Below, in pieces: positions 1 to 64,000 of a stretch of 64,000 bases of DNA; position 1 is the stretch's first letter; each line of letters opens with the position of its first letter. The translations under genes and the position numbers were made by a program. Below the pieces are notes generated by a model. The model ran no database searches and was not told where the DNA came from. It saw only the letters and a list, made by a program, of their open reading frames with translations. Source of the DNA: Rhodovarius crocodyli (lineage in GTDB: Bacteria > Pseudomonadota > Alphaproteobacteria > Acetobacterales > Acetobacteraceae); assembly GCF_004005855.1 (NCBI RefSeq), contig NZ_SACL01000007.1, positions 1 through 64,000 of the forward strand, in the 5' to 3' direction.

Positions 1-20
1 AGAGTCGGTCGCCGCCAGAC
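1..20 (+). rRNA. rrf: 5S rRNA, 3' end only (partial)
   Basis: The first 20 bases match the 3' end of a bacterial 5S rRNA: an AGAGT-GGTC segment followed by GCCGCCAGAC, which would close helix I with the usual alphaproteobacterial 5' end. The initiator tRNA begins 30 bases downstream on the same strand, the usual order at the end of alphaproteobacterial rRNA operons (23S-5S-tRNA-fMet). The rest of the gene lies before the window, so only the tail can be judged. Confidence 0.72.
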
Positions 21-50
21 CACCTAACCAGAGAGTTTTTCCACTTTTAC

Positions 51-127
<77 letters not shown>

Positions 128-133
128 ATTCAG

Positions 134-160
134 CCCCACCAGCTCACCTGGTGGGGTTTT
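134..160 (+). terminator. Rho-independent terminator of the rrn/tRNA-fMet transcript
   Basis: A perfect 9-base inverted repeat (CCCCACCAG at 134-142, CTGGTGGGG at 148-156) with a 5-base loop is followed directly by TTTT. It sits 6 bases after the tRNA CCA, where the rRNA operon should end. Confidence 0.88.
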
Positions 161-183
161 CGCGTTCTAGAAACAATACTCTC

Positions 184-2262
184 CTACCCGCCACCGAAGC
201 TCACCAGCGCATCCAGCGCCACGGCGCCCTTCTCCCGGACCAGAAAGGGGTTCACCTCCACGCTCTCCACCTCGGCATGGGCGGCCGCGAAGCGGGACAG
301 CGCGACAAGCGCATCGATCAGGGCGCTTCTGTCCAGCGGCGGCCCGCCGCGCCAGCCTTCCAGCAACCTGGCGCCCCGAGACGCCGCGATCAGCTTCCCG
401 GCCCGCTCCCGCGTCAGCGGCGCGCTGGCGAAGGCCACGTCCTTGAACAGCTCCACCGCCACGCCGCCCAGCCCGAACATCACCATCGGGCCGAAAACGG
501 GGTCGCGCAGCGTGCCGATGATCGTCTCCACGCCACCCTTCAGCATGGTCGCCACCAGCACCCCGTCCAGACGTGCATCAGGGCGCGCCCTGCGGGCGCG
601 TTCCATCAGCGTGGCGAAGCCGGCCGCCACCGCCTCGGCATCGGCCAGGTTCAGCAGCACGCCGCCCACTTCCGTCTTGTGGGCGATGTCGTCCGAAAGG
701 ATCTTCAGCACGACCGGATAGCCGAGCGTATCGGCAGCCGCGACCGCGGCCTGTGCGTCGGCGCAGGCATGCTCGGCCGGCACAGGCACGCCGGCCGCGG
801 CGATCAGGCGCTTCGCCTCGGCCTCATTCGCCACCGACAGCCCCAGCGGCGCGGCGGCCTCGATCTCGGGCACGGCCGCTGCACCCGCCTGCAGCCGCAG
901 CAACCGTTCGGCACCCGCCACGGCGCGCACGGCGCGGTTGGGGTCCTCGAACACGGCGATGCCCTCGGCCTCAAGCGCCAGGCGCACCTCGTCCACATGC
1001 GTCATCACCGCCACCACGGTGCGGTCCGGGAAGTCCCGTCGCAGCCCCGTCAACGCCTTGGCCAGCGGCGGGAAGCGCTTCAGGTCGCGCCCCAGATGCG
1101 CCAGATAGAACATGACGGCGCCGAGCTCGGAGCCCCGCATCATGGTCTGGCTGATGGTCTCCACCACATGCAGGCGCCCCGCGAGCTGCGCCGTGGTGTC
1201 GATCGGGTTCCGCCCGCCCGCCATGGGCTGCACGGCGCGGATCTCCGCCAGCACCTCGGGCGGCATGGCCGGCACTTCGAGTCCGTTCTCGACGCAGGCA
1301 TCGGCCATCAGCACGCCGATGCCGCCCGACACGCTCAGGATGCCCACCCCCGCGCTCGGCGGCTTGGGCCCGACGGAGCACAGATAGGCGACATCCAGCA
1401 TCTCCTCGATGGAGGAGACACGCAGCGCGCCGCATTCGCGGAACACGGTGTCGATCACCCGATCCTCGCCGGCCAGCGACCCGGTATGGGTCGCGGCGGC
1501 GGCCGCCCCCACCTCGGTGCTGCCGACCTTCATGATGATGACGGGCTTCTTCGCGGCGGCGGCCTTCAGCAGCGCGCGGCGCAGCCCGTCGCCATTGGTG
1601 CAGCCCTCCAGAGAGGCGCAGATCACCTTGGTGCCAGGGTCCTCGGCCAGGTAGTCGATGGCGGCGGCCACATCCACATCGGCCTCATTGCCGGTGGCGA
1701 TGGCGCGGCTGATGCCGATGCCGCGGAACCCCGCCACGGCGTAGATGTGTGAGCCATAGGCGCCGCTCTGCGTCGCCACCCCCACCGTGCCCGGGCCGGG
1801 CCTGGCGGTGGCCAACAGCGAGGAGAAGGTGCCGAAATACCCGTCCGGCGGGCTGATGCTGCCCAGGCAGTTCGGCCCGGTGAAGCGGATGCCATGGGCG
1901 CGGGCCTGCTCGGCCAGGCGCTGCTGCATGGCCACACCCTCGCCGCCCTCCTCCGCGAAGCCGGAGGACAGCACCTGCATGTGCTTCACCCCCTTGGCGG
2001 CGCAATCCTCGACGGCCTTCGCGACGAGGCCCGCCGGCAGCAGGATCAGCGCGCAATCCGGCACCTCCGGCAGATCCATCACGCTGCGGAAGGCCGGCAG
2101 TCCCTGCACCTCCGCCGCGCTCACGTTGATGGGATAGATGCGGCCGGTGTAGCCCAGCGTCTTGAGGTGCAGCAGCGCGCGGCCGCCCAGCTTCTCCGGG
2201 TCGCCCGAGGCGCCCACCACCGCCACCGATTGCGGGCGGAACATCTTTGCCAGTTCGTGCAT
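184..2262 (-). CDS. Acetate-CoA ligase family protein (ADP-forming type acyl-CoA synthetase)
   Basis: A 692-residue fused ADP-forming acyl-CoA synthetase: N-terminal CoA-binding Rossmann domain (about 8-130, with VAVVGASGDPEKLGG), succinyl-CoA-ligase-like domains (about 150-450) and a C-terminal ATP-grasp domain (about 470-690). His259 in THTGSLAG matches the phospho-histidine site of the family. It should form an acyl-CoA from a carboxylic acid with ATP in the cytosol. It is the last gene of a minus-strand run with two acyl-CoA dehydrogenase subunits, a crotonase and a Bug receptor, so it probably activates the acid that the receptor brings in. The substrate cannot be read from the sequence; the alternative is a Pat-like protein without acetyltransferase domain. 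Confidence 0.88.
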   Translation of the reverse strand: MHELAKMFRPQSVAVVGASGDPEKLGGRALLHLKTLGYTGRIYPINVSAAEVQGLPAFRSVMDLPEVPDCALILLPAGLVAKAVEDCAAKGVKHMQVLSSGFAEEGGEGVAMQQRLAEQARAHGIRFTGPNCLGSISPPDGYFGTFSSLLATARPGPGTVGVATQSGAYGSHIYAVAGFRGIGISRAIATGNEADVDVAAAIDYLAEDPGTKVICASLEGCTNGDGLRRALLKAAAAKKPVIIMKVGSTEVGAAAAATHTGSLAGEDRVIDTVFRECGALRVSSIEEMLDVAYLCSVGPKPPSAGVGILSVSGGIGVLMADACVENGLEVPAMPPEVLAEIRAVQPMAGGRNPIDTTAQLAGRLHVVETISQTMMRGSELGAVMFYLAHLGRDLKRFPPLAKALTGLRRDFPDRTVVAVMTHVDEVRLALEAEGIAVFEDPNRAVRAVAGAERLLRLQAGAAAVPEIEAAAPLGLSVANEAEAKRLIAAAGVPVPAEHACADAQAAVAAADTLGYPVVLKILSDDIAHKTEVGGVLLNLADAEAVAAGFATLMERARRARPDARLDGVLVATMLKGGVETIIGTLRDPVFGPMVMFGLGGVAVELFKDVAFASAPLTRERAGKLIAASRGARLLEGWRGGPPLDRSALIDALVALSRFAAAHAEVESVEVNPFLVREKGAVALDALVSFGGG

Positions 2263-2272
2263 GGTGTTTCCC

Positions 2273-3259
2273 TCAGGCGGCGGCGCGATGCGCGTCGAGC
2301 AGCCGGCGCATCTGGAAGCTGCGGTCGCCGTATTCGAATTCGGCCATCATGATGCGGCGCGCGAGACGGATGGCGGCCACATCCTCCGTCATGCCCATGC
2401 CGCCATGGCACTGGATGGCGGCCTGGGCGATGAAGCGCCCGGCCTCACCCAGCCGCAGCTTGGCGAAGGCGATGTCGCGCCATTCCTCGCTGCCGTGGCG
2501 AAGGGCCTGGGCGGCCAGGCCGCGAAGGTTCTCGTATTCCACATACATCTCGGCCACGCGGTGGCGCAGCGCCTGGTGGGTGGCCAGCGGCACGCCGAAC
2601 TGCACGCGGTTCAGCAGATAGGCGATGGTCTGCTCGATGACGGCGCCCGCCGCCGAGACCGCCTCGATGCAGGTCAGCAGCGCGCCCAGGTCACGGGCCT
2701 GTTCGGCGCGGGCGGTGATGCCGCTTTCCAGCACCTCCACAGGCGTGCCGTTGAAGCGGAAATCGGCGGCCGGCTTGGCGTCGATGCGCTGATAGCGCGT
2801 GACGCCATCGACCGGCGCGAACAGCAGCGCATCGTCCAGCACCACCAGCACATGGGTGGGGTCGGGCGGAGTCTCGATGCCCACCACGGCGCCGGTCAGC
2901 CGGCCGCCCTCCAGCCGCAGCGCGTCGGCCGGGTCGTCCACGGCCGCCTCCGGCAGGATCAGCGCGATGCGGTGTTCCAGCAGATCGCGCCGCCTGCCCA
3001 GCAGGAACGGGATGACGCCGCAGCTCAGCGCCACCGGCAGCGGCAGCCCGCCGCGCCCGGCGCCCCCCGCCAGCGCCGCCAGGTCGGCCAGTTCGCCCTC
3101 GGCTTCCAGCCAGCCCTGGGCCACGATCTCATCCCAGTATTTCCGCAGCGTCGCGGCCGGATCGGCGCTCAGCGCCAGTTCGCGGTCGGCTTCCAGGCCG
3201 ATGGCGCAGGCCTGCTCGAAGGCATCCCCGCCCACGATGGGTGTCGGTGTGAAGGACAT
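2273..3259 (-). CDS. Acyl-CoA dehydrogenase, small (PimD-like) subunit
   Basis: A 328-residue acyl-CoA dehydrogenase homologue. The C-terminal helical domain is clear (QCHGGMGMTEDVAAIRLARR, then a YGDRSFQMRRLL tail), while the N-terminal half is divergent, as in the small partners of two-subunit enzymes such as pimeloyl-CoA dehydrogenase. The chosen start MSFTPTPIVGG lies two bases after the stop of the large subunit; longer in-frame starts would overlap that gene by about 100 bases. It probably forms a heteromeric flavoenzyme with its neighbour and oxidises an acyl-CoA at C2-C3. Substrate unknown. Confidence 0.85.
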   Translation of the reverse strand: MSFTPTPIVGGDAFEQACAIGLEADRELALSADPAATLRKYWDEIVAQGWLEAEGELADLAALAGGAGRGGLPLPVALSCGVIPFLLGRRRDLLEHRIALILPEAAVDDPADALRLEGGRLTGAVVGIETPPDPTHVLVVLDDALLFAPVDGVTRYQRIDAKPAADFRFNGTPVEVLESGITARAEQARDLGALLTCIEAVSAAGAVIEQTIAYLLNRVQFGVPLATHQALRHRVAEMYVEYENLRGLAAQALRHGSEEWRDIAFAKLRLGEAGRFIAQAAIQCHGGMGMTEDVAAIRLARRIMMAEFEYGDRSFQMRRLLDAHRAAA

Positions 3260-3261
3260 GG

Positions 3262-4431
3262 TCAGGACCCGAAAAGCTGTTTGGCGATGACGTTCTTCTG
3301 CACCTCGCTGCTGCCGCCATAGATCGTGCGGACGCGGCCATAGAGGTAGTTCTGCACCCACTCGATGCCCGGTGCCTCGGCGTTTGCGCTGGTGGGGCGG
3401 AAGCGTGGCGCCAGACGCTCACCCACCGCATCCAGCGCGATTTCGCTGACATGCTGCGCCGTCACGCTGGTGCCGAGCTTCAGCACGGAGGGCAGCAGGC
3501 CGAGCGGGCGGCCTTCCATGGTGGCTGCCACCGCCTCCTGCCCCAGCGCCTGGGCGCCGCGCAGCTCGGCCTCGGCCAGCAGCAGGCGTTCCTCCAGCGA
3601 GGCGCGCTTGGGCGCCTGGGCGGGGCTCGCCAACTCGCGTTCGATCAGGGCGCGGGTGCGCTCCAGGTTCTTCATCGCGGGGGCGACATTGGCGCCGCCC
3701 AGCCGCTCCCGCTCCAGCAGGAACTTGCCATAGGTCCAGCCCTGGCCTTCCTCGCCCACCCGGTTGGCCACCGGCACACGCACCTGGTCCAGGAACACCT
3801 CGTTCACATGGTGCCAGCCGTCGATGGTGCGGATCGGGCGGATGGTGATGCCGGGAGAATTCAGCGGGATCAGCAGCAGGCTGATGCCCTGCTGCTTCTT
3901 CGCCTCCTTCGAGGTGCGGACCAGCGTGTACATCCAGTCCGACTCTTGCGCGTGGGAGGTCCAGGTCTTCTGGCCCTCCACCACATACTCATCGCCCTCG
4001 CGCCGCGCCGTGGTGCGCAGAGAGGCGAGGTCCGACCCCGCCCCGGGCTCGGAATAGCCCTGGCACCACCAGTCCGTGCCGTTCAGGATGCCGGGCAGGA
4101 AGCGCTGCTTCTGTTCCTCGGACCCGAATTCGATGATGACGGGGCCGAGGTGCCGCAGCCCGTGATGGTATTGCGGCGGGCAGTCGCACTCGGCCATCAC
4201 CTCATCGAAGATGTGCCGCTGCTTCAGGTCCCAGCCGGTGCCGCCATACTGCTTCGGCCAGCCCGGCGCGCCCCAGCCGTGTTCGAACAGGATCTTCTGC
4301 CAGGGGTACCAGATCTTGCGCGACAGCTTGCGATAGGTGGCCACCACCGCCCGGATCTCGGGCGGGCAACGGCTCATCGCGAAGTCGCGCACCTCTGCGC
4401 GGAAGGCCTCGTAATCGACTGGGGCGGCCAT
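3262..4431 (-). CDS. Acyl-CoA dehydrogenase, large (PimC-like) subunit
   Basis: A 389-residue flavin acyl-CoA dehydrogenase. Visible hallmarks are QGYSEPGAGSDLASLRT (flavin/substrate binding), the VEGQKTWTSHAQ segment and the C-terminal YGGSSEVQKNVIAKQL. The usual YEG glutamate is glycine here, as in many bacterial large-subunit members where the base lies elsewhere. It is 3 bases downstream of the crotonase and 2 bases before the small subunit, so the three are translated from one transcript. Likely first beta-oxidation step of a branched or dicarboxylic acyl-CoA (inference from family and context). Confidence 0.9.
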   Translation of the reverse strand: MAAPVDYEAFRAEVRDFAMSRCPPEIRAVVATYRKLSRKIWYPWQKILFEHGWGAPGWPKQYGGTGWDLKQRHIFDEVMAECDCPPQYHHGLRHLGPVIIEFGSEEQKQRFLPGILNGTDWWCQGYSEPGAGSDLASLRTTARREGDEYVVEGQKTWTSHAQESDWMYTLVRTSKEAKKQQGISLLLIPLNSPGITIRPIRTIDGWHHVNEVFLDQVRVPVANRVGEEGQGWTYGKFLLERERLGGANVAPAMKNLERTRALIERELASPAQAPKRASLEERLLLAEAELRGAQALGQEAVAATMEGRPLGLLPSVLKLGTSVTAQHVSEIALDAVGERLAPRFRPTSANAEAPGIEWVQNYLYGRVRTIYGGSSEVQKNVIAKQLFGS

Positions 4432-4434
4432 GGC

Positions 4435-5205
4435 TCAGCGCCCCTTGAAGACCGGCTTGCGCTTTTCGAGCTGCGCGGTGCGGGCCTCTTTCGCGTCCTC
4501 GGTCTTGGAGAGCTCGTAGGTGAAGTTCTGCTCGAAGCGGTAGGCGTCCTTCGGCGACATCAGCTCCACGAAATTGCAGCTGTTCTTGGCATACTTGATG
4601 CCGAGCGGGCTCTTCTCCGCGATGCGGGCGGCCATCTTCATCGCGGCCGGCACCAGCTCCTCCTGCGGCCAGACGCTGTCGATCACGCCCAGCCGATACA
4701 GCTCGGCCGCCGGGATGCGGTCGCCCGTGAACATGATCCGCCGCGCGAAGGAGCGGGAGAAGAACTCACGGATCATCGCGGCCCCGCCGGCCAGGCCCAC
4801 ATCGATCTCGGGCATGGAGAAGAAGGCGTTCTCGGACGCCATGAAGATGTCGCAGGAAGCCATGAGGCCGAAGCCCGCGCCCATCGCGCCACCGTTCACC
4901 GCCGCGATCACGGGCTTGGCGCATTCGCGGATGGCGTTGCCGGTCTCACGCGTCACCCGGTTATGGTCCCAATACTGGCCGGGCACGGAGGGATCGGGCC
5001 GCTGCTTCAGGTCGGCGCCGGCCGAGAAGATGTTGCCCTGGCCGGTCAGCACCAGGCAGCGGATGTCGTCGCGGTCCGTCGCCTCGTCGAAGATCTGGAT
5101 CAGGCGGTCGCGCACCGCGCGGTTCACCGCATTCACCGGCGGGCGGTTCAGCGTGACGAGGGCGACGCCATCGGCGACTTCGAGCTTCACGACATCAGCG
5201 GACAT
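4435..5205 (-). CDS. Enoyl-CoA hydratase/isomerase family protein
   Basis: A 256-residue crotonase-fold protein. The oxyanion-hole segments are visible: FSAGADLK near residue 60 and NGGAMGAGFGLMASCD near residue 110, followed by a glutamate-containing SMPEIDVGLAGG. It probably hydrates the enoyl-CoA formed by the dehydrogenase pair encoded next to it. It is preceded by the Bug receptor gene (27-base gap) in the same minus-strand operon. The exact substrate or an isomerase activity cannot be decided from sequence alone. Confidence 0.88.
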   Translation of the reverse strand: MSADVVKLEVADGVALVTLNRPPVNAVNRAVRDRLIQIFDEATDRDDIRCLVLTGQGNIFSAGADLKQRPDPSVPGQYWDHNRVTRETGNAIRECAKPVIAAVNGGAMGAGFGLMASCDIFMASENAFFSMPEIDVGLAGGAAMIREFFSRSFARRIMFTGDRIPAAELYRLGVIDSVWPQEELVPAAMKMAARIAEKSPLGIKYAKNSCNFVELMSPKDAYRFEQNFTYELSKTEDAKEARTAQLEKRKPVFKGR

Positions 5206-5231
5206 GGTTCTCTCCAGAATGATTGAGGGGC

Positions 5232-6215
5232 TCAGCCGGCACGGATGCCGGCGCGGCGGATGACCTCGCCCCAGGTGTTGGATTCACGGCGCAGCATGGC
5301 GCCCAGCTCCTCGGGCGTGCTGGGGGCAGGGGCACTGGAACCCGCGAGGCGCAGGCGCTCCTTCACCTCCGGGTCGTTCAGCACGCGCACCACCGCCTGA
5401 TTCAGTCGGCGGATGATGGGCTCGGGCGTGCCGCTGCGGACGCAGAGGTAGTTGATGACCCCCACCTCGAAGCCCGGGATGGTTTCCCCGATGGTGGGCA
5501 CATCCGGCAGCTCGGGCATGCGCTCGGCGCTGGTGACGGCAATGGCGCGCATGTTGCCGGCCTGCAGCAGCGGCTGCATGGGCCCGTAGCTGTCGATGGA
5601 CATGGTGACGCGGCCGGCCGCCACGTCCTGGATCGCCTGGCCGGTGCCGCGATAGGGCACATGGGCGAGGCGCACATCGGCGCGCATGGCCAGCAGCTCA
5701 CCCGCCAGATGGCTGCCGGCGCCCACGCCCGCGCTGGCATAGCTGACGGAGCCGGGGTTCGCCCTGGCCAGGGCGATCAGCTCCGCCACGTTGCGGGCCG
5801 GCACGTCGCGATGCACGGCCATCACATAGGCGCCGCGCACCAGCAGGCTGACCGGCGCGAAGTCCTTTTCCGCGTCATAGGGCAGGGACATCAGATGCGG
5901 GTTGGTGATCAGCGGGCCCGGCGTGCCGTAGAGCAGCGTGTAGCCATCGGCCGGTGCCTGGGCCACGGCCTGAGTGCCGATGGTGCCGCCCGCGCCGCCG
6001 CGGTTCTCCACGACCACGGGCTGGCCCAGCTCGGCACCCATGGGGTCGGCCACGATGCGGGCGGTGGCGTCGGCGCCGCCGCCCGGCACGAAGGGCACGA
6101 TCATGCGCAGGGACCGCGTGGGGAAGGCCTGGGCCCATGCCGGGACGAAAGCCGGTGCCGCGAGTGCCGCACCTGCGCCGCCGAACAGCAGGCGCCGTGA
6201 CATGCCGATGGTCAT
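5232..6215 (-). CDS. Bug/TTT-family tripartite tricarboxylate transporter substrate-binding protein
   Basis: A 327-residue exported solute receptor of the Bug family. It begins MTIGMSRRLLFGGAGAALAAP with a signal peptide ending near PAWAQ, then the typical FPTRSLRMIVPFVPGGGADATAR, VVENRGGAGG, GYTLL and VPYRGTGQA segments. The start at 6215 is set by a GGAGGG Shine-Dalgarno 8 bases upstream. No TctA/TctB membrane partners are encoded nearby. As first gene of the acyl-CoA operon it probably delivers, or reports on, the carboxylate that the following enzymes degrade. A TetR-type palindrome lies about 50 bases upstream. Confidence 0.92.
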   Translation of the reverse strand: MTIGMSRRLLFGGAGAALAAPAFVPAWAQAFPTRSLRMIVPFVPGGGADATARIVADPMGAELGQPVVVENRGGAGGTIGTQAVAQAPADGYTLLYGTPGPLITNPHLMSLPYDAEKDFAPVSLLVRGAYVMAVHRDVPARNVAELIALARANPGSVSYASAGVGAGSHLAGELLAMRADVRLAHVPYRGTGQAIQDVAAGRVTMSIDSYGPMQPLLQAGNMRAIAVTSAERMPELPDVPTIGETIPGFEVGVINYLCVRSGTPEPIIRRLNQAVVRVLNDPEVKERLRLAGSSAPAPSTPEELGAMLRRESNTWGEVIRRAGIRAG

Positions 6216-6265
6216 ACCCGTTTCCCTCCGCCGCCTGTCCTGCCCGCTTCTGCGGGTCATTGATT

Positions 6266-6277
6266 GACCGGTCGGTC
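6266..6277. promoter_or_regulatory. Putative TetR operator 1 (acyl-CoA operon side)
   Basis: GACCGGTCGGTC, a near-palindrome 50 bases upstream of the Bug start at 6215, within the divergent gap. It shares the pattern TGACCGRTCGGTYAGC with the sites at 6374 and 8722. A TetR gene lies at 7993-8613. Assignment of the regulator is inference. Confidence 0.55.
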
Positions 6278-6373
6278 AGCGAAAGGTGAAACACTCCGAC
6301 GAGACGCGCAAGACGGATTCGGGAAAATCATGGCTTGCCTCGCTGGCGTGCCCGCCATAGCGTCGCGGGAACA

Positions 6374-6385
6374 GACCGATCGGTC
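6374..6385. promoter_or_regulatory. Putative TetR operator 2 (ABC receptor side)
   Basis: GACCGATCGGTC is a perfect 12-base palindrome 46 bases before the start of the ABC receptor at 6432. With operator 1 it brackets the likely divergent promoters in the 216-base gap between 6215 and 6432. Confidence 0.6.
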
Positions 6386-6431
6386 AGCACGTATCTCGCA
6401 GATGCAGCATGACCGGCAATGGGAGAAACGC

Positions 6432-8018
6432 ATGTTCAGAGCTGCATGCCGGCTGGCCGCCGGCCTGGCCGCGATCGCCTGCAACCCGGCCCTCGCGCAG
6501 AACCTGACCATGGGCGCGGGCGCCCCGGTCTCCTCGCTCGACCCGCACTATCACCTGCTGCGTTCCAACAACGAGGTCGCGCAGATGCTGTTCGACCCGC
6601 TGGTGAACACCGACGCGCGCGCCCAGCTGCGCCCTGGCCTGGCGGAAAGCTGGCGCGCCATCGGCGACAATGTGTGGGAGTTCACCTTGCGAGAGGGCGT
6701 GCGCTTCCATGACGGCACGCCCCTGGTGCCCGACGACATCGCCTTCACCTTCGAGCGCATCCCGACCATCCGGGGGCCGGGGGCCTCCTTCTCCGCGCTG
6801 ACGCGGTCGGTGGAGCGGGTGGAGGTGATCGACAACCGCACCTTCCGCCTGCACACGGCCGGGCCCGCGCCGCTGCTGCCGACCTATCTGTCGCAGGTGA
6901 TGATCCTCAGCCGCCGCCTGCATGCGCAGGCGACGACGCCCGAGTTCAACAGCGGCCGCTTCGCCATCGGCACCGGGCCCTTCCGGCTGAGCGCGCATGC
7001 GCTGGGCGACCGCATCGCCTTCGCGCGCAACGACGCCTATTGGGGCGAGCGCCCGTACTGGGCCAACGTCACCTACCGGATGATCACCAACGACGCGGCC
7101 CGCACGGCGGCCCTGCTGGCGGGCGATGTGGACATCATCGACCAGATCTCCACCAGCGACCTGGAACGCCTGAAGCGCGACCGCCGCTTCCGCATCGCGG
7201 AGGCGACGAGCCTGCGCGTGATGTACCTGACGCTGGACGGCACCCGCCAGGCGCCGGTGCCGCTGCTGTCAGGCCATGACGGCCAGCCCCTGCAGGCCAA
7301 CCCGCTGTCGGACATCCGCGTCCGGCGCGCCCTGAACCTGGCCCTGGACCGCCGCCAGCTGGTGGAGCGCGTGATGGAGGGCGCGGCGCTGGCCACCACC
7401 CAGTTCATGCCGCCCGACACCTACAGTTCCATCCCCGGCCGCCCGATCCCGGCCGCGGACCCCGACGCCGCGCGCCGCCTGCTGACGGAGGCGGGCTATC
7501 CGCAGGGGTTCCAGCTGACGCTGATCGGCTCCAACGACCGCTACATGAACGATGCGCGCATCGTGCAGGCGGTGGGGCAGATGTGGACGCGCATCGGCGT
7601 GCGCACGACGGTGGAGGCCCAGCCCTATGCCACCTTCATCGGCCGCGCCACCCGGCGCGAGGCGCCCGCCGCCCTGCTGACCTGGGGCAATTCGACGGGC
7701 GAGGTCTCGGTGCTGCTGAATTCCGTGCTGCGCACGCCTGACCGCGATGCGGGCCATGGCCCGGCCAACCGCCTGCTCTATTCCAACCCCGCGATGGACC
7801 GTGAATTGGCCGCCGCCCAGGCCGAGATGGATGACGCGAAGCGTGAGGAGCTGCTGCGCCGCGCCTCGCTGGCGGCACTCGATGACGGGATGATCGTGCC
7901 GCTCTATCTGCAGAACGCCATCTGGGCGATGCGCGCGGACCTGACCTATGAGGCGCGGATGGATGAGCGCAACGACCCGGGCGCCGTCCGTCTCATCGCG
8001 GCGCGACCAGCCCGTTGA
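6432..8018 (+). CDS. ABC transporter substrate-binding protein, family 5 (peptide/opine type)
   Basis: A 528-residue periplasmic receptor of the SBP_bac_5 (DppA/OppA) fold. A signal peptide (MFRAACRLAAGLAAIACNPALAQ) is followed by LDPHYHLLRSNNEVAQMLFDPLV, the LREGVRFHDGTPLVPDDIAFTFER signature near residue 90, and IRVRRALNLALDRRQLVERV near 300. The start at 6432 gives the proper signal peptide; an upstream in-frame ATG at 6264 would begin inside operator 1. No permease or ATPase genes accompany it. The last 26 bases overlap the convergent TetR gene. Confidence 0.9.
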   Translation: MFRAACRLAAGLAAIACNPALAQNLTMGAGAPVSSLDPHYHLLRSNNEVAQMLFDPLVNTDARAQLRPGLAESWRAIGDNVWEFTLREGVRFHDGTPLVPDDIAFTFERIPTIRGPGASFSALTRSVERVEVIDNRTFRLHTAGPAPLLPTYLSQVMILSRRLHAQATTPEFNSGRFAIGTGPFRLSAHALGDRIAFARNDAYWGERPYWANVTYRMITNDAARTAALLAGDVDIIDQISTSDLERLKRDRRFRIAEATSLRVMYLTLDGTRQAPVPLLSGHDGQPLQANPLSDIRVRRALNLALDRRQLVERVMEGAALATTQFMPPDTYSSIPGRPIPAADPDAARRLLTEAGYPQGFQLTLIGSNDRYMNDARIVQAVGQMWTRIGVRTTVEAQPYATFIGRATRREAPAALLTWGNSTGEVSVLLNSVLRTPDRDAGHGPANRLLYSNPAMDRELAAAQAEMDDAKREELLRRASLAALDDGMIVPLYLQNAIWAMRADLTYEARMDERNDPGAVRLIAARPAR

Positions 8019-8613
8019 AGATCATGTCGCAATAGGCGTCGGCGATCTGCGGCGGCGCCATGCCCTTCTCGGGGCGGTACCAGCGGTGCATCCAGTTGAG
8101 CGACGACAGGATGAGCCGCCCCGTGAGGGGCACATCCACCGGGCGGAACTCCCCGGCGTCGATCGCCTCCTGGATCAGGGTGCGGATCAGCCCCTCATAC
8201 TGGTCGCGCCACATCATGCGTTCCTTCTGGCGCCGCTGCTCGGGGTCGTTCCAGAAAGCGGTGGTGGAGGCGATCCAGGCCCAGCGGTATTTCTGGAAAT
8301 ACTCGCCGGTCGCGGTCATGAAGCGGCGCACGCGCTCGGCCGGCCCGGCCTCAGGCAGGCGGTCGAACACGTAGTGGTACAGCTCCCGCGTCGAGCCGAG
8401 CGTGACCTTGGCGAAGATCTCGTCCTTGTCGGTGAAGTGGTGATAGAGCAGCGACTTCGAGATGCCGCAGGCGAGCGCGATGTCGCGCATCGAGGTTCCG
8501 TCATAGCCGTTGGTGGCGAACAGGCGCGAGGCTTCGGACAGGATCTGCAGCATGCGTTCGGCCGCGTCGCCCGCCTCGGGCGTCGTGGCTGGCCTGGTCG
8601 CGGCGCGCGCCAT
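7993..8613 (-). CDS. TetR/AcrR family transcriptional regulator
   Basis: A 206-residue TetR regulator. The N-terminal helix-turn-helix (about 24-65) is clear: ILSEASRLFATNGYDGTSMRDIALACGISKSLLYHHFTDKDEIF. The C-terminal half is a ligand domain of the kind often sensing acyl-CoAs. The start at 8613 (MARAATRP) follows a GAGAGA motif; a longer reading frame would start inside the palindrome at 8646. It sits between two transport genes and faces palindromes of the form GACCGATCGGTC, which makes it the likely repressor of these and of the acyl-CoA operon (inference). Confidence 0.9.
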   Translation of the reverse strand: MARAATRPATTPEAGDAAERMLQILSEASRLFATNGYDGTSMRDIALACGISKSLLYHHFTDKDEIFAKVTLGSTRELYHYVFDRLPEAGPAERVRRFMTATGEYFQKYRWAWIASTTAFWNDPEQRRQKERMMWRDQYEGLIRTLIQEAIDAGEFRPVDVPLTGRLILSSLNWMHRWYRPEKGMAPPQIADAYCDMIFNGLVAPR

Positions 8614-8645
8614 GGGTCTCTCCTGCGCATCCAGTGGAACGACCA

Positions 8646-8659
8646 ACCGGACGTCCGGT
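8646..8659. promoter_or_regulatory. Perfect palindrome in the tetR/Bug divergent gap
   Basis: ACCGGACGTCCGGT is a perfect 14-base palindrome 33 bases upstream of the TetR start. It resembles the other candidate operators but has a different centre, so it could be an autoregulatory site or a second regulator's site. Confidence 0.45.
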
Positions 8660-8721
8660 GTGCCGTGCTTTTTCCGCTATGCACCGCCGCAGGCGCGGCG
8701 TGAAGTGCATTGTAGCACGCT

Positions 8722-8733
8722 GACCGATCGGTT
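8722..8733. promoter_or_regulatory. Putative TetR operator 3
   Basis: GACCGATCGGTT, with a perfect 10-base core palindrome ACCGATCGGT, lies 44 bases before the second Bug receptor. Together with flanking bases it matches operators 1 and 2 as TGACCGRTCGGTYAGC. Confidence 0.55.
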
Positions 8734-8776
8734 AGCGTCCCGCCATGCGTCGCAAAAGCGACCACGGGAGGAACAG

Positions 8777-9742
8777 ATGTCCATCGGCACGGCGCCGCGT
8801 CGCGGCCTGCTCGGCATGCCCTTTCTGTCGACGGGCGCGGCCCGCGCCCAGCCCAGGGCCTTCCCCAGCCGCCCCATCCGCATCTTCGGCGCCTGGGCGC
8901 CGGGCCCCAATGTCTATACGCGGGTGCTGGCGGAGCTGATGGCGCCGCGGCTGGGCCAGCCGGTCGTGATCGAGAGCAAGGCGGGCGCGAACGGCACGCT
9001 CGCCGCCCGCGCGGTCAGCACCGAGGCGCCGGACGGCCACAGCCTGGCGCAGATGCCGGGCTCCGTGTTCCGCGTTCCCTTCATGAGCGCGCGCCCGCCC
9101 TATGACCCGGTGGCGGACTTCACCTACATCATCTGCCTCACCGGCTATCCCTTCGGTGTCGTGGTCAGGGCCGATTCACCCTATCGGACATGGGCCGATC
9201 TGGTGGCGGCCGCGCGGGCCCGGCCGGGGGCCGTGACCTATGGCTCGCCCGGCGTCGGGACGGAGCCGCATGTGGTGATGGACCGTATCGCGGGGACGGA
9301 GGGCATCGACTGGCTGCATGCGCCTTATCGCGGCGGTGCCGAGCTGACGAGCGCGCTGCTGAGCGGCACCATCGACGCCGTCGCCACCGCCAGCCACTGG
9401 TCGCAGCTGGTGCTGGACGGGCGGTTGCGGCTGCTGAATGTCTGGACGCCCGAGCGCATTCGCCGCTACCCGGATGCGCCCACCCTGCGTGAGATCGGCT
9501 ACGACATCGTCGCCACCTCGCCCTATGGCATCGCGGGGCCCAGGGGCATGGATGCGGGCGTGGTGCGCGTGCTGCACGATGCCTTCAAGGAGGCCCTGCT
9601 CCGCCCGGAATCCCTTGCCTATCTGGACGGGCTGGACCAGCCGGTGATGTACATGGACAGCGAGACCTACAGCGATTTCGCGCGCCGCCAGGTCATTCAG
9701 GAACGCGAGCTGGTGCGGCGGCTGAACCTGCGGCTGGACTAG
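8777..9742 (+). CDS. Bug/TTT-family substrate-binding protein
   Basis: A 321-residue Bug receptor. The start at 8777 has GGGAGGAA 5 bases upstream and gives a short signal peptide (to about ARAQPRAFP). The family pattern follows: RPIRIFGAWAPG, VVIESKAGANGTLAAR, APDGHSLAQMPGS, VTYGSPGVGTEPHVVMD and APYRGGAELTSALL. The usual VPFxPGGxxD segment is replaced by FGAWAPGPNVYTR, so the ligand may differ from dicarboxylates. No TctAB permease genes are near. The 3' end overlaps the convergent YeeE gene by 50 bases. It is probably controlled with the adjacent TetR gene. Confidence 0.88.
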   Translation: MSIGTAPRRGLLGMPFLSTGAARAQPRAFPSRPIRIFGAWAPGPNVYTRVLAELMAPRLGQPVVIESKAGANGTLAARAVSTEAPDGHSLAQMPGSVFRVPFMSARPPYDPVADFTYIICLTGYPFGVVVRADSPYRTWADLVAAARARPGAVTYGSPGVGTEPHVVMDRIAGTEGIDWLHAPYRGGAELTSALLSGTIDAVATASHWSQLVLDGRLRLLNVWTPERIRRYPDAPTLREIGYDIVATSPYGIAGPRGMDAGVVRVLHDAFKEALLRPESLAYLDGLDQPVMYMDSETYSDFARRQVIQERELVRRLNLRLD

Positions 9743-10751
9743 CGCGGGCCGGGCCGCGCCCGGCCTGCCGCAGCAGGATGCCCAGCTTGCAGCCGGGCAG
9801 CACGGCAAGGACCCACACGAAGCCGTGCAGGCTGCCGGAGGACGCGCCCCCCACGAAGGCGCCGATGTTGCAGCCGAAGGAAAGCCGCGCGCCGATACCC
9901 ATCAGCAACCCGCCCGCCGCGGCCTCCAGCACCGCGCGCCCGCCGATGGGCGTGCTGAGGCCGAGCCGGCCGCCGGCAGCCGCGGCCAGCAGCGCGCCCA
10001 GGATGATCCCCAGGTCGGTGGCCGAGGCCGGCAGGTCCAGCCAGGGGCCGGCCAGTGCCTCGGCCATGCCCGGGTCGGACCAGAAGGCGAAGCCGTGCAG
10101 GCCGATGCCCATGGCCTGCACCGCCTTGGCACCCCACAGCGTCAGGCCCAGCGTGACGCCCCAGGGCTGGCCGCCGACCAGGAACAGCAGCGCCGCCAGC
10201 AGCCCGACCACCGCCCCGGCCCATAGCCCTCGCGCGGAGGGGCGCTGCCCGCGCAGCACCAGGGCCGCGCCGGCCAGCAGCAGCAACTCGGTGGCGGCCA
10301 GCCCGCCCCAGATGCCGAGCCTTTCGGCCAGGTCCACCACGCCGATGCCGGGCCAGGCCAGCGCCGCGGGCAGGGCCAGGCTGCCCAGCAACCCGCCCAG
10401 GCAGAAGAAGGGCAACGCCACCAGCATGCGACGAGAGCCGCGCCCGACACCGACCAGCGTTCCCGACCCGCAGCCGCCCGCCAGCTGCATGCCCACCCCG
10501 AAGATGGCGGCACCCAGCAGCAGCGAGACGCCGACCGGCGCCAGAAACCGGCTATAGCCCTCGGCCAGGGACGCGACCGGGATGATGACCGGTGCCGCCA
10601 CGGCGGGCACGATGAAGGCCGCACCCAGCGCGCGAGCGTCGCCTTCCTCAAGGAAGGCACGGAAGCCGCCGGTGAAGCCGTAGCCGAGCCGCACGAACAC
10701 CGCCCCCGTCAGCACGGCCGCGGCCAGCAGCGCCCAGGGCACGCCGGCCAT
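9693..10751 (-). CDS. YeeE/YedE (TsuA-like) sulfur-compound transporter
   Basis: A 352-residue integral membrane protein with about 9-10 hydrophobic segments. Two repeated halves each carry a cysteine-containing pore motif: GGCGSGTLVGVGRGS near residue 110 and SFGCNIGAFVGGASSGS near residue 300. These are the hallmarks of the YeeE/YedE family that imports thiosulfate or related sulfur species. The single chain holds both halves. It starts 1 base after the DUF302 gene stop, so the two are translationally coupled. The C-terminus, rich in Ala and Pro, runs over the end of the Bug gene on the other strand. Confidence 0.9.
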   Translation of the reverse strand: MAGVPWALLAAAVLTGAVFVRLGYGFTGGFRAFLEEGDARALGAAFIVPAVAAPVIIPVASLAEGYSRFLAPVGVSLLLGAAIFGVGMQLAGGCGSGTLVGVGRGSRRMLVALPFFCLGGLLGSLALPAALAWPGIGVVDLAERLGIWGGLAATELLLLAGAALVLRGQRPSARGLWAGAVVGLLAALLFLVGGQPWGVTLGLTLWGAKAVQAMGIGLHGFAFWSDPGMAEALAGPWLDLPASATDLGIILGALLAAAAGGRLGLSTPIGGRAVLEAAAGGLLMGIGARLSFGCNIGAFVGGASSGSLHGFVWVLAVLPGCKLGILLRQAGRGPARASPAAGSAAAPARVPE

Positions 10752-10752
10752 G

Positions 10753-11241
10753 CTATTGCGCCGCCTGCCGGACCAGCGTGTCGAGGAAGGCCTCGGTCTG
10801 GGCCTGGCCCTCGGGCGGGATGGTCACGCCATGGCGGGCGAACAGGCGCCGGGCCAGGTCCTGGCCGGTGCTGCGGGTGATGCGCGTGTGGCCGGCATCA
10901 TCCTGCCAGACCAGCACCCGCATCGGCAGGTCCAGCGCCAGGGTGGGGGTGGCCGCCATGCCCGGCGTGCCGGCGCGCGGGTTGCCGAACAGCAGCACCA
11001 TGCGCGGCCGAAGCGCCATGCCCACGTCATGCGCTGCGGCGGCATGGTCGATGGTGGTGAACACCACCCAGCCGGCCTGCCTTACCGCGGCCGACAGGCG
11101 TTCGACGGTGGCGGGCACTTCCCCGGCGGCCGGCACCGTGACCATGCCGCCATCCTGCGCCCGCGCCGGTGCGCAGAGGAGCAGCGCCGCCATCAGGGCG
11201 CCGCAGGCCCAGGCGTGGCGGACGGGGTTCGGTAAGGGCAT
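10753..11241 (-). CDS. Exported DUF302 family protein
   Basis: A 162-residue protein: a signal peptide (MPLPNPVRHAWACGALMAALLLCAPARAQ) and a DUF302 domain with VFTTIDHAAAAHDVGMALRPRMVLLFGNPRAGTPGM and LALDLPMRVLVWQD. DUF302 proteins have no agreed biochemical role but often accompany sulfur or redox genes. It is 1 base upstream of the YeeE transporter, which suggests a periplasmic accessory for sulfur uptake (inference). The start at 11241 was chosen for the signal peptide; a frame reaching 11370 would enter the LysR gene. Confidence 0.85.
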   Translation of the reverse strand: MPLPNPVRHAWACGALMAALLLCAPARAQDGGMVTVPAAGEVPATVERLSAAVRQAGWVVFTTIDHAAAAHDVGMALRPRMVLLFGNPRAGTPGMAATPTLALDLPMRVLVWQDDAGHTRITRSTGQDLARRLFARHGVTIPPEGQAQTEAFLDTLVRQAAQ

Positions 11242-11296
11242 GGGCGGTCCTGCGGCCTCTGGGTTCGCGGGGTGTTCGCCGGGGCGCGCGTGAAGG

Positions 11297-12196
11297 TTAC
11301 CGCGCGTCGATCCCCACGGCCTGCGCATGGGCACGCAGTGCGGCGACGAAGGCGCGCAGCTTCGGTGCACGGGCGCGCCCGGCCTGGAACACCAGATGCA
11401 CCGGCACGGGCGGCGGCTCGGCCTCTCTCAGCACATAGGCCAGGCGGCCGGCCGCCACATGCGCCTCCACCTGATAGGACAGCACGCGGGCTATCCCCAT
11501 CCCCTCCAGCGCGGCGGTGACCACGGCCTCCACGTCATTGCTCAGCAGGCGGGGGGAAAGGCGGATGGCGGGCCGCCCCTCGGGCCCGAAGCGCCATTCG
11601 CCCTGGGGCGCGAAATTGTCGAAGACCAGCTGGGCGTGGTGCGCCAGCGCGGCGGGGCTGTCCGGTGTGCCATGCGCCGCGATCCAGGCCGGGCTGGCCA
11701 CCAGCACGCGCCGGACCTCCGCCACGCGCACGGCATGCAGGGCGCTGTCCGGCAGCTCCGCGATGCGCAGGGCGACATCGACCCCTTCCTCCACCAGCCG
11801 CACCAGACGGTCCAGCAGCGTCAGCCGGATGGTCAGCCTGGGGTGGCGGCGCATCAGCGCCAGGCACACCGGCAACACATGCATGCGCCCGAACACCACG
11901 GGGGCGGTCACGATCAGCTGGCCCTGCGGCTCCGTCTCCTCGCCGCGCAGGTCGCGGGCGGCGTCCTCCAGCTCGGCCAGGGCGGGCAGGCAGCGCTGCA
12001 GATAGGCGGCACCCTCGGGCGTCAGCGCGACGGCGCGGGTGCTGCGGCGCAGCAGCAGCACGCCCAGCGCGCGCTCCAGGTCACTGACGGCGCGGCTTGC
12101 GGCGCTGGGGGACATGCGCAGCTGCCGGGCGGCCTTGGCGAAGCTCTGGTGCTCGGCCACGGCAATGAAGGTGCGCAGGCTGTCCAGCCGGTCCAT
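11297..12196 (-). CDS. LysR family transcriptional regulator
   Basis: A 299-residue LysR regulator. The winged helix-turn-helix (residues 1-60) starts MDRLDSLRTFIAVAEHQSFAKAARQLRMSPSAASRAVSDLERALG, with a periplasmic-binding-like effector domain from about 90. The ATG at 12196 is preferred over an upstream GTG at 12211. It is upstream of DUF302-YeeE on the same strand and divergent from the AhpD-like gene (112-base gap), so it may regulate either. It resembles the CrgA/DmlR-type subgroup by its N-terminal wording. The effector is unknown. Confidence 0.9.
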   Translation of the reverse strand: MDRLDSLRTFIAVAEHQSFAKAARQLRMSPSAASRAVSDLERALGVLLLRRSTRAVALTPEGAAYLQRCLPALAELEDAARDLRGEETEPQGQLIVTAPVVFGRMHVLPVCLALMRRHPRLTIRLTLLDRLVRLVEEGVDVALRIAELPDSALHAVRVAEVRRVLVASPAWIAAHGTPDSPAALAHHAQLVFDNFAPQGEWRFGPEGRPAIRLSPRLLSNDVEAVVTAALEGMGIARVLSYQVEAHVAAGRLAYVLREAEPPPVPVHLVFQAGRARAPKLRAFVAALRAHAQAVGIDAR

Positions 12197-12308
12197 TCGT
12201 GCCGATCCCACATGAATGAAGTGCTGTATCGCCGGATTATCCCGATCGTTGCAAGCACGACATGGCGCGGCACGGCGGCCATTTCGGCGCGCCCTTCAGG
12301 AGCTTCCC

Positions 12309-12848
12309 ATGTCCCGCATTCCGCTTCCCGGCCCGGAGGACACCCCGGCCGCCTCCCGCCCGCTGCTCGACGGGCTTGCCCGCAAGCTCGGCAGCGTGCC
12401 CAACCTCTATCGCCTGCTCGCCCTCAGCCCCGCAGGGCTGGAGGCCGCGCTGGGCCTCAGCGGCGCGCTGTCCCGCACGCTGGACGCGCCGCTGCGTGAG
12501 CGCATCGCCATTGCCGTGGCGCAGGTGAACGGCTGCGAATACTGCCTCTCGGCGCATGCCTATCTGGGCGCCAGGCTGGCCGGGCTGCCGCCCGAGGAAA
12601 TCGCGGCGAACCGCCTGGGCCATTCGCTGGAGGCGCGCGCCGATGCCGCCGTCACCTTCGCCGCGCGGGTGGCGCAGCATCGCGGCCAAATCACGAATGA
12701 GGAACTGGCCCAGGTGAAGGCCGCCGGCTTCACCGATGCCGAGGTGCTGGAGATCGTGCTGACCGTGGCGCTGAACGGCCTGACCAACCTGGTCAACAAC
12801 GTGGCGCGCACGCCGGTGGACTTCCCGCCCGCGCCGGCCCAGGCCTGA
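12309..12848 (+). CDS. Carboxymuconolactone decarboxylase/AhpD-like peroxidase-related protein
   Basis: A 179-residue AhpD-like protein. The redox motif C76-E-Y-C79-x3-H83 (NGCEYCLSAHAYLG) is intact, which in AhpD-type members gives thiol-dependent peroxidase activity. The preceding segment LDAPLRERIAIAVAQV is also typical of the family. The start at 12309 has AGGAG upstream. It is followed after 14 bases by an alpha/beta hydrolase on the same strand. Probable role: cytosolic peroxide or aldehyde-linked redox chemistry; the physiological partner is not evident. Confidence 0.87.
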   Translation: MSRIPLPGPEDTPAASRPLLDGLARKLGSVPNLYRLLALSPAGLEAALGLSGALSRTLDAPLRERIAIAVAQVNGCEYCLSAHAYLGARLAGLPPEEIAANRLGHSLEARADAAVTFAARVAQHRGQITNEELAQVKAAGFTDAEVLEIVLTVALNGLTNLVNNVARTPVDFPPAPAQA

Positions 12849-12862
12849 GCGGGGTACCGGCC

Positions 12863-13720
12863 ATGACCGCGACCATCCGCCACCGCACGGCCTCCATCCT
12901 GGGCCGCAGCGTCTTCTGGCGCGAGGCCGGGGACCCGGCGCGGCAGACCATCCTGCTGCTGCACGGCTTTCCCGCCAGCTCCTTCATGTTCCGTGACCTG
13001 ATCCCGCGCCTGGCCGCGCGCTTCCATGTGGTGGCGCCCGACCTGATCGGCTTCGGCCAGTCCGAGGCGCCTGCCGCCGGGGAGTTCGACTACAGCTTCG
13101 CGAACCTTACCCGCCATGTGCGCGCCCTGCTGGAGCATCTGGGGGTCACCTCCGCCATCTACTACATGCAGGATTACGGCGGCCCGGTGGGCTTCCGCCT
13201 GTTCGCCGAGCGCCCGGAGCAGGTGGTGGGCTTCGTCATCCAGAACACCAACGCCTATCTGGAAGGCGTGGGGGAGATGCCGAAGCAGGTGTTCCTGCCG
13301 CTGTGGCAGGAGCGCAACGCGACGACCGAGGCCGCCGCGCGCGGCTTCCTGGCGGCCGAGACCACGCGCTTCCAGTATCAGGTCGGCGCCCGCAACCCGG
13401 AGGCCGTGAGCCCCGACAACTGGACGCTGGACCAGGCCCTGCTGGACCGCCCGGGCCATGACCGCGCGCATCTGGACCTGCTGGCCGACTATCAGAGCAA
13501 CGTCGCGGCCTATCCGGCCTGGCAGCAGGCCTTCCGCACCTGGCAGCCGCGCACGCTGATCCTGTGGGGCCGGCACGACCCCTTCTTCATCCCGGAAGGG
13601 GCCGAGGCCTATCGGCGCGACCTGCCGGGCGCGCGGCTGGTCTGGCTCGATGGCGGGCATTTCGTGCTGGACGAGCACGCGCCCGCCGTCGCGGCCGAGA
13701 TCCTGGCCGAGTTCGGCTGA
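12863..13720 (+). CDS. Alpha/beta hydrolase, haloalkane-dehalogenase-like (Asp nucleophile)
   Basis: A 285-residue alpha/beta hydrolase. The nucleophile elbow reads QD104YGGP, with aspartate rather than serine, as in haloalkane dehalogenases and epoxide hydrolases. The other catalytic candidates are D239 (WGRHDPFF) and H266 (DGGHFVLDEHAP). The HGFPASSFMFRDLIP oxyanion segment is near residue 34. No signal peptide is present. It lies between the AhpD-like gene and a GlcG-like gene, all plus strand with 13-14-base gaps, so the three probably form an operon. Dehalogenase versus epoxide hydrolase cannot be separated here. Confidence 0.85.
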   Translation: MTATIRHRTASILGRSVFWREAGDPARQTILLLHGFPASSFMFRDLIPRLAARFHVVAPDLIGFGQSEAPAAGEFDYSFANLTRHVRALLEHLGVTSAIYYMQDYGGPVGFRLFAERPEQVVGFVIQNTNAYLEGVGEMPKQVFLPLWQERNATTEAAARGFLAAETTRFQYQVGARNPEAVSPDNWTLDQALLDRPGHDRAHLDLLADYQSNVAAYPAWQQAFRTWQPRTLILWGRHDPFFIPEGAEAYRRDLPGARLVWLDGGHFVLDEHAPAVAAEILAEFG

Positions 13721-13733
13721 GGGGGGCAGGGGG

Positions 13734-14231
13734 ATGATCAGACTGCTTCTCGCGGCGCTGCTGGTGGCGGCACCCGCCGTCGCCCAGGTGAACCGCAGCG
13801 GCTACCGCCTGCCGCTCGACCTCGCGCTGGAGGCGGCGCAGGAGGCCGCGCGCCACTGCCTGGCCAACGGCCATGAGGTGAGCGTGACGGTGGTGGACAG
13901 TTCCGGCGTGCCGCAGGTGGTGCTGCGCACGGATGGCGCGACCATCCACACGCGCGATACCAGCTTCCGCAAGGCCTATACGGTGGTCACGCTGGGGCCG
14001 GTGTTCCGCTTCCAGACCGCCGGCGCCTTCGCGGCGCTGGTGGCCCGCAACCCGGCGAACGGGGCGGCGCTGGCCTCGGTGGCAAATGTGATCCCGCTGG
14101 CGGGCGCGGTCGCCTTCGTGGCCCATGGGGAGATCGTGGCGGCGCTGGGCGTGGGCGGCGCGCCGGGCGGCGACAGGGACGAGGCCTGCGCCGAGGCCGG
14201 GGTGGCGCGGGTCAGGTCCAGGCTGCCGTGA
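13734..14231 (+). CDS. Exported GlcG/HbpS family protein (DUF336)
   Basis: A 165-residue protein with a signal peptide (MIRLLLAALLVAAPAVAQ) followed by a GlcG/HbpS (DUF336) domain: LDLALEAAQEAARHCLANGHEVSVTVVDSSGVPQVVLRTDGA, FRKAYTVV and the terminal GGAPGGDRDEACAEAGVARV. The family includes haem-binding extracellular HbpS and GlcG of glycolate loci. The start at 13734 lies 13 bases after the hydrolase stop with GGGGG upstream. Function here is unknown; a periplasmic small-molecule or haem binder is the simplest reading. Confidence 0.85.
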   Translation: MIRLLLAALLVAAPAVAQVNRSGYRLPLDLALEAAQEAARHCLANGHEVSVTVVDSSGVPQVVLRTDGATIHTRDTSFRKAYTVVTLGPVFRFQTAGAFAALVARNPANGAALASVANVIPLAGAVAFVAHGEIVAALGVGGAPGGDRDEACAEAGVARVRSRLP

Positions 14232-14259
14232 CCAGGCTGCCCTGAGGCCGGGCAGGGGC

Positions 14260-14856
14260 CTATTCCCCCGCGCCGCGCGCATCCAGCAGCGCCAGCGCGG
14301 GGGCGATGACCCCTTCCAGCAATTCCCGTTCGGGCCGCGCGCGGGCCAGCACGCGCACGCCCATCAGCACCCCCAGCAGGTGCCGGGCCAGGGCCTCAGG
14401 CGGCAGGGCGCGCCCGATCGTGCCGTCGGCCTGGCCCGCCGCCACGCTGCGGCGGAAGAAGCCCTCGATGCGGGCCAGGGCGCCGGCGACCGTCTTGCGG
14501 AACTCCTCGTCATGCGGGGCCAGCTCCAGCGCCGCATTCACCACCATGCAGCCCTTGTGGTCCGGGTCCGCCAGGGAGCGCTCCACGATCTCCGCCAGGA
14601 AGGCGCGCACCCCCGCCCGCGGCGGCAGTTCCGAGCAGCGGCGGATGCGGTCGTCGATGCTGTTGTCGACATAGCGGCTGAGGGAGCGGCCATAGAGCGC
14701 GCGCTTGTCGCCGAAGGCGTTGTACAGGCTGGCCGCCGTCAGCCCCGTGCCCGCGATCAGGTCGCGCACGGAGGTCGCCTCGTAGCCGTGGCTCCAGAAG
14801 CGCTGCACCGCGGCGTCCAGCACCGCGTCCTCGTCGAATTCCCTGGGCCTGGCCAT
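14260..14856 (-). CDS. TetR/AcrR family transcriptional regulator
   Basis: A 198-residue TetR regulator with helix-turn-helix FWSHGYEATSVRDLIAGTGLTAASLYNAFGDKRALYGRSL and a TetR_C domain of the type seen in NemR/AcuR-like regulators of reactive electrophile genes. It is divergent from a peroxiredoxin and a GST-like gene. The 134-base gap contains a TTAG-N10-CTAA dyad likely to be its operator. It probably represses the redox pair in response to an electrophile or oxidant (inference from context). Confidence 0.9.
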   Translation of the reverse strand: MARPREFDEDAVLDAAVQRFWSHGYEATSVRDLIAGTGLTAASLYNAFGDKRALYGRSLSRYVDNSIDDRIRRCSELPPRAGVRAFLAEIVERSLADPDHKGCMVVNAALELAPHDEEFRKTVAGALARIEGFFRRSVAAGQADGTIGRALPPEALARHLLGVLMGVRVLARARPERELLEGVIAPALALLDARGAGE

Positions 14857-14916
14857 TCCATTGTCCGTGTGGGTGGGCGTGGCCGCATTCTGCCATCGCC
14901 GAAGCCTTATTGCATA

Positions 14917-14934
14917 TTAGAACGATCATACTAA
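14917..14934. promoter_or_regulatory. Candidate operator/promoter of the tetR-peroxiredoxin gap
   Basis: TTAGAACGATCATACTAA is an imperfect dyad with TTAG/CTAA ends and a GATC core, in the only A/T-rich patch between the divergent TetR and peroxiredoxin genes. It probably overlaps their promoters. Confidence 0.45.
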
Positions 14935-14990
14935 AACTAAAGGCCAGCCGGGCCCGCCACGGCGCACCGGCCCTGGAAAGGATCCTGTTC

Positions 14991-15650
14991 ATGGGACTCG
15001 ACGCGGATCTCGCGGCCTTCAAGGCCGAGTTCGAACGCACCGCACCGGCCGGACGGCCCGCCCTCTATGACGCCAAGGTCGAGGAGCTGCGCGCCAGCTT
15101 CGCGGCGGATAAGGCCCTGAAGGCCGGCGATACGGCGCCCGGTTTCACCCTGCCCGATGCGACCGGCACGCCGGTCAGCCTCTCTGGCCTGCTGGCCCAG
15201 GGGCCGGTGGTCGTCACCTTCTATCGCGGCGGCTGGTGCCCCTACTGCAACATCCAGCTGCGGGCCTATCAGGCGGTGCTGCCGCGCATCGCGGAACTCG
15301 GCGCCAGCCTCGTCGCCATCTCCCCGCAGCAGCCGGACGGCTCGCTCTCCACGGCGGAAATGAACGCGCTCACCTTCCGCGTCCTCAGCGATGTGGGCAA
15401 TGCGGCCGCACGCGGCTTCGGCCTCGTCTATGCGCTGGCGCAGGAGATCCGGGACGCGCTGACCTCCAACGGCAAGGCGCTGCCGGGCATCAACGGCGAC
15501 GACAGCTGGGAACTGCCGGTGCCCGCCACCTTCGTCATCGCGCCCGATGGCCGCGTCAGCCTGGCCTGGCTCGATGTCGACTACCGCCGGCGGCTGAACC
15601 CGGAGGCGATCATCGACGCCCTTGAGGCCCTGCGCGGGAGCCACGCATGA
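14991..15650 (+). CDS. Peroxiredoxin-like protein (AhpC/TSA family)
   Basis: A 219-residue thioredoxin-fold protein. The motif FYRGGWC83PYC86NIQL gives a CxxC at the peroxiredoxin active-site position, as in the alkyl hydroperoxide reductase/thiol-specific antioxidant subgroup fused to an N-terminal helical segment (1-45). The C-terminal half carries PVPATFVIAPDGRVSLAWLDVDYRRR. The start at 14991 has AAAGGA 8 bases upstream. The next gene, a GST homologue, overlaps its stop by 4 bases. It probably detoxifies peroxides in the cytosol under control of the divergent TetR. Confidence 0.88.
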   Translation: MGLDADLAAFKAEFERTAPAGRPALYDAKVEELRASFAADKALKAGDTAPGFTLPDATGTPVSLSGLLAQGPVVVTFYRGGWCPYCNIQLRAYQAVLPRIAELGASLVAISPQQPDGSLSTAEMNALTFRVLSDVGNAAARGFGLVYALAQEIRDALTSNGKALPGINGDDSWELPVPATFVIAPDGRVSLAWLDVDYRRRLNPEAIIDALEALRGSHA

Positions 15651-16351
15651 TCCGCCTCTATTTCCACCCGACCCCCAACCCCGCCAAGATCGCGCTGCTG
15701 CTGGAGGAGCTGGGCATTCCCTTCGAGGTCGTCCCAGTGGACACCAGCAAGGGTGAGCAGCATGAACCTGCCTTCCGCGCCATCAACCCCAACGGCAAGG
15801 TGCCGGCCATCGTCGATACCGACGGGCCGGGCGGGCAGCCCGCGCGGGTGTTCGATTCCACCGCCATCCTGCTCTACCTGGCGGAGAAATCCGGCCGCTT
15901 CCTGGGCACCCCGGCCGATCGACCTGAGCTGCTGTCCTGGCTGCTGTTCATCGCCTCGGGCCTGGGCCCCTTCTCGGGCCAGGCGGTGCATTTCCAGTAC
16001 GCGGCGCCCGAGGGGCTCGCCTATGCCGTCAACCGCTACAGGCGGGAGGCCGAGCGCCACTACCAGGTGCTGGAGGACCACATGGCCGGGCGCGACTGGA
16101 TGGTGGGCCAGGGCTACACCATCGCCGACATCTCGGCCTGGGGCTGGCTGGACCGTGCCTCACGCGTGATGAAGGGCGCCGAGGACCCGCTCGCGCCCTA
16201 TCCCAACCTGAAGCGCTGGTTCCAGGCGGTGGAGGCGCGGCCCGCCGTGGCGCGTGCCCGCCTGGTCGGCACTGGCCATGCCTTCAAGAAGGTGAATGAC
16301 GAGGAGACGAGGCGCGCCCTGTTCCCGTCCAACTACCCGCCCGCGAATTAG
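15647..16351 (+). CDS. Glutathione S-transferase family protein
   Basis: A 234-residue GST. The N-terminal thioredoxin-fold domain (YFHPTPNPAKIALLLEELGIPFEVVPVD) includes NPNGKVPAIVD and DSTAILLYLAEK for glutathione contacts. The C-terminal all-helical domain follows from about 95. The wording matches the YfcG/YghU (nu-class) group, which often works as a disulfide reductase. It overlaps the peroxiredoxin gene by 4 bases (ATGA), which fits a shared role in glutathione-dependent peroxide or electrophile detoxification. Confidence 0.9.
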   Translation: MIRLYFHPTPNPAKIALLLEELGIPFEVVPVDTSKGEQHEPAFRAINPNGKVPAIVDTDGPGGQPARVFDSTAILLYLAEKSGRFLGTPADRPELLSWLLFIASGLGPFSGQAVHFQYAAPEGLAYAVNRYRREAERHYQVLEDHMAGRDWMVGQGYTIADISAWGWLDRASRVMKGAEDPLAPYPNLKRWFQAVEARPAVARARLVGTGHAFKKVNDEETRRALFPSNYPPAN

Positions 16352-16415
16352 CCGCGGAACCCCGTAACCCCGGCGCGATCCAGCGCGAAGCACCTGTCAC
16401 GATCCCGGAGGGTTC

Positions 16416-17762
16416 ATGCAGATCGCGTCGACGGACAGAGGGGACCCCGCCTGGCGGCTGGCGCTGCTGGGGATGGTGCTGGTGGCGATGGTCGCCGTCG
16501 GCCCCAGCCTGCATCGCGCCGCGGGCGACCTCGCCTTCAACGCGCTGGGCGTGGCCCATGGGTTGCTGGTGCTGTGGGCGCTCAGCCTGGCGGGGCGGGC
16601 GCCCAGCCGGCGGGTCATGGTCGTGATCATCGTGGTGGCGGTGCTGCTGCGGCTCGCGCTGCTGTTCGTGCCGCCGCACCTGTCCACCGACGCCTTCCGC
16701 TATGTGTGGGACGGCCGCGTGCAGGGGGCGGGCATCAACCCCTATCGCTATGTGCCGGCGGCCCCTGAGCTCGCGCCACTGCGCGATGCCGCGATCTGGC
16801 CCTTCATCAACCGTGCCGACTACGCGGTCACGATCTATCCGCCGGCGGCCGAGATCTTCTTCTTCCTGGTCGGGCGCATCGCCGACGGTCTGGTGCCGCT
16901 CAAGCTCGCGCTCATCGCCTGCGAGGCGGTGACGATGCTGGTGCTGCGCGACCTGCTGCGCCGGATGGGCCAGCCCGAGACCCGCCTCATCGCCTATGCC
17001 TGGCATCCGCTGGCGGTGTGGGAGATCTCGGGCAGCGCGCATGTGGACGGCGCGATGGTGGCGGTGCTGGTGCTGGGCATCTGGGTCGCGGTGGCGGCGC
17101 GGCGGCCGGTGCTGGCGGCGGGCGTGCTGGCGGTCGCGGCCCTGATCAAGCCGCTGGCCGCGCTGGCGCTGCCGCTGGCCTGGAAGCCCTGGGGCTGGCG
17201 TGCGCCCGCCATGGCGATCGGCACGGCGGCGCTGCTCTACGTCCCCTACCTGTCGGTCGGCACCGGCATCTTCGCCTTCGTCGGCGGCTATGTGCAGGAG
17301 GAAGGGCTCGAGAGCGGCGACGCCTTCTGGCCGGTCTGGCTCGTGCAGGCGCTGGCCGGGCCGCAGGGCTGGGCCAAGCCGCTGTACCTGCTGCTGGCGG
17401 CCGCGCTGCTGCTGGCGATGGCCTTCCGCCTCTCCTTCGCGGCCGAGGAGGGCATCGCGCAGCGGCTGCGCCGCCTGTCCTGGCTGTTCCTGATGGGCGT
17501 GCTGGCGCTCTCGCCCGGCTATCCCTGGTATTTCCTGTGCCTCGTGCCCTTCGTGGTCCTGGTGGGCGCGCCGCCTTTCTGGGCCGCCACCATCGCCTGC
17601 TACCTGCTCTACGACGAGATCCCGGGCGATGCGTCCATCGCCTTCTGGGTCCGCGACGGGGCGTTGCACCTGGCCATCATCGCCTCCGCGCTGTGGATGC
17701 TGCGCCCGCGCGCGCCCGCCACGGCCCCCCAACCCCGCATCACCGAGGAACCGAGCCGATGA
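16416..17762 (+). CDS. Polytopic membrane glycosyltransferase-like protein (GT87/DUF2029-like)
   Basis: A 448-residue membrane protein with about 10-12 hydrophobic segments. The first large loop contains RLALLFVPPHLSTDAFRYVWDGRVQGAGINPY, including the acidic residues typical of polyprenyl-phosphate-sugar-dependent transferases, followed by YPPAAEIFF and later LALSPGYPWYFLCLVPF. Such enzymes transfer a sugar from a lipid carrier on the periplasmic side. A GGAGG motif is 4 bases before the start. It overlaps the next gene by 4 bases and opens the glycosyl/redox cluster ending at 23260. Acceptor and sugar are unknown. Confidence 0.75.
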   Translation: MQIASTDRGDPAWRLALLGMVLVAMVAVGPSLHRAAGDLAFNALGVAHGLLVLWALSLAGRAPSRRVMVVIIVVAVLLRLALLFVPPHLSTDAFRYVWDGRVQGAGINPYRYVPAAPELAPLRDAAIWPFINRADYAVTIYPPAAEIFFFLVGRIADGLVPLKLALIACEAVTMLVLRDLLRRMGQPETRLIAYAWHPLAVWEISGSAHVDGAMVAVLVLGIWVAVAARRPVLAAGVLAVAALIKPLAALALPLAWKPWGWRAPAMAIGTAALLYVPYLSVGTGIFAFVGGYVQEEGLESGDAFWPVWLVQALAGPQGWAKPLYLLLAAALLLAMAFRLSFAAEEGIAQRLRRLSWLFLMGVLALSPGYPWYFLCLVPFVVLVGAPPFWAATIACYLLYDEIPGDASIAFWVRDGALHLAIIASALWMLRPRAPATAPQPRITEEPSR

Positions 17763-18505
17763 ACGCTCGCCCGCCGCATGCCGGCAGCATCGCCGTGGCC
17801 ATCATCTGCAAGACGCCGATGGCCGGACGCTCCAAGACGCGGCTGTCCCCGCCGCTGCGGCCGGAGGAATGCGCGGCCATCTCCGCCTGTTTCATCCGCG
17901 ACCTGGCGGTCACCATCGACGGCCTGTCGGGTGAGGGCGTGCGGGGCTATGCCGCCTATACCCCGGCGGGTTCGGAGCCCGCGCTGCGCCCGCTGCTGCC
18001 CGAGAGCTTCGGCCTGGTGCTGCAGGGCGAGGGCGACCTGGGCGACCGGCTGCTGAAGGCCGCCGAGGACCTGCTGGCGCTGGGCCATGCCGGGGTCATC
18101 CTGGTCAATTCCGACAGCCCCACCCTGCCGCCCGCCATCCTGCGCGATGCGGTGGCGGCGGTGCGGCGCGGCGGCAATGTCACGCTGGGGCCGGCCAGCG
18201 ACGGCGGCTACACGCTGATCGGCCTGTCGGCCACGCATCCGCGCCTGTTCGCCGAGATCCCCTGGAGCACGGAGGTGGTCTGCCGCCTCAGCCGCGACCG
18301 CGCGGCCGAGATCGGCATGCCCGTGGTGCTGGTCGACCCCTGGTACGACATCGACGACGCCCATTCCTATGCGGTGCTGGAGGCCGAGCTGCGCGGCACG
18401 CCGCCGGCCTTCGCGGTGCCGGGGCGGCCCTTGCAGGATGCCCCGGCCACCCGCGACTTCGTGGCCCGCCGCGCCGCCGCGCGCCCCATGCCGCAGGTGG
18501 TGTGA
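17759..18505 (+). CDS. DUF2064 / TIGR04282-type glycosyltransferase-like protein
   Basis: A 248-residue protein with a nucleotide-sugar-transferase-like fold: AVAIICKTPMAGRSKTRLSPPL at the N-terminus, the acidic VNSDSPTLPPAIL near residue 120, and LGPASDGGYTLIGLS near 145. This is the DUF2064 (TIGR04282) family, annotated in databases with arsenosugar biosynthesis and resembling CofC/MobA-type nucleotidyltransferases. The start overlaps the previous stop by 4 bases (ATGA) and its own stop overlaps the GT2 start by 1 base, so expression is tightly coupled. No arsenic genes are near, so the arsenosugar label should not be assumed. Confidence 0.85.
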   Translation: MNARPPHAGSIAVAIICKTPMAGRSKTRLSPPLRPEECAAISACFIRDLAVTIDGLSGEGVRGYAAYTPAGSEPALRPLLPESFGLVLQGEGDLGDRLLKAAEDLLALGHAGVILVNSDSPTLPPAILRDAVAAVRRGGNVTLGPASDGGYTLIGLSATHPRLFAEIPWSTEVVCRLSRDRAAEIGMPVVLVDPWYDIDDAHSYAVLEAELRGTPPAFAVPGRPLQDAPATRDFVARRAAARPMPQVV

Positions 18506-19221
18506 TGCTGCGCGGCGTCGCTGTCGTGATCCCCTGCCTGAACGAGGCCGAGCCCATCGCCGCCGTGGTGCGGGAGGTGCTGGCCCAGGGCGTGAGCGAG
18601 GTGATCGTGGTGGATAACGGTTCGACCGATGCCACGGCCGATATCGCGCGCCTGGCCGGGGCGCGCGTCGTCAGCCAGCCCCTGCGCGGCTACGGCCATG
18701 CCTGCGCCGCCGGGGTCGCGGCCATCGGGCCCTGGTGTGAGTTTGTCTGCTTCATGGATGGCGACGGCAGCGACGTCCCCGCCTTTCTCGGCGCCATGGT
18801 GGCGCCCCTGGCCGAGGACCGTGCGGATTTCGTCCTGGGCTCCCGCCTGCGCGGCGTGCGGGAGGCAGGGAGCCTGACGCCGCAGCAGCTGGTGGCCGGG
18901 CGCATCGCGGGGGTGCTGCTGCGCCTGGTCTATGGCGTGCGCTTCACGGACATGTCGCCGATGCGCGCCATCCGGGTCGACCGGCTGCTGGCGCTGGACA
19001 TGCGCGAGCGCAGTTTCGGCTGGAACCTGGAGATGCAGATGCGCGCCGCCGCCGGCGGCCTGCGCTGCCTGGAGATACCGGTGGACCACCGCTGCCGCCG
19101 GGGCGGCGTGTCCAAGGTCTCGGGCAATCTGGCCGCCGGCCTGCAGGCCGCCTGGAAGATCGGCACCACCTTCCTGCGCCTGGCGCTGACGCTGCGGCGC
19201 GGGGCCATGGCGCGGCCATGA
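18505..19221 (+). CDS. Glycosyltransferase family 2
   Basis: A 238-residue GT2 enzyme of the dolichol-phosphate-mannose-synthase-like group: VVIPCLNEAEPIAAVVREV, VVDNGSTDATADIARLAGARVV, the metal-binding FMDGDGSDVP, LGSRLRG, and the C-terminal HRCRRGGVSKVSGN. The start ATG at 18505 overlaps the preceding stop (TGATG); a GTG at 18502 is an alternative. It likely makes a polyprenyl-phosphate sugar that the GT87-like membrane protein could use (inference from pairing of these families). Confidence 0.88.
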   Translation: MLRGVAVVIPCLNEAEPIAAVVREVLAQGVSEVIVVDNGSTDATADIARLAGARVVSQPLRGYGHACAAGVAAIGPWCEFVCFMDGDGSDVPAFLGAMVAPLAEDRADFVLGSRLRGVREAGSLTPQQLVAGRIAGVLLRLVYGVRFTDMSPMRAIRVDRLLALDMRERSFGWNLEMQMRAAAGGLRCLEIPVDHRCRRGGVSKVSGNLAAGLQAAWKIGTTFLRLALTLRRGAMARP

Positions 19222-19243
19222 GGACGAGAGGGGAGAGACCCGC

Positions 19244-20290
19244 ATGCGCATCCTTCTGACCGGCGGCGCCGGCTTCATCGGCCGCCATGTGCTGGCCCGC
19301 CTGCTGCGGCGGGGGCATGAGGTGAGGGTGCTCGACTCCCTGCGCGCCGACGTGCATCGCGGCGCGCCCTGGGTGCCGCCCAAGGGGGTGGAGCTGCGCG
19401 TCGCGGATGTGCGCGACAGGGGCGCGGTCGAGGATGCGCTGGCGGGCATGCAGGCCGTGATCCATCTGGCCGCCAAGGTCGGGCTCGGCGTCGATATGGA
19501 CGACATGCCGGACTACGCCTCCTCCAACGACGCGGGCACCGGCGTGCTGCTGGCGGCCATGGCCAGGCGGGGGGTGGGGCGGCTCACGCTTGCCAGCTCC
19601 ATGGTGGTGTATGGCGAGGGGCTCGGCCTGTGCGCGGAGCACGGCGCGGTGCGGCCCGGCCCCAGGCTGGAAGCGAGCCTGGCGGCGGGGGATTTCGAGC
19701 CGCCATGCCCGCATTGCGGCCGGGCGCTGCAGGTGCGGCTGGTGGATGAGGCGACGCCCTTCGACCCGCGCAACGCCTATGCCACCAGCAAGGCCGCGCA
19801 GGAGCATTACGCGGCGAATTGGGCGCGGGCCACCGGCGGATCGGCGGCCATGATGCGCTATCACAATGTCTATGGCCCCGGCATGCCGCGCGACACGCCC
19901 TATGCCGGGGTGGCGTCCATCTTCGCCTCCGCCCTGCGGGCCGGGCGCGCGCCGCAGGTGTTCGAGGATGGCGGCCAGCGGCGCGACTTCATCCATGTGG
20001 CCGATGTGGCGGCGGCCACCGTCCTCGCCTGTGAGCGCCACGCAGGGGGTGTGGATGCCTTCAACGTGGGCTCCGGCACGCCCCGCACCGTGGGCGGCAT
20101 GGCGCAGGCCCTGGCGGACGCGCTGCGCGGGCCGGCACCCGTCGTCACCGGCCGCTACCGGCTGGGCGATGTGCGCCACATCACCGCCGATTCCGCCCGC
20201 CTGCGCGATGTGCTGGGCTGGCGGCCCGAGATCGGCTTCGAGGCCGGCATGGCCGAGCTGGCGGCGCTGCCCGCCGGGGCGGCGGCATGA
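19244..20290 (+). CDS. NAD-dependent epimerase/dehydratase (extended SDR)
   Basis: A 348-residue extended SDR. TGGAGFIG at 6-13 binds NAD; the catalytic pair is Y179 and K183 (YATSK), with S118-S119 upstream. Residues about 125-170 form an insertion holding C155-P-H-C158-G, a zinc-ribbon-like pair seen in some sugar 4-epimerases such as the dTDP-L-rhamnose 4-epimerase group. It probably epimerises an NDP-sugar in the cytosol to feed the transferases of the cluster. It overlaps the cytochrome b gene by 4 bases, so the sugar and redox halves of the cluster are coupled. Confidence 0.88.
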   Translation: MRILLTGGAGFIGRHVLARLLRRGHEVRVLDSLRADVHRGAPWVPPKGVELRVADVRDRGAVEDALAGMQAVIHLAAKVGLGVDMDDMPDYASSNDAGTGVLLAAMARRGVGRLTLASSMVVYGEGLGLCAEHGAVRPGPRLEASLAAGDFEPPCPHCGRALQVRLVDEATPFDPRNAYATSKAAQEHYAANWARATGGSAAMMRYHNVYGPGMPRDTPYAGVASIFASALRAGRAPQVFEDGGQRRDFIHVADVAAATVLACERHAGGVDAFNVGSGTPRTVGGMAQALADALRGPAPVVTGRYRLGDVRHITADSARLRDVLGWRPEIGFEAGMAELAALPAGAAA

Positions 20291-20934
20291 CCGCGATGGA
20301 CGCCGCGCGGCCGCCCCGCACCCGCCGGCTGCACCCGCTGCCGGTGCGGATCCTGCACTGGATCAACGCCGCGACGATGATCGTGATGATCCTGTCCGGC
20401 TTCGGCATCTACAATGACGAGGCCATCCTGGACTGGGTGTTCTTCCCCCATTGGCTGCTGCTGGGCAGCTGGGCGGCGGAACACCTGCTGTGGCACCTGG
20501 CCGGCATGTGGCTGCTGGTGCTGAACGGCGCGGCCTATCTGGCCTATGGCCTCATCAGCGGGCGCTTCCGCGAACGCTTCCTGCCGATCTCGGCGCGCGA
20601 GGTGCTGGCGACGGTGCGGGACACGCTGCGGCTCAGGCTCTCGCACCAGGATATCACCGTCTACAACGCGGTGCAGAAGCTGCTCTACATCGGCGTCATC
20701 CTGGCCATCATCGTGCAGGTGGCGACGGGGCTGGCCATCTGGAAGCCGGTGCAGCTGGCCTGGCTGACCGCGCTGTTCGGCGGGTTCCAGGGCGCGCGGC
20801 TGGCCCATTTCATCGGCATGGCCTGCATCGTGGGCTTTCTGCTGGTGCATGTCGCGCTGGCGCTGCTGGTGCCGCGCACCATCCTGGCCATGGTTCTGGG
20901 CGGGCCGCGCATTCCCCCGCAACCGGCGGAGTAG
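20287..20934 (+). CDS. Cytochrome b/b6 (b561-type) membrane protein
   Basis: A 215-residue membrane protein with four main hydrophobic helices. It begins with a positively charged leader, then HPLPVRILHWINAATMIVMILSGFGI. Candidate haem ligands are H24, H70, H174 and H188, the spacing expected for a di-haem b-type cytochrome. It ends 6 bases before a sulfite-oxidase-like molybdoprotein, so it is most likely its quinone-linked membrane electron partner, analogous to MsrQ for MsrP but from a different family. The start overlaps the epimerase gene by 4 bases. Confidence 0.87.
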   Translation: MTAMDAARPPRTRRLHPLPVRILHWINAATMIVMILSGFGIYNDEAILDWVFFPHWLLLGSWAAEHLLWHLAGMWLLVLNGAAYLAYGLISGRFRERFLPISAREVLATVRDTLRLRLSHQDITVYNAVQKLLYIGVILAIIVQVATGLAIWKPVQLAWLTALFGGFQGARLAHFIGMACIVGFLLVHVALALLVPRTILAMVLGGPRIPPQPAE

Positions 20935-20940
20935 AACCGC

Positions 20941-21729
20941 ATGAACAAGCCCCTGCTTCCCTCCCGCTTCCGCCCCGCCCTGCGCCCCGACCCGGGGCTG
21001 CTGGAGGAACACGCGCCGGCGCTGCGCGCGGCGGAACGGCGCATGCTGCTGCGCGGCAGCCTCTCCCTCGGTGCGCTGGCCATGCTGGGCGGCTGCAGCA
21101 CCAGCGATTCCGCCGGCATCCAGGCGGCGCTGCGTGCCGTCTCCCGCTTCAACGACCGGGTGCAGGCCTGGCTGTTCGACCCGAACCGCCTGGCGCCGAC
21201 CTATCCGGAATCGATGGTGCTGAAGCCGCCGCGCTTCAACGCCTTCTACGACGTGGATGAGGTGGTGCCGGTGGAGGCCGCGAGCTGGCGCCTGGAGCTG
21301 TCCGGGCGCGTCGCGGAACGCCAGGCCTGGGACCTGCCGCGGATCATGGCGCTGCCGGAGAGCGAGATCATCATCCGCCACATCTGCGTCGAGGGCTGGG
21401 ACTATATCGGCCAGTGGTCCGGCGTGCCGCTGCGGCTGTTCCTGGAGCGCGTGGGTGCGGACACGCGCGCGCGCTATGTCGCGTTCCGCTGCGCCGACGG
21501 CTATTGGGGCAGCATCGACATGGCCACCGCCCTGCATCCGCAGACGCTGCTGGCCACGAAATACGCGCGCCAGCCGATGGCCGACCCGTTCGGCTTTCCG
21601 CTGCGCCTGCGCACCGCCACCAAGCTCGGCTTCAAGAACCCCAAATGGATCACCTCCATCGAGGTGACCAACACCGACCCCGGCGGCTTCTGGGAAGATC
21701 GCGGCTTCAACTGGTTCAGCGGCCTCTGA
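20941..21729 (+). CDS. Sulfite-oxidase-fold molybdopterin oxidoreductase (exported, possible lipoprotein)
   Basis: A 262-residue oxidoreductase with the sulfite-oxidase molybdopterin domain. C149 in IIIRHICVEGWDYIGQWSGVPL matches the molybdenum-binding cysteine, and RTATKLGFKNPKWITSIEVTN is typical of the YedY/MsrP side of the family. The N-terminus holds RRMLLRGSLSLGALAMLGGC, a Tat-like signal with a lipobox-like GGC at 50-52. It has no dimerisation domain. With the cytochrome b upstream it forms a predicted periplasmic reductase or oxidase. The substrate is unknown, and its place in a glycosyl cluster is unusual. The stop overlaps the aminotransferase start by 1 base. Confidence 0.88.
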   Translation: MNKPLLPSRFRPALRPDPGLLEEHAPALRAAERRMLLRGSLSLGALAMLGGCSTSDSAGIQAALRAVSRFNDRVQAWLFDPNRLAPTYPESMVLKPPRFNAFYDVDEVVPVEAASWRLELSGRVAERQAWDLPRIMALPESEIIIRHICVEGWDYIGQWSGVPLRLFLERVGADTRARYVAFRCADGYWGSIDMATALHPQTLLATKYARQPMADPFGFPLRLRTATKLGFKNPKWITSIEVTNTDPGGFWEDRGFNWFSGL

Positions 21730-22817
21730 TGAACGCCATCCCGCGCTTCAACCTGGCCGAGAGCACCGTCCGCAGCCTGCGGCTGGAGGAGTTGCTGCTG
21801 TTCGCCGAGACCGGTTCCGGCCTGCTCGACCTGCCGTTGGACTATGGCGACAGGGCAGGGCTGCCGGCCCTGCGAGAGGTCCTGGCCGCGCAGTCGGGTG
21901 TCGCGCCCGATGCGGTGGTGACGCTGCCGGGCACCATGCTGGGGCTGCACCTGCTGGCGCGCCGCCTGTGCCGGGCGGGCGGAGAGGCGCTGCTGGTCAC
22001 GCCCTGCTATGGCCCGAGCCGCACCGTGCTGGACCAGGCCGGGGTCGTGGTGCGCACCGCCCGGCTGCTGTTCGAGGAAGGCTACCGGCCCGACATCGCC
22101 CGCATCGCCGCCATGCTGCGGCACGAGACGCGGCTGGTGGTGCTGGCCGACCCCAACAACCCCAGCGGCGTGCGCATGCCGCGCGAGGCGGTCCAGGCCC
22201 TGCTGGGGGCCATGGCGCGCCGCGCGCCGCGCGCGGTGCTGTTCATCGACGAGACCTATCGCGAGGCGACATATGGCCCGGAGCCCGCGCCCAGCGCCGC
22301 CTGCCTCGGCCCGCGCGTCGTCACGGCGGGCTCGCTGTCCAAGGCGCATGGCGCGCCCGGCCTACGCATCGGCTGGCTGACCGTGCCCGACGCGCCCCTG
22401 CGCGAGGAGCTGGCCGCCGCGAAGGAGGCATTGATCCTCTCGGGCTCCGTGCTGGACGAGACCTTGGCCGCGGCCCTGCTGGCCCGGCCCGAGGGGCTGC
22501 TGGCCGAGCGGCGCCACGCCCTGGCCCATGCGCTGGACATGGTGACCTGCTGGCAGGCGGACCACGCGCCGCTGCTGGAGATGGTGCGGCCGGAGGCCGG
22601 GGCGCTGTGCTGCCTGCGCCTGAACCCGGCCCGCGTGGGCCCGCAGGCGGTGATGCGCTTCTGGGCGGCCTTGCCGCAGAAGGAATTGCGCCTGGCCCCC
22701 GGCCCCTGGTTCGGCGAGGCGCCGGGCGTGTTTCGCCTGGGCTTCGGCCATCTGCCCCCGGCCGCCCTGGCCGCCGCGCTGCGCGCCCTGTCCCGCGTGC
22801 TGGAGGAAACCTTGTGA
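21729..22817 (+). CDS. PLP-dependent aminotransferase, class I/II
   Basis: A 362-residue fold-type I PLP enzyme. Visible landmarks are DPNNPSG (141-147), FIDETYREATYG (172-183) and the Schiff-base lysine K205 in SLSKAHGAPGLRIGWL. It is shorter than typical AspC enzymes and resembles the aminotransferases annotated as capreomycidine synthase or valine-pyruvate-like. The start overlaps the molybdoenzyme stop by 1 base (TGATG), and its own stop overlaps a GTG start by 4 bases. It may transfer an amino group to a keto acid or keto sugar of the cluster product; substrate unknown. Confidence 0.87.
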   Translation: MNAIPRFNLAESTVRSLRLEELLLFAETGSGLLDLPLDYGDRAGLPALREVLAAQSGVAPDAVVTLPGTMLGLHLLARRLCRAGGEALLVTPCYGPSRTVLDQAGVVVRTARLLFEEGYRPDIARIAAMLRHETRLVVLADPNNPSGVRMPREAVQALLGAMARRAPRAVLFIDETYREATYGPEPAPSAACLGPRVVTAGSLSKAHGAPGLRIGWLTVPDAPLREELAAAKEALILSGSVLDETLAAALLARPEGLLAERRHALAHALDMVTCWQADHAPLLEMVRPEAGALCCLRLNPARVGPQAVMRFWAALPQKELRLAPGPWFGEAPGVFRLGFGHLPPAALAAALRALSRVLEETL

Positions 22818-23260
22818 GCCACGCGCCATCCATCACGCTGCTGGGCGCCCTGCTGGCCTGGGCAGGGCCCGCCGCCGCCCAGCACCCGGCGAACGCCCCG
22901 CCCCCGCCTGCGGAGCGCAGCGCGGAGGCCCGCGCCCGCTACCCCCAGCCGGTGCGGGTAGGGGATCTGCTCGGGCGCCAGGTGCTGGAGGATTCGCCCC
23001 AGCAGACCGTGCTCGGCCGCGTGGCCGGCGTGACGCGCGACACGGAGGGCGTGGCCATTCTCGTCGATTGCTGCGGTATCCTGGGCTTCGGCACCCGGCG
23101 GGTGGCGCTGCCTGTCGAGACCATGACGCTGCTGGGCCAGTTCATGGTGGCGCGTGGCCAGGACCGGCAATCCATGGCGCTGCTGCCTGCGGTGGCCCCG
23201 GCCCGCGCGGCGCCCCTGCCGGTGGATGCCTCCATCCGGGTGGGCCTCGGCCGCAACTGA
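22814..23260 (+). CDS. Exported PRC-barrel-like protein
   Basis: A 148-residue protein starting with GTG at 22814, overlapping the aminotransferase stop by 4 bases (GTGA). A signal peptide (to about AGPAAAQ) is followed by a Pro/Ala-rich linker and a small beta domain (VGDLLGRQVLEDSPQQTVLGRVAGVTRDTEGVAILVDCCGILGFGTRRVALPVETM) like a PRC barrel. This gives a periplasmic adaptor-like protein. Two adjacent cysteines in VDCCGI are notable. It closes the coupled cluster that began at 16416. Function unknown. Confidence 0.7.
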   Translation: MSHAPSITLLGALLAWAGPAAAQHPANAPPPPAERSAEARARYPQPVRVGDLLGRQVLEDSPQQTVLGRVAGVTRDTEGVAILVDCCGILGFGTRRVALPVETMTLLGQFMVARGQDRQSMALLPAVAPARAAPLPVDASIRVGLGRN

Positions 23261-23357
23261 CGGGGAAGGGGGGAAGCCCCCCGCACATGCCACCCCTGCC
23301 ACAATCGCCCCGGTCGGCGGGTTGCGCAGCGGTGAAGGCGCGGCCACATTCCGGGCC

Positions 23358-23567
23358 ATGAGGATGCCCATCGCCATCACCCTCAACGGCGAACGCCGTG
23401 AGGTCCGCGCGGCCAGCGTGGCCGAGCTTCTGGCCGAGATCGGCCTGGACACGCGCAAGGTGGCCGTGGAGCTGAACGAGGAGATCGTGCCCCGCAGCAC
23501 CTATGCGGCGCAGGCCCTCACCGGCGGCGATCAGCTCGAAATCGTTCATTTCATCGGCGGAGGCTGA
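23358..23567 (+). CDS. thiS: Sulfur carrier protein ThiS
   Basis: A 69-residue ubiquitin-like sulfur carrier: ITLNGERREVRAASVAELLAEIGLDTRKVAVELNEEIVPRSTY and the essential C-terminal diglycine in HFIGGG. After thiocarboxylation it gives sulfur to thiazole synthase. It ends 3 bases before thiG. The start could be 23358 or 23364 (MPIAITL). I see no TPP riboswitch consensus in the 97 bases upstream; only a short G6/C6 hairpin at 23268-23282. Confidence 0.92.
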   Translation: MRMPIAITLNGERREVRAASVAELLAEIGLDTRKVAVELNEEIVPRSTYAAQALTGGDQLEIVHFIGGG

Positions 23568-23570
23568 GCC

Positions 23571-24353
23571 GTGGAAGATAGTTGGGAAGTCGCGGGGCGA
23601 CGGTTCTCGTCGCGCCTGATCGTGGGCACGGGCCGCTACAAGTCGCTGGAGGAAACCGCTGCCTCCATCGAGGCGAGCGGTGCCGAGATCGTGACGGTGG
23701 CCGTCAGGCGGGTGAACATCGCCGACCCCAACGCGCCGATGCTGCAGGATTTCGTGCCCCCTACGAAATACACCTACCTGCCGAATACCGCCGGCTGCCA
23801 CACCGCCAAGGACGCCGTGCGCACGCTCCGGCTCGCGCGGGAGGCCGGGGGCTGGAACCTGGTGAAGCTGGAAGTGCTGGGTCCGCCGCCCTTCCTGTAC
23901 CCGGACATGGCCGGCACCTTCGAGGCCGCTGCCGCGCTGATCGCCGACAATTTCGAGGTCATGGTCTATTGCGCCGACGACCCGGTGGCGGCCAAGCGGC
24001 TGGAGGAAATGGGCTGTGTCGCCATCATGCCGCTGGGCGGGCCGATCGGCTCGGGCCTCGGCGTTGCCAACCCCTATATGATCCGCGCCATCAAGCAGCA
24101 GGCAAAGGTGCCGGTGCTGGTGGATGCGGGCATCGGCACGGCGTCGGACGCCGCCTTTGCCATGGAACTGGGCTGCGACGCGGTGCTGCTGAACAGCGCG
24201 CTGGCCCATGCGCAGGACCCCGTGGGCATGGCGGTGGCCATGAAGCACGCGGTCATCGCCGGGCGCGCGGCGTATCTCGCGGGGCGCATGCCCCGCAACT
24301 ACGAGGCCAACCCCTCCAGCCCCACCAGCGGGCTGATCGGCCGCGCGGGCTGA
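23571..24353 (+). CDS. thiG: Thiazole synthase ThiG
   Basis: A 260-residue TIM-barrel thiazole synthase starting with GTG 3 bases after thiS. The imine-forming lysine is K99 in NLVKLEVLG. Other family segments are [40 protein letters not shown], and the C-terminal phosphate loop around [12 protein letters not shown]. It condenses deoxyxylulose phosphate, ThiS-thiocarboxylate and dehydroglycine into the thiamin thiazole. Only thiS and thiG of the pathway are in this window; thiO, thiE and thiC would have to be elsewhere. Confidence 0.95.
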
Positions 24354-24360
24354 TTGGGCC

Positions 24361-24392
24361 GGGGGGCCTCCCCCCGCCAGCCGTTTCCGGCT
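24361..24392 (+). terminator. Tandem hairpins after thiG (possible terminator)
   Basis: GGGGGG-CCT-CCCCCC (24361-24375) is followed by AGCCG-TTTC-CGGCT (24379-24392). They lie 8 bases after the thiG stop and before gapR. No T-run follows, so termination is plausible but unproven. Confidence 0.35.
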
Positions 24393-24432
24393 ACACCCCC
24401 CGCCTTCCCGTGGCTTCGCACAAGGATGGCCC

Positions 24433-24690
24433 ATGCCTTCTGATACCAATTCCGATGTGGGCGGCATCGCCGCCGACCGTCTGCGCAGCATCGTGGAGCG
24501 CATCGAACGGCTGGAGGAGGAGCGCAAGGCGCTCGCCAGCGACATTAAGGACATCTATGCCGAGTCCAAGTCGGCCGGCTTCGAGCCGAAGGTGATCCGG
24601 CAGATCATCTCCATCCGCAAGAAGGAGCCGGCGGAGGTGGAAGAACAGGAAACCCTGCTCGACCTGTATCGCCGCGCGCTGGGAATGTAA
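24433..24690 (+). CDS. gapR: GapR family nucleoid-associated protein (DUF2312)
   Basis: An 85-residue, mostly helical protein: RLRSIVERIERLEEERKALASDIKDIYAESKSAGFEPKVIRQIISIRKKEP. This is the DUF2312 family; the Caulobacter member GapR binds overtwisted A/T-rich DNA and supports replication and cell-cycle progression. Its long N-terminal helix is coiled-coil forming and the C-terminal part helps tetramerisation (family knowledge). It stands alone between thiG and the next operon. Presence of this gene supports alphaproteobacterial origin. Confidence 0.92.
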   Translation: MPSDTNSDVGGIAADRLRSIVERIERLEEERKALASDIKDIYAESKSAGFEPKVIRQIISIRKKEPAEVEEQETLLDLYRRALGM

Positions 24691-24851
24691 TTCCAGCATT
24701 ATTCCGCGTCACACCCGCTTCCGGCACGCACAGTCTCACGGCAGGCTGCGTTTCGGGGGCGGGTGTCGTCGCATTATAGTGACTTACATCCGCTTCCCAT
24801 GAAATTTTATGCTCCTTCACGCCCTGCGGCGGGGGCATGGGAAGGGGTCGG

Positions 24852-25940
24852 ATGGGTTTGCGGATCGCGGTTCTGGGTGGCGGCAACGGGTGTTTCGCCG
24901 CCGCGGTGGATTTCTCCGAGGCCGGGCACGAGGTCCGTCTCTGGCGCACCTCCGCTGACGCCGCGGCCGAGCAGAACGCGCACGACAACATCATCACCGT
25001 CAAGGATGCGCGCGGGGAACGCGCGGTGCGCATCGCCGCCGTCACGGCCGAACTGGCCCAGGCCGTGCGCGGCGCGCAGCTCATTCTCTGCCCCGCCCCC
25101 GCCACCACCCATGAGGCCCTGGCACCGCTGCTGGCGCCATTGCTTGAGGACGGGCAGGTGGTGTTCCTGCCCCCCGGCACGCTGGGCTCCGTGATCCTGG
25201 CCCGCGCGCTGCACGCCGAGCGGCCGGGCGCGCGCGTGGCCTTCGCCGAGACGGGCACGCTGCCCTGGCTCGCGCGCAAGCACGGGCCGCACCAGGTCGC
25301 CATCACCATCCGTGCCAAGCGCCTGCCGGTGGGCGTTTTCCCCCTGAACCTGGCGCCCATGGCCCGCTGCCTGCTGCAGAAGGCCTTCCCCGGCGTGATC
25401 GAGGATTGCGGCGATGCGCTCTCGGGCGCGCTGATGAATGCCGGGCCCATCATCCACCCGCCGCTGATCACCATGAATGCCGGCCCGCTGGAGCATTTCG
25501 AGCGTTGGGACATCCATAACGAGGGCACCCAGCCCGCGATCCGCCGCGTGACCGATGCGCTGGATGCCGAGCGCGTGGCCGTGCGTGAGGCGCTGGGCTA
25601 TCACGGCCCGCATTTTCCGCTGGCCGACCATTATGCCAAGACCGGCCCGGAATGGATGTACGGGCGCGGCAGCCATGACCGCCTGACCGACAGCGGGGAC
25701 TGGCGCGAGCGCATCGTGCTGACCGGGCATCGCTACATGCTGGAGGATGTGCGCCTCGGCCTGTCGCTGCTGTGCGACGCGGGCCGGGCGGCGGGCGTGC
25801 CGACGCCGCTGGCCTCGGCCTTCCTGGCCATCGGCGGCGCGGTCTGCGGCGCGGATTTCTCCGCCGCGCGCACCCTGACCGGTTGCGGCCTGCCCGACGA
25901 TCGCGGCGGGCGCGAGCGGATCCTGTGCCATGGTTTCTGA
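24852..25940 (+). CDS. NAD/NADP-dependent octopine/nopaline dehydrogenase family protein
   Basis: A 362-residue two-domain dehydrogenase. The Rossmann domain begins MGLRIAVLGGGNGCFAAAVDFSEAGHEVRLW; the C-terminal helical domain contains MNAGPIIHPPLITMNAGPLE and HYPHF-like GYHGPHFPLADHY, as in opine dehydrogenases. The start at 24852 has GAAGGGG 5 bases upstream and is preferred over an ATG at 24837. Such enzymes oxidise N-(carboxyalkyl) amino acids or reduce keto acids with an amine. It overlaps a 3-hydroxyacyl-CoA dehydrogenase gene by 11 bases and is followed by a Bug receptor and TauD-type oxygenase, pointing to catabolism of an imported acid. Confidence 0.85.
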   Translation: MGLRIAVLGGGNGCFAAAVDFSEAGHEVRLWRTSADAAAEQNAHDNIITVKDARGERAVRIAAVTAELAQAVRGAQLILCPAPATTHEALAPLLAPLLEDGQVVFLPPGTLGSVILARALHAERPGARVAFAETGTLPWLARKHGPHQVAITIRAKRLPVGVFPLNLAPMARCLLQKAFPGVIEDCGDALSGALMNAGPIIHPPLITMNAGPLEHFERWDIHNEGTQPAIRRVTDALDAERVAVREALGYHGPHFPLADHYAKTGPEWMYGRGSHDRLTDSGDWRERIVLTGHRYMLEDVRLGLSLLCDAGRAAGVPTPLASAFLAIGGAVCGADFSAARTLTGCGLPDDRGGRERILCHGF

Positions 25941-26949
25941 GACGGGGGCTTCTGAGGCGCGTGTTGCCGAGTCCATCGCGGCCCTCGGCGCCGGCCGCAT
26001 GGGGCGCGGCATCGCGGTGCAGTTCGCCTATGCGGGCCATCAGGTCGCGCTGCTGGACCTGAAGCCGCGCGACGCGCAGGCTTTCGCCGCCCTGCGCGAC
26101 GCGGCGCTGGCCGAAATCGCCGAAACACTCGCCATGCTGGCCGAGTTCGGCATGGGGGATGCGGCGCTGGTGCCGGGCATCCTGGCGCGGGTCACCGTGC
26201 TGCCGGCCGCCGAGGCGCCTGCCGCCCTGGTCCGGGCCGACATCGTGTTCGAGGGCGTGCCCGAGATCCTGGACCTCAAGCGCGCGGCCCTGGCCGAGGC
26301 CTCCGCCGCCATGCGGCCGGACGCGATCCTGGCCTCCACCACCTCCACCATCATGGTCGATGACCTGTCGGGGGCGGTGGTGCATCCGGGCCGCTTCCTG
26401 AACGCCCATTGGCTGAACCCGGCCTATCTGGTGCCGTTGGTCGAGGTCTCGCCGGGCGCGGCCACCGAGCCCGCGGTGACCGAGCGGCTGATGGAATTGC
26501 TGACCAGGGTGGGCAAGGTGCCGGTGCGCTGCGCGGCCTCGCCCGGCTTCATCGTGCCGCGCGTGCAGGCCCTGGCGATGAACGAGGCCGCGCGGCTGGT
26601 CGAGGAAGGGGTGGCGAGCGCGGAGGATGTGGACCGCGCCCTGCGCTACGGCTTCTCCTTCCGCTTCGGCGTGATCGGGCTGCTGGAGTTCATCGACTGG
26701 GGCGGCGTGGACATCCTGCATCATGCCAGCCGCTACCTTGAAGGCGCGCTGGGCGACGACCGCTATCGCGCGCCCGCCGTGGTCGGGCGGTTCATGGCCG
26801 AAGGGCGGCGCGGCATGGGTGCCGGCGCCGGGTTCCTGCCTTGGGCAGAGATGGATGTGGTGGCGCATAAACGGGCACGCCTGGCGGCCCTGGCGCAACG
26901 GCTGCGTGAGGAAGGCCTCGTCAGGCCGCCCGCGCCCCCGGCAGACTGA
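25930..26949 (+). CDS. 3-hydroxyacyl-CoA dehydrogenase family protein
   Basis: A 339-residue enzyme with GAGRMGRGIA (NAD binding) near residue 20, the ASTTSTIMVDDLS segment, and the catalytic-histidine region FLNAHWLNPAYLVPLVEV near 155, followed by a C-terminal 3HCDH domain (GFIVPRVQALAMNEAARLVEEGVAS). It resembles 3-hydroxybutyryl-CoA and L-carnitine dehydrogenases more than multifunctional FadB. The start overlaps the previous gene by 11 bases. It probably oxidises a hydroxy-acid or hydroxyacyl-CoA intermediate of the same pathway. Confidence 0.87.
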   Translation: MVSETGASEARVAESIAALGAGRMGRGIAVQFAYAGHQVALLDLKPRDAQAFAALRDAALAEIAETLAMLAEFGMGDAALVPGILARVTVLPAAEAPAALVRADIVFEGVPEILDLKRAALAEASAAMRPDAILASTTSTIMVDDLSGAVVHPGRFLNAHWLNPAYLVPLVEVSPGAATEPAVTERLMELLTRVGKVPVRCAASPGFIVPRVQALAMNEAARLVEEGVASAEDVDRALRYGFSFRFGVIGLLEFIDWGGVDILHHASRYLEGALGDDRYRAPAVVGRFMAEGRRGMGAGAGFLPWAEMDVVAHKRARLAALAQRLREEGLVRPPAPPAD

Positions 26950-26971
26950 GCAGAACAGGAGGCCAAGACCA

Positions 26972-27937
26972 ATGCTGACCCGCCGTGCCCTGACCTTATC
27001 CGCGCCGAGCCTGCTGGCCGGGCTGCCCGCACATGCCGCCGCCTGGCCCGAACGGCCCTCGCGCTGGCTGGTGGGCTATGGCGCGGGCGGCGCATCGGAC
27101 ATCTTCGCGCGGATGATCGCGCGGGCGCTGGGCACCACGGGCGCCCCGCCGGTGGTGGTGGAGAACCGCCCCTCCGGCGGCGGCATCGTGGCCACCGAGG
27201 CGCTGCTGGCCGGCCCCGCGGACGGCACCAATGTGCTGCATGTCGACAACGGCATGATGATCTACAACCCGGCGCTCTATGCGCGGCTGCCCTTCGACCC
27301 GGACCGCGACCTGGTGATGGCGGCCTTCATCGCGCGCTTTCCCTTCTTCGTGCTGGTGCGCCCCGACAGCCCGCTGGCCAGCTTCGAGGACATGCGCGCC
27401 GCCGGACGGCGAGAGGCCGTGACCTATGCCACGCCCGCCGTCGCCAGCCCGCACCACATGGCCATGGAACTGCTGCGCCGCCGCGCGGGGTTCGAGGCCG
27501 CCCATGTGCCCTATCGCGGCATGCCGGCCGTGCTGCAGGACATGGTGGCGGGCCGCGTGGACTGCGCCATCGCGGACATCACCAACGCGCTGCCCTATAT
27601 CTCCTCCGGCCGGGCGCGGGCGCTGGTGCAGCTGGGCGACACGCGCTCTCCCGCCGTGACCGATGTGCGCACGGCCGGCGAGGCCGGGGTGGCCGATTGC
27701 GTGGCCTATGGCTGGATGGGCGTGTGCCTGCCGCGCGCGGCGGGTGCCGACACCCAGGCCAAGCTGAACCAGGCGGTGCGTGAGGCCATGAGCGGTCCCG
27801 AGACCCGCACCCAGATCCAGACCACGGGTGCCGAGGCGCTGCCGCTGTCGGTCGCCGAATGCGCGGCGCTGGTGCGGCAGGAAAGTGCCGTGTGGCGGCC
27901 GCTGATCCGGGAGCTGGGGATCAGGCTGGAAGGGTAA
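26972..27937 (+). CDS. Bug/TTT-family substrate-binding protein
   Basis: A 321-residue Bug receptor with signal peptide MLTRRALTLSAPSLLAGLPAHAAA and the family pattern WPERPSRWLVGYGAGGASDIFARMIAR, VVVENRPSGGGIVATEALL, YATPAVASPHHMAMELLRR and VPYRGMPAVLQDMVAGRVDCAI. An AGGAGG Shine-Dalgarno lies 9 bases before the start. It is third in the run with two dehydrogenases and probably binds their starting substrate in the periplasm. As elsewhere in the window, no TctA/TctB genes are close. Confidence 0.9.
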   Translation: MLTRRALTLSAPSLLAGLPAHAAAWPERPSRWLVGYGAGGASDIFARMIARALGTTGAPPVVVENRPSGGGIVATEALLAGPADGTNVLHVDNGMMIYNPALYARLPFDPDRDLVMAAFIARFPFFVLVRPDSPLASFEDMRAAGRREAVTYATPAVASPHHMAMELLRRRAGFEAAHVPYRGMPAVLQDMVAGRVDCAIADITNALPYISSGRARALVQLGDTRSPAVTDVRTAGEAGVADCVAYGWMGVCLPRAAGADTQAKLNQAVREAMSGPETRTQIQTTGAEALPLSVAECAALVRQESAVWRPLIRELGIRLEG

Positions 27938-27952
27938 CGCCCCGCCCCCTTG

Positions 27953-27972
27953 ACCCGACCCATCGGTCGGGT
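27953..27972. promoter_or_regulatory. Inverted repeat before the TauD-like gene (putative TetR operator 4)
   Basis: ACCCGACC-CATC-GGTCGGGT is an 8-base perfect inverted repeat with 4-base spacer, 14 bases before the dioxygenase start. Its centre GACCCATCGGTC matches the operators at 6266, 6374 and 8722 at most positions, suggesting shared control. Confidence 0.5.
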
Positions 27973-27986
27973 GAACCCTGCGCCGC

Positions 27987-29042
27987 ATGGACGGCATGCT
28001 TTCCCCCATCGGTGGCCCCCCGGCCTGGCGCGGCCGCCAGCTGGAGGCGCGCGGCTTCTGGCCCCGGCGCTTCCTGGACCTGGAGCTGGACGCGCTGGAC
28101 GCGGCCCTGCATGCCTGCCCGAAGGACCCGCCCTTCATCCGCGCCGAGGATTTCCGCATCCCGGCGCTGGCCCCGCTGTTCGACGTGCTGAAGCGGGAGC
28201 TGGAAACCGGCGCGGGCGTGGTGCGCCTGTCGGGCATCCCCGTCGACCGCTACTCCCACGCCGAGCTGCGCCGCATCTTCTGGGGCATCTGCGTCAACCT
28301 GGGCGTGCCGCTGCCGCAGAACAGCCAAGGCGAGATCATCGGCGAGGTGAAGGACGAGGGCGGTGCCGCCATGAGCGTGGAGGATGGCGTCGCCTCCGCC
28401 CGCGCGCGCAGCCGCTCCAGCGGGCCGCTGCGCTTTCATACGGACAAATGCGACCTGCTGGCGCTGTTCTGTGCCTCCAACGGGATCTCGGGCGGCGTCT
28501 CCCGCGTCGTCTCCACCATCGCCATCCATGACGAGATCGCCCGACGCCGGCCCGACCTGCTGAAGGTGCTGTACGAGGATTTCTGGCGCCGCCGCCCGCA
28601 GGATGAGGAAGGCCCGCAATCCCGCCCCGAGGACGCGGTGTTTCCCATGCCCGTCTTCTCGCGCGGGCCCACCGGCGCCTTCACCAGCCAGTTCTCCCGC
28701 GTCTACATCGAGATGGCCCAGGCGGTGCCTGGCGTGCCGCCGCTGACCCCGCTGCAGGTCGAGGCCATGGACCTGCTGCTGGCCACCGGCGACGAGCTGT
28801 GCACCGAGGCGCCCTTCACCCCCGGCGACATCCAGATCCTCAACCAGCACACCACCTATCACGGCCGCACCGCCTATGCGGACGACGCGGCGACGGGTGC
28901 GCGCCGCAACCTGATGCGGATCTGGCTGGCCACCGGATTCTCCCGCGCGCTGCCGCCGGGCCATGCCATCCAATGGGGCCGCACCGAGCCCGGCGTCCTG
29001 CGCGGCGGGGCCATGCCGGGGAAATCGGCCTTCGACCTCTGA
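27987..29042 (+). CDS. TauD/TfdA family Fe(II)/2-oxoglutarate dioxygenase
   Basis: A 351-residue non-haem iron oxygenase. The 2-His-1-carboxylate facial triad is visible as H151 and D153 (RFHTDKCDL) and H292 (NQHTTYHGRTAY), with R311 (RRNLMRIWL) for 2-oxoglutarate. The family hydroxylates diverse small acids, often releasing sulfite, amine or alcohol groups. The gene follows the Bug receptor by 49 bases that hold an inverted repeat, and precedes a nitronate monooxygenase-like gene. Substrate not assignable; gamma-butyrobetaine-like or aryl acids are possible. Confidence 0.88.
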   Translation: MDGMLSPIGGPPAWRGRQLEARGFWPRRFLDLELDALDAALHACPKDPPFIRAEDFRIPALAPLFDVLKRELETGAGVVRLSGIPVDRYSHAELRRIFWGICVNLGVPLPQNSQGEIIGEVKDEGGAAMSVEDGVASARARSRSSGPLRFHTDKCDLLALFCASNGISGGVSRVVSTIAIHDEIARRRPDLLKVLYEDFWRRRPQDEEGPQSRPEDAVFPMPVFSRGPTGAFTSQFSRVYIEMAQAVPGVPPLTPLQVEAMDLLLATGDELCTEAPFTPGDIQILNQHTTYHGRTAYADDAATGARRNLMRIWLATGFSRALPPGHAIQWGRTEPGVLRGGAMPGKSAFDL

Positions 29043-29071
29043 ACTTCACTTCGTCCAGGAAAGAAACATCA

Positions 29072-30070
29072 ATGTCCCTGATCAAGAGCCTGGAAGGCCG
29101 CATGCGCCTTCCCGTCATCTGCTCGCCGCTGTTCATCATCTCGGTGCCGGACCTGGTGGTGGCGCAGTGCACCTCGGGCGTCATCGGCTCCATGCCGTCG
29201 CTGAACGCGCGCCCGCTGGAGCAGCTGGACGAATGGCTGGCCGAGATCAAGGAACGCCTGGCCGCCCATGACGCGAAGCACCCCGACCGCCCCAGCGCGC
29301 CCTTCGCCATCAACCTGATCGTCCACAAATCCAACGACCGGCTGGAGGAGGACATCAAGATGGTGGTGAAGCACAAGGTGCCCCTCATCATCAGCAGCCT
29401 GGGCGCGCGGCCGGAGGTGAACGACGCCATCCATTCCTATGGCGGCTATGTGATGCACGACGTCATCAACCAGACCTTCGCCCACAAGGCGATCGAGAAG
29501 GGCGCCGACGGGCTGGTGCTGGTGGCGGCGGGCGCGGGCGGGCATGCCGGCTCACTCAGCCCCTTCGGCCTGGTGCAGGAAACCCGCGCCTGGTTCGACG
29601 GGCCCATCGCCCTGTCGGGCGCCATCGCCCATGGCGCCTCCATCCTGGCCGCCGAAGCCATGGGGGCGGACTTCGCCTATATCGGCAGCGCCTTCATCGC
29701 CACCGAGGAAGCGCGCGCGGTCGATCCCTACAAGGAAATGATCACCCAGTACGGCGCGTCCGACATCGTCTACACCAACCTCATCACCGGGGTGCACGGC
29801 AACTACCTGAAGCCCAGTATCGTCAACGCCGGGATGGACCCGGACAACCTCGAAACCTCCGACGCCTCCAAGATGACCTTCGCCTCGGACCGGAAGAAGC
29901 GCTGGAAAGACATCTGGGGCGCCGGCCAGGGCATCGGCGTCGTGGACCGCATCCTGCCCGCCGCCCAACTGGTCGACCGCCTGGCCGGCGAATACCAGCA
30001 CGCCCGCGGCCGCCTCGGCGCGCCGTCGCGGCTGGTGAACACGCTGTGGGGGCATGGGCGGGCGGCTTGA
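29072..30070 (+). CDS. Nitronate monooxygenase / 2-nitropropane dioxygenase-like flavoprotein
   Basis: A 332-residue TIM-barrel FMN enzyme. RLPVICSPLFIISVPDLVVAQCTSGVIGSMPSLNARP lies at the N-terminus, FAINLIVHKSNDRLEEDI near 85, and the flavin phosphate region LVLVAAGAGGHAGSLSPFGLVQE near 150. The family oxidises alkyl nitronates but many members are of unknown substrate. The start at 29072 has AGGAAAG upstream. It ends 3 bases before a repeat element and is last in the plus-strand catabolic run. Cytosolic, no signal peptide. Confidence 0.87.
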   Translation: MSLIKSLEGRMRLPVICSPLFIISVPDLVVAQCTSGVIGSMPSLNARPLEQLDEWLAEIKERLAAHDAKHPDRPSAPFAINLIVHKSNDRLEEDIKMVVKHKVPLIISSLGARPEVNDAIHSYGGYVMHDVINQTFAHKAIEKGADGLVLVAAGAGGHAGSLSPFGLVQETRAWFDGPIALSGAIAHGASILAAEAMGADFAYIGSAFIATEEARAVDPYKEMITQYGASDIVYTNLITGVHGNYLKPSIVNAGMDPDNLETSDASKMTFASDRKKRWKDIWGAGQGIGVVDRILPAAQLVDRLAGEYQHARGRLGAPSRLVNTLWGHGRAA

Positions 30071-30073
30071 GAG

Positions 30074-30336
30074 GGCGCTCCCTGGGGGCCTTGCCCCCTG
30101 GCCCCCATCAAGGGGCTCTGCCCCTTGAGACCCCGCCAAAGGCCGAAAGGCCTTTGGAAACCGGGAGCTGAAAGTTCTGGGAAGGGGCGGCGAGCGCGTT
30201 TGAACCCGACGCGCCTTCGAAGCCCCTTCCCAGAACTTTCAGTTATCTCATGGGGGTCCAGGGGCCACAGGCTCCTGGCGGGTTCCAAGGGCAGCGCCCT
30301 TGGTCGGGGTCCGGGGGCGACGCCCCCGGGGGCTTC
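30074..30336. repeat. Family A mirrored multi-hairpin repeat, copy 1
   Basis: The whole convergent gap between two genes is filled by a palindromic element. The left half has three hairpins in order: GGGGGC/GCCCCC-type, CAAGGGGCTCTGCCCCTTG, then CCAAAGGCCGAAAGGCCTTTGG after ACCCCG. The right half is the same layout in reverse complement (CCAAGGGCGCTGCCCTTGG; CCAGGAGCC-type stem). Stem sequences differ between halves but still pair. The centre holds a perfect 21-base inverted repeat (30168-30188 and 30222-30242). It may also terminate both genes. Confidence 0.85.
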
Positions 30337-31224
30337 TCAGGCCGCGCGTGCCGCGGGCACCCCGCGCATGCGCCCGCCGGGCGTGGCGCCCGGCACGGCC
30401 GCGGCGAAGTCGGCGGCGGCCAGCAGTTCGGGCCAGTGGGTATGGGTTTCGACGCCCATGCGGCTGAAGGCCCAGACCACGTCTTCGGTGGCGACGTTGC
30501 CCGTGGCGCCGGGCGCGTAGGGGCAGCCGCCGATGCCGCCGGCCGAGGTATCGATCACGCGGCAACCGGCCTCATAGGCCGCGACGGCGTTGGCCACGCC
30601 CATGCCGTAGGTGTCGTGGCCGTGGAAGGCGAAGCGCGGGCCGTGGGTCTCGATGGCCCAGCCCATCAGCCGCTTCACCTGGTCGGGGGCCGCGTTGCCG
30701 GTGGTGTCGCACAGGGAGATTTCCATCTGCCCGTTCAGCGGCGCGATGCGGTTGACCAGCGCCTTCACCGCGTCCTCGGGCACCACGCCCTCGAAGGGGC
30801 AATGGTAGCAGGTGGAGAGGTTGAAGCGGATCTTCAGGTAGTCAGGGGTTTCGCGCACCAGGGTCGAGAGTTCGGCCAGGCAATCCTCGATGCCGCGGTT
30901 CAGGTTGGCGCGGCTGTGCCCTTCCGTGGCGGACATGAAATAGCCCAGGCGGTGCGGGCCGGCCTGCAGGGCAGTGTCGAAGCCGCGGCGGTTAGGCACC
31001 AGCACGGTGCATTCCAGCCCGTCGAGCTTGAGGGCCTCACGCAGCACGTCGCCGGTATCGGCCATCTGCGGGATGGCCTTGGGCGAGACGAAGCTGCCCA
31101 CTTCCATCCGCCGCAGACCGGCGGCGTAGAGGCGCTTCACGAGTTCGATCTTGGTCTCGGTGGGGACGAAGCCCTTGATGGGCTGCAGCCCGTCGCGCGG
31201 GCTGACCTCGGAAATGGCGATCAT
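30337..31224 (-). CDS. Hydroxymethylglutaryl-CoA lyase
   Basis: A 295-residue DRE-TIM aldolase-type lyase. The N-terminal EVSPRDGLQ metal/substrate motif, the FHGHDTYGMG segment, and the C-terminal signature DTSAGGIGGCPYAPGATGNVATEDVV are all intact, including the catalytic cysteine. It cleaves HMG-CoA to acetyl-CoA and acetoacetate, or acts on a related 3-hydroxy-3-methyl-acyl-CoA. The start overlaps the upstream CaiB-type transferase by 4 bases, so the transferase probably makes the CoA ester that this lyase splits (for example in itaconate/citramalate or leucine-type routes). Confidence 0.9.
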   Translation of the reverse strand: MIAISEVSPRDGLQPIKGFVPTETKIELVKRLYAAGLRRMEVGSFVSPKAIPQMADTGDVLREALKLDGLECTVLVPNRRGFDTALQAGPHRLGYFMSATEGHSRANLNRGIEDCLAELSTLVRETPDYLKIRFNLSTCYHCPFEGVVPEDAVKALVNRIAPLNGQMEISLCDTTGNAAPDQVKRLMGWAIETHGPRFAFHGHDTYGMGVANAVAAYEAGCRVIDTSAGGIGGCPYAPGATGNVATEDVVWAFSRMGVETHTHWPELLAAADFAAAVPGATPGGRMRGVPAARAA

Positions 31225-32405
31225 GACGTTTTCCCCAGCAGTTCCTTGAACACATGGTCATTGTGCGCCCCGGCTTCAGGGCCCGTCCAGCGCACCATGT
31301 CCCGTGCCGAGACACCGTCGAAGCGGAAGGGGGCGGCCGGGTGCAGGATGGGGCCGATCAGCGGGTCCTGCACTTCCATCACGATGTCGCGGGCCTGGAA
31401 GTGCGGGTCCTCGGCGCAGTCCTTCATGTCGTACAGGCGGGAGCAGGGCACTTCGGCCGCCTCCAGCACGTCCTCGGCTTCCTTGGCGGTGCGGGTGCGG
31501 GTCCAGTCGGCGATGGCCTGGTCCAACTCCTCGACATTGGCGCAGCGCAGGTTGTTGTTGGCCATGCGCGGGTCGGTGGCGAGTTCCGGGCGGCCGATCG
31601 CGGCCATCAGGCGGCGGAAGATCAGGTCGGAATTGCCCGCGATGCACAGCCATTTGCCGTCGGCGCAGGGGTAGGTGTTGGTGGGGGCGGCCGTCTTGAT
31701 GGCGGCACCCTGGGGTTGGCGCACGGACCCGAACAGCCCGTATTCGGGCAGCATGCCCTCCATCAGGCTGAACACGCTGGTGACCAGATCGACATCGATC
31801 ACCCGGCCCGCGTGGTTGCCCGCCTTCACGCCCCAGCAGGCGGAAACCAGCGCCATGGCGGCATACATGCCGGCCAGGTCGTCGCTGATCGACACCCCGC
31901 AGCGCGGCGGCGGGTAATCGGTCTGGCCCGGGTTGGCGGTCAGGTGTCGCAGCCCGCCCATCGCCTCGCCGATCGCGCCGAAGGCGGGCTTGTCGCGATA
32001 GGGGCCGTCCTGCCCGTAACCGGACACGCGGGCGATGATCAGGTTCGGGTTGATGGCGTGCAGGGCCGTGGGGCCGAGGCCCAGGCGCTCCAGATAGCCG
32101 GGGCGGAAATTCTCGACCAGCGCGTCGGCGCGCTCGCACAGGGCGCGGAGCTTGGCCTTGCCGTCCTCGGATTTCAGGTCGAGCGTGACGGACAGCTTGT
32201 TGCGCCCATGCACGCTGAACCACACCGGGTGGCCGTCCTTCACGCTGCCCCAGCCGCGCACCGGGTCGCCCTCGGGCGGTTCCACCTTGATCACCTCGGC
32301 GCCGAGATCGGCCAGCAGGCGGGTGGCGAAGGGGGCGGCGATATAGTGGCCGAGCTCGACCACGCGCAGGCCCTCAAGAGGCAGTTTCTTCTGGACGTCG
32401 GACAT
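31221..32405 (-). CDS. CaiB/BaiF family CoA transferase
   Basis: A 394-residue family III CoA transferase. It opens LEGLRVVELGHYIAAPFATRLLADLGAEVIKVEPPEGDPVRGWG and contains NKLSVTLDLKSEDGKAKLRAL. The catalytic aspartate is expected in SISDDLAGMYAAMAL, where a DD pair is present. It moves CoA between carboxylic acids (cytosolic). Coupled by a 4-base overlap to the HMG-CoA lyase. The start codon faces a 232-base gap containing structured leader hairpins that belong to the divergent amidase gene. Confidence 0.9.
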   Translation of the reverse strand: MSDVQKKLPLEGLRVVELGHYIAAPFATRLLADLGAEVIKVEPPEGDPVRGWGSVKDGHPVWFSVHGRNKLSVTLDLKSEDGKAKLRALCERADALVENFRPGYLERLGLGPTALHAINPNLIIARVSGYGQDGPYRDKPAFGAIGEAMGGLRHLTANPGQTDYPPPRCGVSISDDLAGMYAAMALVSACWGVKAGNHAGRVIDVDLVTSVFSLMEGMLPEYGLFGSVRQPQGAAIKTAAPTNTYPCADGKWLCIAGNSDLIFRRLMAAIGRPELATDPRMANNNLRCANVEELDQAIADWTRTRTAKEAEDVLEAAEVPCSRLYDMKDCAEDPHFQARDIVMEVQDPLIGPILHPAAPFRFDGVSARDMVRWTGPEAGAHNDHVFKELLGKTS

Positions 32406-32469
32406 TTCGCAAAAAGGCGCGATTTTCGCGGCAACGTAAAGAGAGGCTTCAGCGTTGTACGTGCATAAC

Positions 32470-32610
32470 CATCCACGGAAGCCGCAGGTGAACCTCCGGC
32501 GGCTTCCTCTCTCCCGGACCCACCGGCTCTAGCCCGGTGCACTTCGCGGGGATGGCGGTCTTCTTCCCAAATCTCCCCCCCCCACGGACCGCCATCCCCG
32601 TATTTTTTTC
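32470..32610 (+). promoter_or_regulatory. Structured leader with terminator-like hairpin before the AtzG/AtzE-like genes
   Basis: Three consecutive dyads precede the 63-residue gene: GGAAGCCGC/GCGGCTTCC (32477-32485, 32499-32507) with an inner AGGT-GA-ACCT; CACCGG/CCGGTG around 32522-32540; and a 13-base perfect stem GGGGATGGCGGTC/GACCGCCATCCCC (32548-32560, 32587-32599) followed by TATTTTTTT. The last looks like an intrinsic terminator placed 29 bases before the gene it would silence, so attenuation or riboswitch control is possible. I do not recognise a known riboswitch consensus. Confidence 0.5.
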
Positions 32611-32637
32611 GCAGCGCAACCATGCAAGGCTGCGCGG

Positions 32638-32829
32638 ATGGACGAGAAAACCGCCGAAACCCTCGCTCTCGCTGCCGGCCTGGACAAGGCCTGGGCGAAT
32701 CACCGCGCCGATGTGCTGGCCGCGCTGCAAACCCAGCAGAGCCATCGCGGCAAGCTGCCGCGCACGCGCAACCCGGCCGATGAGCCCGCGCCGCCCTGGC
32801 GGCTGACGGGCGGGGAGAACAAGGCATGA
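32638..32829 (+). CDS. AtzG-like small subunit (DUF4089)
   Basis: A 63-residue helical protein: TLALAAGLDKAWANHRADVLAALQTQ, matching the DUF4089/AtzG-like pattern in length and placement. AtzG is the GatC-like small partner that stabilises the amidase AtzE (1-carboxybiuret hydrolase) in cyanuric acid breakdown. The stop overlaps the following amidase start by 4 bases (ATGA), as expected for a 1:1 complex. Assignment rests on short similarity plus synteny, so the true substrate of the pair may differ. Confidence 0.72.
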   Translation: MDEKTAETLALAAGLDKAWANHRADVLAALQTQQSHRGKLPRTRNPADEPAPPWRLTGGENKA

Positions 32830-34169
32830 GCGCCGCCCCCTGGACACTTACCCTGGCGGAAGCCTCCGCGCGCATCGCCGATGGTGTGCTGAAGCCCTCG
32901 GCGCTTCTGGCCTCCTGCCTTGAGCGGATCGCGGATGTCGATTCCGGCCTGAATGCCTGCATCCGCGTGCTGGGCAAGCAGGCCATGGCGGCCGCGGAGA
33001 AACTGGACGGCGAGAGCCCGCGCGGCCCGCTGCACGGCATTCCGGTCGGCATCAAGGACATCATCGACATCGCGGGCGAGATCACGACCTGCCACTCGGC
33101 CCAGCTTCTCGACAATGTGAAGGATGCCGACGCGGCAGTGGTGGCGCGGCTGCGGGCGGCCGGCGCGGTGTTCCCGGCCAAGCTCTCGACCCATGAATTC
33201 GCCATCGGCGGGCCGGCCTTCGACCTGCCTTTCCCGCCCGCGCGCAACCCCTGGAACCGCAACCATCACCCGGGCGGCTCCTCCTCCGGCTCGGGCGCCG
33301 GCGTGGCGTCGGGGATGTTCCCGGCGGCGCTCGGCACGGATACCGGCGGGTCGGTGCGGCACCCGGCCAGCGCCTGCGGCATCGTCGGGCTGAAGCCCAC
33401 CTATGACCTGGTGCCGCGCACGGGCGTGTTCCCGCTGTCCTTCACGCTGGACCATGTGGGCCCTCTGACCCGCACGGTCGAGGATTCGGCCATCATGCTG
33501 GAGGCGATGACCGGCAATTCCTATCGCGGCGACATCGCGGGTGGCCTCACGGGGCTGCGCGTCGGCTACATCCGCCACTTCCACGAGAAGGACCAGCCGG
33601 CCCACCCCGAGATGGCGGCGGCACTCGACGCGGCGGCAAAGCTGCTGGAAGCCCAGGGCGCGACGGTGACCGACATCGTGCTGCCCAGCCTGAACGAGTT
33701 CGCGGTGGTGAACCGCACCGTGCTGGGTTCCGAGGCCGCCTCGATCCATGAGTTCTGGCTGAAGGAGACGCCCGAGAAATACGCCGGCGTCACCCGCCGC
33801 CGGCTGCTGCCGGGCATGTTCATGACAGGGGCGGACCTGGTGCACGCCCAGCGCCACCGCGCCAAGCTGCTGGCCGCCGTCGAGGCCGCCTTCGGGCAGG
33901 TGGATGTGCTGCTCTGCGCGTCCTCGATGGACCCGGCCGCGCAGATTGACAATGAGCCGGAGGTGGAGCGCACCTATCCGCGCCAGGCCCGCACCGCCTT
34001 CAACGTGACGGGCCATCCGGCCATCACGCTGATGTCGGGGCTGGCCGCCAATGGCCTGCCGCTATCCGTGCAGTTCGTGGCGCCGGCATACCGGGAGGCG
34101 CTGCTGTTCCGCGCGGCGGCCGGCTATGAGGCCAAGGCGGGCTTCAAGGGCATGCGGCCGCCATTGTGA
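32826..34169 (+). CDS. Amidase signature enzyme, AtzE/GatA-like
   Basis: A 447-residue amidase-signature hydrolase. The Ser-cisSer-Lys triad is visible: K77 (GIPVGIKDIIDIAG), the cis-serine near 152 (HHPGGSSSGSGAG) and nucleophile S176 (GTDTGGSVRHPAS). It hydrolyses an amide or carbamoyl group in the cytosol. The 4-base overlap with the AtzG-like gene argues for AtzE-type chemistry (carboxybiuret or allophanate-like compound) rather than GatA, which would need gatB and gatC. No other cyanurate, urea or guanidine genes are in the window. Confidence 0.88.
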   Translation: MSAAPWTLTLAEASARIADGVLKPSALLASCLERIADVDSGLNACIRVLGKQAMAAAEKLDGESPRGPLHGIPVGIKDIIDIAGEITTCHSAQLLDNVKDADAAVVARLRAAGAVFPAKLSTHEFAIGGPAFDLPFPPARNPWNRNHHPGGSSSGSGAGVASGMFPAALGTDTGGSVRHPASACGIVGLKPTYDLVPRTGVFPLSFTLDHVGPLTRTVEDSAIMLEAMTGNSYRGDIAGGLTGLRVGYIRHFHEKDQPAHPEMAAALDAAAKLLEAQGATVTDIVLPSLNEFAVVNRTVLGSEAASIHEFWLKETPEKYAGVTRRRLLPGMFMTGADLVHAQRHRAKLLAAVEAAFGQVDVLLCASSMDPAAQIDNEPEVERTYPRQARTAFNVTGHPAITLMSGLAANGLPLSVQFVAPAYREALLFRAAAGYEAKAGFKGMRPPL

Positions 34170-34182
34170 GAAGGCTGGGCTG

Positions 34183-34812
34183 ATGCTCGTCGTCGTCGGT
34201 TTCCAGGCCGAGGCGGCACTGCTGCCTCAGGGCACCGCGCCGCTGTGCGCTGCCGCCAACCCGGCCCTGCTGGCCCGCCGCCTGGCCGCCATGCCGCGGC
34301 CGGCCGCCATTCTCAGCTTCGGCGTGGCGGGCGGGCTGGATCCCTCCCTGCCGAGCGGCAGCCTGGTGGTGGCCGATAGTCTGATCGCGGCCGAGGGCAG
34401 CTATGCGCCAGACCCCGATTGGTCGGCGCGGCTGGCGGCGGCCACGGGCGCCAGGCTGCTGCCGGTGGCCGGCAGCGATCTGCTCGTGGCCTCGGCCGCC
34501 GAGAAGGCGTCGCTGCGCGCGCGCACCGGCGCCGCGGTGGTCGATATGGAAAGTGCGGTGGTGGCGCGGCTCGGCGTGCCCTTCGCCGTGCTGCGCGCCG
34601 TGGGCGACACGGCGGAGGAGGCCCTGCCCCCCGCCGCCGCCCATGGGCTGGATGAGGAAGGCAACCCCGCCCCCTTGCGGGTGATGCGCGCCCTGCTGCG
34701 CCGCCCGCAGGATCTGCCGGGGCTGATCCGGCTGGCGCGGCGCACCAATACCGCGCTGGCGGCGCTGCGCCCGGTGGTCGGTGCCGCACTGAAACAATCC
34801 GCGACAGGCTGA
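34183..34812 (+). CDS. Nucleoside phosphorylase family protein (HpnG/MTAN-like)
   Basis: A 209-residue phosphorylase/nucleosidase-fold protein: LVVVGFQAEAALLP at the N-terminus, LSFGVAGGLDPSLPSGSLVVADSLI near 50, and the ribose-binding acidic motif VVDMESAVVARLG near 125. The layout fits hopanoid-associated phosphorylase HpnG (adenosylhopane phosphorylase) or a purine nucleosidase, but no hpn genes are near. The start at 34183 lies 13 bases after the amidase stop with GAGAAGG upstream. If linked to the amidase pair it could act in purine or nucleoside-derived nitrogen salvage (inference). Confidence 0.78.
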   Translation: MLVVVGFQAEAALLPQGTAPLCAAANPALLARRLAAMPRPAAILSFGVAGGLDPSLPSGSLVVADSLIAAEGSYAPDPDWSARLAAATGARLLPVAGSDLLVASAAEKASLRARTGAAVVDMESAVVARLGVPFAVLRAVGDTAEEALPPAAAHGLDEEGNPAPLRVMRALLRRPQDLPGLIRLARRTNTALAALRPVVGAALKQSATG

Positions 34813-34851
34813 CGCCTTGCCAGCCGGCCGGGCCGGTTCCAGAAATCCGCC

Positions 34852-35310
34852 ATGCCGTTCGTGTTGGCCATATTGGCGGCCCTGGCCCCCGCCTTCGCCA
34901 AGCTCTCCGAGGGCTGGTTCGAGCTGGTGCCCTGCGAGCTGTGCCTGTGGCAGCGCGCGCCCTATTGGGTGGCGGTGCCGCTTTTCCTGGCGGCGGGCTT
35001 CCTGCCGCGCCGGCGCGGGCTGTTCCTGGTCCTCGGTGGGCTGGCCTGCCTGGTCTCGGCCGCGATCGGCGGGTTCCATGCCGGGGTGGAGTGGGGCTGG
35101 TGGCCCTCGCCGCTGCCGGGCTGCGCGGCCCCCACGGCCCAGGGCATGAGCGTGGAGGACCTGATGCGCTCCCTGGCGCCGACCCCCACCAAGCCCTGCG
35201 ATGCCGCGACCTTCCTGATCCCGGGCCTGCCGGTCTCCATGGCCGCGATGAACGCGATCTATGGCGCGGTGGTGGCGCTGCTGGGCTTCGGCGCCGCCCG
35301 CCGGCGCTGA
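34852..35310 (+). CDS. dsbB: Disulfide bond formation protein B
   Basis: A 152-residue inner-membrane protein with four hydrophobic helices. The quinone-linked pair is C28-E-L-C31 (VPCELCLWQRAPYW) and the periplasmic-loop pair is C91 and C116. This is the DsbB arrangement that reoxidises DsbA. It starts 39 bases after the phosphorylase. A conserved helical start (MPFVLAILAALAPAFAKL) is short, but homologues in alphaproteobacteria are similar. Confidence 0.88.
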   Translation: MPFVLAILAALAPAFAKLSEGWFELVPCELCLWQRAPYWVAVPLFLAAGFLPRRRGLFLVLGGLACLVSAAIGGFHAGVEWGWWPSPLPGCAAPTAQGMSVEDLMRSLAPTPTKPCDAATFLIPGLPVSMAAMNAIYGAVVALLGFGAARRR

Positions 35311-35362
35311 CGCTGGATATATGCCGCGCGCGCGTGCAGGCTCCCTGCACGGAGGAACACGC

Positions 35363-36994
35363 ATGCGCTGGCTGATCGTCCTTGCCCTGTCCGCCGCGCT
35401 GCCTGCGCACGCCGAGCCCGCGCGGCGGATGGTGGCCACGGCCCATCCCCTGGCCTCGCAGGCGGGCCTCGACATGCTGCGCCGGGGCGGCACGGCGATG
35501 GACGCCGCCGTGGCCGCGCAGGCCGTCCTCTCGGTGGTGGAGCCGCATGCAAGCGGGCTGGGCGGCGGGGCGCTGATCCTGTCCTGGCAGGCGGCGCGGC
35601 GGGAATTGCTGCATGTCGAGGGTCTGTCGGCCGCACCCGCCGATGTGCCGCGCCGCCTGACCGAAGGCACCACCCTGGCGGTGCTGGAACGCAGCGGGCG
35701 CGCGGTGGGCGTGCCGGGCGCCGTCGCGGCACTCGCCGCCGCCCATGCCAGGCATGGCGCGCTGCCCTGGGCCGTGTTGTTCGAGCCCGCCATCCGCGCG
35801 GCGGAGCAGGGGTTCCCCACGCCGCCCTATCTGCAGGCCGTGCTGCGCACCCGCGCCCGGGCGCTCTCGGCCGTGCCGGAGATCGAGGCGCTGTATTTCG
35901 AGAACGGGCAGCCCCGCGCCTTCCTGCGCAACCCGGAACAGGCGGCGGCCCTGCGGCTGGTGGCGGCCCATGGGCCGGCTGCCATCCAGGGCGGCGCGCT
36001 GGGCCAGGCCATGGTCCGCGCCGTGGGGCAGGGCGCGCTGCCCGGCCACATGAGCATGGCGGACCTGACGGGTTTCGAGCCGCGCGAGCGCCCGGCGCTG
36101 TGCGCCGAGCGTTTCGGGCGGCGCGTCTGCACAGCGGCGCCGCCTTCCTCGGGCGGGGTGGCGGTGCTGCAGCAGCTGGCCTTCCTGGAACAGGCGGGCA
36201 TCGCCCGGCTGGCGCCCGATTCCGCCGCCGCCGCCCATCTGCTGCTGGAGGCCAGCCGCCTGACCCGCGCCGACCGTCGGGCCTGGGTGGGAGACCCCGC
36301 CCAGGTGGAGGTGCCGACCGAGGGGCTGCTCGATGCGGCCTATCTGCGCGGCCGGGCAGGGCTGATCGACCCCGCCCGCGCGCAGCCGGAGGTCGCGCCC
36401 GGCTCCCCGCCGCGCCGGCATGCCGCCGTGCCGCCGGCGGCGGACCCGATGGCCGAGAGTGCCACCTCTCATGTCGCGATCGTGGATGGGGCGGGCAATG
36501 CGGTGTCTTTCACCACCACCAACAACCTCAATTTCGGCGCCGAGATCCTGGCCGGGGGCATCACGCTGAACAACGGCCTGACCAATTTCGCCGCCGCGAC
36601 CGACGCCATGAACGGCGTGGCCCCGCGCCGGCGCCCGGCCACCACCATGGCGCCCACCATCGTCTTCGACGGCGACGGCGTGCCCATGCTGGTGCTGGGC
36701 GCGGGCGGGGGCGCGCGCATCATCGATGCGGTGACCGTGGCGTTGGTCGAGACCCTGGCCTGGGGGGCGGATGCCCGGCGCGCCACTGCCCGCCCGCGCA
36801 TCGGCGCCCAGACCGGCACCGAGGAGCTGGAAGCCGCCACCCCGGCCGCCGCGCTGGCGCCCGAACTCGCCGCCATGGGCCACAACCCGCGCGCGGCCGC
36901 GATGAACACTGGGCTGCAGGTGCTGCGCCGCATCCCCGGCGGATGGGAAGGGGCGGCCGACCCCAGGCGCGACGGCGCCGCCCTGGGGGAATGA
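35363..36994 (+). CDS. ggt: Gamma-glutamyltransferase (periplasmic)
   Basis: A 543-residue gamma-glutamyltranspeptidase precursor with signal peptide (MRWLIVLALSAALPAHAEP). Self-cleavage is expected before T368 in DPMAESATSHVAIVDGAGNAV, separating large and small subunits; GLGGGALIL near 65 and the SSGGVAVLQQL region near 262 are family hallmarks. It hydrolyses or transfers gamma-glutamyl groups of glutathione in the periplasm. GGAGGAA 6 bases upstream fixes the start. The next gene begins 1 base after its stop. Confidence 0.92.
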   Translation: MRWLIVLALSAALPAHAEPARRMVATAHPLASQAGLDMLRRGGTAMDAAVAAQAVLSVVEPHASGLGGGALILSWQAARRELLHVEGLSAAPADVPRRLTEGTTLAVLERSGRAVGVPGAVAALAAAHARHGALPWAVLFEPAIRAAEQGFPTPPYLQAVLRTRARALSAVPEIEALYFENGQPRAFLRNPEQAAALRLVAAHGPAAIQGGALGQAMVRAVGQGALPGHMSMADLTGFEPRERPALCAERFGRRVCTAAPPSSGGVAVLQQLAFLEQAGIARLAPDSAAAAHLLLEASRLTRADRRAWVGDPAQVEVPTEGLLDAAYLRGRAGLIDPARAQPEVAPGSPPRRHAAVPPAADPMAESATSHVAIVDGAGNAVSFTTTNNLNFGAEILAGGITLNNGLTNFAAATDAMNGVAPRRRPATTMAPTIVFDGDGVPMLVLGAGGGARIIDAVTVALVETLAWGADARRATARPRIGAQTGTEELEAATPAAALAPELAAMGHNPRAAAMNTGLQVLRRIPGGWEGAADPRRDGAALGE

Positions 36995-36995
36995 C

Positions 36996-37484
36996 ATGCG
37001 CATCCTGCTGATGGGCGTGTCGGGCAGCGGCAAATCCACCCTGGGCCCCATGCTGGCCGAGGCGCTGGCCGTGCCCTTCGCCGATGCCGATGCCTTCCAC
37101 CCGCCCGCCAACATCGAGAAGATGTCGCGCGGGGAGGCGCTGACCGATGCCGACCGCACGCCGTGGCTGATGGCGCTCGGCGCTTGGCTGGCCGCCCAAC
37201 CGCAGGGCGGCGTGATCGGCTGTTCGGCCCTGAAGCGCGCCTATCGGGACCTGCTGCGCGCCGCGGTGCCGGGCTTGCGGCTGATCTTCCTGTCCGGCTC
37301 ACCGGAGCTGATCGCGGCCCGGCAGGCCGCCCGGCCGGGCCATTTCATGCCCGCCAGCCTGATGGCCAGCCAGTTCGCCACGCTGGAGCCCCCGGCCCCG
37401 GAGGAGGGGGCGCTGACGCTCGACATCGCGCAGCCGCCCGAGGCGCTGCTGCGCGCGGCACTGATCTTGCCGCAGGCGAATTGA
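36996..37484 (+). CDS. gntK: Gluconokinase
   Basis: A 162-residue P-loop kinase. GVSGSGKST at 8-16 is the Walker A motif; FADADAFHPPANIEKMSRGEALTDADRTPWL carries the gluconate-binding acidic residues; GCSALKRAYRDLLR and the GHFMPASLMASQFATLEPP lid follow. It phosphorylates gluconate to 6-phosphogluconate in the cytosol. The start is 1 base after the gamma-glutamyltransferase stop, which implies co-transcription although the functions are not obviously related. Confidence 0.93.
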   Translation: MRILLMGVSGSGKSTLGPMLAEALAVPFADADAFHPPANIEKMSRGEALTDADRTPWLMALGAWLAAQPQGGVIGCSALKRAYRDLLRAAVPGLRLIFLSGSPELIAARQAARPGHFMPASLMASQFATLEPPAPEEGALTLDIAQPPEALLRAALILPQAN

Positions 37485-37533
37485 CGTGCGGGCCAACCGC
37501 CCCGAAAACAGCACCACTGACAGGAGACCGACG

Positions 37534-38250
37534 ATGGCGCTGACGCCCGAGATCAAGGCCAAGCTTGAGAAGATCACCACCGCGACGCTGACGACGGTGC
37601 TGCTGAAGAAGGGCCTGCGCAACGTCTGGATGCGCGGCGCCACCCCCTTCACCCCCGCCGCCAAGGGCAAGCGCCTGGTGGGCCCGGCCTTCACCCTGCG
37701 CTTCGTGCCGGCGCGTGAGGATCTGGCGACCCCGGAGAGCTGGTCCTCGCCGATCTCGACCCGCGCCGCCATCGAGGCGATGCCGGACGGCGTGATCGTG
37801 GTGGCGGATGCCATGGGCATCAAGGACGCCGGCATTTTCGGTGACATCCTGTGCGCCCGCCTGGCCAAGCGCGGCGTGGTGGCCCTGGTGACCGACGGCG
37901 CGGTGCGCGACGTGGCGGGCGTGAACGGCACCGGCCTGCCGGTGTGGTGCGCCGGCGGCGCGGCCCCCCCGTCCGTGGCGGGCCTGACCTTCGTGGCCTG
38001 GCAGCAGCCCATCGCCTGCGGCGGTGTCGCGGTGTTCCCGGACGACATCATCGTGGTGGATGACGACGGCGCGGTGCTGATCCCGGCGAACCTGCTGGAG
38101 AAGATCGTGGACGACTGCGTGGAGCAGGAACGCCTGGAAGCCTGGATCATGGTGCAGGTCGAGGCCGGCCATGCGCTGCCGGGCCTGTATCCGGCGAATG
38201 CCGAGAACAAGGCCCGCTATGAGGCCGATAAGGCCGCCGGCAAGGCCTGA
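37534..38250 (+). CDS. RraA-like family protein (HMG/CHA aldolase-like)
   Basis: A 238-residue RraA-fold protein. VVADAMGIKDAGIFGDILCARLAKRGVVALVTDGAVRDVAGV holds the G-D-x11-R-D type metal/substrate motif of the HMG (4-hydroxy-4-methyl-2-oxoglutarate) aldolase group; DDIIVVDDDGAVLIPANLLEKI follows. Its length and these residues favour an aldolase or oxaloacetate decarboxylase over the shorter RNase E regulator RraA. The start has AGGAGA upstream. It lies 49 bases after gluconokinase and is followed by a UUCG hairpin and a family B repeat. Confidence 0.85.
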   Translation: MALTPEIKAKLEKITTATLTTVLLKKGLRNVWMRGATPFTPAAKGKRLVGPAFTLRFVPAREDLATPESWSSPISTRAAIEAMPDGVIVVADAMGIKDAGIFGDILCARLAKRGVVALVTDGAVRDVAGVNGTGLPVWCAGGAAPPSVAGLTFVAWQQPIACGGVAVFPDDIIVVDDDGAVLIPANLLEKIVDDCVEQERLEAWIMVQVEAGHALPGLYPANAENKARYEADKAAGKA

Positions 38251-38258
38251 AGTGGCAA

Positions 38259-38277
38259 AGGGGGGCTTCGGCCCCCT
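38259..38277 (+). terminator. UUCG-loop hairpin after the RraA-like gene
   Basis: AGGGGGGC-TTCG-GCCCCCT forms a stable 7-base stem with a TTCG tetraloop 8 bases after the stop codon. No immediate T-run is present, though T-tracts of the repeat begin 24 bases later. Confidence 0.5.
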
Positions 38278-38293
38278 GATGCGCTGGTTAGTG

Positions 38294-38411
38294 AAAGTTC
38301 TTTTTTGGAAAAAAGGACCAAAAAACTTTTAGCAGTTTTTGGTGAGCCCTTTCCGCCGGCGGTCGCTCAACTCGAAAAGTATTTTTGCTTCTTTTTCTTC
38401 AGAAAAAGAAG
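38294..38411. repeat. Family B hairpin-bracketed repeat, copy 1
   Basis: A roughly 118-base element with A/T-rich hairpins at both ends: GTTCTTTTTT-GG-AAAAAAGGAC (38297-38318) and CTTCTTTTTCT-TC-AGAAAAAGAAG (38388-38411), around a GC-rich middle with a CCGCCGGCGG core. Read on the minus strand it matches the element at 50518-50642 in order: purine/pyrimidine hairpin, ACTTTT-CGAGTT segment, GC core, AAACTG-TA-AAGTTTTTTGGT, second hairpin. Its base composition is unlike the surrounding genes. Confidence 0.85.
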
Positions 38412-38423
38412 ATGGAATCGTCC

Positions 38424-38843
38424 ATGAAAAAACCCGCTCCGGACCAGCATGATTTCCATTTCTGGACCGACGAGAAGTTCCGTATCGCGGACACCGACCT
38501 GAACGGCCACATCAACAACAACGCGGTGGGCCAATTCTATGAGGCCGGGCGGGGCGAAATCATCTCCTCCGTCCTCGGGCCGCCGGCCAAGCGCAGCATC
38601 GGCGCGGCGCTGGCCCGCGTGCAGATCGACTATCTGGCCGAGGCGCATTACCCGGGCATGGCGCGTATCGGCAGCCGCATCGCGAGGCTCGGCACCAGTT
38701 CCATCACCATCGCCCAGGCCATCTTCGTCGAGGGCCGCTGCATCGGCATGGCCGAGAGCGTGATCGTGTTTCTCGACAAGGCCACCCGCAAGCCGACCCC
38801 CATGCCGGATGCGGTGCGGGACGGCTTCACGCTTTTGGGATAG
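38424..38843 (+). CDS. Acyl-CoA thioesterase, hot-dog fold (4HBT type)
   Basis: A 139-residue hot-dog-fold protein: FRIADTDLNGHINNNAVGQFYEAGRGEII contains the D-x-D-x-NGHxNN catalytic motif of 4-hydroxybenzoyl-CoA thioesterase-type enzymes. ARVQIDYLAEAHYPGMARIGSRIARLGTSSITIAQAIF follows. It should hydrolyse an acyl-CoA in the cytosol. The start may be 38424 or 38412; the 38412 ATG abuts a repeat hairpin, so 38424 is preferred. The repeat ends only 12 bases before and probably shapes its translation. Confidence 0.82.
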   Translation: MKKPAPDQHDFHFWTDEKFRIADTDLNGHINNNAVGQFYEAGRGEIISSVLGPPAKRSIGAALARVQIDYLAEAHYPGMARIGSRIARLGTSSITIAQAIFVEGRCIGMAESVIVFLDKATRKPTPMPDAVRDGFTLLG

Positions 38844-38895
38844 TTGGCACTTCTTTTGCATCGCAGCGGCGGACAACCCGCATGGATGCCGCCTG

Positions 38896-40518
38896 ATGAC
38901 GATTTCCCGCCGCGAAGCGATCTCTGCCGCCGGCCTCGCCGCCGTCGGCCTGCCTGAACTCTCGGCAATCAACCCCGCCGCTGCCCAGGCGGAGCGCGTG
39001 ATCCGCTACGGCATCTCCATGGCCGATATCCCGCAGACCACGGGCCAGCCCGATCGCGGGGCCGGCGCCTATCAGTTCACCGGCTACACCCTGTATGACC
39101 CGCTGGTGGCGTGGGAGATGAACGTCTCCGACCGGCCGGGCAAGCTGGTGCCGGGCCTGGCCACCAGCTGGGAGACCAACCCCGTCGACCGCACCAAATG
39201 GATCTTCAAGCTGCGAGAGGGCGTGAAGTTCCATGACGGCAGCGCCTTCGACGCCGATGCCGTGATCTGGAACTTCGAGAAGGTGCTGAACCCCCAGGCG
39301 CCGCATTTCGACCAGCGCCAGGCCGCCCAGGTGCGCCCGCGCCTGCCCAGCGTCGCCTCCTGGCGCAAGGTCGATGCGATGACCGTCGAGGTCACGACCC
39401 GCGCGGTGGACAGCATCTTCCCCTACCAGATGCTGTGGTTCCTCATCTCCTCCCCGGCGCAGTACGAGAAGGTGGGGCGCAGCTGGGAACGCTTCGCCTT
39501 CGAGCCCTCGGGCACCGGCCCGTTCCGCCTGGGCCGCCTGGTCCCGCGTGAGCGCGCGGAGCTGGTGAAGAACCGCGACTACTGGGACCCGCGCCGGATG
39601 GCCAAGGCCGACCGCATCGTGCTGGTCGTCGCCCCCGAGGACACGACGCGCACCAACGCGCTGATCACCAACCAGGTCGATTTCATCGAGACGCCCTCGC
39701 CGGACCTGGTGCCGCGCCTGCGCCAGTCCGGGGCGCGCATCATCGAGAACGTGACGCCGCATGTCTGGAACTATCACCTGTCGCTGCTCGAGGGCTCTCC
39801 CTGGCGCGACAAGCGGCTGCGCCAGGCGCTGAACCTGGCCATCAACCGCGATGAGGTGGTGGCGCTGATGAACGGGCTGGCGAAGCCCGCGGTGGGCGTG
39901 GTGGACCCGACCTCGCCCTGGTTCGGCAACCCGACCTTCCGCATCACCCATGACCCCGACCGCGCCCGCCGCCTGGTGCAGGAGGCAGGCTTCAGCCGGG
40001 CCAACCCGCTGCGCAGCAAGTTTCTGGTGCCCACCGGCGGCTCGGGGCAGATGCTGTCCATGCCGATCAACGAATACTGCCAGGCGGCCTTCCGCGAGAT
40101 CGGCATCGAGATCAGCTTCGTGCCGGTGGAGCTGGAGGTGTCCTATACCTGCTGGCGCCAGGGCGCGGCCGGCGACATCGCGCGCACCAACGGCACCACG
40201 GCCAACAATGTGGCCTATGTGACCAGCGACCCGCTCTATGCGCTGATCCGCTTCTTCCACTCCAACCAGATCTCGCCGCGCGGCGTGAACTGGAGCCATT
40301 TCCGCGATGCGGAGGTGGATGCGCTGATCGACCGCGCCACCGGCACCTTCGACGACGCCGAGGTCGACAGGCTGATGGCCCAGGTGCACCAGAAGGTGGT
40401 GGACGAGGCGCTGCTGGTCTTCGTCGTGCATGACACCAACCCGCATGTCGCGGCCCGTGGTGTTCGCAACTATGTGCAGGCGCAGCACTGGTTCCAGGAC
40501 CTGACGACCCTGGAGTAG
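38896..40518 (+). CDS. ABC transporter substrate-binding protein, family 5
   Basis: A 540-residue SBP_bac_5 receptor with a Tat-like signal (TISRREAISAAGLAAVGLPELSAINPAAAQ). It contains TLYDPLVAWE, WIFKLREGVKFHDGSAFDADAVIWNFEKVL, and KRLRQALNLAINRDEVVALMNG. It is distinct in sequence from the receptor at 6432. There are no permease or ATPase genes beside it. A P1-family peptidase follows after 27 bases, so a peptide or amide ligand is possible. The in-frame sequence upstream of 38896 overlaps the thioesterase gene, so the ATG at 38896 is preferred. Confidence 0.88.
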   Translation: MTISRREAISAAGLAAVGLPELSAINPAAAQAERVIRYGISMADIPQTTGQPDRGAGAYQFTGYTLYDPLVAWEMNVSDRPGKLVPGLATSWETNPVDRTKWIFKLREGVKFHDGSAFDADAVIWNFEKVLNPQAPHFDQRQAAQVRPRLPSVASWRKVDAMTVEVTTRAVDSIFPYQMLWFLISSPAQYEKVGRSWERFAFEPSGTGPFRLGRLVPRERAELVKNRDYWDPRRMAKADRIVLVVAPEDTTRTNALITNQVDFIETPSPDLVPRLRQSGARIIENVTPHVWNYHLSLLEGSPWRDKRLRQALNLAINRDEVVALMNGLAKPAVGVVDPTSPWFGNPTFRITHDPDRARRLVQEAGFSRANPLRSKFLVPTGGSGQMLSMPINEYCQAAFREIGIEISFVPVELEVSYTCWRQGAAGDIARTNGTTANNVAYVTSDPLYALIRFFHSNQISPRGVNWSHFRDAEVDALIDRATGTFDDAEVDRLMAQVHQKVVDEALLVFVVHDTNPHVAARGVRNYVQAQHWFQDLTTLE

Positions 40519-40545
40519 CAACCATCCCCATGGCAGGCTCGGCGC

Positions 40546-41556
40546 ATGGAGCGCCGAGTTCTTCCCGCCCCGATGGGCGGGGCCATCACCGATGTGCCCG
40601 GCATCAAGGTCGGGCATTTCACCGAGACCCGACGCCCCACCGGCTGCACCGTCCTGCTGGCCGAGGAAGGGGCGGTCGCGGGCGTGGATGTCAGGGGCGC
40701 TGCCCCCGGCACGCGTGAGACGGACCTCCTCGACCCCGGCAACCTGGTTGAACGCGTGCATGCGGTCGTGCTCTCGGGCGGCAGCGCCTATGGGCTGGCG
40801 GCCGCCGACGGCGTGATGCGCTTCCTGGAGGAAGCGGGCATCGGCGTTCCCGCGGGGCCGGGCATCGTGCCCATCGTGGCATCGGCCGTGCTGTTCGACC
40901 TGAACTATGGCGACCACCGCATCCGCCCGGATGCCGAGGCCGGCTATCGCGCCGCGCGGGCCGCCTGCGCCGACCCGCCGGCGGAAGGCAGCGTGGGGGC
41001 CGGCACGGGCGCCACGGTGGGCAAGATGTTCGGGCCGGAGCGCGCAATGAAGGGCGGGATCGGCACCGCCTCGGCCAGCATCGGCGGCATCACGCTGGGC
41101 GCCATCGCGGCGGTGAACGCGGTGGGCGATGTGATCGACCCTTCGACCGGCCGCGTGCTGGCCGGCGCGCGGGACGCGCCGGACGGGCGGCGCCGCATAG
41201 GCCTGGCCGATGCCGTGATGCGGGGGGAGGTGCCGGCCCGTCTGCAGTCCGGCACCGCCACCACCATCGGCGCCATCGCGACGGATGCCGTGCTGACCAA
41301 GGCCGAGGCGCGCAAGCTGGCGCAGCTGGCCCATGACGGGCTGGCCCGCACCATCGACCCGATCCACACCATGTGGGACGGCGACACGATCTTCTGCCTG
41401 GGTACCGGCAAGTCGGGGCTGAAGGGCAACATGATGGTGCTGGGCATCATGGCCGCACGGGTGATGGCGGCGGCGGTGATCCGCGCGACGCTGGCGGCCC
41501 GTTCCGTCATGGCGGAGGGCGTGCCTTCGATTCCGTCGGTCGTTGACTTGAATTAA
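40546..41556 (+). CDS. P1 family (DmpA/NylC-like) self-processing peptidase
   Basis: A 336-residue N-terminal-nucleophile hydrolase: ITDVPGIKVGHFTETRRPTGCTVLL, the VVLSGGSAYGLAAADGVMRFLEE segment and SVGAGTGATVGK are typical. The likely autocleavage/nucleophile site is in GTATTIGAIATDAVLTKAEARKLAQ, where a threonine takes the place used by NylC-type 6-aminohexanoate-oligomer hydrolases. Substrates of the family are N-terminal amides, beta-peptides or nylon oligomers. The preceding ABC receptor may bind the matching peptide-like compound. Confidence 0.87.
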   Translation: MERRVLPAPMGGAITDVPGIKVGHFTETRRPTGCTVLLAEEGAVAGVDVRGAAPGTRETDLLDPGNLVERVHAVVLSGGSAYGLAAADGVMRFLEEAGIGVPAGPGIVPIVASAVLFDLNYGDHRIRPDAEAGYRAARAACADPPAEGSVGAGTGATVGKMFGPERAMKGGIGTASASIGGITLGAIAAVNAVGDVIDPSTGRVLAGARDAPDGRRRIGLADAVMRGEVPARLQSGTATTIGAIATDAVLTKAEARKLAQLAHDGLARTIDPIHTMWDGDTIFCLGTGKSGLKGNMMVLGIMAARVMAAAVIRATLAARSVMAEGVPSIPSVVDLN

Positions 41557-41619
41557 CGCGATGGACGCGACTGCGTCGCCGGTAGTTGCTATAGTCGTCG
41601 TAAGGGACGAGGGATACGG

Positions 41620-42855
41620 ATGATTCAGCGTTGGATAGTGTTCACCGGCCTGGTCCGTTCCGAGGAGGAATGCAGCCGCAAGCTGGATACAGTCGCGCAG
41701 TGGCTGGCCGAGGGGTTGCTGCACGGTCTGGTCTTTTCGACATGGCTCGGAGAGTTCGATCAGTATCCCGATTTGCAGGATCGCCTGCTCGGCATGGGTG
41801 CCACCATCGTCGAGAGCGCACCGCCCCCGATCAAAACGGTGGGCCACGCGCTGCATCAGATGCAGACCCTGTACATGGGCCTGCGGGCCGTCCCGGCCGG
41901 CGCCTATGTCATGAAGTCCCGCGTGGACATGAATGTGCTGGTCGCCCAGCAGGAGAGGTTGCTGCAACGCGGCCCCGTGCCGCTCGACCTGCCGCAGGGC
42001 TGGCCCGCCATCTTCAGCCACCGTGTCGCCATCGCGGACAGCTTCGTCTTCTCGCCCTTCTACACGAACGACATCCAGTTCTTCGGCGTTCGCGAGGACC
42101 TGCTGAAGATCGCTTCCTTCGATATCGGGATCGGGATGTTCTCCCCCCATCTCGGGACCGAGCAGTGGCTGCATGCTGGGCCCTTCCTCGGGCATTTCCC
42201 GGCGCTCCGGCAGTTTCTGGGCTATCAGCCCGGCCTGCTGTTCGGCCGCCCGCAGGATACCGAGGCGGCCAGCCTGCTGCTGCTGGAACATGAGGTGACG
42301 CGGCGCGCGCTGTGCACCTCATGGCTGCTGCTGCGCCACTACTACGAATTCATCTATGGGGTTCCGACGCAGAAGCCCCTGCCGGAGGCGCTGGATTTCC
42401 GCCAGATCTTCGTGCCTGAGTATCTGCATGGCCTGCGGCCGCATGTCTCGGCGCATCAGCCCACCGTCAGCAACAATTTCGCCCTGGATACCCTGCTGCA
42501 GGGGCGCTGGGTGCTGGACGGGCGGGCCGCCGATTTCTCAGCCGAAGTGGCGGCCCTCGAAGGCGCGGGGTCGCCGGCCGTGCTGCCGGCGATCGACCTG
42601 CCGGCCGGGCTGGATGACCCCTGGATCGGGGTGGGAGAGGGGCTGTCGACCCTGCTCGGCCGCCCCGTCGGCCGGCAATATGACCTGCAGCGGCACGGCG
42701 CGGGCCGGGTGATCCGCGACATCACGGAGCCCGCGCGCATCCACGGGGTGGATGGCGGGGCAGAAACCGCGGCGCTGCGCAGCGAGCTGGACGGCCAGCG
42801 CCGGATCTACAACGAATTGCTGGACCGGCTGGCCGCCCGCGGCATCAGACCTTAG
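41620..42855 (+). CDS. Uncharacterised protein with WavE-like glycosyltransferase features
   Basis: A 411-residue cytosolic protein I do not firmly recognise. The first half has a nucleotide-sugar-transferase feel: IVFTGLVRSEEECSRKLDTVAQWLAEGLLHGLVFSTWLGE, then HALHQMQTLYMGLRAVPAGAYVMKSRVDMNVL, similar in layout to WavE-type lipopolysaccharide proteins (STW and a K-x-R-x-D motif). The second half (residues 270-411) is unlike anything I can name and ends in a short coiled-coil-like stretch. No other surface-polysaccharide genes adjoin it. It overlaps the convergent CinA-like gene by 11 bases. Confidence 0.6.
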   Translation: MIQRWIVFTGLVRSEEECSRKLDTVAQWLAEGLLHGLVFSTWLGEFDQYPDLQDRLLGMGATIVESAPPPIKTVGHALHQMQTLYMGLRAVPAGAYVMKSRVDMNVLVAQQERLLQRGPVPLDLPQGWPAIFSHRVAIADSFVFSPFYTNDIQFFGVREDLLKIASFDIGIGMFSPHLGTEQWLHAGPFLGHFPALRQFLGYQPGLLFGRPQDTEAASLLLLEHEVTRRALCTSWLLLRHYYEFIYGVPTQKPLPEALDFRQIFVPEYLHGLRPHVSAHQPTVSNNFALDTLLQGRWVLDGRAADFSAEVAALEGAGSPAVLPAIDLPAGLDDPWIGVGEGLSTLLGRPVGRQYDLQRHGAGRVIRDITEPARIHGVDGGAETAALRSELDGQRRIYNELLDRLAARGIRP

Positions 42856-43636
42856 CGGTGGTGTTGTCGTCCAGCCGGGGCTCTCCCCGGATGGCCTGGC
42901 CGCCGGCGGCGACCAGCAGGGCTTCGATCTCATCGGCCGCCGCCGCGACATCCGCGGCGTCGGTGCCCTTCGCGACCAGCGCCACGCCGCCGCGCACCGG
43001 GCCCGGGCGGAAATACGGATAGCTGCCGACATCGAGGGCGGGGTGGCGCCGCTGCACGGCCGCCAGCGGTTCCGCGATCTGGCCCTCGAACACGCCATCG
43101 GCATGCACCGTGGCCGAGACGACGGGGGCGCCGCGTTCCAGCTTGGGCGCCAGGGCGCGGAACATCGCCTGCATGATGCGCGGCACGCCGGCCATCACAT
43201 GCACATTCTCCATCGAGAAGCCGGGGGCGACCGTCGCCTCGTTCTCGATCAGCACCACGCCGCGCGGCATGGTGGCCATGCGCAGCCGGGCCGCGTTGAA
43301 TTCGGTGCCCTGCGCCGCGTAATAGGCCGCCATCTTGGCATGCGCGCCGGCATGCACCTCCCACGGCACGCCGAAGGCCTTGGCGATGCATTCGCTGGTG
43401 ATGTCGTCATGCGTCGGGCCGATGCCGCCCGTGGTGAAGACATGGGTGAAGCGCGCGCGCAGTTCGTTCACCGTGGCCACGATTGTGTCCTCGATGTCCG
43501 GGATCACGCGCACCTCGCGCAGCGGAATGCCCAGCGCGCCGAGTTCGGTCGCCAGGAACTGCAGGTTGGCGTCGCGGGTGCGCCCGCTCAGAACCTCGTT
43601 GCCGATGATGATGAGGGCGGCGGTGGGGTTGGCCAT
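42845..43636 (-). CDS. CinA-like molybdopterin-binding domain protein
   Basis: A 263-residue protein of the competence/damage-inducible CinA family, MoCF-biosynthesis-type domain only (the C-terminal NMN-amidase domain is absent). AALIIIGNEVLSGRTRDANLQFLATELGALGIPLREVRVIPD and VFTTGGIGPTHDDITSECIAKAFGV are characteristic. Such proteins include ADP-ribose or CoA/FAD pyrophosphatases. It overlaps the GNAT-Nudix gene by 1 base (TGATG), so the two likely act together in nucleotide or NAD-metabolite clean-up. Confidence 0.9.
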   Translation of the reverse strand: MANPTAALIIIGNEVLSGRTRDANLQFLATELGALGIPLREVRVIPDIEDTIVATVNELRARFTHVFTTGGIGPTHDDITSECIAKAFGVPWEVHAGAHAKMAAYYAAQGTEFNAARLRMATMPRGVVLIENEATVAPGFSMENVHVMAGVPRIMQAMFRALAPKLERGAPVVSATVHADGVFEGQIAEPLAAVQRRHPALDVGSYPYFRPGPVRGGVALVAKGTDAADVAAAADEIEALLVAAGGQAIRGEPRLDDNTTAKV

Positions 43637-44583
43637 CACAGCATCTCCCGCAGCATGGCGATCAGGGGCTTGTCCGCAGGCGGCATGGGGTATTCCTCCA
43701 GCTTGTTGGGCCTGACCCAGGCCAGTTGCTGTCCCTCGACGGGGCGCAGCATGCCCTTCCAGCGACGGCAGACATAGAGGGGCATCAGCAGGTGGAACTT
43801 CTCATAGGCGTGGGACGCGAAGGTCAGCGGCGCGAGGCAGGACGCCGTGACGTCGATGTCCAGCTCCTCCTTCAGCTCGCGGATCAGCGCGGTCTCGGGG
43901 CCTTCGCCCGGGTTCAGCTTGCCGCCCGGGAATTCCCACAGCCCCGCCAGCGCCTTTCCGGGCGGGCGCTGGGCCAGCAGGATGCGCCCGTCGGTATCGA
44001 CCAGCGCCACGGCCACCACCAGCAGCACGGGCAGGGCGGGGGCCGGCTCCGCGTGCCGGGGCTTGTCCATCGAGAACAGGTAGACCGGCATGTGCCGGTT
44101 GCGGGACATGAAATGCGCGGTCCCTTCGCCCTGCGGCTGGAAGCCGAGGTCGCGCAGGACCTTCTGCGAGGCGATGTTGTCCGTCAGCGCGCTGGCGACG
44201 ATGCGATCGAGGCCCAGCACGTCGAAGCCCCATGTGGCCAGGGCCTTCGCGGCTTCGCGGCCATAGCCCTTGCCCCAGAACTTGCGCCCCAGCCAGTAGC
44301 CCAGCTCGGCCTCTGACGCGCCGCGCTTCACGGTCAGGCCGACGCAGCCCATCAGGGCGCCCTGGGAATCGGAAATCGCGAGGTCGAAGGCTTCGCCACG
44401 GGCCATCTGCGCGTGGGTGGAGGCGATCCAGTCCTGGGCCAGCCCCTCCGGATAGGGGAAGGGCACGCGGGCCAGGTTGCCGGCGACGGAATAATCGTTG
44501 ACCAGCCGGTGCAGGGCCTGCGCGTCGGCGGGTGCGAGCGGGCGCAGCAGCAGTCGTTCAGTGCGGAGTTCTGGGGGATTCAT
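43636..44583 (-). CDS. GNAT acetyltransferase-Nudix (MutT) fusion protein
   Basis: A 315-residue bifunctional protein. Residues 1-170 are a RimJ/RimL-type GNAT domain (LRTERLLLRPLAPADA; RKFWGKGYGREA for acetyl-CoA). Residues 185-315 are a MutT-type Nudix domain with the box G221-x5-E227-x7-R235-E-L-x-E-E, where the usual glycine near the end is aspartate 242. The Nudix part probably removes oxidised dNTPs such as 8-oxo-dGTP. It is co-translated with a CinA-like gene. The acetyl acceptor is unknown. Confidence 0.9.
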   Translation of the reverse strand: MNPPELRTERLLLRPLAPADAQALHRLVNDYSVAGNLARVPFPYPEGLAQDWIASTHAQMARGEAFDLAISDSQGALMGCVGLTVKRGASEAELGYWLGRKFWGKGYGREAAKALATWGFDVLGLDRIVASALTDNIASQKVLRDLGFQPQGEGTAHFMSRNRHMPVYLFSMDKPRHAEPAPALPVLLVVAVALVDTDGRILLAQRPPGKALAGLWEFPGGKLNPGEGPETALIRELKEELDIDVTASCLAPLTFASHAYEKFHLLMPLYVCRRWKGMLRPVEGQQLAWVRPNKLEEYPMPPADKPLIAMLREML

Positions 44584-44673
44584 GGAGTCTCGGACCTGAG
44601 CGCGCCATGTAACATGCTTCGACCGGAGCCATAAGGGCGGGGCGGAAGGGACCGATCAGCTTGTGAGGATGAT

Positions 44674-44747
44674 TGGCTGGGGAACCTGGATTCGAACCAA
44701 GACTGCCCGAGTCAGAGTCGGGAGTTCTACCGTTAAACTATTCCCCA
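44674..44747 (-). tRNA. tRNA-Gln(CTG)
   Basis: Read on the minus strand this is a 74-base cloverleaf: acceptor TGGGGAA/TTCCCCA, discriminator G, encoded CCA at 44674-44676. The anticodon stem CCCGA/TCGGG encloses CTCTGAC, giving anticodon CTG for glutamine. The T-loop is TTCGAAT. It lies between the GNAT-Nudix gene and the exopolyphosphatase gene. Confidence 0.95.
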
Positions 44748-44963
44748 ATCGCGCTGTCCGGGCGGTGCCCATCGGCGTCGGCGGGGCATATAGCACCCTG
44801 TTCCGGCTTGTCCAACCCACCCCGGTTACAAAATCATCACGCTCGGAGGAGGGGGGTGGAATCCGCTTGCTTCCGGTCCGCCGTGCACCGCATCATAACA
44901 GACAGATGGCAGTTTCCTGGCAAATTCCTTGCCGGGACCACGGACCGGAGGTGCAGCCACATC

Positions 44964-46034
44964 ATGCCCGACATCGCGCTCAGGCATGACGGCATGGCCG
45001 CCTTCCCCCTTCGGCCCCAAGCCGCCGAATCCAAGGGGCGGGCCGCACAGGCCGATTCGGGCTTCTATGCCGCGCTCGACCTCGGCACCAACAATTGCCG
45101 CCTGCTGGTCGGCACCCCCAGCCCGCAGGGTTTCCGCGTGGTGGACAGCTTCAGCCGCATCGTGCGCCTGGGTGAGGGGCTGACCGCGACCGGCCGGCTT
45201 TCCCAGCCCGCGATGGACCGTGCCATGTCCGCGCTGTCGGCCTGTGCCGACAAGCTCGGCCGGCGGCCGCTGCGCGGCTTTGCCGCTGTCGCGACCGAAG
45301 CCTGCCGCCGGGCTGCCAACGGCTCCGAATTCCTCGCCCGCGTGAACCGGGAGACCGGGATCTCGCCCCGCGTCATCTGCGCGCGGGAGGAAGCGCAACT
45401 CGCGCTCGCCAGCTGCTCGCCCCTGCTGCAGCCGCATGACCGCCGCGCCATCCTGTTCGACATCGGCGGCGGCTCCACGGAAATCGCCTGGGTGCGGCTG
45501 AACGGCGGCGCGCCGGAACTGGCGGGCACCATCTCCATCCCCGTGGGCGTCGTCACCCTGGCCGAGCGCGAAGGCGACAGCTGCTTCACGCGTGAGGGCT
45601 TCGAGGCGGTGCGCGACGAGGTGGCCGAGAAGCTCGCGGCCTTCGACGCCGTGCATTGCATCGGGCAGGAGATCCGCCAGGGCGGTGTGCGGCTGATCGG
45701 CACCTCCGGCACCGTGACCACCCTGGCCGGCACCGTGATGGACCTGCCGCGCTATCGCCGGCAATGGGTCGATGGCGTCTGCCTGGATGCAGCCGAGGCC
45801 GATGAGGCCCTGGAAACCCTGTTCCGCATGGGCCGCCAAGGCCTGGCGGCGCACCCCTGCGTGGGGCCGGATCGCGCAGATTTCGTGCTGCCCGGTTGTG
45901 CCGTCTATGCCGCCATCCGGCAGCTGTGGCCTGTCTCCCGCCTGACGGTGGCCGATCGCGGCCTGCGCGAAGGCATGCTGATGCGCCTCATCCAGGGTGA
46001 CCGCGGCCGTGCCCCGCGTCGGCCGTGGTGCTGA
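44964..46034 (+). CDS. Exopolyphosphatase / guanosine pentaphosphatase (Ppx/GppA family)
   Basis: A 356-residue actin-fold phosphatase, the short form of the family. Phosphate-binding motifs are ALDLGTNNCRLLVG near 36, FDIGGGSTEIAWV near 166, and GTSGTVTTLAG near 250. It hydrolyses polyphosphate or pppGpp. The start at 44964 has GGAGGTG 11 bases upstream; the open frame continues upstream but would run through the antisense tRNA-Gln, so longer starts are rejected. The rRNA methyltransferase rlmE follows after 53 bases. Confidence 0.9.
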   Translation: MPDIALRHDGMAAFPLRPQAAESKGRAAQADSGFYAALDLGTNNCRLLVGTPSPQGFRVVDSFSRIVRLGEGLTATGRLSQPAMDRAMSALSACADKLGRRPLRGFAAVATEACRRAANGSEFLARVNRETGISPRVICAREEAQLALASCSPLLQPHDRRAILFDIGGGSTEIAWVRLNGGAPELAGTISIPVGVVTLAEREGDSCFTREGFEAVRDEVAEKLAAFDAVHCIGQEIRQGGVRLIGTSGTVTTLAGTVMDLPRYRRQWVDGVCLDAAEADEALETLFRMGRQGLAAHPCVGPDRADFVLPGCAVYAAIRQLWPVSRLTVADRGLREGMLMRLIQGDRGRAPRRPWC

Positions 46035-46087
46035 CCGTGGCCGGTTAACGCTGGCGCCGGGAGCCTAACGGCCTTAACTCAGCCGCC

Positions 46088-48368
<2,281 letters not shown>

Positions 48369-48636
48369 TCCCGCCCAGGGGGGCCTTGCCCCCTGGACCC
48401 CCGCGCAGGGGCTCTGCCCCTGCACCCCGCCAGGAGCCAGTGGCTCCTGGACCTGCCTTCTGTTTGGCGCCAACCCTGCGAAGGTGTCTTCATTGAATTC
48501 TATTATTGAAATGGGTGCCCGACTTCCGATGCCCTGGCACCAGGAATCGGTTTCCAAAGGCCTTTCGGCCTTTGGCGGGTGTCCAGAGGGCAGCGCCCTC
48601 TGGTGGGGGTTCGGGGGCGAAGCCCCCGGGCGCTGG
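48369..48636. repeat. Family A mirrored multi-hairpin repeat, copy 2
   Basis: The gap between guaB and the rRNA methyltransferase is filled by a second copy. Left half hairpins: GGGGGGCCTTGCCCCC, GCAGGGGCTCTGCCCCTGC, CCAGGAGCCAGTGGCTCCTGG after ACCCCG. Right half in reverse: CCAAAGGCCGAAAGGCCTTTGG, CCAGAGGGCGCTGCCCTCTGG, GGGGGCTTCGCCCCC. The right inner hairpin equals the left inner hairpin of copy 1, while others differ, so modules look exchangeable. The centre is A/T-richer (GAATTCTATTATTGAAAT) and unrelated to copy 1. Confidence 0.85.
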
Positions 48637-48638
48637 GC

Positions 48639-49934
48639 ATGACCCCCGCCGCCCGCGTCTCCGGCGCCATCGACCTGCTGGCCGCCCTGGCCGACCAGCC
48701 GCGCCGCCCGGCCGATGCCATTGCCCATGATTTCTTCCGCGCCCGCCGCTACATCGGCGGCGGCGACCGCCGGGCTGTCTCCGACCTGGCCTGGGGTGCG
48801 GTGCGTGAGCACGCGCGCCTGGTGTGGTGGCTGCGCCGTTCCGGCGTGGAGCCCACGCCGCGGCTGATGGTGCTGGCGCATCTGGTGCTGATCGAGCGCC
48901 GCGCGCCGGGCGCGATCTTTTCCGGCGAGCGTTATGCCCCCGCGGCCCTGACCGCCGCCGAGACCGCGGTGGCCGAGGCCCTGCGCGGCCAGGACCTGCT
49001 GCACCCGGCCATGCCGCTGGCAGCCCGGCTGAACCTGCCGGAATGGGCGCTGCCGGGGCTGGAGGAGCGCTTCGGCGATGCCCTGCCGCGTGAGGCCGAG
49101 GCGCTGTCCGGCACCGCGCCTCTGGACCTGCGTGTGAACCTGCTGAAGGGCACGCGCGACACCGCGCTGGCCGCGCTGGCGGGCGAGGGCATCCTGGCGG
49201 AACCCGCCCCCTTCTCCCCCTGGGGCCTGCGCATCGCGGGGCGCCAGCCGATCAGCTCGGCCAAGGCCTATCAGTCCGGCCTCATCGAGGTGCAGGACGA
49301 AGGCAGCCAGTTGATCGCGGCCGTCACGGGGGCGAAGCCCGGCATGCGGGTGGCCGACCTCTGCGCGGGTGCGGGCGGCAAGACGCTGGCCCTGGCGATG
49401 ACCATGGCCAACAAGGGCCGCATCACCGCCTGTGATGTCTCGGCCCCGCGCCTGTCCGGCGCGGCGCGGCGTTTCGCCCGCGCGGGCGTGGACAATGCCG
49501 AGACGCATCTGCTGGAACATGGCGACCGCTGGGCCAAGCGCCGGGCGCAGCAGTTCGACCGCGTGCTGGTCGATGCGCCCTGCACCGGCACCGGCACCTG
49601 GCGCCGCAACCCCGATGCACGGCACCGCATGGGCGCCGAGGACTTGCGCGAACTCGCTGCGAAGCAACATGAGATTCTTGCGATTGGCGCAGAATTGGTG
49701 AAACCCGGCGGATTATTGGTCTACGCTACCTGTTCTCTCCTTCCGGAAGAGGACGAACGCCAGGTGGACAATTTCCTTGCCGCGCATCCCGCCTTCTCCG
49801 TGCTGCCGTTGGCCAGTGCCTGGGAACAGGCGGGGCTGCCGGGCGCGCCCCCGGGCGAAGGCCCTTACCTCGTCATGACGCCCGCCCGGCATGGCACGGA
49901 CGGCTTCTTCGCCGCCGTGATGCGCCGGGGATGA
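48639..49934 (+). CDS. RsmB/NOP family rRNA (cytosine-C5)-methyltransferase
   Basis: A 431-residue rRNA cytosine methyltransferase. An N-terminal NusB-like helical domain (1-140) precedes the catalytic Rossmann fold: ADLCAGAGGKTLALAM binds SAM, VDAPCTGTGTWRRNPDARHR holds the motif IV cysteine, and YATCSLLPEEDERQVDNFL the catalytic motif VI cysteine. It probably makes m5C967-type modification in 16S rRNA. The start at 48639 lies inside the edge of the repeat copy. A GNAT gene overlaps its stop by 4 bases. Confidence 0.92.
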   Translation: MTPAARVSGAIDLLAALADQPRRPADAIAHDFFRARRYIGGGDRRAVSDLAWGAVREHARLVWWLRRSGVEPTPRLMVLAHLVLIERRAPGAIFSGERYAPAALTAAETAVAEALRGQDLLHPAMPLAARLNLPEWALPGLEERFGDALPREAEALSGTAPLDLRVNLLKGTRDTALAALAGEGILAEPAPFSPWGLRIAGRQPISSAKAYQSGLIEVQDEGSQLIAAVTGAKPGMRVADLCAGAGGKTLALAMTMANKGRITACDVSAPRLSGAARRFARAGVDNAETHLLEHGDRWAKRRAQQFDRVLVDAPCTGTGTWRRNPDARHRMGAEDLRELAAKQHEILAIGAELVKPGGLLVYATCSLLPEEDERQVDNFLAAHPAFSVLPLASAWEQAGLPGAPPGEGPYLVMTPARHGTDGFFAAVMRRG

Positions 49935-50515
49935 TCCGCATCCGCCGTGCCACCGCACAGGATGCGGCGGGCATGGGGCTGGCGCATGTGGCTTCCTGGC
50001 GCAGCACCTATGCGGGCATCCTGCCGGAGGAATACCTCGTCGGGCTTTCCGCCGTGCGGGAGGCCGCGGCCTATGAGCGCGGCATCGCCCGGCGCGATCG
50101 CGGCCACGCGGCCTTCGTCGCGGTGGCCGAGGCCGAGGACATGCCCCCCGGCAGCCGCCCCGTTCCGCCGGGCGGGCTGGTGGTGGCCTTCACCACCGCC
50201 GGGCATTGCCGCCGCGCCCATATGGCCGAAGGCGAGATCGAGACCCTGTATGTGCTGGATGACTGGCGTGAGCAGGGGCTGGGCCGGCGGCTGCTGCGCG
50301 CGGCGTCCGCGCATCTGAACGCCCTGCATTGCCGCAACGCCATGGCCTGGGTGCTGGCCGATAACCCGAACCGATTCTTCTATGAGCATCTGGGCGCACG
50401 CCCGGCAGCCGAGGAGCGCATCATGGTGGGCGGCCAGGTGCTGACGCAGCGGGCGATGTTGTGGGACCCGGTGGTGAGGCTGATGGATGCGACGGCGAGA
50501 AGTGCGCAGGGGTAG
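49931..50515 (+). CDS. GNAT family N-acetyltransferase
   Basis: A 194-residue GNAT enzyme: MIRIRRATAQDAAGMGLAHVASWRSTYAGILPEEYL at the N-terminus and EIETLYVLDDWREQGLGRRLLRAASAHL, where REQGLG binds the pyrophosphate of acetyl-CoA. It overlaps the rRNA methyltransferase stop by 4 bases (ATGA). The substrate is unknown; a ribosomal-protein or small-molecule acetyltransferase is possible. A family B repeat starts 2 bases after its stop. Confidence 0.9.
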   Translation: MIRIRRATAQDAAGMGLAHVASWRSTYAGILPEEYLVGLSAVREAAAYERGIARRDRGHAAFVAVAEAEDMPPGSRPVPPGGLVVAFTTAGHCRRAHMAEGEIETLYVLDDWREQGLGRRLLRAASAHLNALHCRNAMAWVLADNPNRFFYEHLGARPAAEERIMVGGQVLTQRAMLWDPVVRLMDATARSAQG

Positions 50516-50517
50516 AA

Positions 50518-50642
50518 TTCTTCTTTTTCTGTAGAAAAAGAAGAAGAAAGACTTTTGCGAGTTTAATTGGGGGCGCCTTAGCCGTTGGCGCCGCCCGAAA
50601 CTGATAGAAGTTTTTTGGTTCTTTTTTCCAAAAAAGAACATC
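50518..50642. repeat. Family B hairpin-bracketed repeat, copy 2 (inverted relative to copy 1)
   Basis: A 125-base element in a convergent gap. It opens with a 13-base perfect hairpin TTCTTCTTTTTCT-GT-AGAAAAAGAAGAA (50518-50545), then ACTTTTGCGAGTTTAA, a GC-rich core with GGCGCC stems, AAACTGATAGAAGTTTTTTGG, and closes with GTTCTTTTTT-CC-AAAAAAGAAC (50618-50639). The same order appears on the minus strand at 38294-38411. End hairpins are conserved while the GC core differs. Confidence 0.87.
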
Positions 50643-50652
50643 TATCCTTGCA

Positions 50653-51429
50653 TTACATCGTCCCCGGATACCCGCCGCCATCCATCAGGATGTTCTGGGC
50701 CGTGATGAAGCCCGCCTTGTCCGAGCACAGGAAGGCGCAGGTCGCGCCGAACTCATCCGGCCGGCCCAGGCGCTTGGCGGGGATGTGCTTGATGCTCTCG
50801 CGACCCACTTCCTCCAGGCTGCGGCCCGTGGTCTCGGCCGCGCGGGTCCAGTTGCCCCGGATGCGGTCGGTGTCGAAGGGGCCGGGCAGCAGGTTGTTGA
50901 TGGTCACGTTATGCGCGGCCACCTTGCGCGCCAGCGCGGAGACCGCGCCGGTCAGCCCCGCCCGCGCGCCGTTGGACAGTTCCAGCGACGGGATGGGCGC
51001 GCGGACCGAGGCGCTGGTGATGTTCACGATGCGGCCGAAGCCGCGCTCCACCATGCCGCGCACGGTCGCCTGGATCAGCGCGATCGGCGTCAGCATGTTG
51101 GCCTCCACCGCGCGGCGCCAGTCGTCCAGGGTGAAGCTGGCGAAATCGCCGGGCGGCGGGCCGCCGGCATTGGTCACCAGGATGTCGGGGTTGGGGCAGG
51201 CGGCCAGCAGGGCGGCGCGGCCTTCCTCGGTGGTCACGTCACCCTGCACGGTGGTGACATCGGCGCCCAGGGCGCGCAGTTCGGCGGCGGTGGCTTCCAG
51301 CGCCTCCGCGCCACGGGCGGAGATGACGAGCTTCACACCCTCCTTCGCGAGGGCCATGGCGCAGCCGCGGCCCAGCCCCTTGGAGGCGGCGCAGACGATG
51401 GCCGTCTTGCCGGCGATTCCGAGTTCCAT
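50653..51429 (-). CDS. SDR family oxidoreductase lacking the canonical Tyr-Lys pair
   Basis: A 258-residue short-chain dehydrogenase fold. Cofactor motif ASKGLGRG (15-22), NNAG-like TNAGG (86-90) and S139 (NITSAS) are present. Where YxxxK is expected, 13 residues after S139, the sequence is S152-N-G-A-R156, so both catalytic Tyr and Lys are replaced. This SNGAR variant occurs in a subgroup of 3-oxoacyl-ACP reductase-like proteins. It is the last gene of the tsaE-amgK-murU operon (21-base gap). Activity is uncertain; it may be a non-classical reductase or a binding protein. Confidence 0.9.
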   Translation of the reverse strand: MELGIAGKTAIVCAASKGLGRGCAMALAKEGVKLVISARGAEALEATAAELRALGADVTTVQGDVTTEEGRAALLAACPNPDILVTNAGGPPPGDFASFTLDDWRRAVEANMLTPIALIQATVRGMVERGFGRIVNITSASVRAPIPSLELSNGARAGLTGAVSALARKVAAHNVTINNLLPGPFDTDRIRGNWTRAAETTGRSLEEVGRESIKHIPAKRLGRPDEFGATCAFLCSDKAGFITAQNILMDGGGYPGTM

Positions 51430-51450
51430 GCTCTCTCTCCCGTGTTCGGT

Positions 51451-52170
51451 TCAGCCCTTTTCGCCGTAAAATCGCCCGTCCGCCAGACGGGTCTCGGCGC
51501 GCTGCAGGTCACCGGGGGTCGAGAGATGAAACCACACCCCGTCATGCACCAGGCCGAACAGGCGCCCCGCCTCGATCGCGCGGTCGTAGCAGCGGTTGAG
51601 GCTGAAGGGCTCGACGGGCTCGGGCTCCACCAGGCGCGGATGCAGGATCTGCACGCCGCCATACAGGAAGGGCGCGACCTCATGCTTCAGCGGGCGGCGC
51701 AGCTTGCCCAGCGGGTCCATCATGAAGTCACCCCGCCCCGGTGCGTTCTCCACCGAGGTCATGCGCACCATCAGCAGCAGCGCGTCCATCGTCTCGGGGT
51801 CGAAGCGGGCGCGCATGCGCTCGATGGTGGGGGTTGCGCCATCCAGCCAGAAGGCATCGCCATTGGCGACGCAGAAGGGGCCGGGGCCCAGCAGGGGCAG
51901 CGCTTGGCGCACGCCGCCGCCGGTTTCCAGCAGCTCGGGCTCCAGCTGGACGCGCAGGCGCGGATGGGCACGGCCGCGCGTCGTCTCGACCACGCGCTCG
52001 GCCTTCCAATGGGCGTTGACCACGGCTTCCTCGATGCCGGCGGCGGCGAAGCGGTCCAGCGCGTGGTCCAGCAGGGTGCGCCCCGCCAGGTTCAGCAGGG
52101 GCTTGGCGGTATCGGCCGTCAGCGGCCGCATCCGCGTGCCGAGGCCGGCGGCGAGCACCATGCCCTTCAT
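51451..52170 (-). CDS. murU: N-acetylmuramate alpha-1-phosphate uridylyltransferase (MurU)
   Basis: A 239-residue nucleotidyltransferase: MVLAAGLGTRMRPLTADTAKPLLNLAGRTLLDHALDRFAAAG is the sugar-1-phosphate nucleotidyltransferase signature, with VNAHWKAERV, LLETGGGVRQALPLLG and FCVANGDAFW after it. Together with the upstream kinase (4-base overlap) it forms the AmgK-MurU route, which turns recycled MurNAc into UDP-MurNAc and bypasses de novo synthesis (established in Pseudomonas). This pairing gives the function; the enzyme alone could be another NDP-sugar transferase. Confidence 0.9.
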   Translation of the reverse strand: MKGMVLAAGLGTRMRPLTADTAKPLLNLAGRTLLDHALDRFAAAGIEEAVVNAHWKAERVVETTRGRAHPRLRVQLEPELLETGGGVRQALPLLGPGPFCVANGDAFWLDGATPTIERMRARFDPETMDALLLMVRMTSVENAPGRGDFMMDPLGKLRRPLKHEVAPFLYGGVQILHPRLVEPEPVEPFSLNRCYDRAIEAGRLFGLVHDGVWFHLSTPGDLQRAETRLADGRFYGEKG

Positions 52171-53111
52171 GCAGGGTTGGCCCTGAGCGGCCGCGGCACA
52201 TGGCGGTCCATGAATTCACGCAGCGGGGCGGCGGCGGGGTGCCGCAGCGCACGGTCGAACATGGCCCAGCAGCGCGGCCCGTGCACCAGATAGCCGGGCC
52301 GCCCGTCGCGGTGGTGCAGCCGCACCCACAGCCCCGCCACGCGCAGGTGCCGCTGCGCGCCCAGCACGGCCATCGCGGCCTGCACGCCCACGCCGGCCTG
52401 GCCGGTCAGCTCGGCATAGCGTGCCATGCAGGCCTCGCGGATCTCGGGCGCCACGTCGCGCCGCGCGTCCTCGACCAGTGAGACGAGGTCATAGGCGGGG
52501 TTGCCGATCGCGGCTTCCTGGAAGTCGATCAGCCCCATGCCCTTCGGCCCCGGCACCAGGTTGGCCGGGAAGAAGTCCCGATGGACCAGCGCCTTTCCAT
52601 TGAAGGGTTCCAGCATCGCGATGAGGGCCGCATGCATCTCCGCGTGCAGTTCGGGCGATGCAGGGGCGCCCATCACGGCCGGCCACCACCATTCCAGGAA
52701 GGTGGCGCGGGTGGCCTTGCTCATCTCGGGCGATTGCCAGTTCGGCAGGGTGGGGGCGGGGGGCACGGCATGCAGGGATGCCATGGCCTCGGTGGCGGCC
52801 AGGTACAGCGGCATGGGGGCCGCGCCCGCATCCAGCAGCTGCGCCATGGTCTGGCTGCCCAGATCCTCCACGATGATCAGGTACTGCTCGTCATCCACGC
52901 CGAAGATGCGCGGCGCATGCTGGCCATGGGCGGCCAGATGGCGCGCGATGGCCAGGAAGGCGCCCATATCCTCGGGCGGCGGGCTTTCCATCAGCAGGGC
53001 CGGCGCCGGCCCGCCCACCAGCCGGGTATAGCGGCGGAAACTCGCATCCGAGGGCAGGGGCTCCAGCGTCGCGTCGCCGAAACCGTGTCGTGCCAGAAAT
53101 TCCTTGCTCAC
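52167..53111 (-). CDS. amgK: N-acetylmuramate/N-acetylglucosamine anomeric kinase (AmgK)
   Basis: A 314-residue aminoglycoside-phosphotransferase-fold kinase. LVHRDFFPANLV is the catalytic loop with its aspartate, LIDFQEAAIGNPAYDLVSLVEDARRD supplies the metal-binding aspartate. It phosphorylates MurNAc at C1 before MurU. I set the start at a GTG (53111): it overlaps the tsaE stop by 4 bases (GTGA) and has GGAAGG 6 bases upstream. An ATG at 53126 adds 5 residues (MGRQA) and is the alternative. Confidence 0.9.
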   Translation of the reverse strand: MSKEFLARHGFGDATLEPLPSDASFRRYTRLVGGPAPALLMESPPPEDMGAFLAIARHLAAHGQHAPRIFGVDDEQYLIIVEDLGSQTMAQLLDAGAAPMPLYLAATEAMASLHAVPPAPTLPNWQSPEMSKATRATFLEWWWPAVMGAPASPELHAEMHAALIAMLEPFNGKALVHRDFFPANLVPGPKGMGLIDFQEAAIGNPAYDLVSLVEDARRDVAPEIREACMARYAELTGQAGVGVQAAMAVLGAQRHLRVAGLWVRLHHRDGRPGYLVHGPRCWAMFDRALRHPAAAPLREFMDRHVPRPLRANPA

Positions 53112-53530
53112 AGCCTGCCTTCCCATCCGTCCAGCCTGGCCTCGCGACGGTCGTCGTCGAGTATCGAGAGTTGAAGACGCAGCGCGCCCGGCGGGGTTTC
53201 GTCCATGCGTTCAGGCCATTCGATCAGCATGATGTCCTGTGCCAGCTCCTCGAAGCCCAGCTCCGCGAGTTCGGAGGCGTCGCCCAGCCGATACAGGTCC
53301 AGGTGATGCACCTGCCCGCCGCCGGGCAGGGCATAGGATTGCACGAGGGTGAAGGTGGGGGAGGGGACTTCCAGCGCCGGATCGCCCGCCGCGGCCCGCA
53401 GAAAGGCGCGCGCGAAGGCGGATTTGCCCGCCCCCAGCTCACCCGAGAGCAGTATCGCGTCACCCGGCCGGGCCAGGGCGGCCAGACGGGCGGCGAGCGC
53501 CTCGGTCGCCGCGAGATTCTCCAGCATCAT
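53108..53530 (-). CDS. tsaE: tRNA threonylcarbamoyladenosine biosynthesis ATPase TsaE
   Basis: A 140-residue P-loop ATPase. LLSGELGAGKSAFARAFLRAA is the Walker A region, PSPTFTLVQSY and HHLDLYRLGDASELAELGFEELAQDIMLIEWPERM are family signatures. It powers TsaD-TsaB in t6A37 synthesis. It is the first gene of a minus-strand operon with amgK, murU and an SDR, a common arrangement in alphaproteobacteria. Two adjacent ATG codons at the start give either 140 or 139 residues. Confidence 0.94.
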   Translation of the reverse strand: MMLENLAATEALAARLAALARPGDAILLSGELGAGKSAFARAFLRAAAGDPALEVPSPTFTLVQSYALPGGGQVHHLDLYRLGDASELAELGFEELAQDIMLIEWPERMDETPPGALRLQLSILDDDRREARLDGWEGRL

Positions 53531-53577
53531 CGCGCCATTATCTGCCCGGAACCGCCGCGCGTCGCTATCCTGTGATC

Positions 53578-54210
53578 ATGACATATGCCCAAGGCCGGGC
53601 CGCGCTGGCCCAGACCGAGCTGTTCGGCCCCATCATCCGCCAGGTGGGGCGTTGCCTGCTGAAGCCCGAGAAGCGCGAGCCCTATGAGGCGCTGGTGCGC
53701 GCCATCGCCCACCAGCAGGTGCACGGCCGCGCCGCCGAGGCGATGCTGGGCCGGCTGCTGCTGCTGTATCCCCATGCGGATTTCCCGCCGCCCACCGCCC
53801 TGCTGGATGCGGGCCCGGACAAGCTGCGCGCCTGCGGTTTCTCTGCGGCCAAATGCGCCTCCATCCTGGACATCGCGGAGAAATCGGCCGCCGGCTGGGT
53901 GCCGACCCGCCGTGCCGCCATGCGCCTGTCCGACGAGGAGTTGATCGAGCGGCTGGTGGCGCTGCGCGGGGTGGGGCGCTGGACGGTGGAGATGCTGCTG
54001 ATCTTCACGCTGGGCCGGATGGACGTGCTGCCGGTGGATGATTTCGGGGTGCGCGAGGGCTACCGGATGGCGCTGAAGCTGGAGACCCAGCCGAAGCCCA
54101 AGGAACTGGCGGCGGTCGGCGCGGCCTGGGCGCCCTTCCGCAGCGTGGCGGCCTGGTATCTGTGGCGGAACGTGGACCTGGAGCGGAAGATGAAGATGGT
54201 GGCGCCTTAG
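53578..54210 (+). CDS. DNA-3-methyladenine glycosylase II (AlkA-like, HhH-GPD)
   Basis: A 210-residue HhH-GPD glycosylase without the N-terminal AlkA extension. The helix-hairpin-helix is LVALRGVGRWTVEMLLIFTLG, followed by the catalytic aspartate in DVLPVDDFGVREGYRM; IAHQQVHGRAAEAML is the usual QQIS-like segment. It removes alkylated purines from DNA. The ATG at 53578 is preferred over a GTG at 53572. It is divergent from tsaE. A family A repeat begins directly after its stop codon. Confidence 0.9.
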   Translation: MTYAQGRAALAQTELFGPIIRQVGRCLLKPEKREPYEALVRAIAHQQVHGRAAEAMLGRLLLLYPHADFPPPTALLDAGPDKLRACGFSAAKCASILDIAEKSAAGWVPTRRAAMRLSDEELIERLVALRGVGRWTVEMLLIFTLGRMDVLPVDDFGVREGYRMALKLETQPKPKELAAVGAAWAPFRSVAAWYLWRNVDLERKMKMVAP

Positions 54211-54427
54211 GGGGGGGGCAGTCAGGGGCTCTGCCCCCGACACCCCCGCCAGGACCGTGCTCGGTCCTGGACCTAGAGTAATTAATCATTTGATATTATT
54301 AATAATAATCGCCCCGCCGATGGAAGGGAGCGCCAAACTTCCATCAGGTCCAGGAGATATTATCTCCTGGCGGGGTTGTCAGGGGCGGCGCCCCTGACTG
54401 GGGTTCGGGGCAACGCCCCGTCACCCC
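54211..54427. repeat. Family A mirrored multi-hairpin repeat, copy 3
   Basis: A third copy fills a convergent gap and includes the stop codon of the downstream minus-strand gene. Left hairpins: TCAGGGGCTCTGCCCCCGA and CCAGGACCGTGCTCGGTCCTGG; right half reversed: CCAGGAGATAATATCTCCTGG, TCAGGGGCGCCGCCCCTGA, GGGGCGTTGCCCC. The links ACCCC-CGCCAGG and CCTGGACC are kept. The centre (about 54270-54320) is strikingly A/T-rich for this genome (TAATTAATCATTTGATATTA) and holds a GATGGAAG/CTTCCATC dyad. Confidence 0.84.
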
Positions 54428-55437
54428 CGGCTGAAGAACGCCTGCACCGCCGCCGGGTCCACTTCCTCCAGCGTCGCCGGCGTCCATTGCGGCGCGCCGT
54501 CCTTGTCCACCAGCACGCTGCGCACGCCCTCGCGGAAGTCCGGGTGTTCATGCACCACGCGGCCGGTCAGCAGCAGTTCCTCATCCAGGCACTGGCGCAG
54601 GTCCATGGTGGCGCCGCGCCGGATCAGCTCCAGCGAGACGGACAGGCTGGTGGGGGACATGCGGCGCAGGGTTTTCACCTGCTCGGCCGCCCATTCGGTG
54701 CCGGCGGCTTCCAGCGCCCCGATGATCCCCAGCATGGAGCCCTGGCCGAAGGCATGGTCGATCAGCGCGCGGTGCTCGGCGAAGCTCGGCGGGGGCGGGG
54801 TTTCGGCATACTGCTCGACCACCGAGGCATCGCCCGTTTCGACCAGCGCGGTGCGCAGCGCCGCTATCTTGGCCGAGGGCACGTAATGGGTGGCCAGGCC
54901 GGTGTGCAGGCCGTCGGCTCCGCGCAGCCGCGCGCCGGTCAGCGCCAGCCAGGTGCCCAGCTGTCCGGGCAGGCGCGGCAGGACGTAGCTGGTGCCCACA
55001 TCGGGGAACAGCGCGATGGCGGTTTCGGGCATCGCCAGCAATGACTTTTCCGTGACCACGCGCGGGCCGTTATGGGCCGCGAGCCCGATGCCCCCGCCCA
55101 TGCAGATGCCGTCCATCAGGCTGATCCAGGGCTTGCCGAACTCGGCGATGCCCTGGTTCACGGCGTATTCCTCGCCGAAGAAGGCAGAGACGGGCGCGCG
55201 GTCGCCGGCGATCGCGGCCTCACGCACGGCGCGCACGTCGCCGCCGGCGCAGAAGGCCTTCTCGCCCGCGCCCTGCAGGATGACGAGCTTCACCGCGGGG
55301 TCGTGCTTCCAGGCATCGAGCGCGGCCTGGAAATCCCGGATCATGCCGAGCGAGAGGGCGTTCAGCGCCTTGGGGCGGTTCATCAGCAGCGTGCCCGCCT
55401 GGCCCTCGCGCTTCATGATCAGTTCGGCTTCGGACAT
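54421..55437 (-). CDS. 3-hydroxyisobutyryl-CoA hydrolase-like crotonase
   Basis: A 338-residue crotonase of the HIBCH/long type: LNRPKALNALSLGMIRDFQAAL, AFCAGGDVRAVREAAIAGD (oxyanion hole) and DGICMGGGIGLAAHNGPRVVTE, then MPETAIALFPDVGTSYVLPRL with the catalytic glutamate and aspartate typical of hydrolases. The C-terminal 110-residue extension also fits HIBCH. It acts in valine catabolism, freeing 3-hydroxyisobutyrate. The start at 55437 has GGAGGG upstream; an ATG 18 bases earlier is possible. The stop lies inside a repeat copy. Confidence 0.9.
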   Translation of the reverse strand: MSEAELIMKREGQAGTLLMNRPKALNALSLGMIRDFQAALDAWKHDPAVKLVILQGAGEKAFCAGGDVRAVREAAIAGDRAPVSAFFGEEYAVNQGIAEFGKPWISLMDGICMGGGIGLAAHNGPRVVTEKSLLAMPETAIALFPDVGTSYVLPRLPGQLGTWLALTGARLRGADGLHTGLATHYVPSAKIAALRTALVETGDASVVEQYAETPPPPSFAEHRALIDHAFGQGSMLGIIGALEAAGTEWAAEQVKTLRRMSPTSLSVSLELIRRGATMDLRQCLDEELLLTGRVVHEHPDFREGVRSVLVDKDGAPQWTPATLEEVDPAAVQAFFSRG

Positions 55438-55569
55438 CCGGGTCCCTCCATTCATGCTTGGCCGAAGGGCTAGCACCGGGGGCACGGCCCGGCAAATCAG
55501 AGCGGAAACTTCTCTGGGAAATTGCGCATTCCCGGCCATATTGTCCGTTGATTCCGAAGGAGGAACCCA

Positions 55570-56298
55570 ATGTCCGTCACCTGGAACCGCCGCGCCCTGC
55601 TGCTGGGCGCTGCCGCGCTGCCCGCCGTCATGGCCGCGCCCCGCCGCGTATTCGCGCAGGCGGCCCCGACCGGCCCCCACAGCCTGGCCCCGCTGCCCTA
55701 TGCGCCGAACGCGCTGGAAGCGGCCATCGACGCCCAGACGATGGAAATCCATCACGGCCGCCACCACGCGGCCTATGTCGGCAACCTCAACACGCTGCTG
55801 CAAGGCCAGGCGGAGCTGTCGGCCATGCCGCTGGACCAGCTGGTGATGAACCTGTCCCGCGCGCCTGAGGCGATCCGCACCGGCCTGCGCAACAATGCGG
55901 GCGGCCACGCGAACCACACCATGTTCTGGCAGATCATGGGCGGGCAAGGCGGGGCGCCGACCGGCGAGGTGGCGGAAGCCATCACTCGTGACCTCGGCGG
56001 CTACGACAAGCTGCGCACGGATTTCAACGGCGCGGGCACCCGCGTGTTCGGCAGCGGCTGGGTGTTCGTGACGGTCAGCAACGCAGGCCAGCTGGCCATC
56101 GTGACCAAGCCCAACCAGGACACGCCGCTGATGGACGGCGTGCGCGTGCTGATGGGCAATGACGTGTGGGAGCACGCCTATTACCTGCGCTACCAGAACC
56201 GCCGTGCGGACTATCTGACCGCGTGGTGGAACGTGCTGGACTGGAACAAGATCAACGAGCGCTACGCGGCGGCCAAGGCCGGCACGCTGCGCGTCTGA
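55570..56298 (+). CDS. Superoxide dismutase, Mn/Fe family, with export signal
   Basis: A 242-residue SOD preceded by a Tat-like signal (NRRALLLGAAALPAVMAAPRRVFAQ). The metal ligands are H61 (MEIHHGRHH), H116 (GGHANHTMFW) and the D and H of NDVWEHAYYL. The GGH context before H116 matches Mn-type rather than Fe-type enzymes. It should dismutate superoxide outside the cytosol. GGAGGAA is 5 bases upstream of the start. It is divergent from the HIBCH-like gene and its stop abuts that of the convergent lipoprotein hydrolase with no gap. Confidence 0.92.
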   Translation: MSVTWNRRALLLGAAALPAVMAAPRRVFAQAAPTGPHSLAPLPYAPNALEAAIDAQTMEIHHGRHHAAYVGNLNTLLQGQAELSAMPLDQLVMNLSRAPEAIRTGLRNNAGGHANHTMFWQIMGGQGGAPTGEVAEAITRDLGGYDKLRTDFNGAGTRVFGSGWVFVTVSNAGQLAIVTKPNQDTPLMDGVRVLMGNDVWEHAYYLRYQNRRADYLTAWWNVLDWNKINERYAAAKAGTLRV

Positions 56299-57351
56299 TC
56301 ACCTGAGCCACTCGCGCGCCGCCCCGGCGGCCGCGAGGGGCGCCTGGTGGTCGCCGATCCAGGCCAGGATGTCGGCTGCCACCTGCCGCCGCACGCCGTC
56401 GCGCAGCAGCAGGTGCCAGCCCTCCGGGTAATGCAGGATGCGCCGGTCCGGGCGCTCGGGAAGGGTGCGCAGCACGCTCCGCGCGATGCGGGTGGGCACG
56501 ACCTCGTCCTTGCCGCCGGTCAGGATCAGGCTGGGCACGGTGCAGCATTCCGGCAGCGCCGCCCGCCCCGCATCCATCGCGTCCAGAACGCCCGTCACCA
56601 GGTCCATGCGCGGGTTGCGGATGGTCAGCGGGTCTCGGCCGAAGCGGCGGAGGGCGGCCTCATTGTCGCTGGCGGACAGCCCGCCCGCGCTGGCCGAGAC
56701 GCCGAGGCCCGGGGCGATGGCCGCCAGCCCGTCCACCACGATGGGCGCGATGGCCGGCAACTCACGCCGGCCCGCGATGGCGGGCGCCGAGGCGATGATG
56801 CCCGCGATGGGCAGCGGCTGCGTGCCCGCCACCAGCACCACGGCACCCCCCAGGCTTTCGCCCAGCAGATAGACCGGCACGCCGGGGTGGCGGGCCGCGA
56901 TCAGCCGGGCGGCGGTGCGCGCATCGGCCACCAGCGTGTCCATGCCCGCCCAGAAGCCGCGATGGGGGCCGTAGCCGAAGCCGCGCTGGTCATAGGCATA
57001 GAGCCCGACGCCACCCGCATTCAGCATCGGCGCTGCCTCCAGCCAGGCATTGCCGCCATGATCGGCGAAGCCGTGGATGGCCAGGATGATGGCGCGCGGC
57101 GGGGCCTCCGGCAGCCAATGGCGCAGCGGCAGCCGCGCGCCGTCGGGCATCACCAGGGCCTCGGTGGGCACGGGCCCCGCGGGCTGGGGCGCGGGGGGCG
57201 CGGGGGCGAAGGCCCAGGGGCTGGGCGCGACCGGCAGCGGCGGCGGGGTGAAGGCCTTGATGGAGGGGGCCTCGGTCGCGGGGCCGGCCGGATAGCGGGT
57301 GGGGGCGCAGGCGGCCAGCAGCAGGGCGAGAACGAGGGTCGGGCGCTTCAT
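56299..57351 (-). CDS. Alpha/beta hydrolase lipoprotein (monoglyceride-lipase-like)
   Basis: A 350-residue protein with a lipoprotein signal MKRPTLVLALLLAACAP (lipobox LAAC) and a Pro-rich linker to about 65. The hydrolase domain follows: ILAIHGFADHGGNAWLEAAPML, YDQRGFGYGPHRG, nucleophile serine in LLGESLGGAVVLVAG near 170, GGKDEVVP for the acid and EGWHLLLRD for the histidine. This is the serine aminopeptidase S33/monoglyceride lipase type. It probably acts at the membrane on lipids or esters. The start follows only a weak ribosome-binding sequence. Confidence 0.88.
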   Translation of the reverse strand: MKRPTLVLALLLAACAPTRYPAGPATEAPSIKAFTPPPLPVAPSPWAFAPAPPAPQPAGPVPTEALVMPDGARLPLRHWLPEAPPRAIILAIHGFADHGGNAWLEAAPMLNAGGVGLYAYDQRGFGYGPHRGFWAGMDTLVADARTAARLIAARHPGVPVYLLGESLGGAVVLVAGTQPLPIAGIIASAPAIAGRRELPAIAPIVVDGLAAIAPGLGVSASAGGLSASDNEAALRRFGRDPLTIRNPRMDLVTGVLDAMDAGRAALPECCTVPSLILTGGKDEVVPTRIARSVLRTLPERPDRRILHYPEGWHLLLRDGVRRQVAADILAWIGDHQAPLAAAGAAREWLR

Positions 57352-57421
57352 GCCGGAGATATGGGCCGGTTCCCCCTCCGTCGAAAGCGGGCTATCACCG
57401 CCCGAGAAGGAGAATCCCTCC

Positions 57422-57646
57422 ATGCGTGATGCACTGATGACGGGCTATGCCCCCAAGCTGGTGGCCGGCGTGACGCCGGAGGACCGGATCACCGTCGCGA
57501 CCCGCGTCGTCTATTGCGACAATGGCGGCGGCGCGCTGGGCCACCCCCAGGTGGCGCTGCGCATCGAGCACGGTCAGGTGACCTGCCCCTATTGCAGCCG
57601 CACCTTCGTGCTCGCCGCCGACGCGGCGGAGGATCATGGGCACTGA
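57422..57646 (+). CDS. CHCC-type zinc-finger protein (zf-CHCC)
   Basis: A 74-residue protein. VVYCDNGGGALGHPQVALRIEHGQVTCPYCSRTFVL has the C-x-H-x-C-x2-C zinc site of the zf-CHCC family related to NDUFS6 of complex I. Alphaproteobacterial members are small and free-standing. GAGAAGGAGAA precedes the start. It overlaps the polA start by 11 bases, a coupling with no obvious shared function. Confidence 0.88.
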   Translation: MRDALMTGYAPKLVAGVTPEDRITVATRVVYCDNGGGALGHPQVALRIEHGQVTCPYCSRTFVLAADAAEDHGH

Positions 57647-60443
57647 GCCCAGCCCGGCGGCAGCCGATGTGCCGGAGCCCCCGAAGGGCTCCAGCGCCGC
57701 CCCGCACCTGATCCTCATCGACGGCTCGGGCTATATCTTCCGGGCCTTCCACGCGCTGCCGCCGATGACGCGGCCCGATGGCGTGCATGTGAATGCCGTG
57801 TTCGGCTTCTGCTCGATGCTGGGCCGCTTCCTGGAACAGCATGCCGGCACCCATATCGCGGTGGTGTTCGACAGCGCGCGGCTGACCTTCCGCAACGAAT
57901 TCTACCCCGCCTACAAGGCCCACCGCCCGGAACCGCCCGAGGAGCTGATCCCGCAATTCGCGCTGATCCGCGAGGCGACGGCGGCCTTCGGCGTGTCCTG
58001 CGTCGAGCTGCCGGGCTTCGAGGCCGATGACCTGATCGCGGCCTATGCCAAGGCGATGGAAGCCCAGGGCGGCCAGGTCACCATCGTGTCCTCCGACAAG
58101 GACCTGATGCAGCTGGTGCGCGACGCTGTGCAACTGCTGGACCCCATCAAGCAGAAGCCGATCCGCGCGCCCGAGGTGTTCGAGAAGTTCGGCGTGACGC
58201 CGGACAAGGTGGTCGAGGTCCAGGCGCTCGCCGGCGACGCCACCGACAACGTGCCCGGCGTGCCCGGCATCGGCATCAAGACCGCGGCCCAGCTCATCAC
58301 CGAATACGGTGACCTGGAGACGCTGCTGGCCCGCGCCGGCGAGATCAAGCAGCCCAAGCGCCGCGAAACCCTGCTGGAGAACGCCGAGAAGGCCCGCATC
58401 TCCCGCCGGCTGGTGCAGCTGGACGCCGATGCGCCGCTGCCCGAGCCGATCGAGGCCATGGTGGCGAAGCCGCCGGAGCCCGCGCGCCTCGGCGCCTTCC
58501 TGCGGGAACAGAATTTCCGCTCGCTGATGGCGCGGATGGGGGTGGGCGATGCCCGCGCCTCCATCCCCAGCCGTGTGTCGAGCGGCCCGGCCCCGGTGGT
58601 CGAGGCCGACCCCGCCGCCGCCCCCTTCGGCCCCTATGAGACCATCACGACCGAGGAGGCGCTGCGTGCCTTCCTGGCGGGGGTGGACGGCGTGCTGGGG
58701 CTGGATACCGAAACCGACAGCCTGGACGCGCTGAAGGCGCGGCTGGTGGGCATTTCGCTGGCCACCGCCCCGGGCAAGGCCGCCTATATCCCGCTGCGCC
58801 ACGGCAGCAACGACATCCTGAACCCGGCACCCGTGCAATTGTCGCTGGAGGCGGTGCTGGCTCTGCTGGGCCCCGTGCTGACCGACCCCGGCACGCTGAA
58901 GGTGCTGCACAACGCGAAGTACGACCTGGAGGTCCTCGCCCAGCCGGCCAATGGCGGCATCGCCGTGGCGCCGGTCGACGACACCATGCTGATTTCCTAC
59001 GCCATGGATGCCGGCCGCTGGTCCCAGGGCATGGATCCGCTCAGCGAGCAGCATCTGGGCCACACGCCCATCACCTTCGACAGCGTGACCGGCAAGGGCC
59101 CGAAGCGCATCACCTTCGACCTGGTGCCGCTGGACGCCGCCACCGCCTATGCCGCGGAGGACGCGGACGTCACGCTGCGCCTGTGGCTGAAGCTGAAGCC
59201 CAGGCTGCGCGAGGAAAAGGCGCTCGCCCTGTATGAGCAGGTGGAGCGCCGCATGGTCGGCGTGCTCGCCGCCATGGAGATGGACGGCATCAAGGTGGAT
59301 GGCGTGGAGCTGCGCCGCATCGGCGACGACTTCGCCGGCCGCCTGGTGACGCTGGAGGCCGAGTGCCACCGCATCGCCGGCCGCGCCTTCAACGTCGCCT
59401 CCCCCAAGCAGCTGGGTGAGATCCTGTTCGACGAGATGGGGCTGAAGGGCGGCAAGAAGGGCAAGACCGGCGCCTATTCCACCGATGCCCGCGTGCTGGA
59501 GGATCTGTCCGCCCAGGGCGCGGAGCTGCCGAAGGTGATCCTGGAGCACCGCCAGCTCGCGAAGTTGAAATCTACCTATGTGGAGGGGCTCGCCTCCGCC
59601 ATCGCGGCCGACGGGCGGGTCCACACGGACTTCTCCATGGCCGTCACCAGCACCGGCCGGCTGTCCTCGACCGAGCCCAACCTGCAGAACATCCCGATCC
59701 GCACGGCCGAGGGCCGGCGCATCCGCGACGCCTTCATCGCGGAGCCCGGCCATGTGCTGATGAGCGCCGACTATTCGCAGATCGAGCTGCGGCTGCTGGC
59801 GCATCTGGCCGAGGTGCCGACCCTGCGCGACGCCTTCGAGAAGGGGCAGGACATCCATGCCCGCACGGCGTCGGAGGTTTTCGGCATCCCGCTGGAATCG
59901 GTGGACAAGGAAAGCCGCCGCCGCGCCAAGACGGTGAATTTCGGCATCATCTACGGCATCAGCGCCTTCGGCCTGGGCGCCCAGCTGGGGGTCGCGCCCG
60001 GCGAGGCGCGCGGCATCATCGACGCCTATTTCCGCCAATACCCCGGCATCCGCAACGAGATGGAGCGGCTGAAGGAGGAGGCCCGGCTGAAGGGCTATGT
60101 CCTCAGCCCCTTCGGCCGTCGCCTCTGGATCCGCGACATCGCGGCGAAGGACCCGGTGCTGCGCGCGGGCGCGGAGCGCCAGGCGATCAACGCCCCCTTC
60201 CAGGGCGGCGCCGCCGAGATCATCAAGCGCGCCATGGTGCGCGTGCCCCAGGCCCTCGCTGCCCAGGGCCTCCAGGCGCGCATGCTGCTGCAGGTGCATG
60301 ACGAACTCGTCCTCGAAGTGCCCGAGGCGCAGGTCGAGGCCACAGCCATGCTCATGAAGCATGTCATGGAGGAGGTAGCTGCGCTTCGCGTGCCCCTCGT
60401 CGTCGAAGTAGGCTCCGGCAAGAATTGGGCGGACGCACACTAG
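57636..60443 (+). CDS. polA: DNA polymerase I
   Basis: A 935-residue family A polymerase. The 5' flap nuclease (about 24-310) has LILIDGSGYIFRAFHALPP and GFEADDLIAAYA, SSDKDLMQL, GDATDNVPGVPGIGIKTAA. The 3'-5' exonuclease (about 335-540) keeps GLDTETDSLD and the YAAEDADVT motif, so proofreading should be active. The polymerase has MSADYSQIELRLLAHLAE, RRRAKTVNFGIIYGISAFGL and LLQVHDELVLEVPEA. It serves replication and repair. It overlaps the zinc-finger gene by 11 bases and an MFS gene follows after 4 bases. Confidence 0.97.
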   Translation: MGTEPSPAAADVPEPPKGSSAAPHLILIDGSGYIFRAFHALPPMTRPDGVHVNAVFGFCSMLGRFLEQHAGTHIAVVFDSARLTFRNEFYPAYKAHRPEPPEELIPQFALIREATAAFGVSCVELPGFEADDLIAAYAKAMEAQGGQVTIVSSDKDLMQLVRDAVQLLDPIKQKPIRAPEVFEKFGVTPDKVVEVQALAGDATDNVPGVPGIGIKTAAQLITEYGDLETLLARAGEIKQPKRRETLLENAEKARISRRLVQLDADAPLPEPIEAMVAKPPEPARLGAFLREQNFRSLMARMGVGDARASIPSRVSSGPAPVVEADPAAAPFGPYETITTEEALRAFLAGVDGVLGLDTETDSLDALKARLVGISLATAPGKAAYIPLRHGSNDILNPAPVQLSLEAVLALLGPVLTDPGTLKVLHNAKYDLEVLAQPANGGIAVAPVDDTMLISYAMDAGRWSQGMDPLSEQHLGHTPITFDSVTGKGPKRITFDLVPLDAATAYAAEDADVTLRLWLKLKPRLREEKALALYEQVERRMVGVLAAMEMDGIKVDGVELRRIGDDFAGRLVTLEAECHRIAGRAFNVASPKQLGEILFDEMGLKGGKKGKTGAYSTDARVLEDLSAQGAELPKVILEHRQLAKLKSTYVEGLASAIAADGRVHTDFSMAVTSTGRLSSTEPNLQNIPIRTAEGRRIRDAFIAEPGHVLMSADYSQIELRLLAHLAEVPTLRDAFEKGQDIHARTASEVFGIPLESVDKESRRRAKTVNFGIIYGISAFGLGAQLGVAPGEARGIIDAYFRQYPGIRNEMERLKEEARLKGYVLSPFGRRLWIRDIAAKDPVLRAGAERQAINAPFQGGAAEIIKRAMVRVPQALAAQGLQARMLLQVHDELVLEVPEAQVEATAMLMKHVMEEVAALRVPLVVEVGSGKNWADAH

Positions 60444-60447
60444 GCAC

Positions 60448-61641
60448 ATGGCCTACACAAACGAAGAGCGCAGCACGCTCGGCGTGATCGCCGGCGCGCA
60501 TGCGGTGAGTCACATCCACCTTCTGGTGGTTCCCCCGCTGTTTCCCCTGCTGCGGGACCTGCTGGGGGTGGGGTTCCTCGAACTCGGCTTCGCGCTGACG
60601 GTGGCCAATATCGTCTCCGCCGCCACCCAGGCGGCGGTGGGCGTGATGGTCGACCGGCTGGGGCCGCGGCGGGTGCTGATGGCGGGGCTGCTGCTGGGCG
60701 GCGCCGCCTTCCTGCTGCTGGGGCTGTGGCCCACCTATCCGATGCTGCTGGTGGCCTCGGCCATGTATGGGCTGGCCAATGCGGTCTATCACCCGGCCGA
60801 TTACGCGATCCTGGGTTCCGCGATCTCGGAGGAACGGGTGGGGCGGGCTTTCTCCATCCATACCTTCGCGGGCTATGCCGGCGGGGCGGTGGCGCCCGCG
60901 CTGATGCTGGGCGCCGCCTGGCTGGGCGGGGTGCCGGCGGCACTGTTCCTGGCCGCTCTGCTGGGGCCGTTGGCGGCGCTGCCGCTGCTGCGCGGCGCCA
61001 TGGCCGAGCGCCCGAAGCCCAAGCCTGTTCGCGCGGCCGGCGCGCCGCGCCTGCTGAACGGCACGGTGCTGGCGCTGACCTTCTTCTTCCTGCTGATCAA
61101 CCTGTTCAACAGCGGCATCCAGAACTTCGCCGTGCCCGCCTGGGCCATGCTGGACGGCCTGTCGCTTGCCGCCGGCAACACCGCCCTGACCGCCTGGCTG
61201 GCGATGAGCGCCGTGGGCGTGCTGGCGGGCGGCGTGGTGGCGGACCGCACGAAGCGCCACGGGCTGGTCGCGGCCGGCGGCTTCCTCGCCTCGGGCTTCC
61301 TGCTGCTGGTGGCGGGGCTCGCTTCCCTGCCGCTGGTGCCGCTGACGCTGGTGATGAGCGCCTCGGGCTTCCTGGCGGGCATGATCATGCCGTCGCGCGA
61401 CATGATCGTGCGCGCGGCAGCCCCTCCGGGCCAGGCGGGTGCTGTGTTCGGCATCGTCAGCACCGGCTTCAACATCGGCAGCATGATTGGCCCCATGGCC
61501 TATGGCTGGATGCTGGACCACAGCCGGCCGAGCATGGTCTTCGTGACCACCGCGGCCTGCGTCGGCATCGCCGTCGGCATGGCGCTGTGGCAGGACAGCC
61601 GCGCCAGCGCGCGCCGGGCCGTGCTGGCCGCGGCGGAGTAG
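60448..61641 (+). CDS. MFS transporter (fosmidomycin-resistance-like)
   Basis: A 397-residue major facilitator protein with 12 hydrophobic segments. HAVSHIHLLVVPPLFPLLRD in helix 1, MVDRLGPRRVLMAG between helices 2 and 3, and the NAVYHPADYAILGSAISEERVGRAFSIHTFAGYAGGAVAP stretch resemble Fsr-type efflux pumps. The second half contains VVADRTKRHGLVAAGG. The substrate cannot be told. It begins 4 bases after polA and ends before a hairpin-rich convergent gap facing catalase. Confidence 0.88.
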   Translation: MAYTNEERSTLGVIAGAHAVSHIHLLVVPPLFPLLRDLLGVGFLELGFALTVANIVSAATQAAVGVMVDRLGPRRVLMAGLLLGGAAFLLLGLWPTYPMLLVASAMYGLANAVYHPADYAILGSAISEERVGRAFSIHTFAGYAGGAVAPALMLGAAWLGGVPAALFLAALLGPLAALPLLRGAMAERPKPKPVRAAGAPRLLNGTVLALTFFFLLINLFNSGIQNFAVPAWAMLDGLSLAAGNTALTAWLAMSAVGVLAGGVVADRTKRHGLVAAGGFLASGFLLLVAGLASLPLVPLTLVMSASGFLAGMIMPSRDMIVRAAAPPGQAGAVFGIVSTGFNIGSMIGPMAYGWMLDHSRPSMVFVTTAACVGIAVGMALWQDSRASARRAVLAAAE

Positions 61642-61703
61642 GGGGGCCTCCGGGGGAAAGCCCCTGGCTGGGGCCCTGGGGGCAAAGCCACCAGGGCGCG
61701 ACC
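61642..61703. other. Hairpin-rich convergent gap (possible bidirectional terminator or family A remnant)
   Basis: 62 bases between the MFS and catalase stops. CCCTGGGGGC-AAA-GCCACCAGGG (61674-61696) and a G4/C4 hairpin near 61652-61664 give stable structure. The wording resembles outer modules of the family A repeats but no mirrored layout is present. Confidence 0.4.
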
Positions 61704-63140
61704 TTACCCCTTCAGCGCCGCCCTGACGCCTGCGCCGTATTCCGGGTGCACCTGGTCGAACAGGGCCAGCTGCCGGTCGACGATGTGCTGGGGCACCCCG
61801 CCCATGGCGGCCGCGATGTTGCCGAACAGGCGCTGGCGTTCCCCGGCGTCGAACAGGTTGAACAGCGCGCGGGGCTGGCTGAAGTCGTCGTTGCCCTCGC
61901 GGTGGTTGAAGCGGTCGGCGTCGCCCTGGATGCGCAGCGGCGGCTCGGCCACCGACGGGTCCTGCACCGGCCCGCCCATGCTGTTGGGTTCGTAATAGGC
62001 ATCGGGGTTGCCGGTGTCGTTCTGGAAGAAGCGCATCGCCCCGTCCTTGTGATAGTGGTGGAACGGGCATTTCGGCGCGTTCACCGGCAGCGCCTCGTAA
62101 TGCGTGCCCAGCCGGTAGCGATGGGCGTCGGCATAGGAGAAGATGCGCGCCTGCAGCATCTTGTCCGGGCTGGCGCCGATGCCGGGCACGAAGTTGGAGG
62201 GGCTGAAGGCCGCCTGCTCGATCTCCGCGAAGTAGTTGCGCGGGTTCCGGTTCAGCTCCAGCACGCCGACGTCGATCACCGGGAAATCGGCATGCGGCCA
62301 CACCTTCGTCAGGTCGAAGGGATTGAAGGGCGTCTGCTCGGCCTGTTCCTCGGTCATCACCTGGATCTGCATCTTCCAGCGCGGGAACTCGCCGCGCTGG
62401 ATGCCGCCGAACAGCGCCTCCTGGTAGCTTTCGCGCGATTGGCCGATCACCTGGGCGGCCTCGGCATTGGTGTAGTGCCTGTGGCCCTGCATGGTCTTGA
62501 AGTGGAACTTCACCCACACGCGCTCACCGGCCGCGTTCCACATGCCGTAGGTGTGGCTGCCGTAGCCGTTCATGAACATGGGCGCCACGGGCAGGCCGCG
62601 GTCGCTCATCAGGATGGTGACCTGGTGCAGGCTCTCGGGGCTGAGGGACCAGAAATCCCACATCGCGGTCGGGCTGCGCAGGTTGGTCTGCGGGTGGCGC
62701 TTCTGGGTGTGGATGAAGTCGGGGAATTTTAGCGGGTCGCGCACGAAGAACACCGGGGTGTTGTTGCCCACCAGGTCCCAGTTGCCTTCCTCGGTGTAGA
62801 ACTTCATCGCGAAGCCGCGCACGTCGCGCTCGGCGTCGGCGGCACCCTGTTCGCCCGCGACGGTGGAAAAGCGCAGCAGCATCTCCGTCTGCTTGCCCAC
62901 GGCCGAGAACAGGGAGGCGCGGGTATAGCGGCTGATGTCATGCGTGATGGTCAGCGTGCCATAGGCGCCCCAGCCCTTGGCGTGCACCACGCGTTCGGGG
63001 ATGCGCTCGCGGTTCTGGTGGGCCAGCTTCTCGATCAGCTGCCAATCCTGCAGCAGCACCGGGCCGCGCGGGCCGGCGGTCAGGCTGTTCTGGTTGTCGG
63101 CGACGGGCGCGCCGGCGGTGGTTGTCTGGCGAGGCGGCAT
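61704..63140 (-). CDS. katA: Catalase, small-subunit clade
   Basis: A 478-residue monofunctional haem catalase. The distal histidine is in [13 protein letters not shown] (a Trp replaces the more common Ala/Ser), the asparagine in [25 protein letters not shown], and the proximal haem-ligand tyrosine in [14 protein letters not shown]. The length fits clade 3 small-subunit enzymes. It removes hydrogen peroxide. It is divergent from an OxyR gene in a 118-base gap, so peroxide-inducible control is very likely. Confidence 0.95.
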
Positions 63141-63223
63141 AAGCGGCTTCTCCTGGGTTGTGTCGTTGGAGGAAGCCTAGGCAAGCGTGCTCCGTCTTGG
63201 AAATTGCTGCCCTCAACCGGGCC

Positions 63224-63247
63224 GATAGCCAAACCGGATTGCGCTAT
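63224..63247. promoter_or_regulatory. Candidate OxyR site/promoter in the katA-oxyR gap
   Basis: GATAG (63224-63228) and CTAT (63244-63247) form ATAG/CTAT-like half sites, 15 bases apart rather than the classic 7, just before oxyR. CGCTATAAC is also a -10-like element. Only the position and half-sites support this. Confidence 0.35.
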
Positions 63248-63258
63248 AACCTCTCTCC

Positions 63259-64000
63259 ATGAACCTCAGAGAACTGCGCTATGTGCTGGCGGTTGCCGAG
63301 CACCTGCACTTCGGCAAGGCCGCGGAGGCCTGCGCCGTCAGCCAGCCGACCCTCTCCACCCAGCTGCGCAAGCTGGAGGATGAGCTGGGCATCGTGCTGT
63401 TCGAGCGTGGCGGGCGCGGGGTGGCGCTGACGCCGATCGGCGCGGAGATGCTGCCGCAGTTCCAGGCGGTGGTGACGGCGGCGGACGCCATCCAGCACCG
63501 GGCGGCGGCGGCGCGGGACCCGCTCTCGGGCCGGTTCCGCCTGGGCGTGATCCCGACGCTCGCGCCCTATCTGCTGCCGCTGGTGTTCGGTCCGCTGAGG
63601 GAGGCGCTGCCCTGCCTCAGCCTGGAGCCCTGGGAGGATGTGACCAACGCCGTCCTGGCCGGGCTGCGCGCGCATGAGCTGGATGCCGCGCTGATCGCGA
63701 CCCTGCCGGATGGGTCGGACCTGACGGGTGAGGAGCTGTTCCAGGAGCCCTTCCTGGCGGCCCTTCCGCCCGAGCACCCGCTGACGGCCCGGACCAAGGT
63801 GGCCGAGGCCGAGCTGGCCCCCGATGTGCTGGTGCTGTCTGACGGGCATTGCCTGCGGGAACAGGCATTGTCGGTATGCAGTGCCCAGCCGCCGGAGGAC
63901 GCGCAGCTGCGCGCGGCCAGCCTGCCCACCTTGCTGAACATGGTGGCCGCCGGCTACGGCACCACGCTGATCCCGGGGCTGGCCGCGGGCGTGGCGCAGG
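63259..64000 (+). CDS. oxyR: Hydrogen-peroxide-sensing regulator OxyR (partial, runs off the window)
   Basis: The first 247 residues of a LysR-type regulator; no stop before the window end. The N-terminal HTH reads LRYVLAVAEHLHFGKAAEACAVSQPTLSTQLRKLEDELG. The redox centre is intact: C198 in LSDGHCLREQAL and C207 nine residues later, matching C199/C208 of E. coli OxyR. AAGYGTTLIPGLA is also characteristic. It is divergent from katA. About 55-60 residues should lie beyond 64000. Confidence 0.93.
   Translation, partial: MNLRELRYVLAVAEHLHFGKAAEACAVSQPTLSTQLRKLEDELGIVLFERGGRGVALTPIGAEMLPQFQAVVTAADAIQHRAAAARDPLSGRFRLGVIPTLAPYLLPLVFGPLREALPCLSLEPWEDVTNAVLAGLRAHELDAALIATLPDGSDLTGEELFQEPFLAALPPEHPLTARTKVAEAELAPDVLVLSDGHCLREQALSVCSAQPPEDAQLRAASLPTLLNMVAAGYGTTLIPGLAAGVAQ

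What the first reader, a model, noticed from the sequence alone, without database searches (positions are those of the whole stretch)
16416..23260. Translationally coupled glycosyl-redox cluster of unknown product
Eight plus-strand genes, most overlapping by 1 or 4 bases: membrane GT87-like, DUF2064, GT2, SDR epimerase with zinc-ribbon insertion, di-haem cytochrome b, sulfite-oxidase-like molybdoenzyme, PLP aminotransferase, exported PRC-barrel-like protein. Lipid-linked sugar enzymes coupled to a periplasmic molybdoenzyme with its own quinone link is not a pathway I know. It could build and then oxidise or reduce a surface amino-sugar or sulfur-containing glycolipid.
Basis: partly seen in the sequence, partly recalled or inferred. 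Interest (0 to 1): 0.72.

Follow-up and report, generated by a model that had tools for sequence, protein, structure and literature searches.

The report
Surface-sugar gene cluster with dedicated reductase
This is a real, evolutionarily conserved set of genes that probably builds an unusual (perhaps sulfur-containing) sugar on the cell surface together with its own membrane-powered repair enzyme, so it may extend a sugar pathway known from mycobacteria to quite different bacteria.

Summary
The eight genes are real; 5 of 7 junctions overlap by 1 or 4 bases. Most of the cluster is conserved: cytochrome b - molybdoenzyme - DUF2064 - GT87 - radical SAM - GT2 recurs in Acetobacteraceae and Methylobacterium (core sugar-gene order in 45 of 55 loci with room on both sides). 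The window is a variant with a zinc-motif SDR instead of the radical SAM enzyme. In a 101-row tree the sugar-linked molybdoenzymes fall in two clades, none in the stand-alone third. Parts swap within slots: GT87 or another GT-C protein, PRC-barrel or solute-binding protein, never both. The closest other SDRs found (52-66%) lie in actinobacterial records, six of seven with GT2, DUF2064 and GT87, three with methylthioadenosine phosphorylase, recalling mycobacterial methylthioxylose synthesis. I propose a polyprenyl-phosphate pathway for a modified pentose, plausibly 5-methylthio, whose sulfoxide the MsrP-like lipoprotein re-reduces with quinol electrons. The linkage is well supported; the methylthio product is inference (about 0.4). 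The PLP gene is not a conserved part.

The parts
16416..17762 (+). GT87-type integral membrane (GT-C) glycosyltransferase, presumed polyprenyl-phosphate-sugar dependent
   Evidence: 37-47% local identity to GT87s of related clusters; Methylobacterium counterpart passes PF09594
17759..18505 (+). DUF2064 / TIGR04282 protein, presumed nucleotidyltransferase that activates the sugar
   Evidence: 93.4 bits, cut-off 25.8; 154.4 bits, cut-off 134; the one PF09837 match in its genome
18505..19221 (+). GT2 glycosyltransferase, presumed polyprenyl-phosphate sugar synthase; alternative GTG start 18502
   Evidence: nearest NCBIfam AglJ 119.7 bits (below cut-off 325); 77-78% identity in G028 and G548 (L043, L140)
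19244..20290 (+). SDR epimerase/dehydratase with C-x2-H...C-x2-C motif, taken to do the job of the radical SAM enzyme of sister clusters
20287..20934 (+). b561/Ni_hydr_CYTB-type cytochrome b, presumed quinol-oxidising partner of the molybdoenzyme
   Evidence: 75.5 bits, cut-off 30.1; conserved His; beside the molybdoenzyme in most loci
20941..21729 (+). sulfite-oxidase-fold molybdoenzyme with Tat-like signal, lipobox (Cys52) and Mo-ligand-like Cys149; MsrP-like
   Evidence: signal and ligand roles read by analogy
21729..22817 (+). fold-type I PLP enzyme (GntC/VioD-like below cut-offs); private addition, not a conserved part
22814..23260 (+). exported PRC-barrel protein, accessory of clade A molybdoenzymes
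   Evidence: the family is found in 26 of 60 de-duplicated molybdoenzyme-bearing clusters

Best explanation
The operon is a sugar-tailoring pathway with its own redox repair unit. DUF2064 activates a sugar phosphate to a nucleotide sugar; the SDR (a radical SAM enzyme in sister clusters) changes its stereochemistry; GT2 moves it to polyprenyl phosphate; after flipping, the GT87 enzyme transfers it on the periplasmic side to a surface glycan, lipid or protein. The molybdoenzyme lipoprotein, fed by quinol through the cytochrome b, acts as an MsrP-like reductase on that product. The sugar is most likely a 5-deoxy-5-methylthio-pentose derived from methylthioadenosine, as in mycobacterial methylthioxylose, so the reductase returns its sulfoxide to the thioether. 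Shown: gene content, conserved linkage, co-occurrence, slot exchange, separate molybdoenzyme clades. Inferred: every reaction step, the methylthio group, the direction (reduction) and the acceptor.
For: Conserved order in 80 loci. All 54 sugar-linked rows other than the window, and the window, lie in molybdoenzyme clades A and B; none in the stand-alone group C. The 7 unlinked rows of A and B come from genomes that have the radical SAM gene. Genomes with A or B: 24 of 29 carry the radical SAM gene, against 6 of 91 others; C-only genomes 2 of 19. Of 15 clusters without GT87, 9 have a GT-C-fold protein. One Miltoncostaea ORF carries a GT87-like and a GT2 part. SDR relatives at 52-66% sit in seven actinobacterial records: 6 with GT2, DUF2064, GT87 and a methyltransferase, 6 with a molybdoenzyme, 3 with MTA phosphorylase, which overlaps the SDR gene by 4 bases in two. 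Known pathway: MtxS forms MTX-P-C50, MtxT transfers it (PMC8780516, legend passage); it starts from MTA (PMC11127046 passage); the sulfoxide MSX occurs in LAM (PMC8531672 passages); a cited title reports a natural carbohydrate substrate of methionine sulfoxide reductase A (reference list only). ECF and NrsF genes lie directly upstream in 5 of the 80 loci, as in yedYZ/mrpX-type repair (PMC4623255 and PMC8315932 passages).
Against: No MTA phosphorylase match (E<=1e-8) in the window or the 177 other loci searched; the gene is elsewhere in the genome and in 63 of 65 genomes with or without the cluster, so it does not discriminate. Four of the seven actinobacterial records lack it in the stretch read. 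The SDR also resembles ordinary NDP-hexose epimerases. The molybdoenzyme is below the MsrP cut-off (75.5 against 207). 12 of 57 loci with 5 kb upstream lack it. In G637, of the window's own genus, the contig shows GT2-SDR but a different gene, not the cytochrome b pair, after the SDR; five other genomes of that genus in the draw have no SDR match. No direct comparison with the mycobacterial genes was made; what I know of Rv0536 and Rv0540 is recalled. The passages seen name no molybdoenzyme in the known pathway. The radical SAM form need not make the same sugar.
Confidence: 0.42

Rival explanations
1. A surface-glycan pathway for an ordinary (non-sulfur) deoxy or amino sugar; the MsrP-like pair is a general envelope Met-sulfoxide repair unit linked for regulation or to protect the glycosylation machinery.
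For: Stand-alone relatives (clade C) exist, one on a Burkholderia plasmid a few kilobases from metal-transport genes; SDR and GT2 are typical of NDP-hexose pathways; no MTA phosphorylase in the alphaproteobacterial clusters.
Against: Sugar-linked molybdoenzymes form clades of their own and track the sugar genes across genomes; the same combination recurs in Actinomycetota, sometimes with MTA phosphorylase.
Confidence: 0.35
2. The molybdoenzyme is an oxidase (sulfite- or sugar-oxidising dehydrogenase) that finishes the sugar oxidatively and passes electrons to quinone.
For: Sulfite-oxidase fold, weak SorA/SoxC matches (26.7 and 29.1 bits); a cytochrome b partner could work either way.
Against: Best NCBIfam match is MsrP; best solved structure is 1xdq, deposited as 'Bacterial Sulfite Oxidase' (that this is the reductase YedY is recalled); upstream ECF/NrsF in 5 loci as in reductive repair systems.
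Confidence: 0.13
3. Independent genes thrown together; the linkage has no functional meaning.
For: The PLP gene is a private addition; order differs between variants; in G637 the SDR is not followed by the cytochrome b pair.
Against: Recurring linkage in many genera and two phyla; slot exclusivity.
Confidence: 0.05

Closest known systems
Methylthioxylose (MTX) capping pathway of mycobacterial lipoarabinomannan (MtxS, MtxT, MTA phosphorylase)
   Same: polyprenyl-phosphate sugar synthase plus GT-C transferase acting outside the cytoplasm; in three actinobacterial relatives also MTA phosphorylase near the SDR; the known sugar occurs with its sulfoxide
   Different: window organism is an alphaproteobacterium (no LAM, recalled); no MTA phosphorylase in the cluster; added cytochrome b, molybdoenzyme lipoprotein and PRC protein; sister clusters use a radical SAM enzyme
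MsrPQ / YedYZ-MrpX envelope methionine sulfoxide repair
   Same: sulfite-oxidase-fold Mo enzyme with a membrane cytochrome; ECF/NrsF neighbours in some loci
   Different: partner is a b561/Ni_hydr_CYTB protein; lipobox on the Mo enzyme; below the MsrP cut-off; bound to sugar genes
TIGR04282 'arsenosugar biosynthesis glycosyltransferase' family
   Same: DUF2064 protein passes the model's cut-off
   Different: family name only; none of the eight genes was named for arsenic; no arsenosugar model among the 25 NCBIfam hits shown for the radical SAM enzyme of a sister cluster
Three-component systems for pentofuranose addition (PMC11127046, passages seen)
   Same: extracytoplasmic pentofuranose addition
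   Different: those start from PRPP according to the passage; the paper itself sets the MTX route apart

Membership tests
Methylthioxylose pathway | MTA phosphorylase supplies the pentose (genetically linked) | tested here: not met
   none in the window or 177 other loci; gene elsewhere in the genome, G000 C22:113267; met in 3 of 7 actinobacterial SDR records
Methylthioxylose pathway | GT2 polyprenyl-phosphate sugar synthase and GT-C transferase | tested here: inconclusive
   both enzyme kinds present but not compared with MtxS/MtxT themselves
Methylthioxylose pathway | 5-methylthio-pentose product on a glycan | not testable with these tools
   needs mass spectrometry or NMR
MsrP (periplasmic Met-sulfoxide reductase) | sulfite-oxidase fold with Mo-ligand Cys | tested here: met
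   PF00174 99.2 bits; Cys149 conserved in at least 97% of 101 rows; its role as ligand is by analogy
MsrP (periplasmic Met-sulfoxide reductase) | NCBIfam MsrP equivalog cut-off | tested here: not met
   75.5 bits against 207
MsrP (periplasmic Met-sulfoxide reductase) | MsrQ partner | tested here: not met
   partner matches PF01292 Ni_hydr_CYTB; no MsrQ model listed
SorA/SoxC sulfite dehydrogenase | family cut-offs | tested here: not met
   26.7 of 600 and 29.1 of 420 bits
TIGR04282 family | model cut-off | tested here: met
   154.4 bits against 134
GntC / VioD (arginine-derived cyclodehydratase type) | model cut-offs | tested here: not met
   159.5 of 415 and 151.9 of 390.9 bits
PRC-barrel proteins | PRC-barrel fold | tested here: met
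   7 of 15 alignment members hit PF05239, the window protein itself not; model's top PDB matches are PRC-barrel proteins, probability about 1.0, E 0.001 and above

The most novel reading that the evidence does not exclude
A glycan counterpart of the methionine-rich-peptide/MsrP cycle: a surface thioether sugar soaks up oxidants as its sulfoxide, and a dedicated molybdoenzyme lipoprotein recharges it with respiratory quinol electrons. It would be a methylthio-sugar pathway outside mycobacterial lipoarabinomannan, with a radical SAM and an SDR enzyme as interchangeable sugar-modifying steps.
Probability: 0.3. Interest if true: 0.85.

Novelty: new variant of a known kind. Interest (0 to 1): 0.7.

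Why it matters
A 2024 paper states that it is unclear whether the methylthioxylose reaction exists outside lipoarabinomannan assembly (PMC11127046, Discussion passage). These clusters give named candidates (Methylobacterium, Acidisphaera, Arthrobacter) to test that. They also pair a surface-sugar pathway with a respiratory-chain-driven reductase, which would be a new kind of envelope antioxidant, and they give a likely context to DUF2064, a name that no paper in the text library holds.

Tried and rejected
PLP enzyme as a clue to an amino- or guanidino-sugar: dropped, since it does not group with the PLP enzymes of related clusters and only G099 of 119 other family genomes has a close relative (46%, on another contig than its cluster). 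Arsenosugar reading from the TIGR04282 name: not pursued beyond family hits. GT2/GT87/DUF2064 homologues on Pseudoalteromonas and Miltoncostaea plasmids show no Mo pair in the stretch read and were used only as side evidence. MTA phosphorylase as a genome marker: tested, does not discriminate (63 of 65 genomes). Zinc motif as a mark of the pathway SDR: rejected; absent by pattern in the Arthrobacter and Rhodococcus proteins and present in two distant SDRs.

Literature searches: DUF2064 (0 papers); TIGR04282 / glycosyltransferase / radical SAM (15 of 128 listed, none holding TIGR04282); Mo + glycosyltransferase cluster terms (2 papers); methylthioxylose and Rv names (0 papers with three of the Rv numbers); methylthioxylose with Methylobacterium, Acetobacteraceae or sulfoxide reductase (1 paper with three of six terms, on lipoarabinomannan). 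Angala 2017, the key paper on MtxS/MtxT, is not held and was not read. All papers cited were seen as search listings and passages, none whole.

Caveats on counts: loci are related, so the Fisher values are descriptive; some genomes gave two of the 80 loci (e.g. M. hispanicum, A. rubrifaciens). One search dropped duplicate rows, rows under 190 residues and rows with stops before reaching 101. One search cut 100 loci to 79 by identical radical SAM/SDR segments. Clade labels of genomes were assigned by hand from the tree, G023 and G094 by BLAST; G083 (40% to either side) was left unassigned and G079 (broken gene, clade C-like) left out of the C-only list. Profile models were built partly from loci they were then used on. 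Gene calls in unannotated loci came from a simple script that misses or misframes some genes in this GC-rich DNA.
Full report
Observation. Five of seven junctions overlap by 1 or 4 bases; the other two have gaps of 22 and 6 bases. Family searches confirm DUF2064/TIGR04282, GT2, SDR, cytochrome b, Oxidored_molyb and a fold-type I PLP enzyme. The GT87 and PRC names needed relatives or a model: the Methylobacterium counterpart passes GT87, and the last protein models as a PRC barrel.

Conservation. A plasmid search found the same kinds of genes in Methylobacterium aquaticum and M. radiotolerans in one co-directional run: cytochrome b, molybdoenzyme, exported protein, DUF2064, GT87, radical SAM, GT2, PLP. 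A scan of named genomes with the radical SAM family (16-row alignment, mean column identity 81%) confirmed 291 relatives and kept the best 80 loci. Among loci with enough sequence, 56 of 57 have DUF2064, 49 of 57 GT87, 45 of 57 the molybdoenzyme, 43 of 57 the cytochrome b, 67 of 73 GT2 and 13 of 59 a PLP enzyme of this type. In 55 loci with room on both sides the order DUF2064-GT87-RSAM-GT2 is intact in 45, and with cytochrome b and molybdoenzyme (and at times the PRC protein) directly ahead in 33.

The window variant. The window genome has no orthologue of this radical SAM gene (best 33% over 91 residues). Between GT2 and cytochrome b stands an SDR. Orthologues at 77-80% were found in G028, G548, G115 (one other genus) and G637 (own genus) among 299 family genomes; other matches were at most 47%, and none as close turned up in the class draw (385 genomes) or the phylum draw (398). 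None of the five SDR genomes has a radical SAM orthologue (best match 30%). In G028 and G548 the order is Cys/Met-type PLP enzyme, DUF2064, GT2, SDR, (PRC protein on the other strand), cytochrome b, molybdoenzyme, 654-656 residue membrane protein. G115's contig ends inside the SDR and shows a short molybdoenzyme and the membrane protein but no cytochrome b hit. G637's 3.8 kb contig shows the end of GT2 and the SDR, but then a different gene instead of the cytochrome b pair. Five further genomes of the window's genus in the draw have no SDR match at E<=1e-60. So the window's exact set of eight is not conserved; the cluster type is.

Slots. The membrane protein stands in for GT87: of 79 de-duplicated clusters with DUF2064 and radical SAM or SDR, 64 have GT87, 9 the membrane protein, 6 neither, none both. 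Its model (mean pLDDT 80) matches only GT-C glycosyltransferases among the 11 PDB hits at probability 1.0. Similarly, of 60 such clusters with the molybdoenzyme, 26 have the PRC protein, 27 a solute-binding protein, 7 neither, none both. I read SDR and radical SAM as a third such pair; the latter's best solved relative is BtrN (E 1.3e-13), a radical SAM dehydrogenase of an aminocyclitol (substrate recalled).

The molybdoenzyme. A tree of 101 sequences has two starred groups, A and B, and a less firm third, C (92/90). A: 34 rows, namely the window, 24 linked with PRC, 5 unlinked with PRC, 4 at contig ends. B: 33 rows, 30 linked, 2 unlinked, 1 end. C: 34 rows, 21 unlinked, 13 ends, none linked; it holds the Burkholderia and Rhizobium plasmid copies. 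A is nearer to C than to B with the midpoint root. The seven unlinked rows of A and B come from genomes that carry the radical SAM gene elsewhere or in pieces nearby. By genome, 24 of 29 with A or B have the radical SAM gene and 3 of the other 5 are SDR genomes; 6 of the 91 genomes without A or B have it; among C-only genomes it is 2 of 19 (using). Conserved in at least 97% of rows are Arg34 of a Tat-like motif, Leu49, Gly51 and Cys52 of a lipobox, and Cys149 (the meanings are read by eye and analogy). Its best NCBIfam match is MsrP, below cut-off. Five of the 80 clusters have ECF sigma and NrsF genes directly ahead of the cytochrome b (Pfam-checked in L162 only). In perchlorate-reduction islands and in another alphaproteobacterium such regulators go with a Met-rich peptide and a YedYZ/MsrPQ pair (PMC4623255, PMC8315932, passages); the Caulobacter SigF regulon includes a YedY-type gene and a DoxX-family gene (PMC3511200, passages).

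Cross-phylum link. The best plasmid matches to the window SDR, 52-66%, are seven actinobacterial records of 168 matched. Six of the seven have GT2, DUF2064, GT87 and a methyltransferase nearby; six a molybdoenzyme (not Nonomuraea); three (Kitasatospora, Arthrobacter, Rhodococcus) an MTA phosphorylase, which overlaps the SDR gene by 4 bases in the last two. In these three the larger Mo protein carries an N-terminal hydrophobic part with histidines, so it looks like a fusion of the window's two separate genes (read by eye from the sequences printed). The M. abscessus record has only the Mo enzyme and SDR, plus a GT87-like end some 7 kb away. Identities to the window: SDR 51-66%, GT2 40-41%, GT87 31-32%, DUF2064 27-32%, Mo 26-31%.

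What it most likely does. MTA phosphorylase next to SDR, GT2 and GT-C recalls the methylthioxylose cap of mycobacterial lipoarabinomannan: MtxS (Rv0539) makes MTX-P-C50 and MtxT (Rv0541c) transfers it (PMC8780516, legend passage), Rv0535 is MTA phosphorylase (title in a reference list), the donor is MTA and the reaction extracytoplasmic (PMC11127046, passage). The sulfoxide form MSX is present in LAM (PMC8531672, passages), a cited title reports a natural carbohydrate substrate of a methionine sulfoxide reductase (reference list of PMC5911930; [quoted passage not shown] An MsrP-like, quinol-fed lipoprotein in the same operon therefore fits the reduction of a periplasmic methylsulfoxide. I give the conserved lipid-linked-sugar pathway with its dedicated redox pair about 0.8, the reductive role about 0.65, and the methylthio-pentose about 0.4.

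Against. MTA phosphorylase is not in the alphaproteobacterial loci searched and is near-universal in the genomes (63 of 65), so sulfur is inferred from distant relatives. The PLP gene of the window is private. I could not compare directly with the mycobacterial proteins. No acceptor is known.

Noticed in passing
window 23358-24353: thiS and a thiG-like ORF (named by eye) follow the cluster on the same strand after a gap of 97 bases.
   Followed up: no
L296:5705-7660: Miltoncostaea oceani plasmid: one ORF annotated as GT2 carries a GT87-like part and the GT2 part, next to DUF2064 and about 3 kb from a radical SAM/SPASM gene; looks like a natural fusion of two cluster enzymes.
   Followed up: partly
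L043:7101-9062, L140:4892-6859, L214:11715-13946 and others: Membrane protein family without a Pfam match in the two members scanned, modelling as a GT-C glycosyltransferase.
   Followed up: yes
L169:2321-3061 and 14 other loci: SBP_bac_11-type solute-binding protein (Pfam-checked in L169) directly ahead of the cytochrome b in clusters without the PRC protein; role unknown.
   Followed up: partly
L036, L037: Clade C relatives of the cytochrome b/molybdoenzyme pair on Burkholderia and Rhizobium plasmids, near metal-transport genes or a heavy-metal sensor pair.
   Followed up: no
L297:3242-8741: Pseudoalteromonas plasmid with GT87, a large NAD(P)-binding protein, GT2 and DUF2064 in a row but no molybdoenzyme annotated in the stretch read.
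   Followed up: no
L290:5239-8033: Class IV lanthipeptide precursor and LanL just upstream of the Kitasatospora SDR.
   Followed up: no
L039: In G062 the radical SAM gene is broken into pieces among transposase-like genes (by eye) next to a cytochrome b/molybdoenzyme pair.
   Followed up: no
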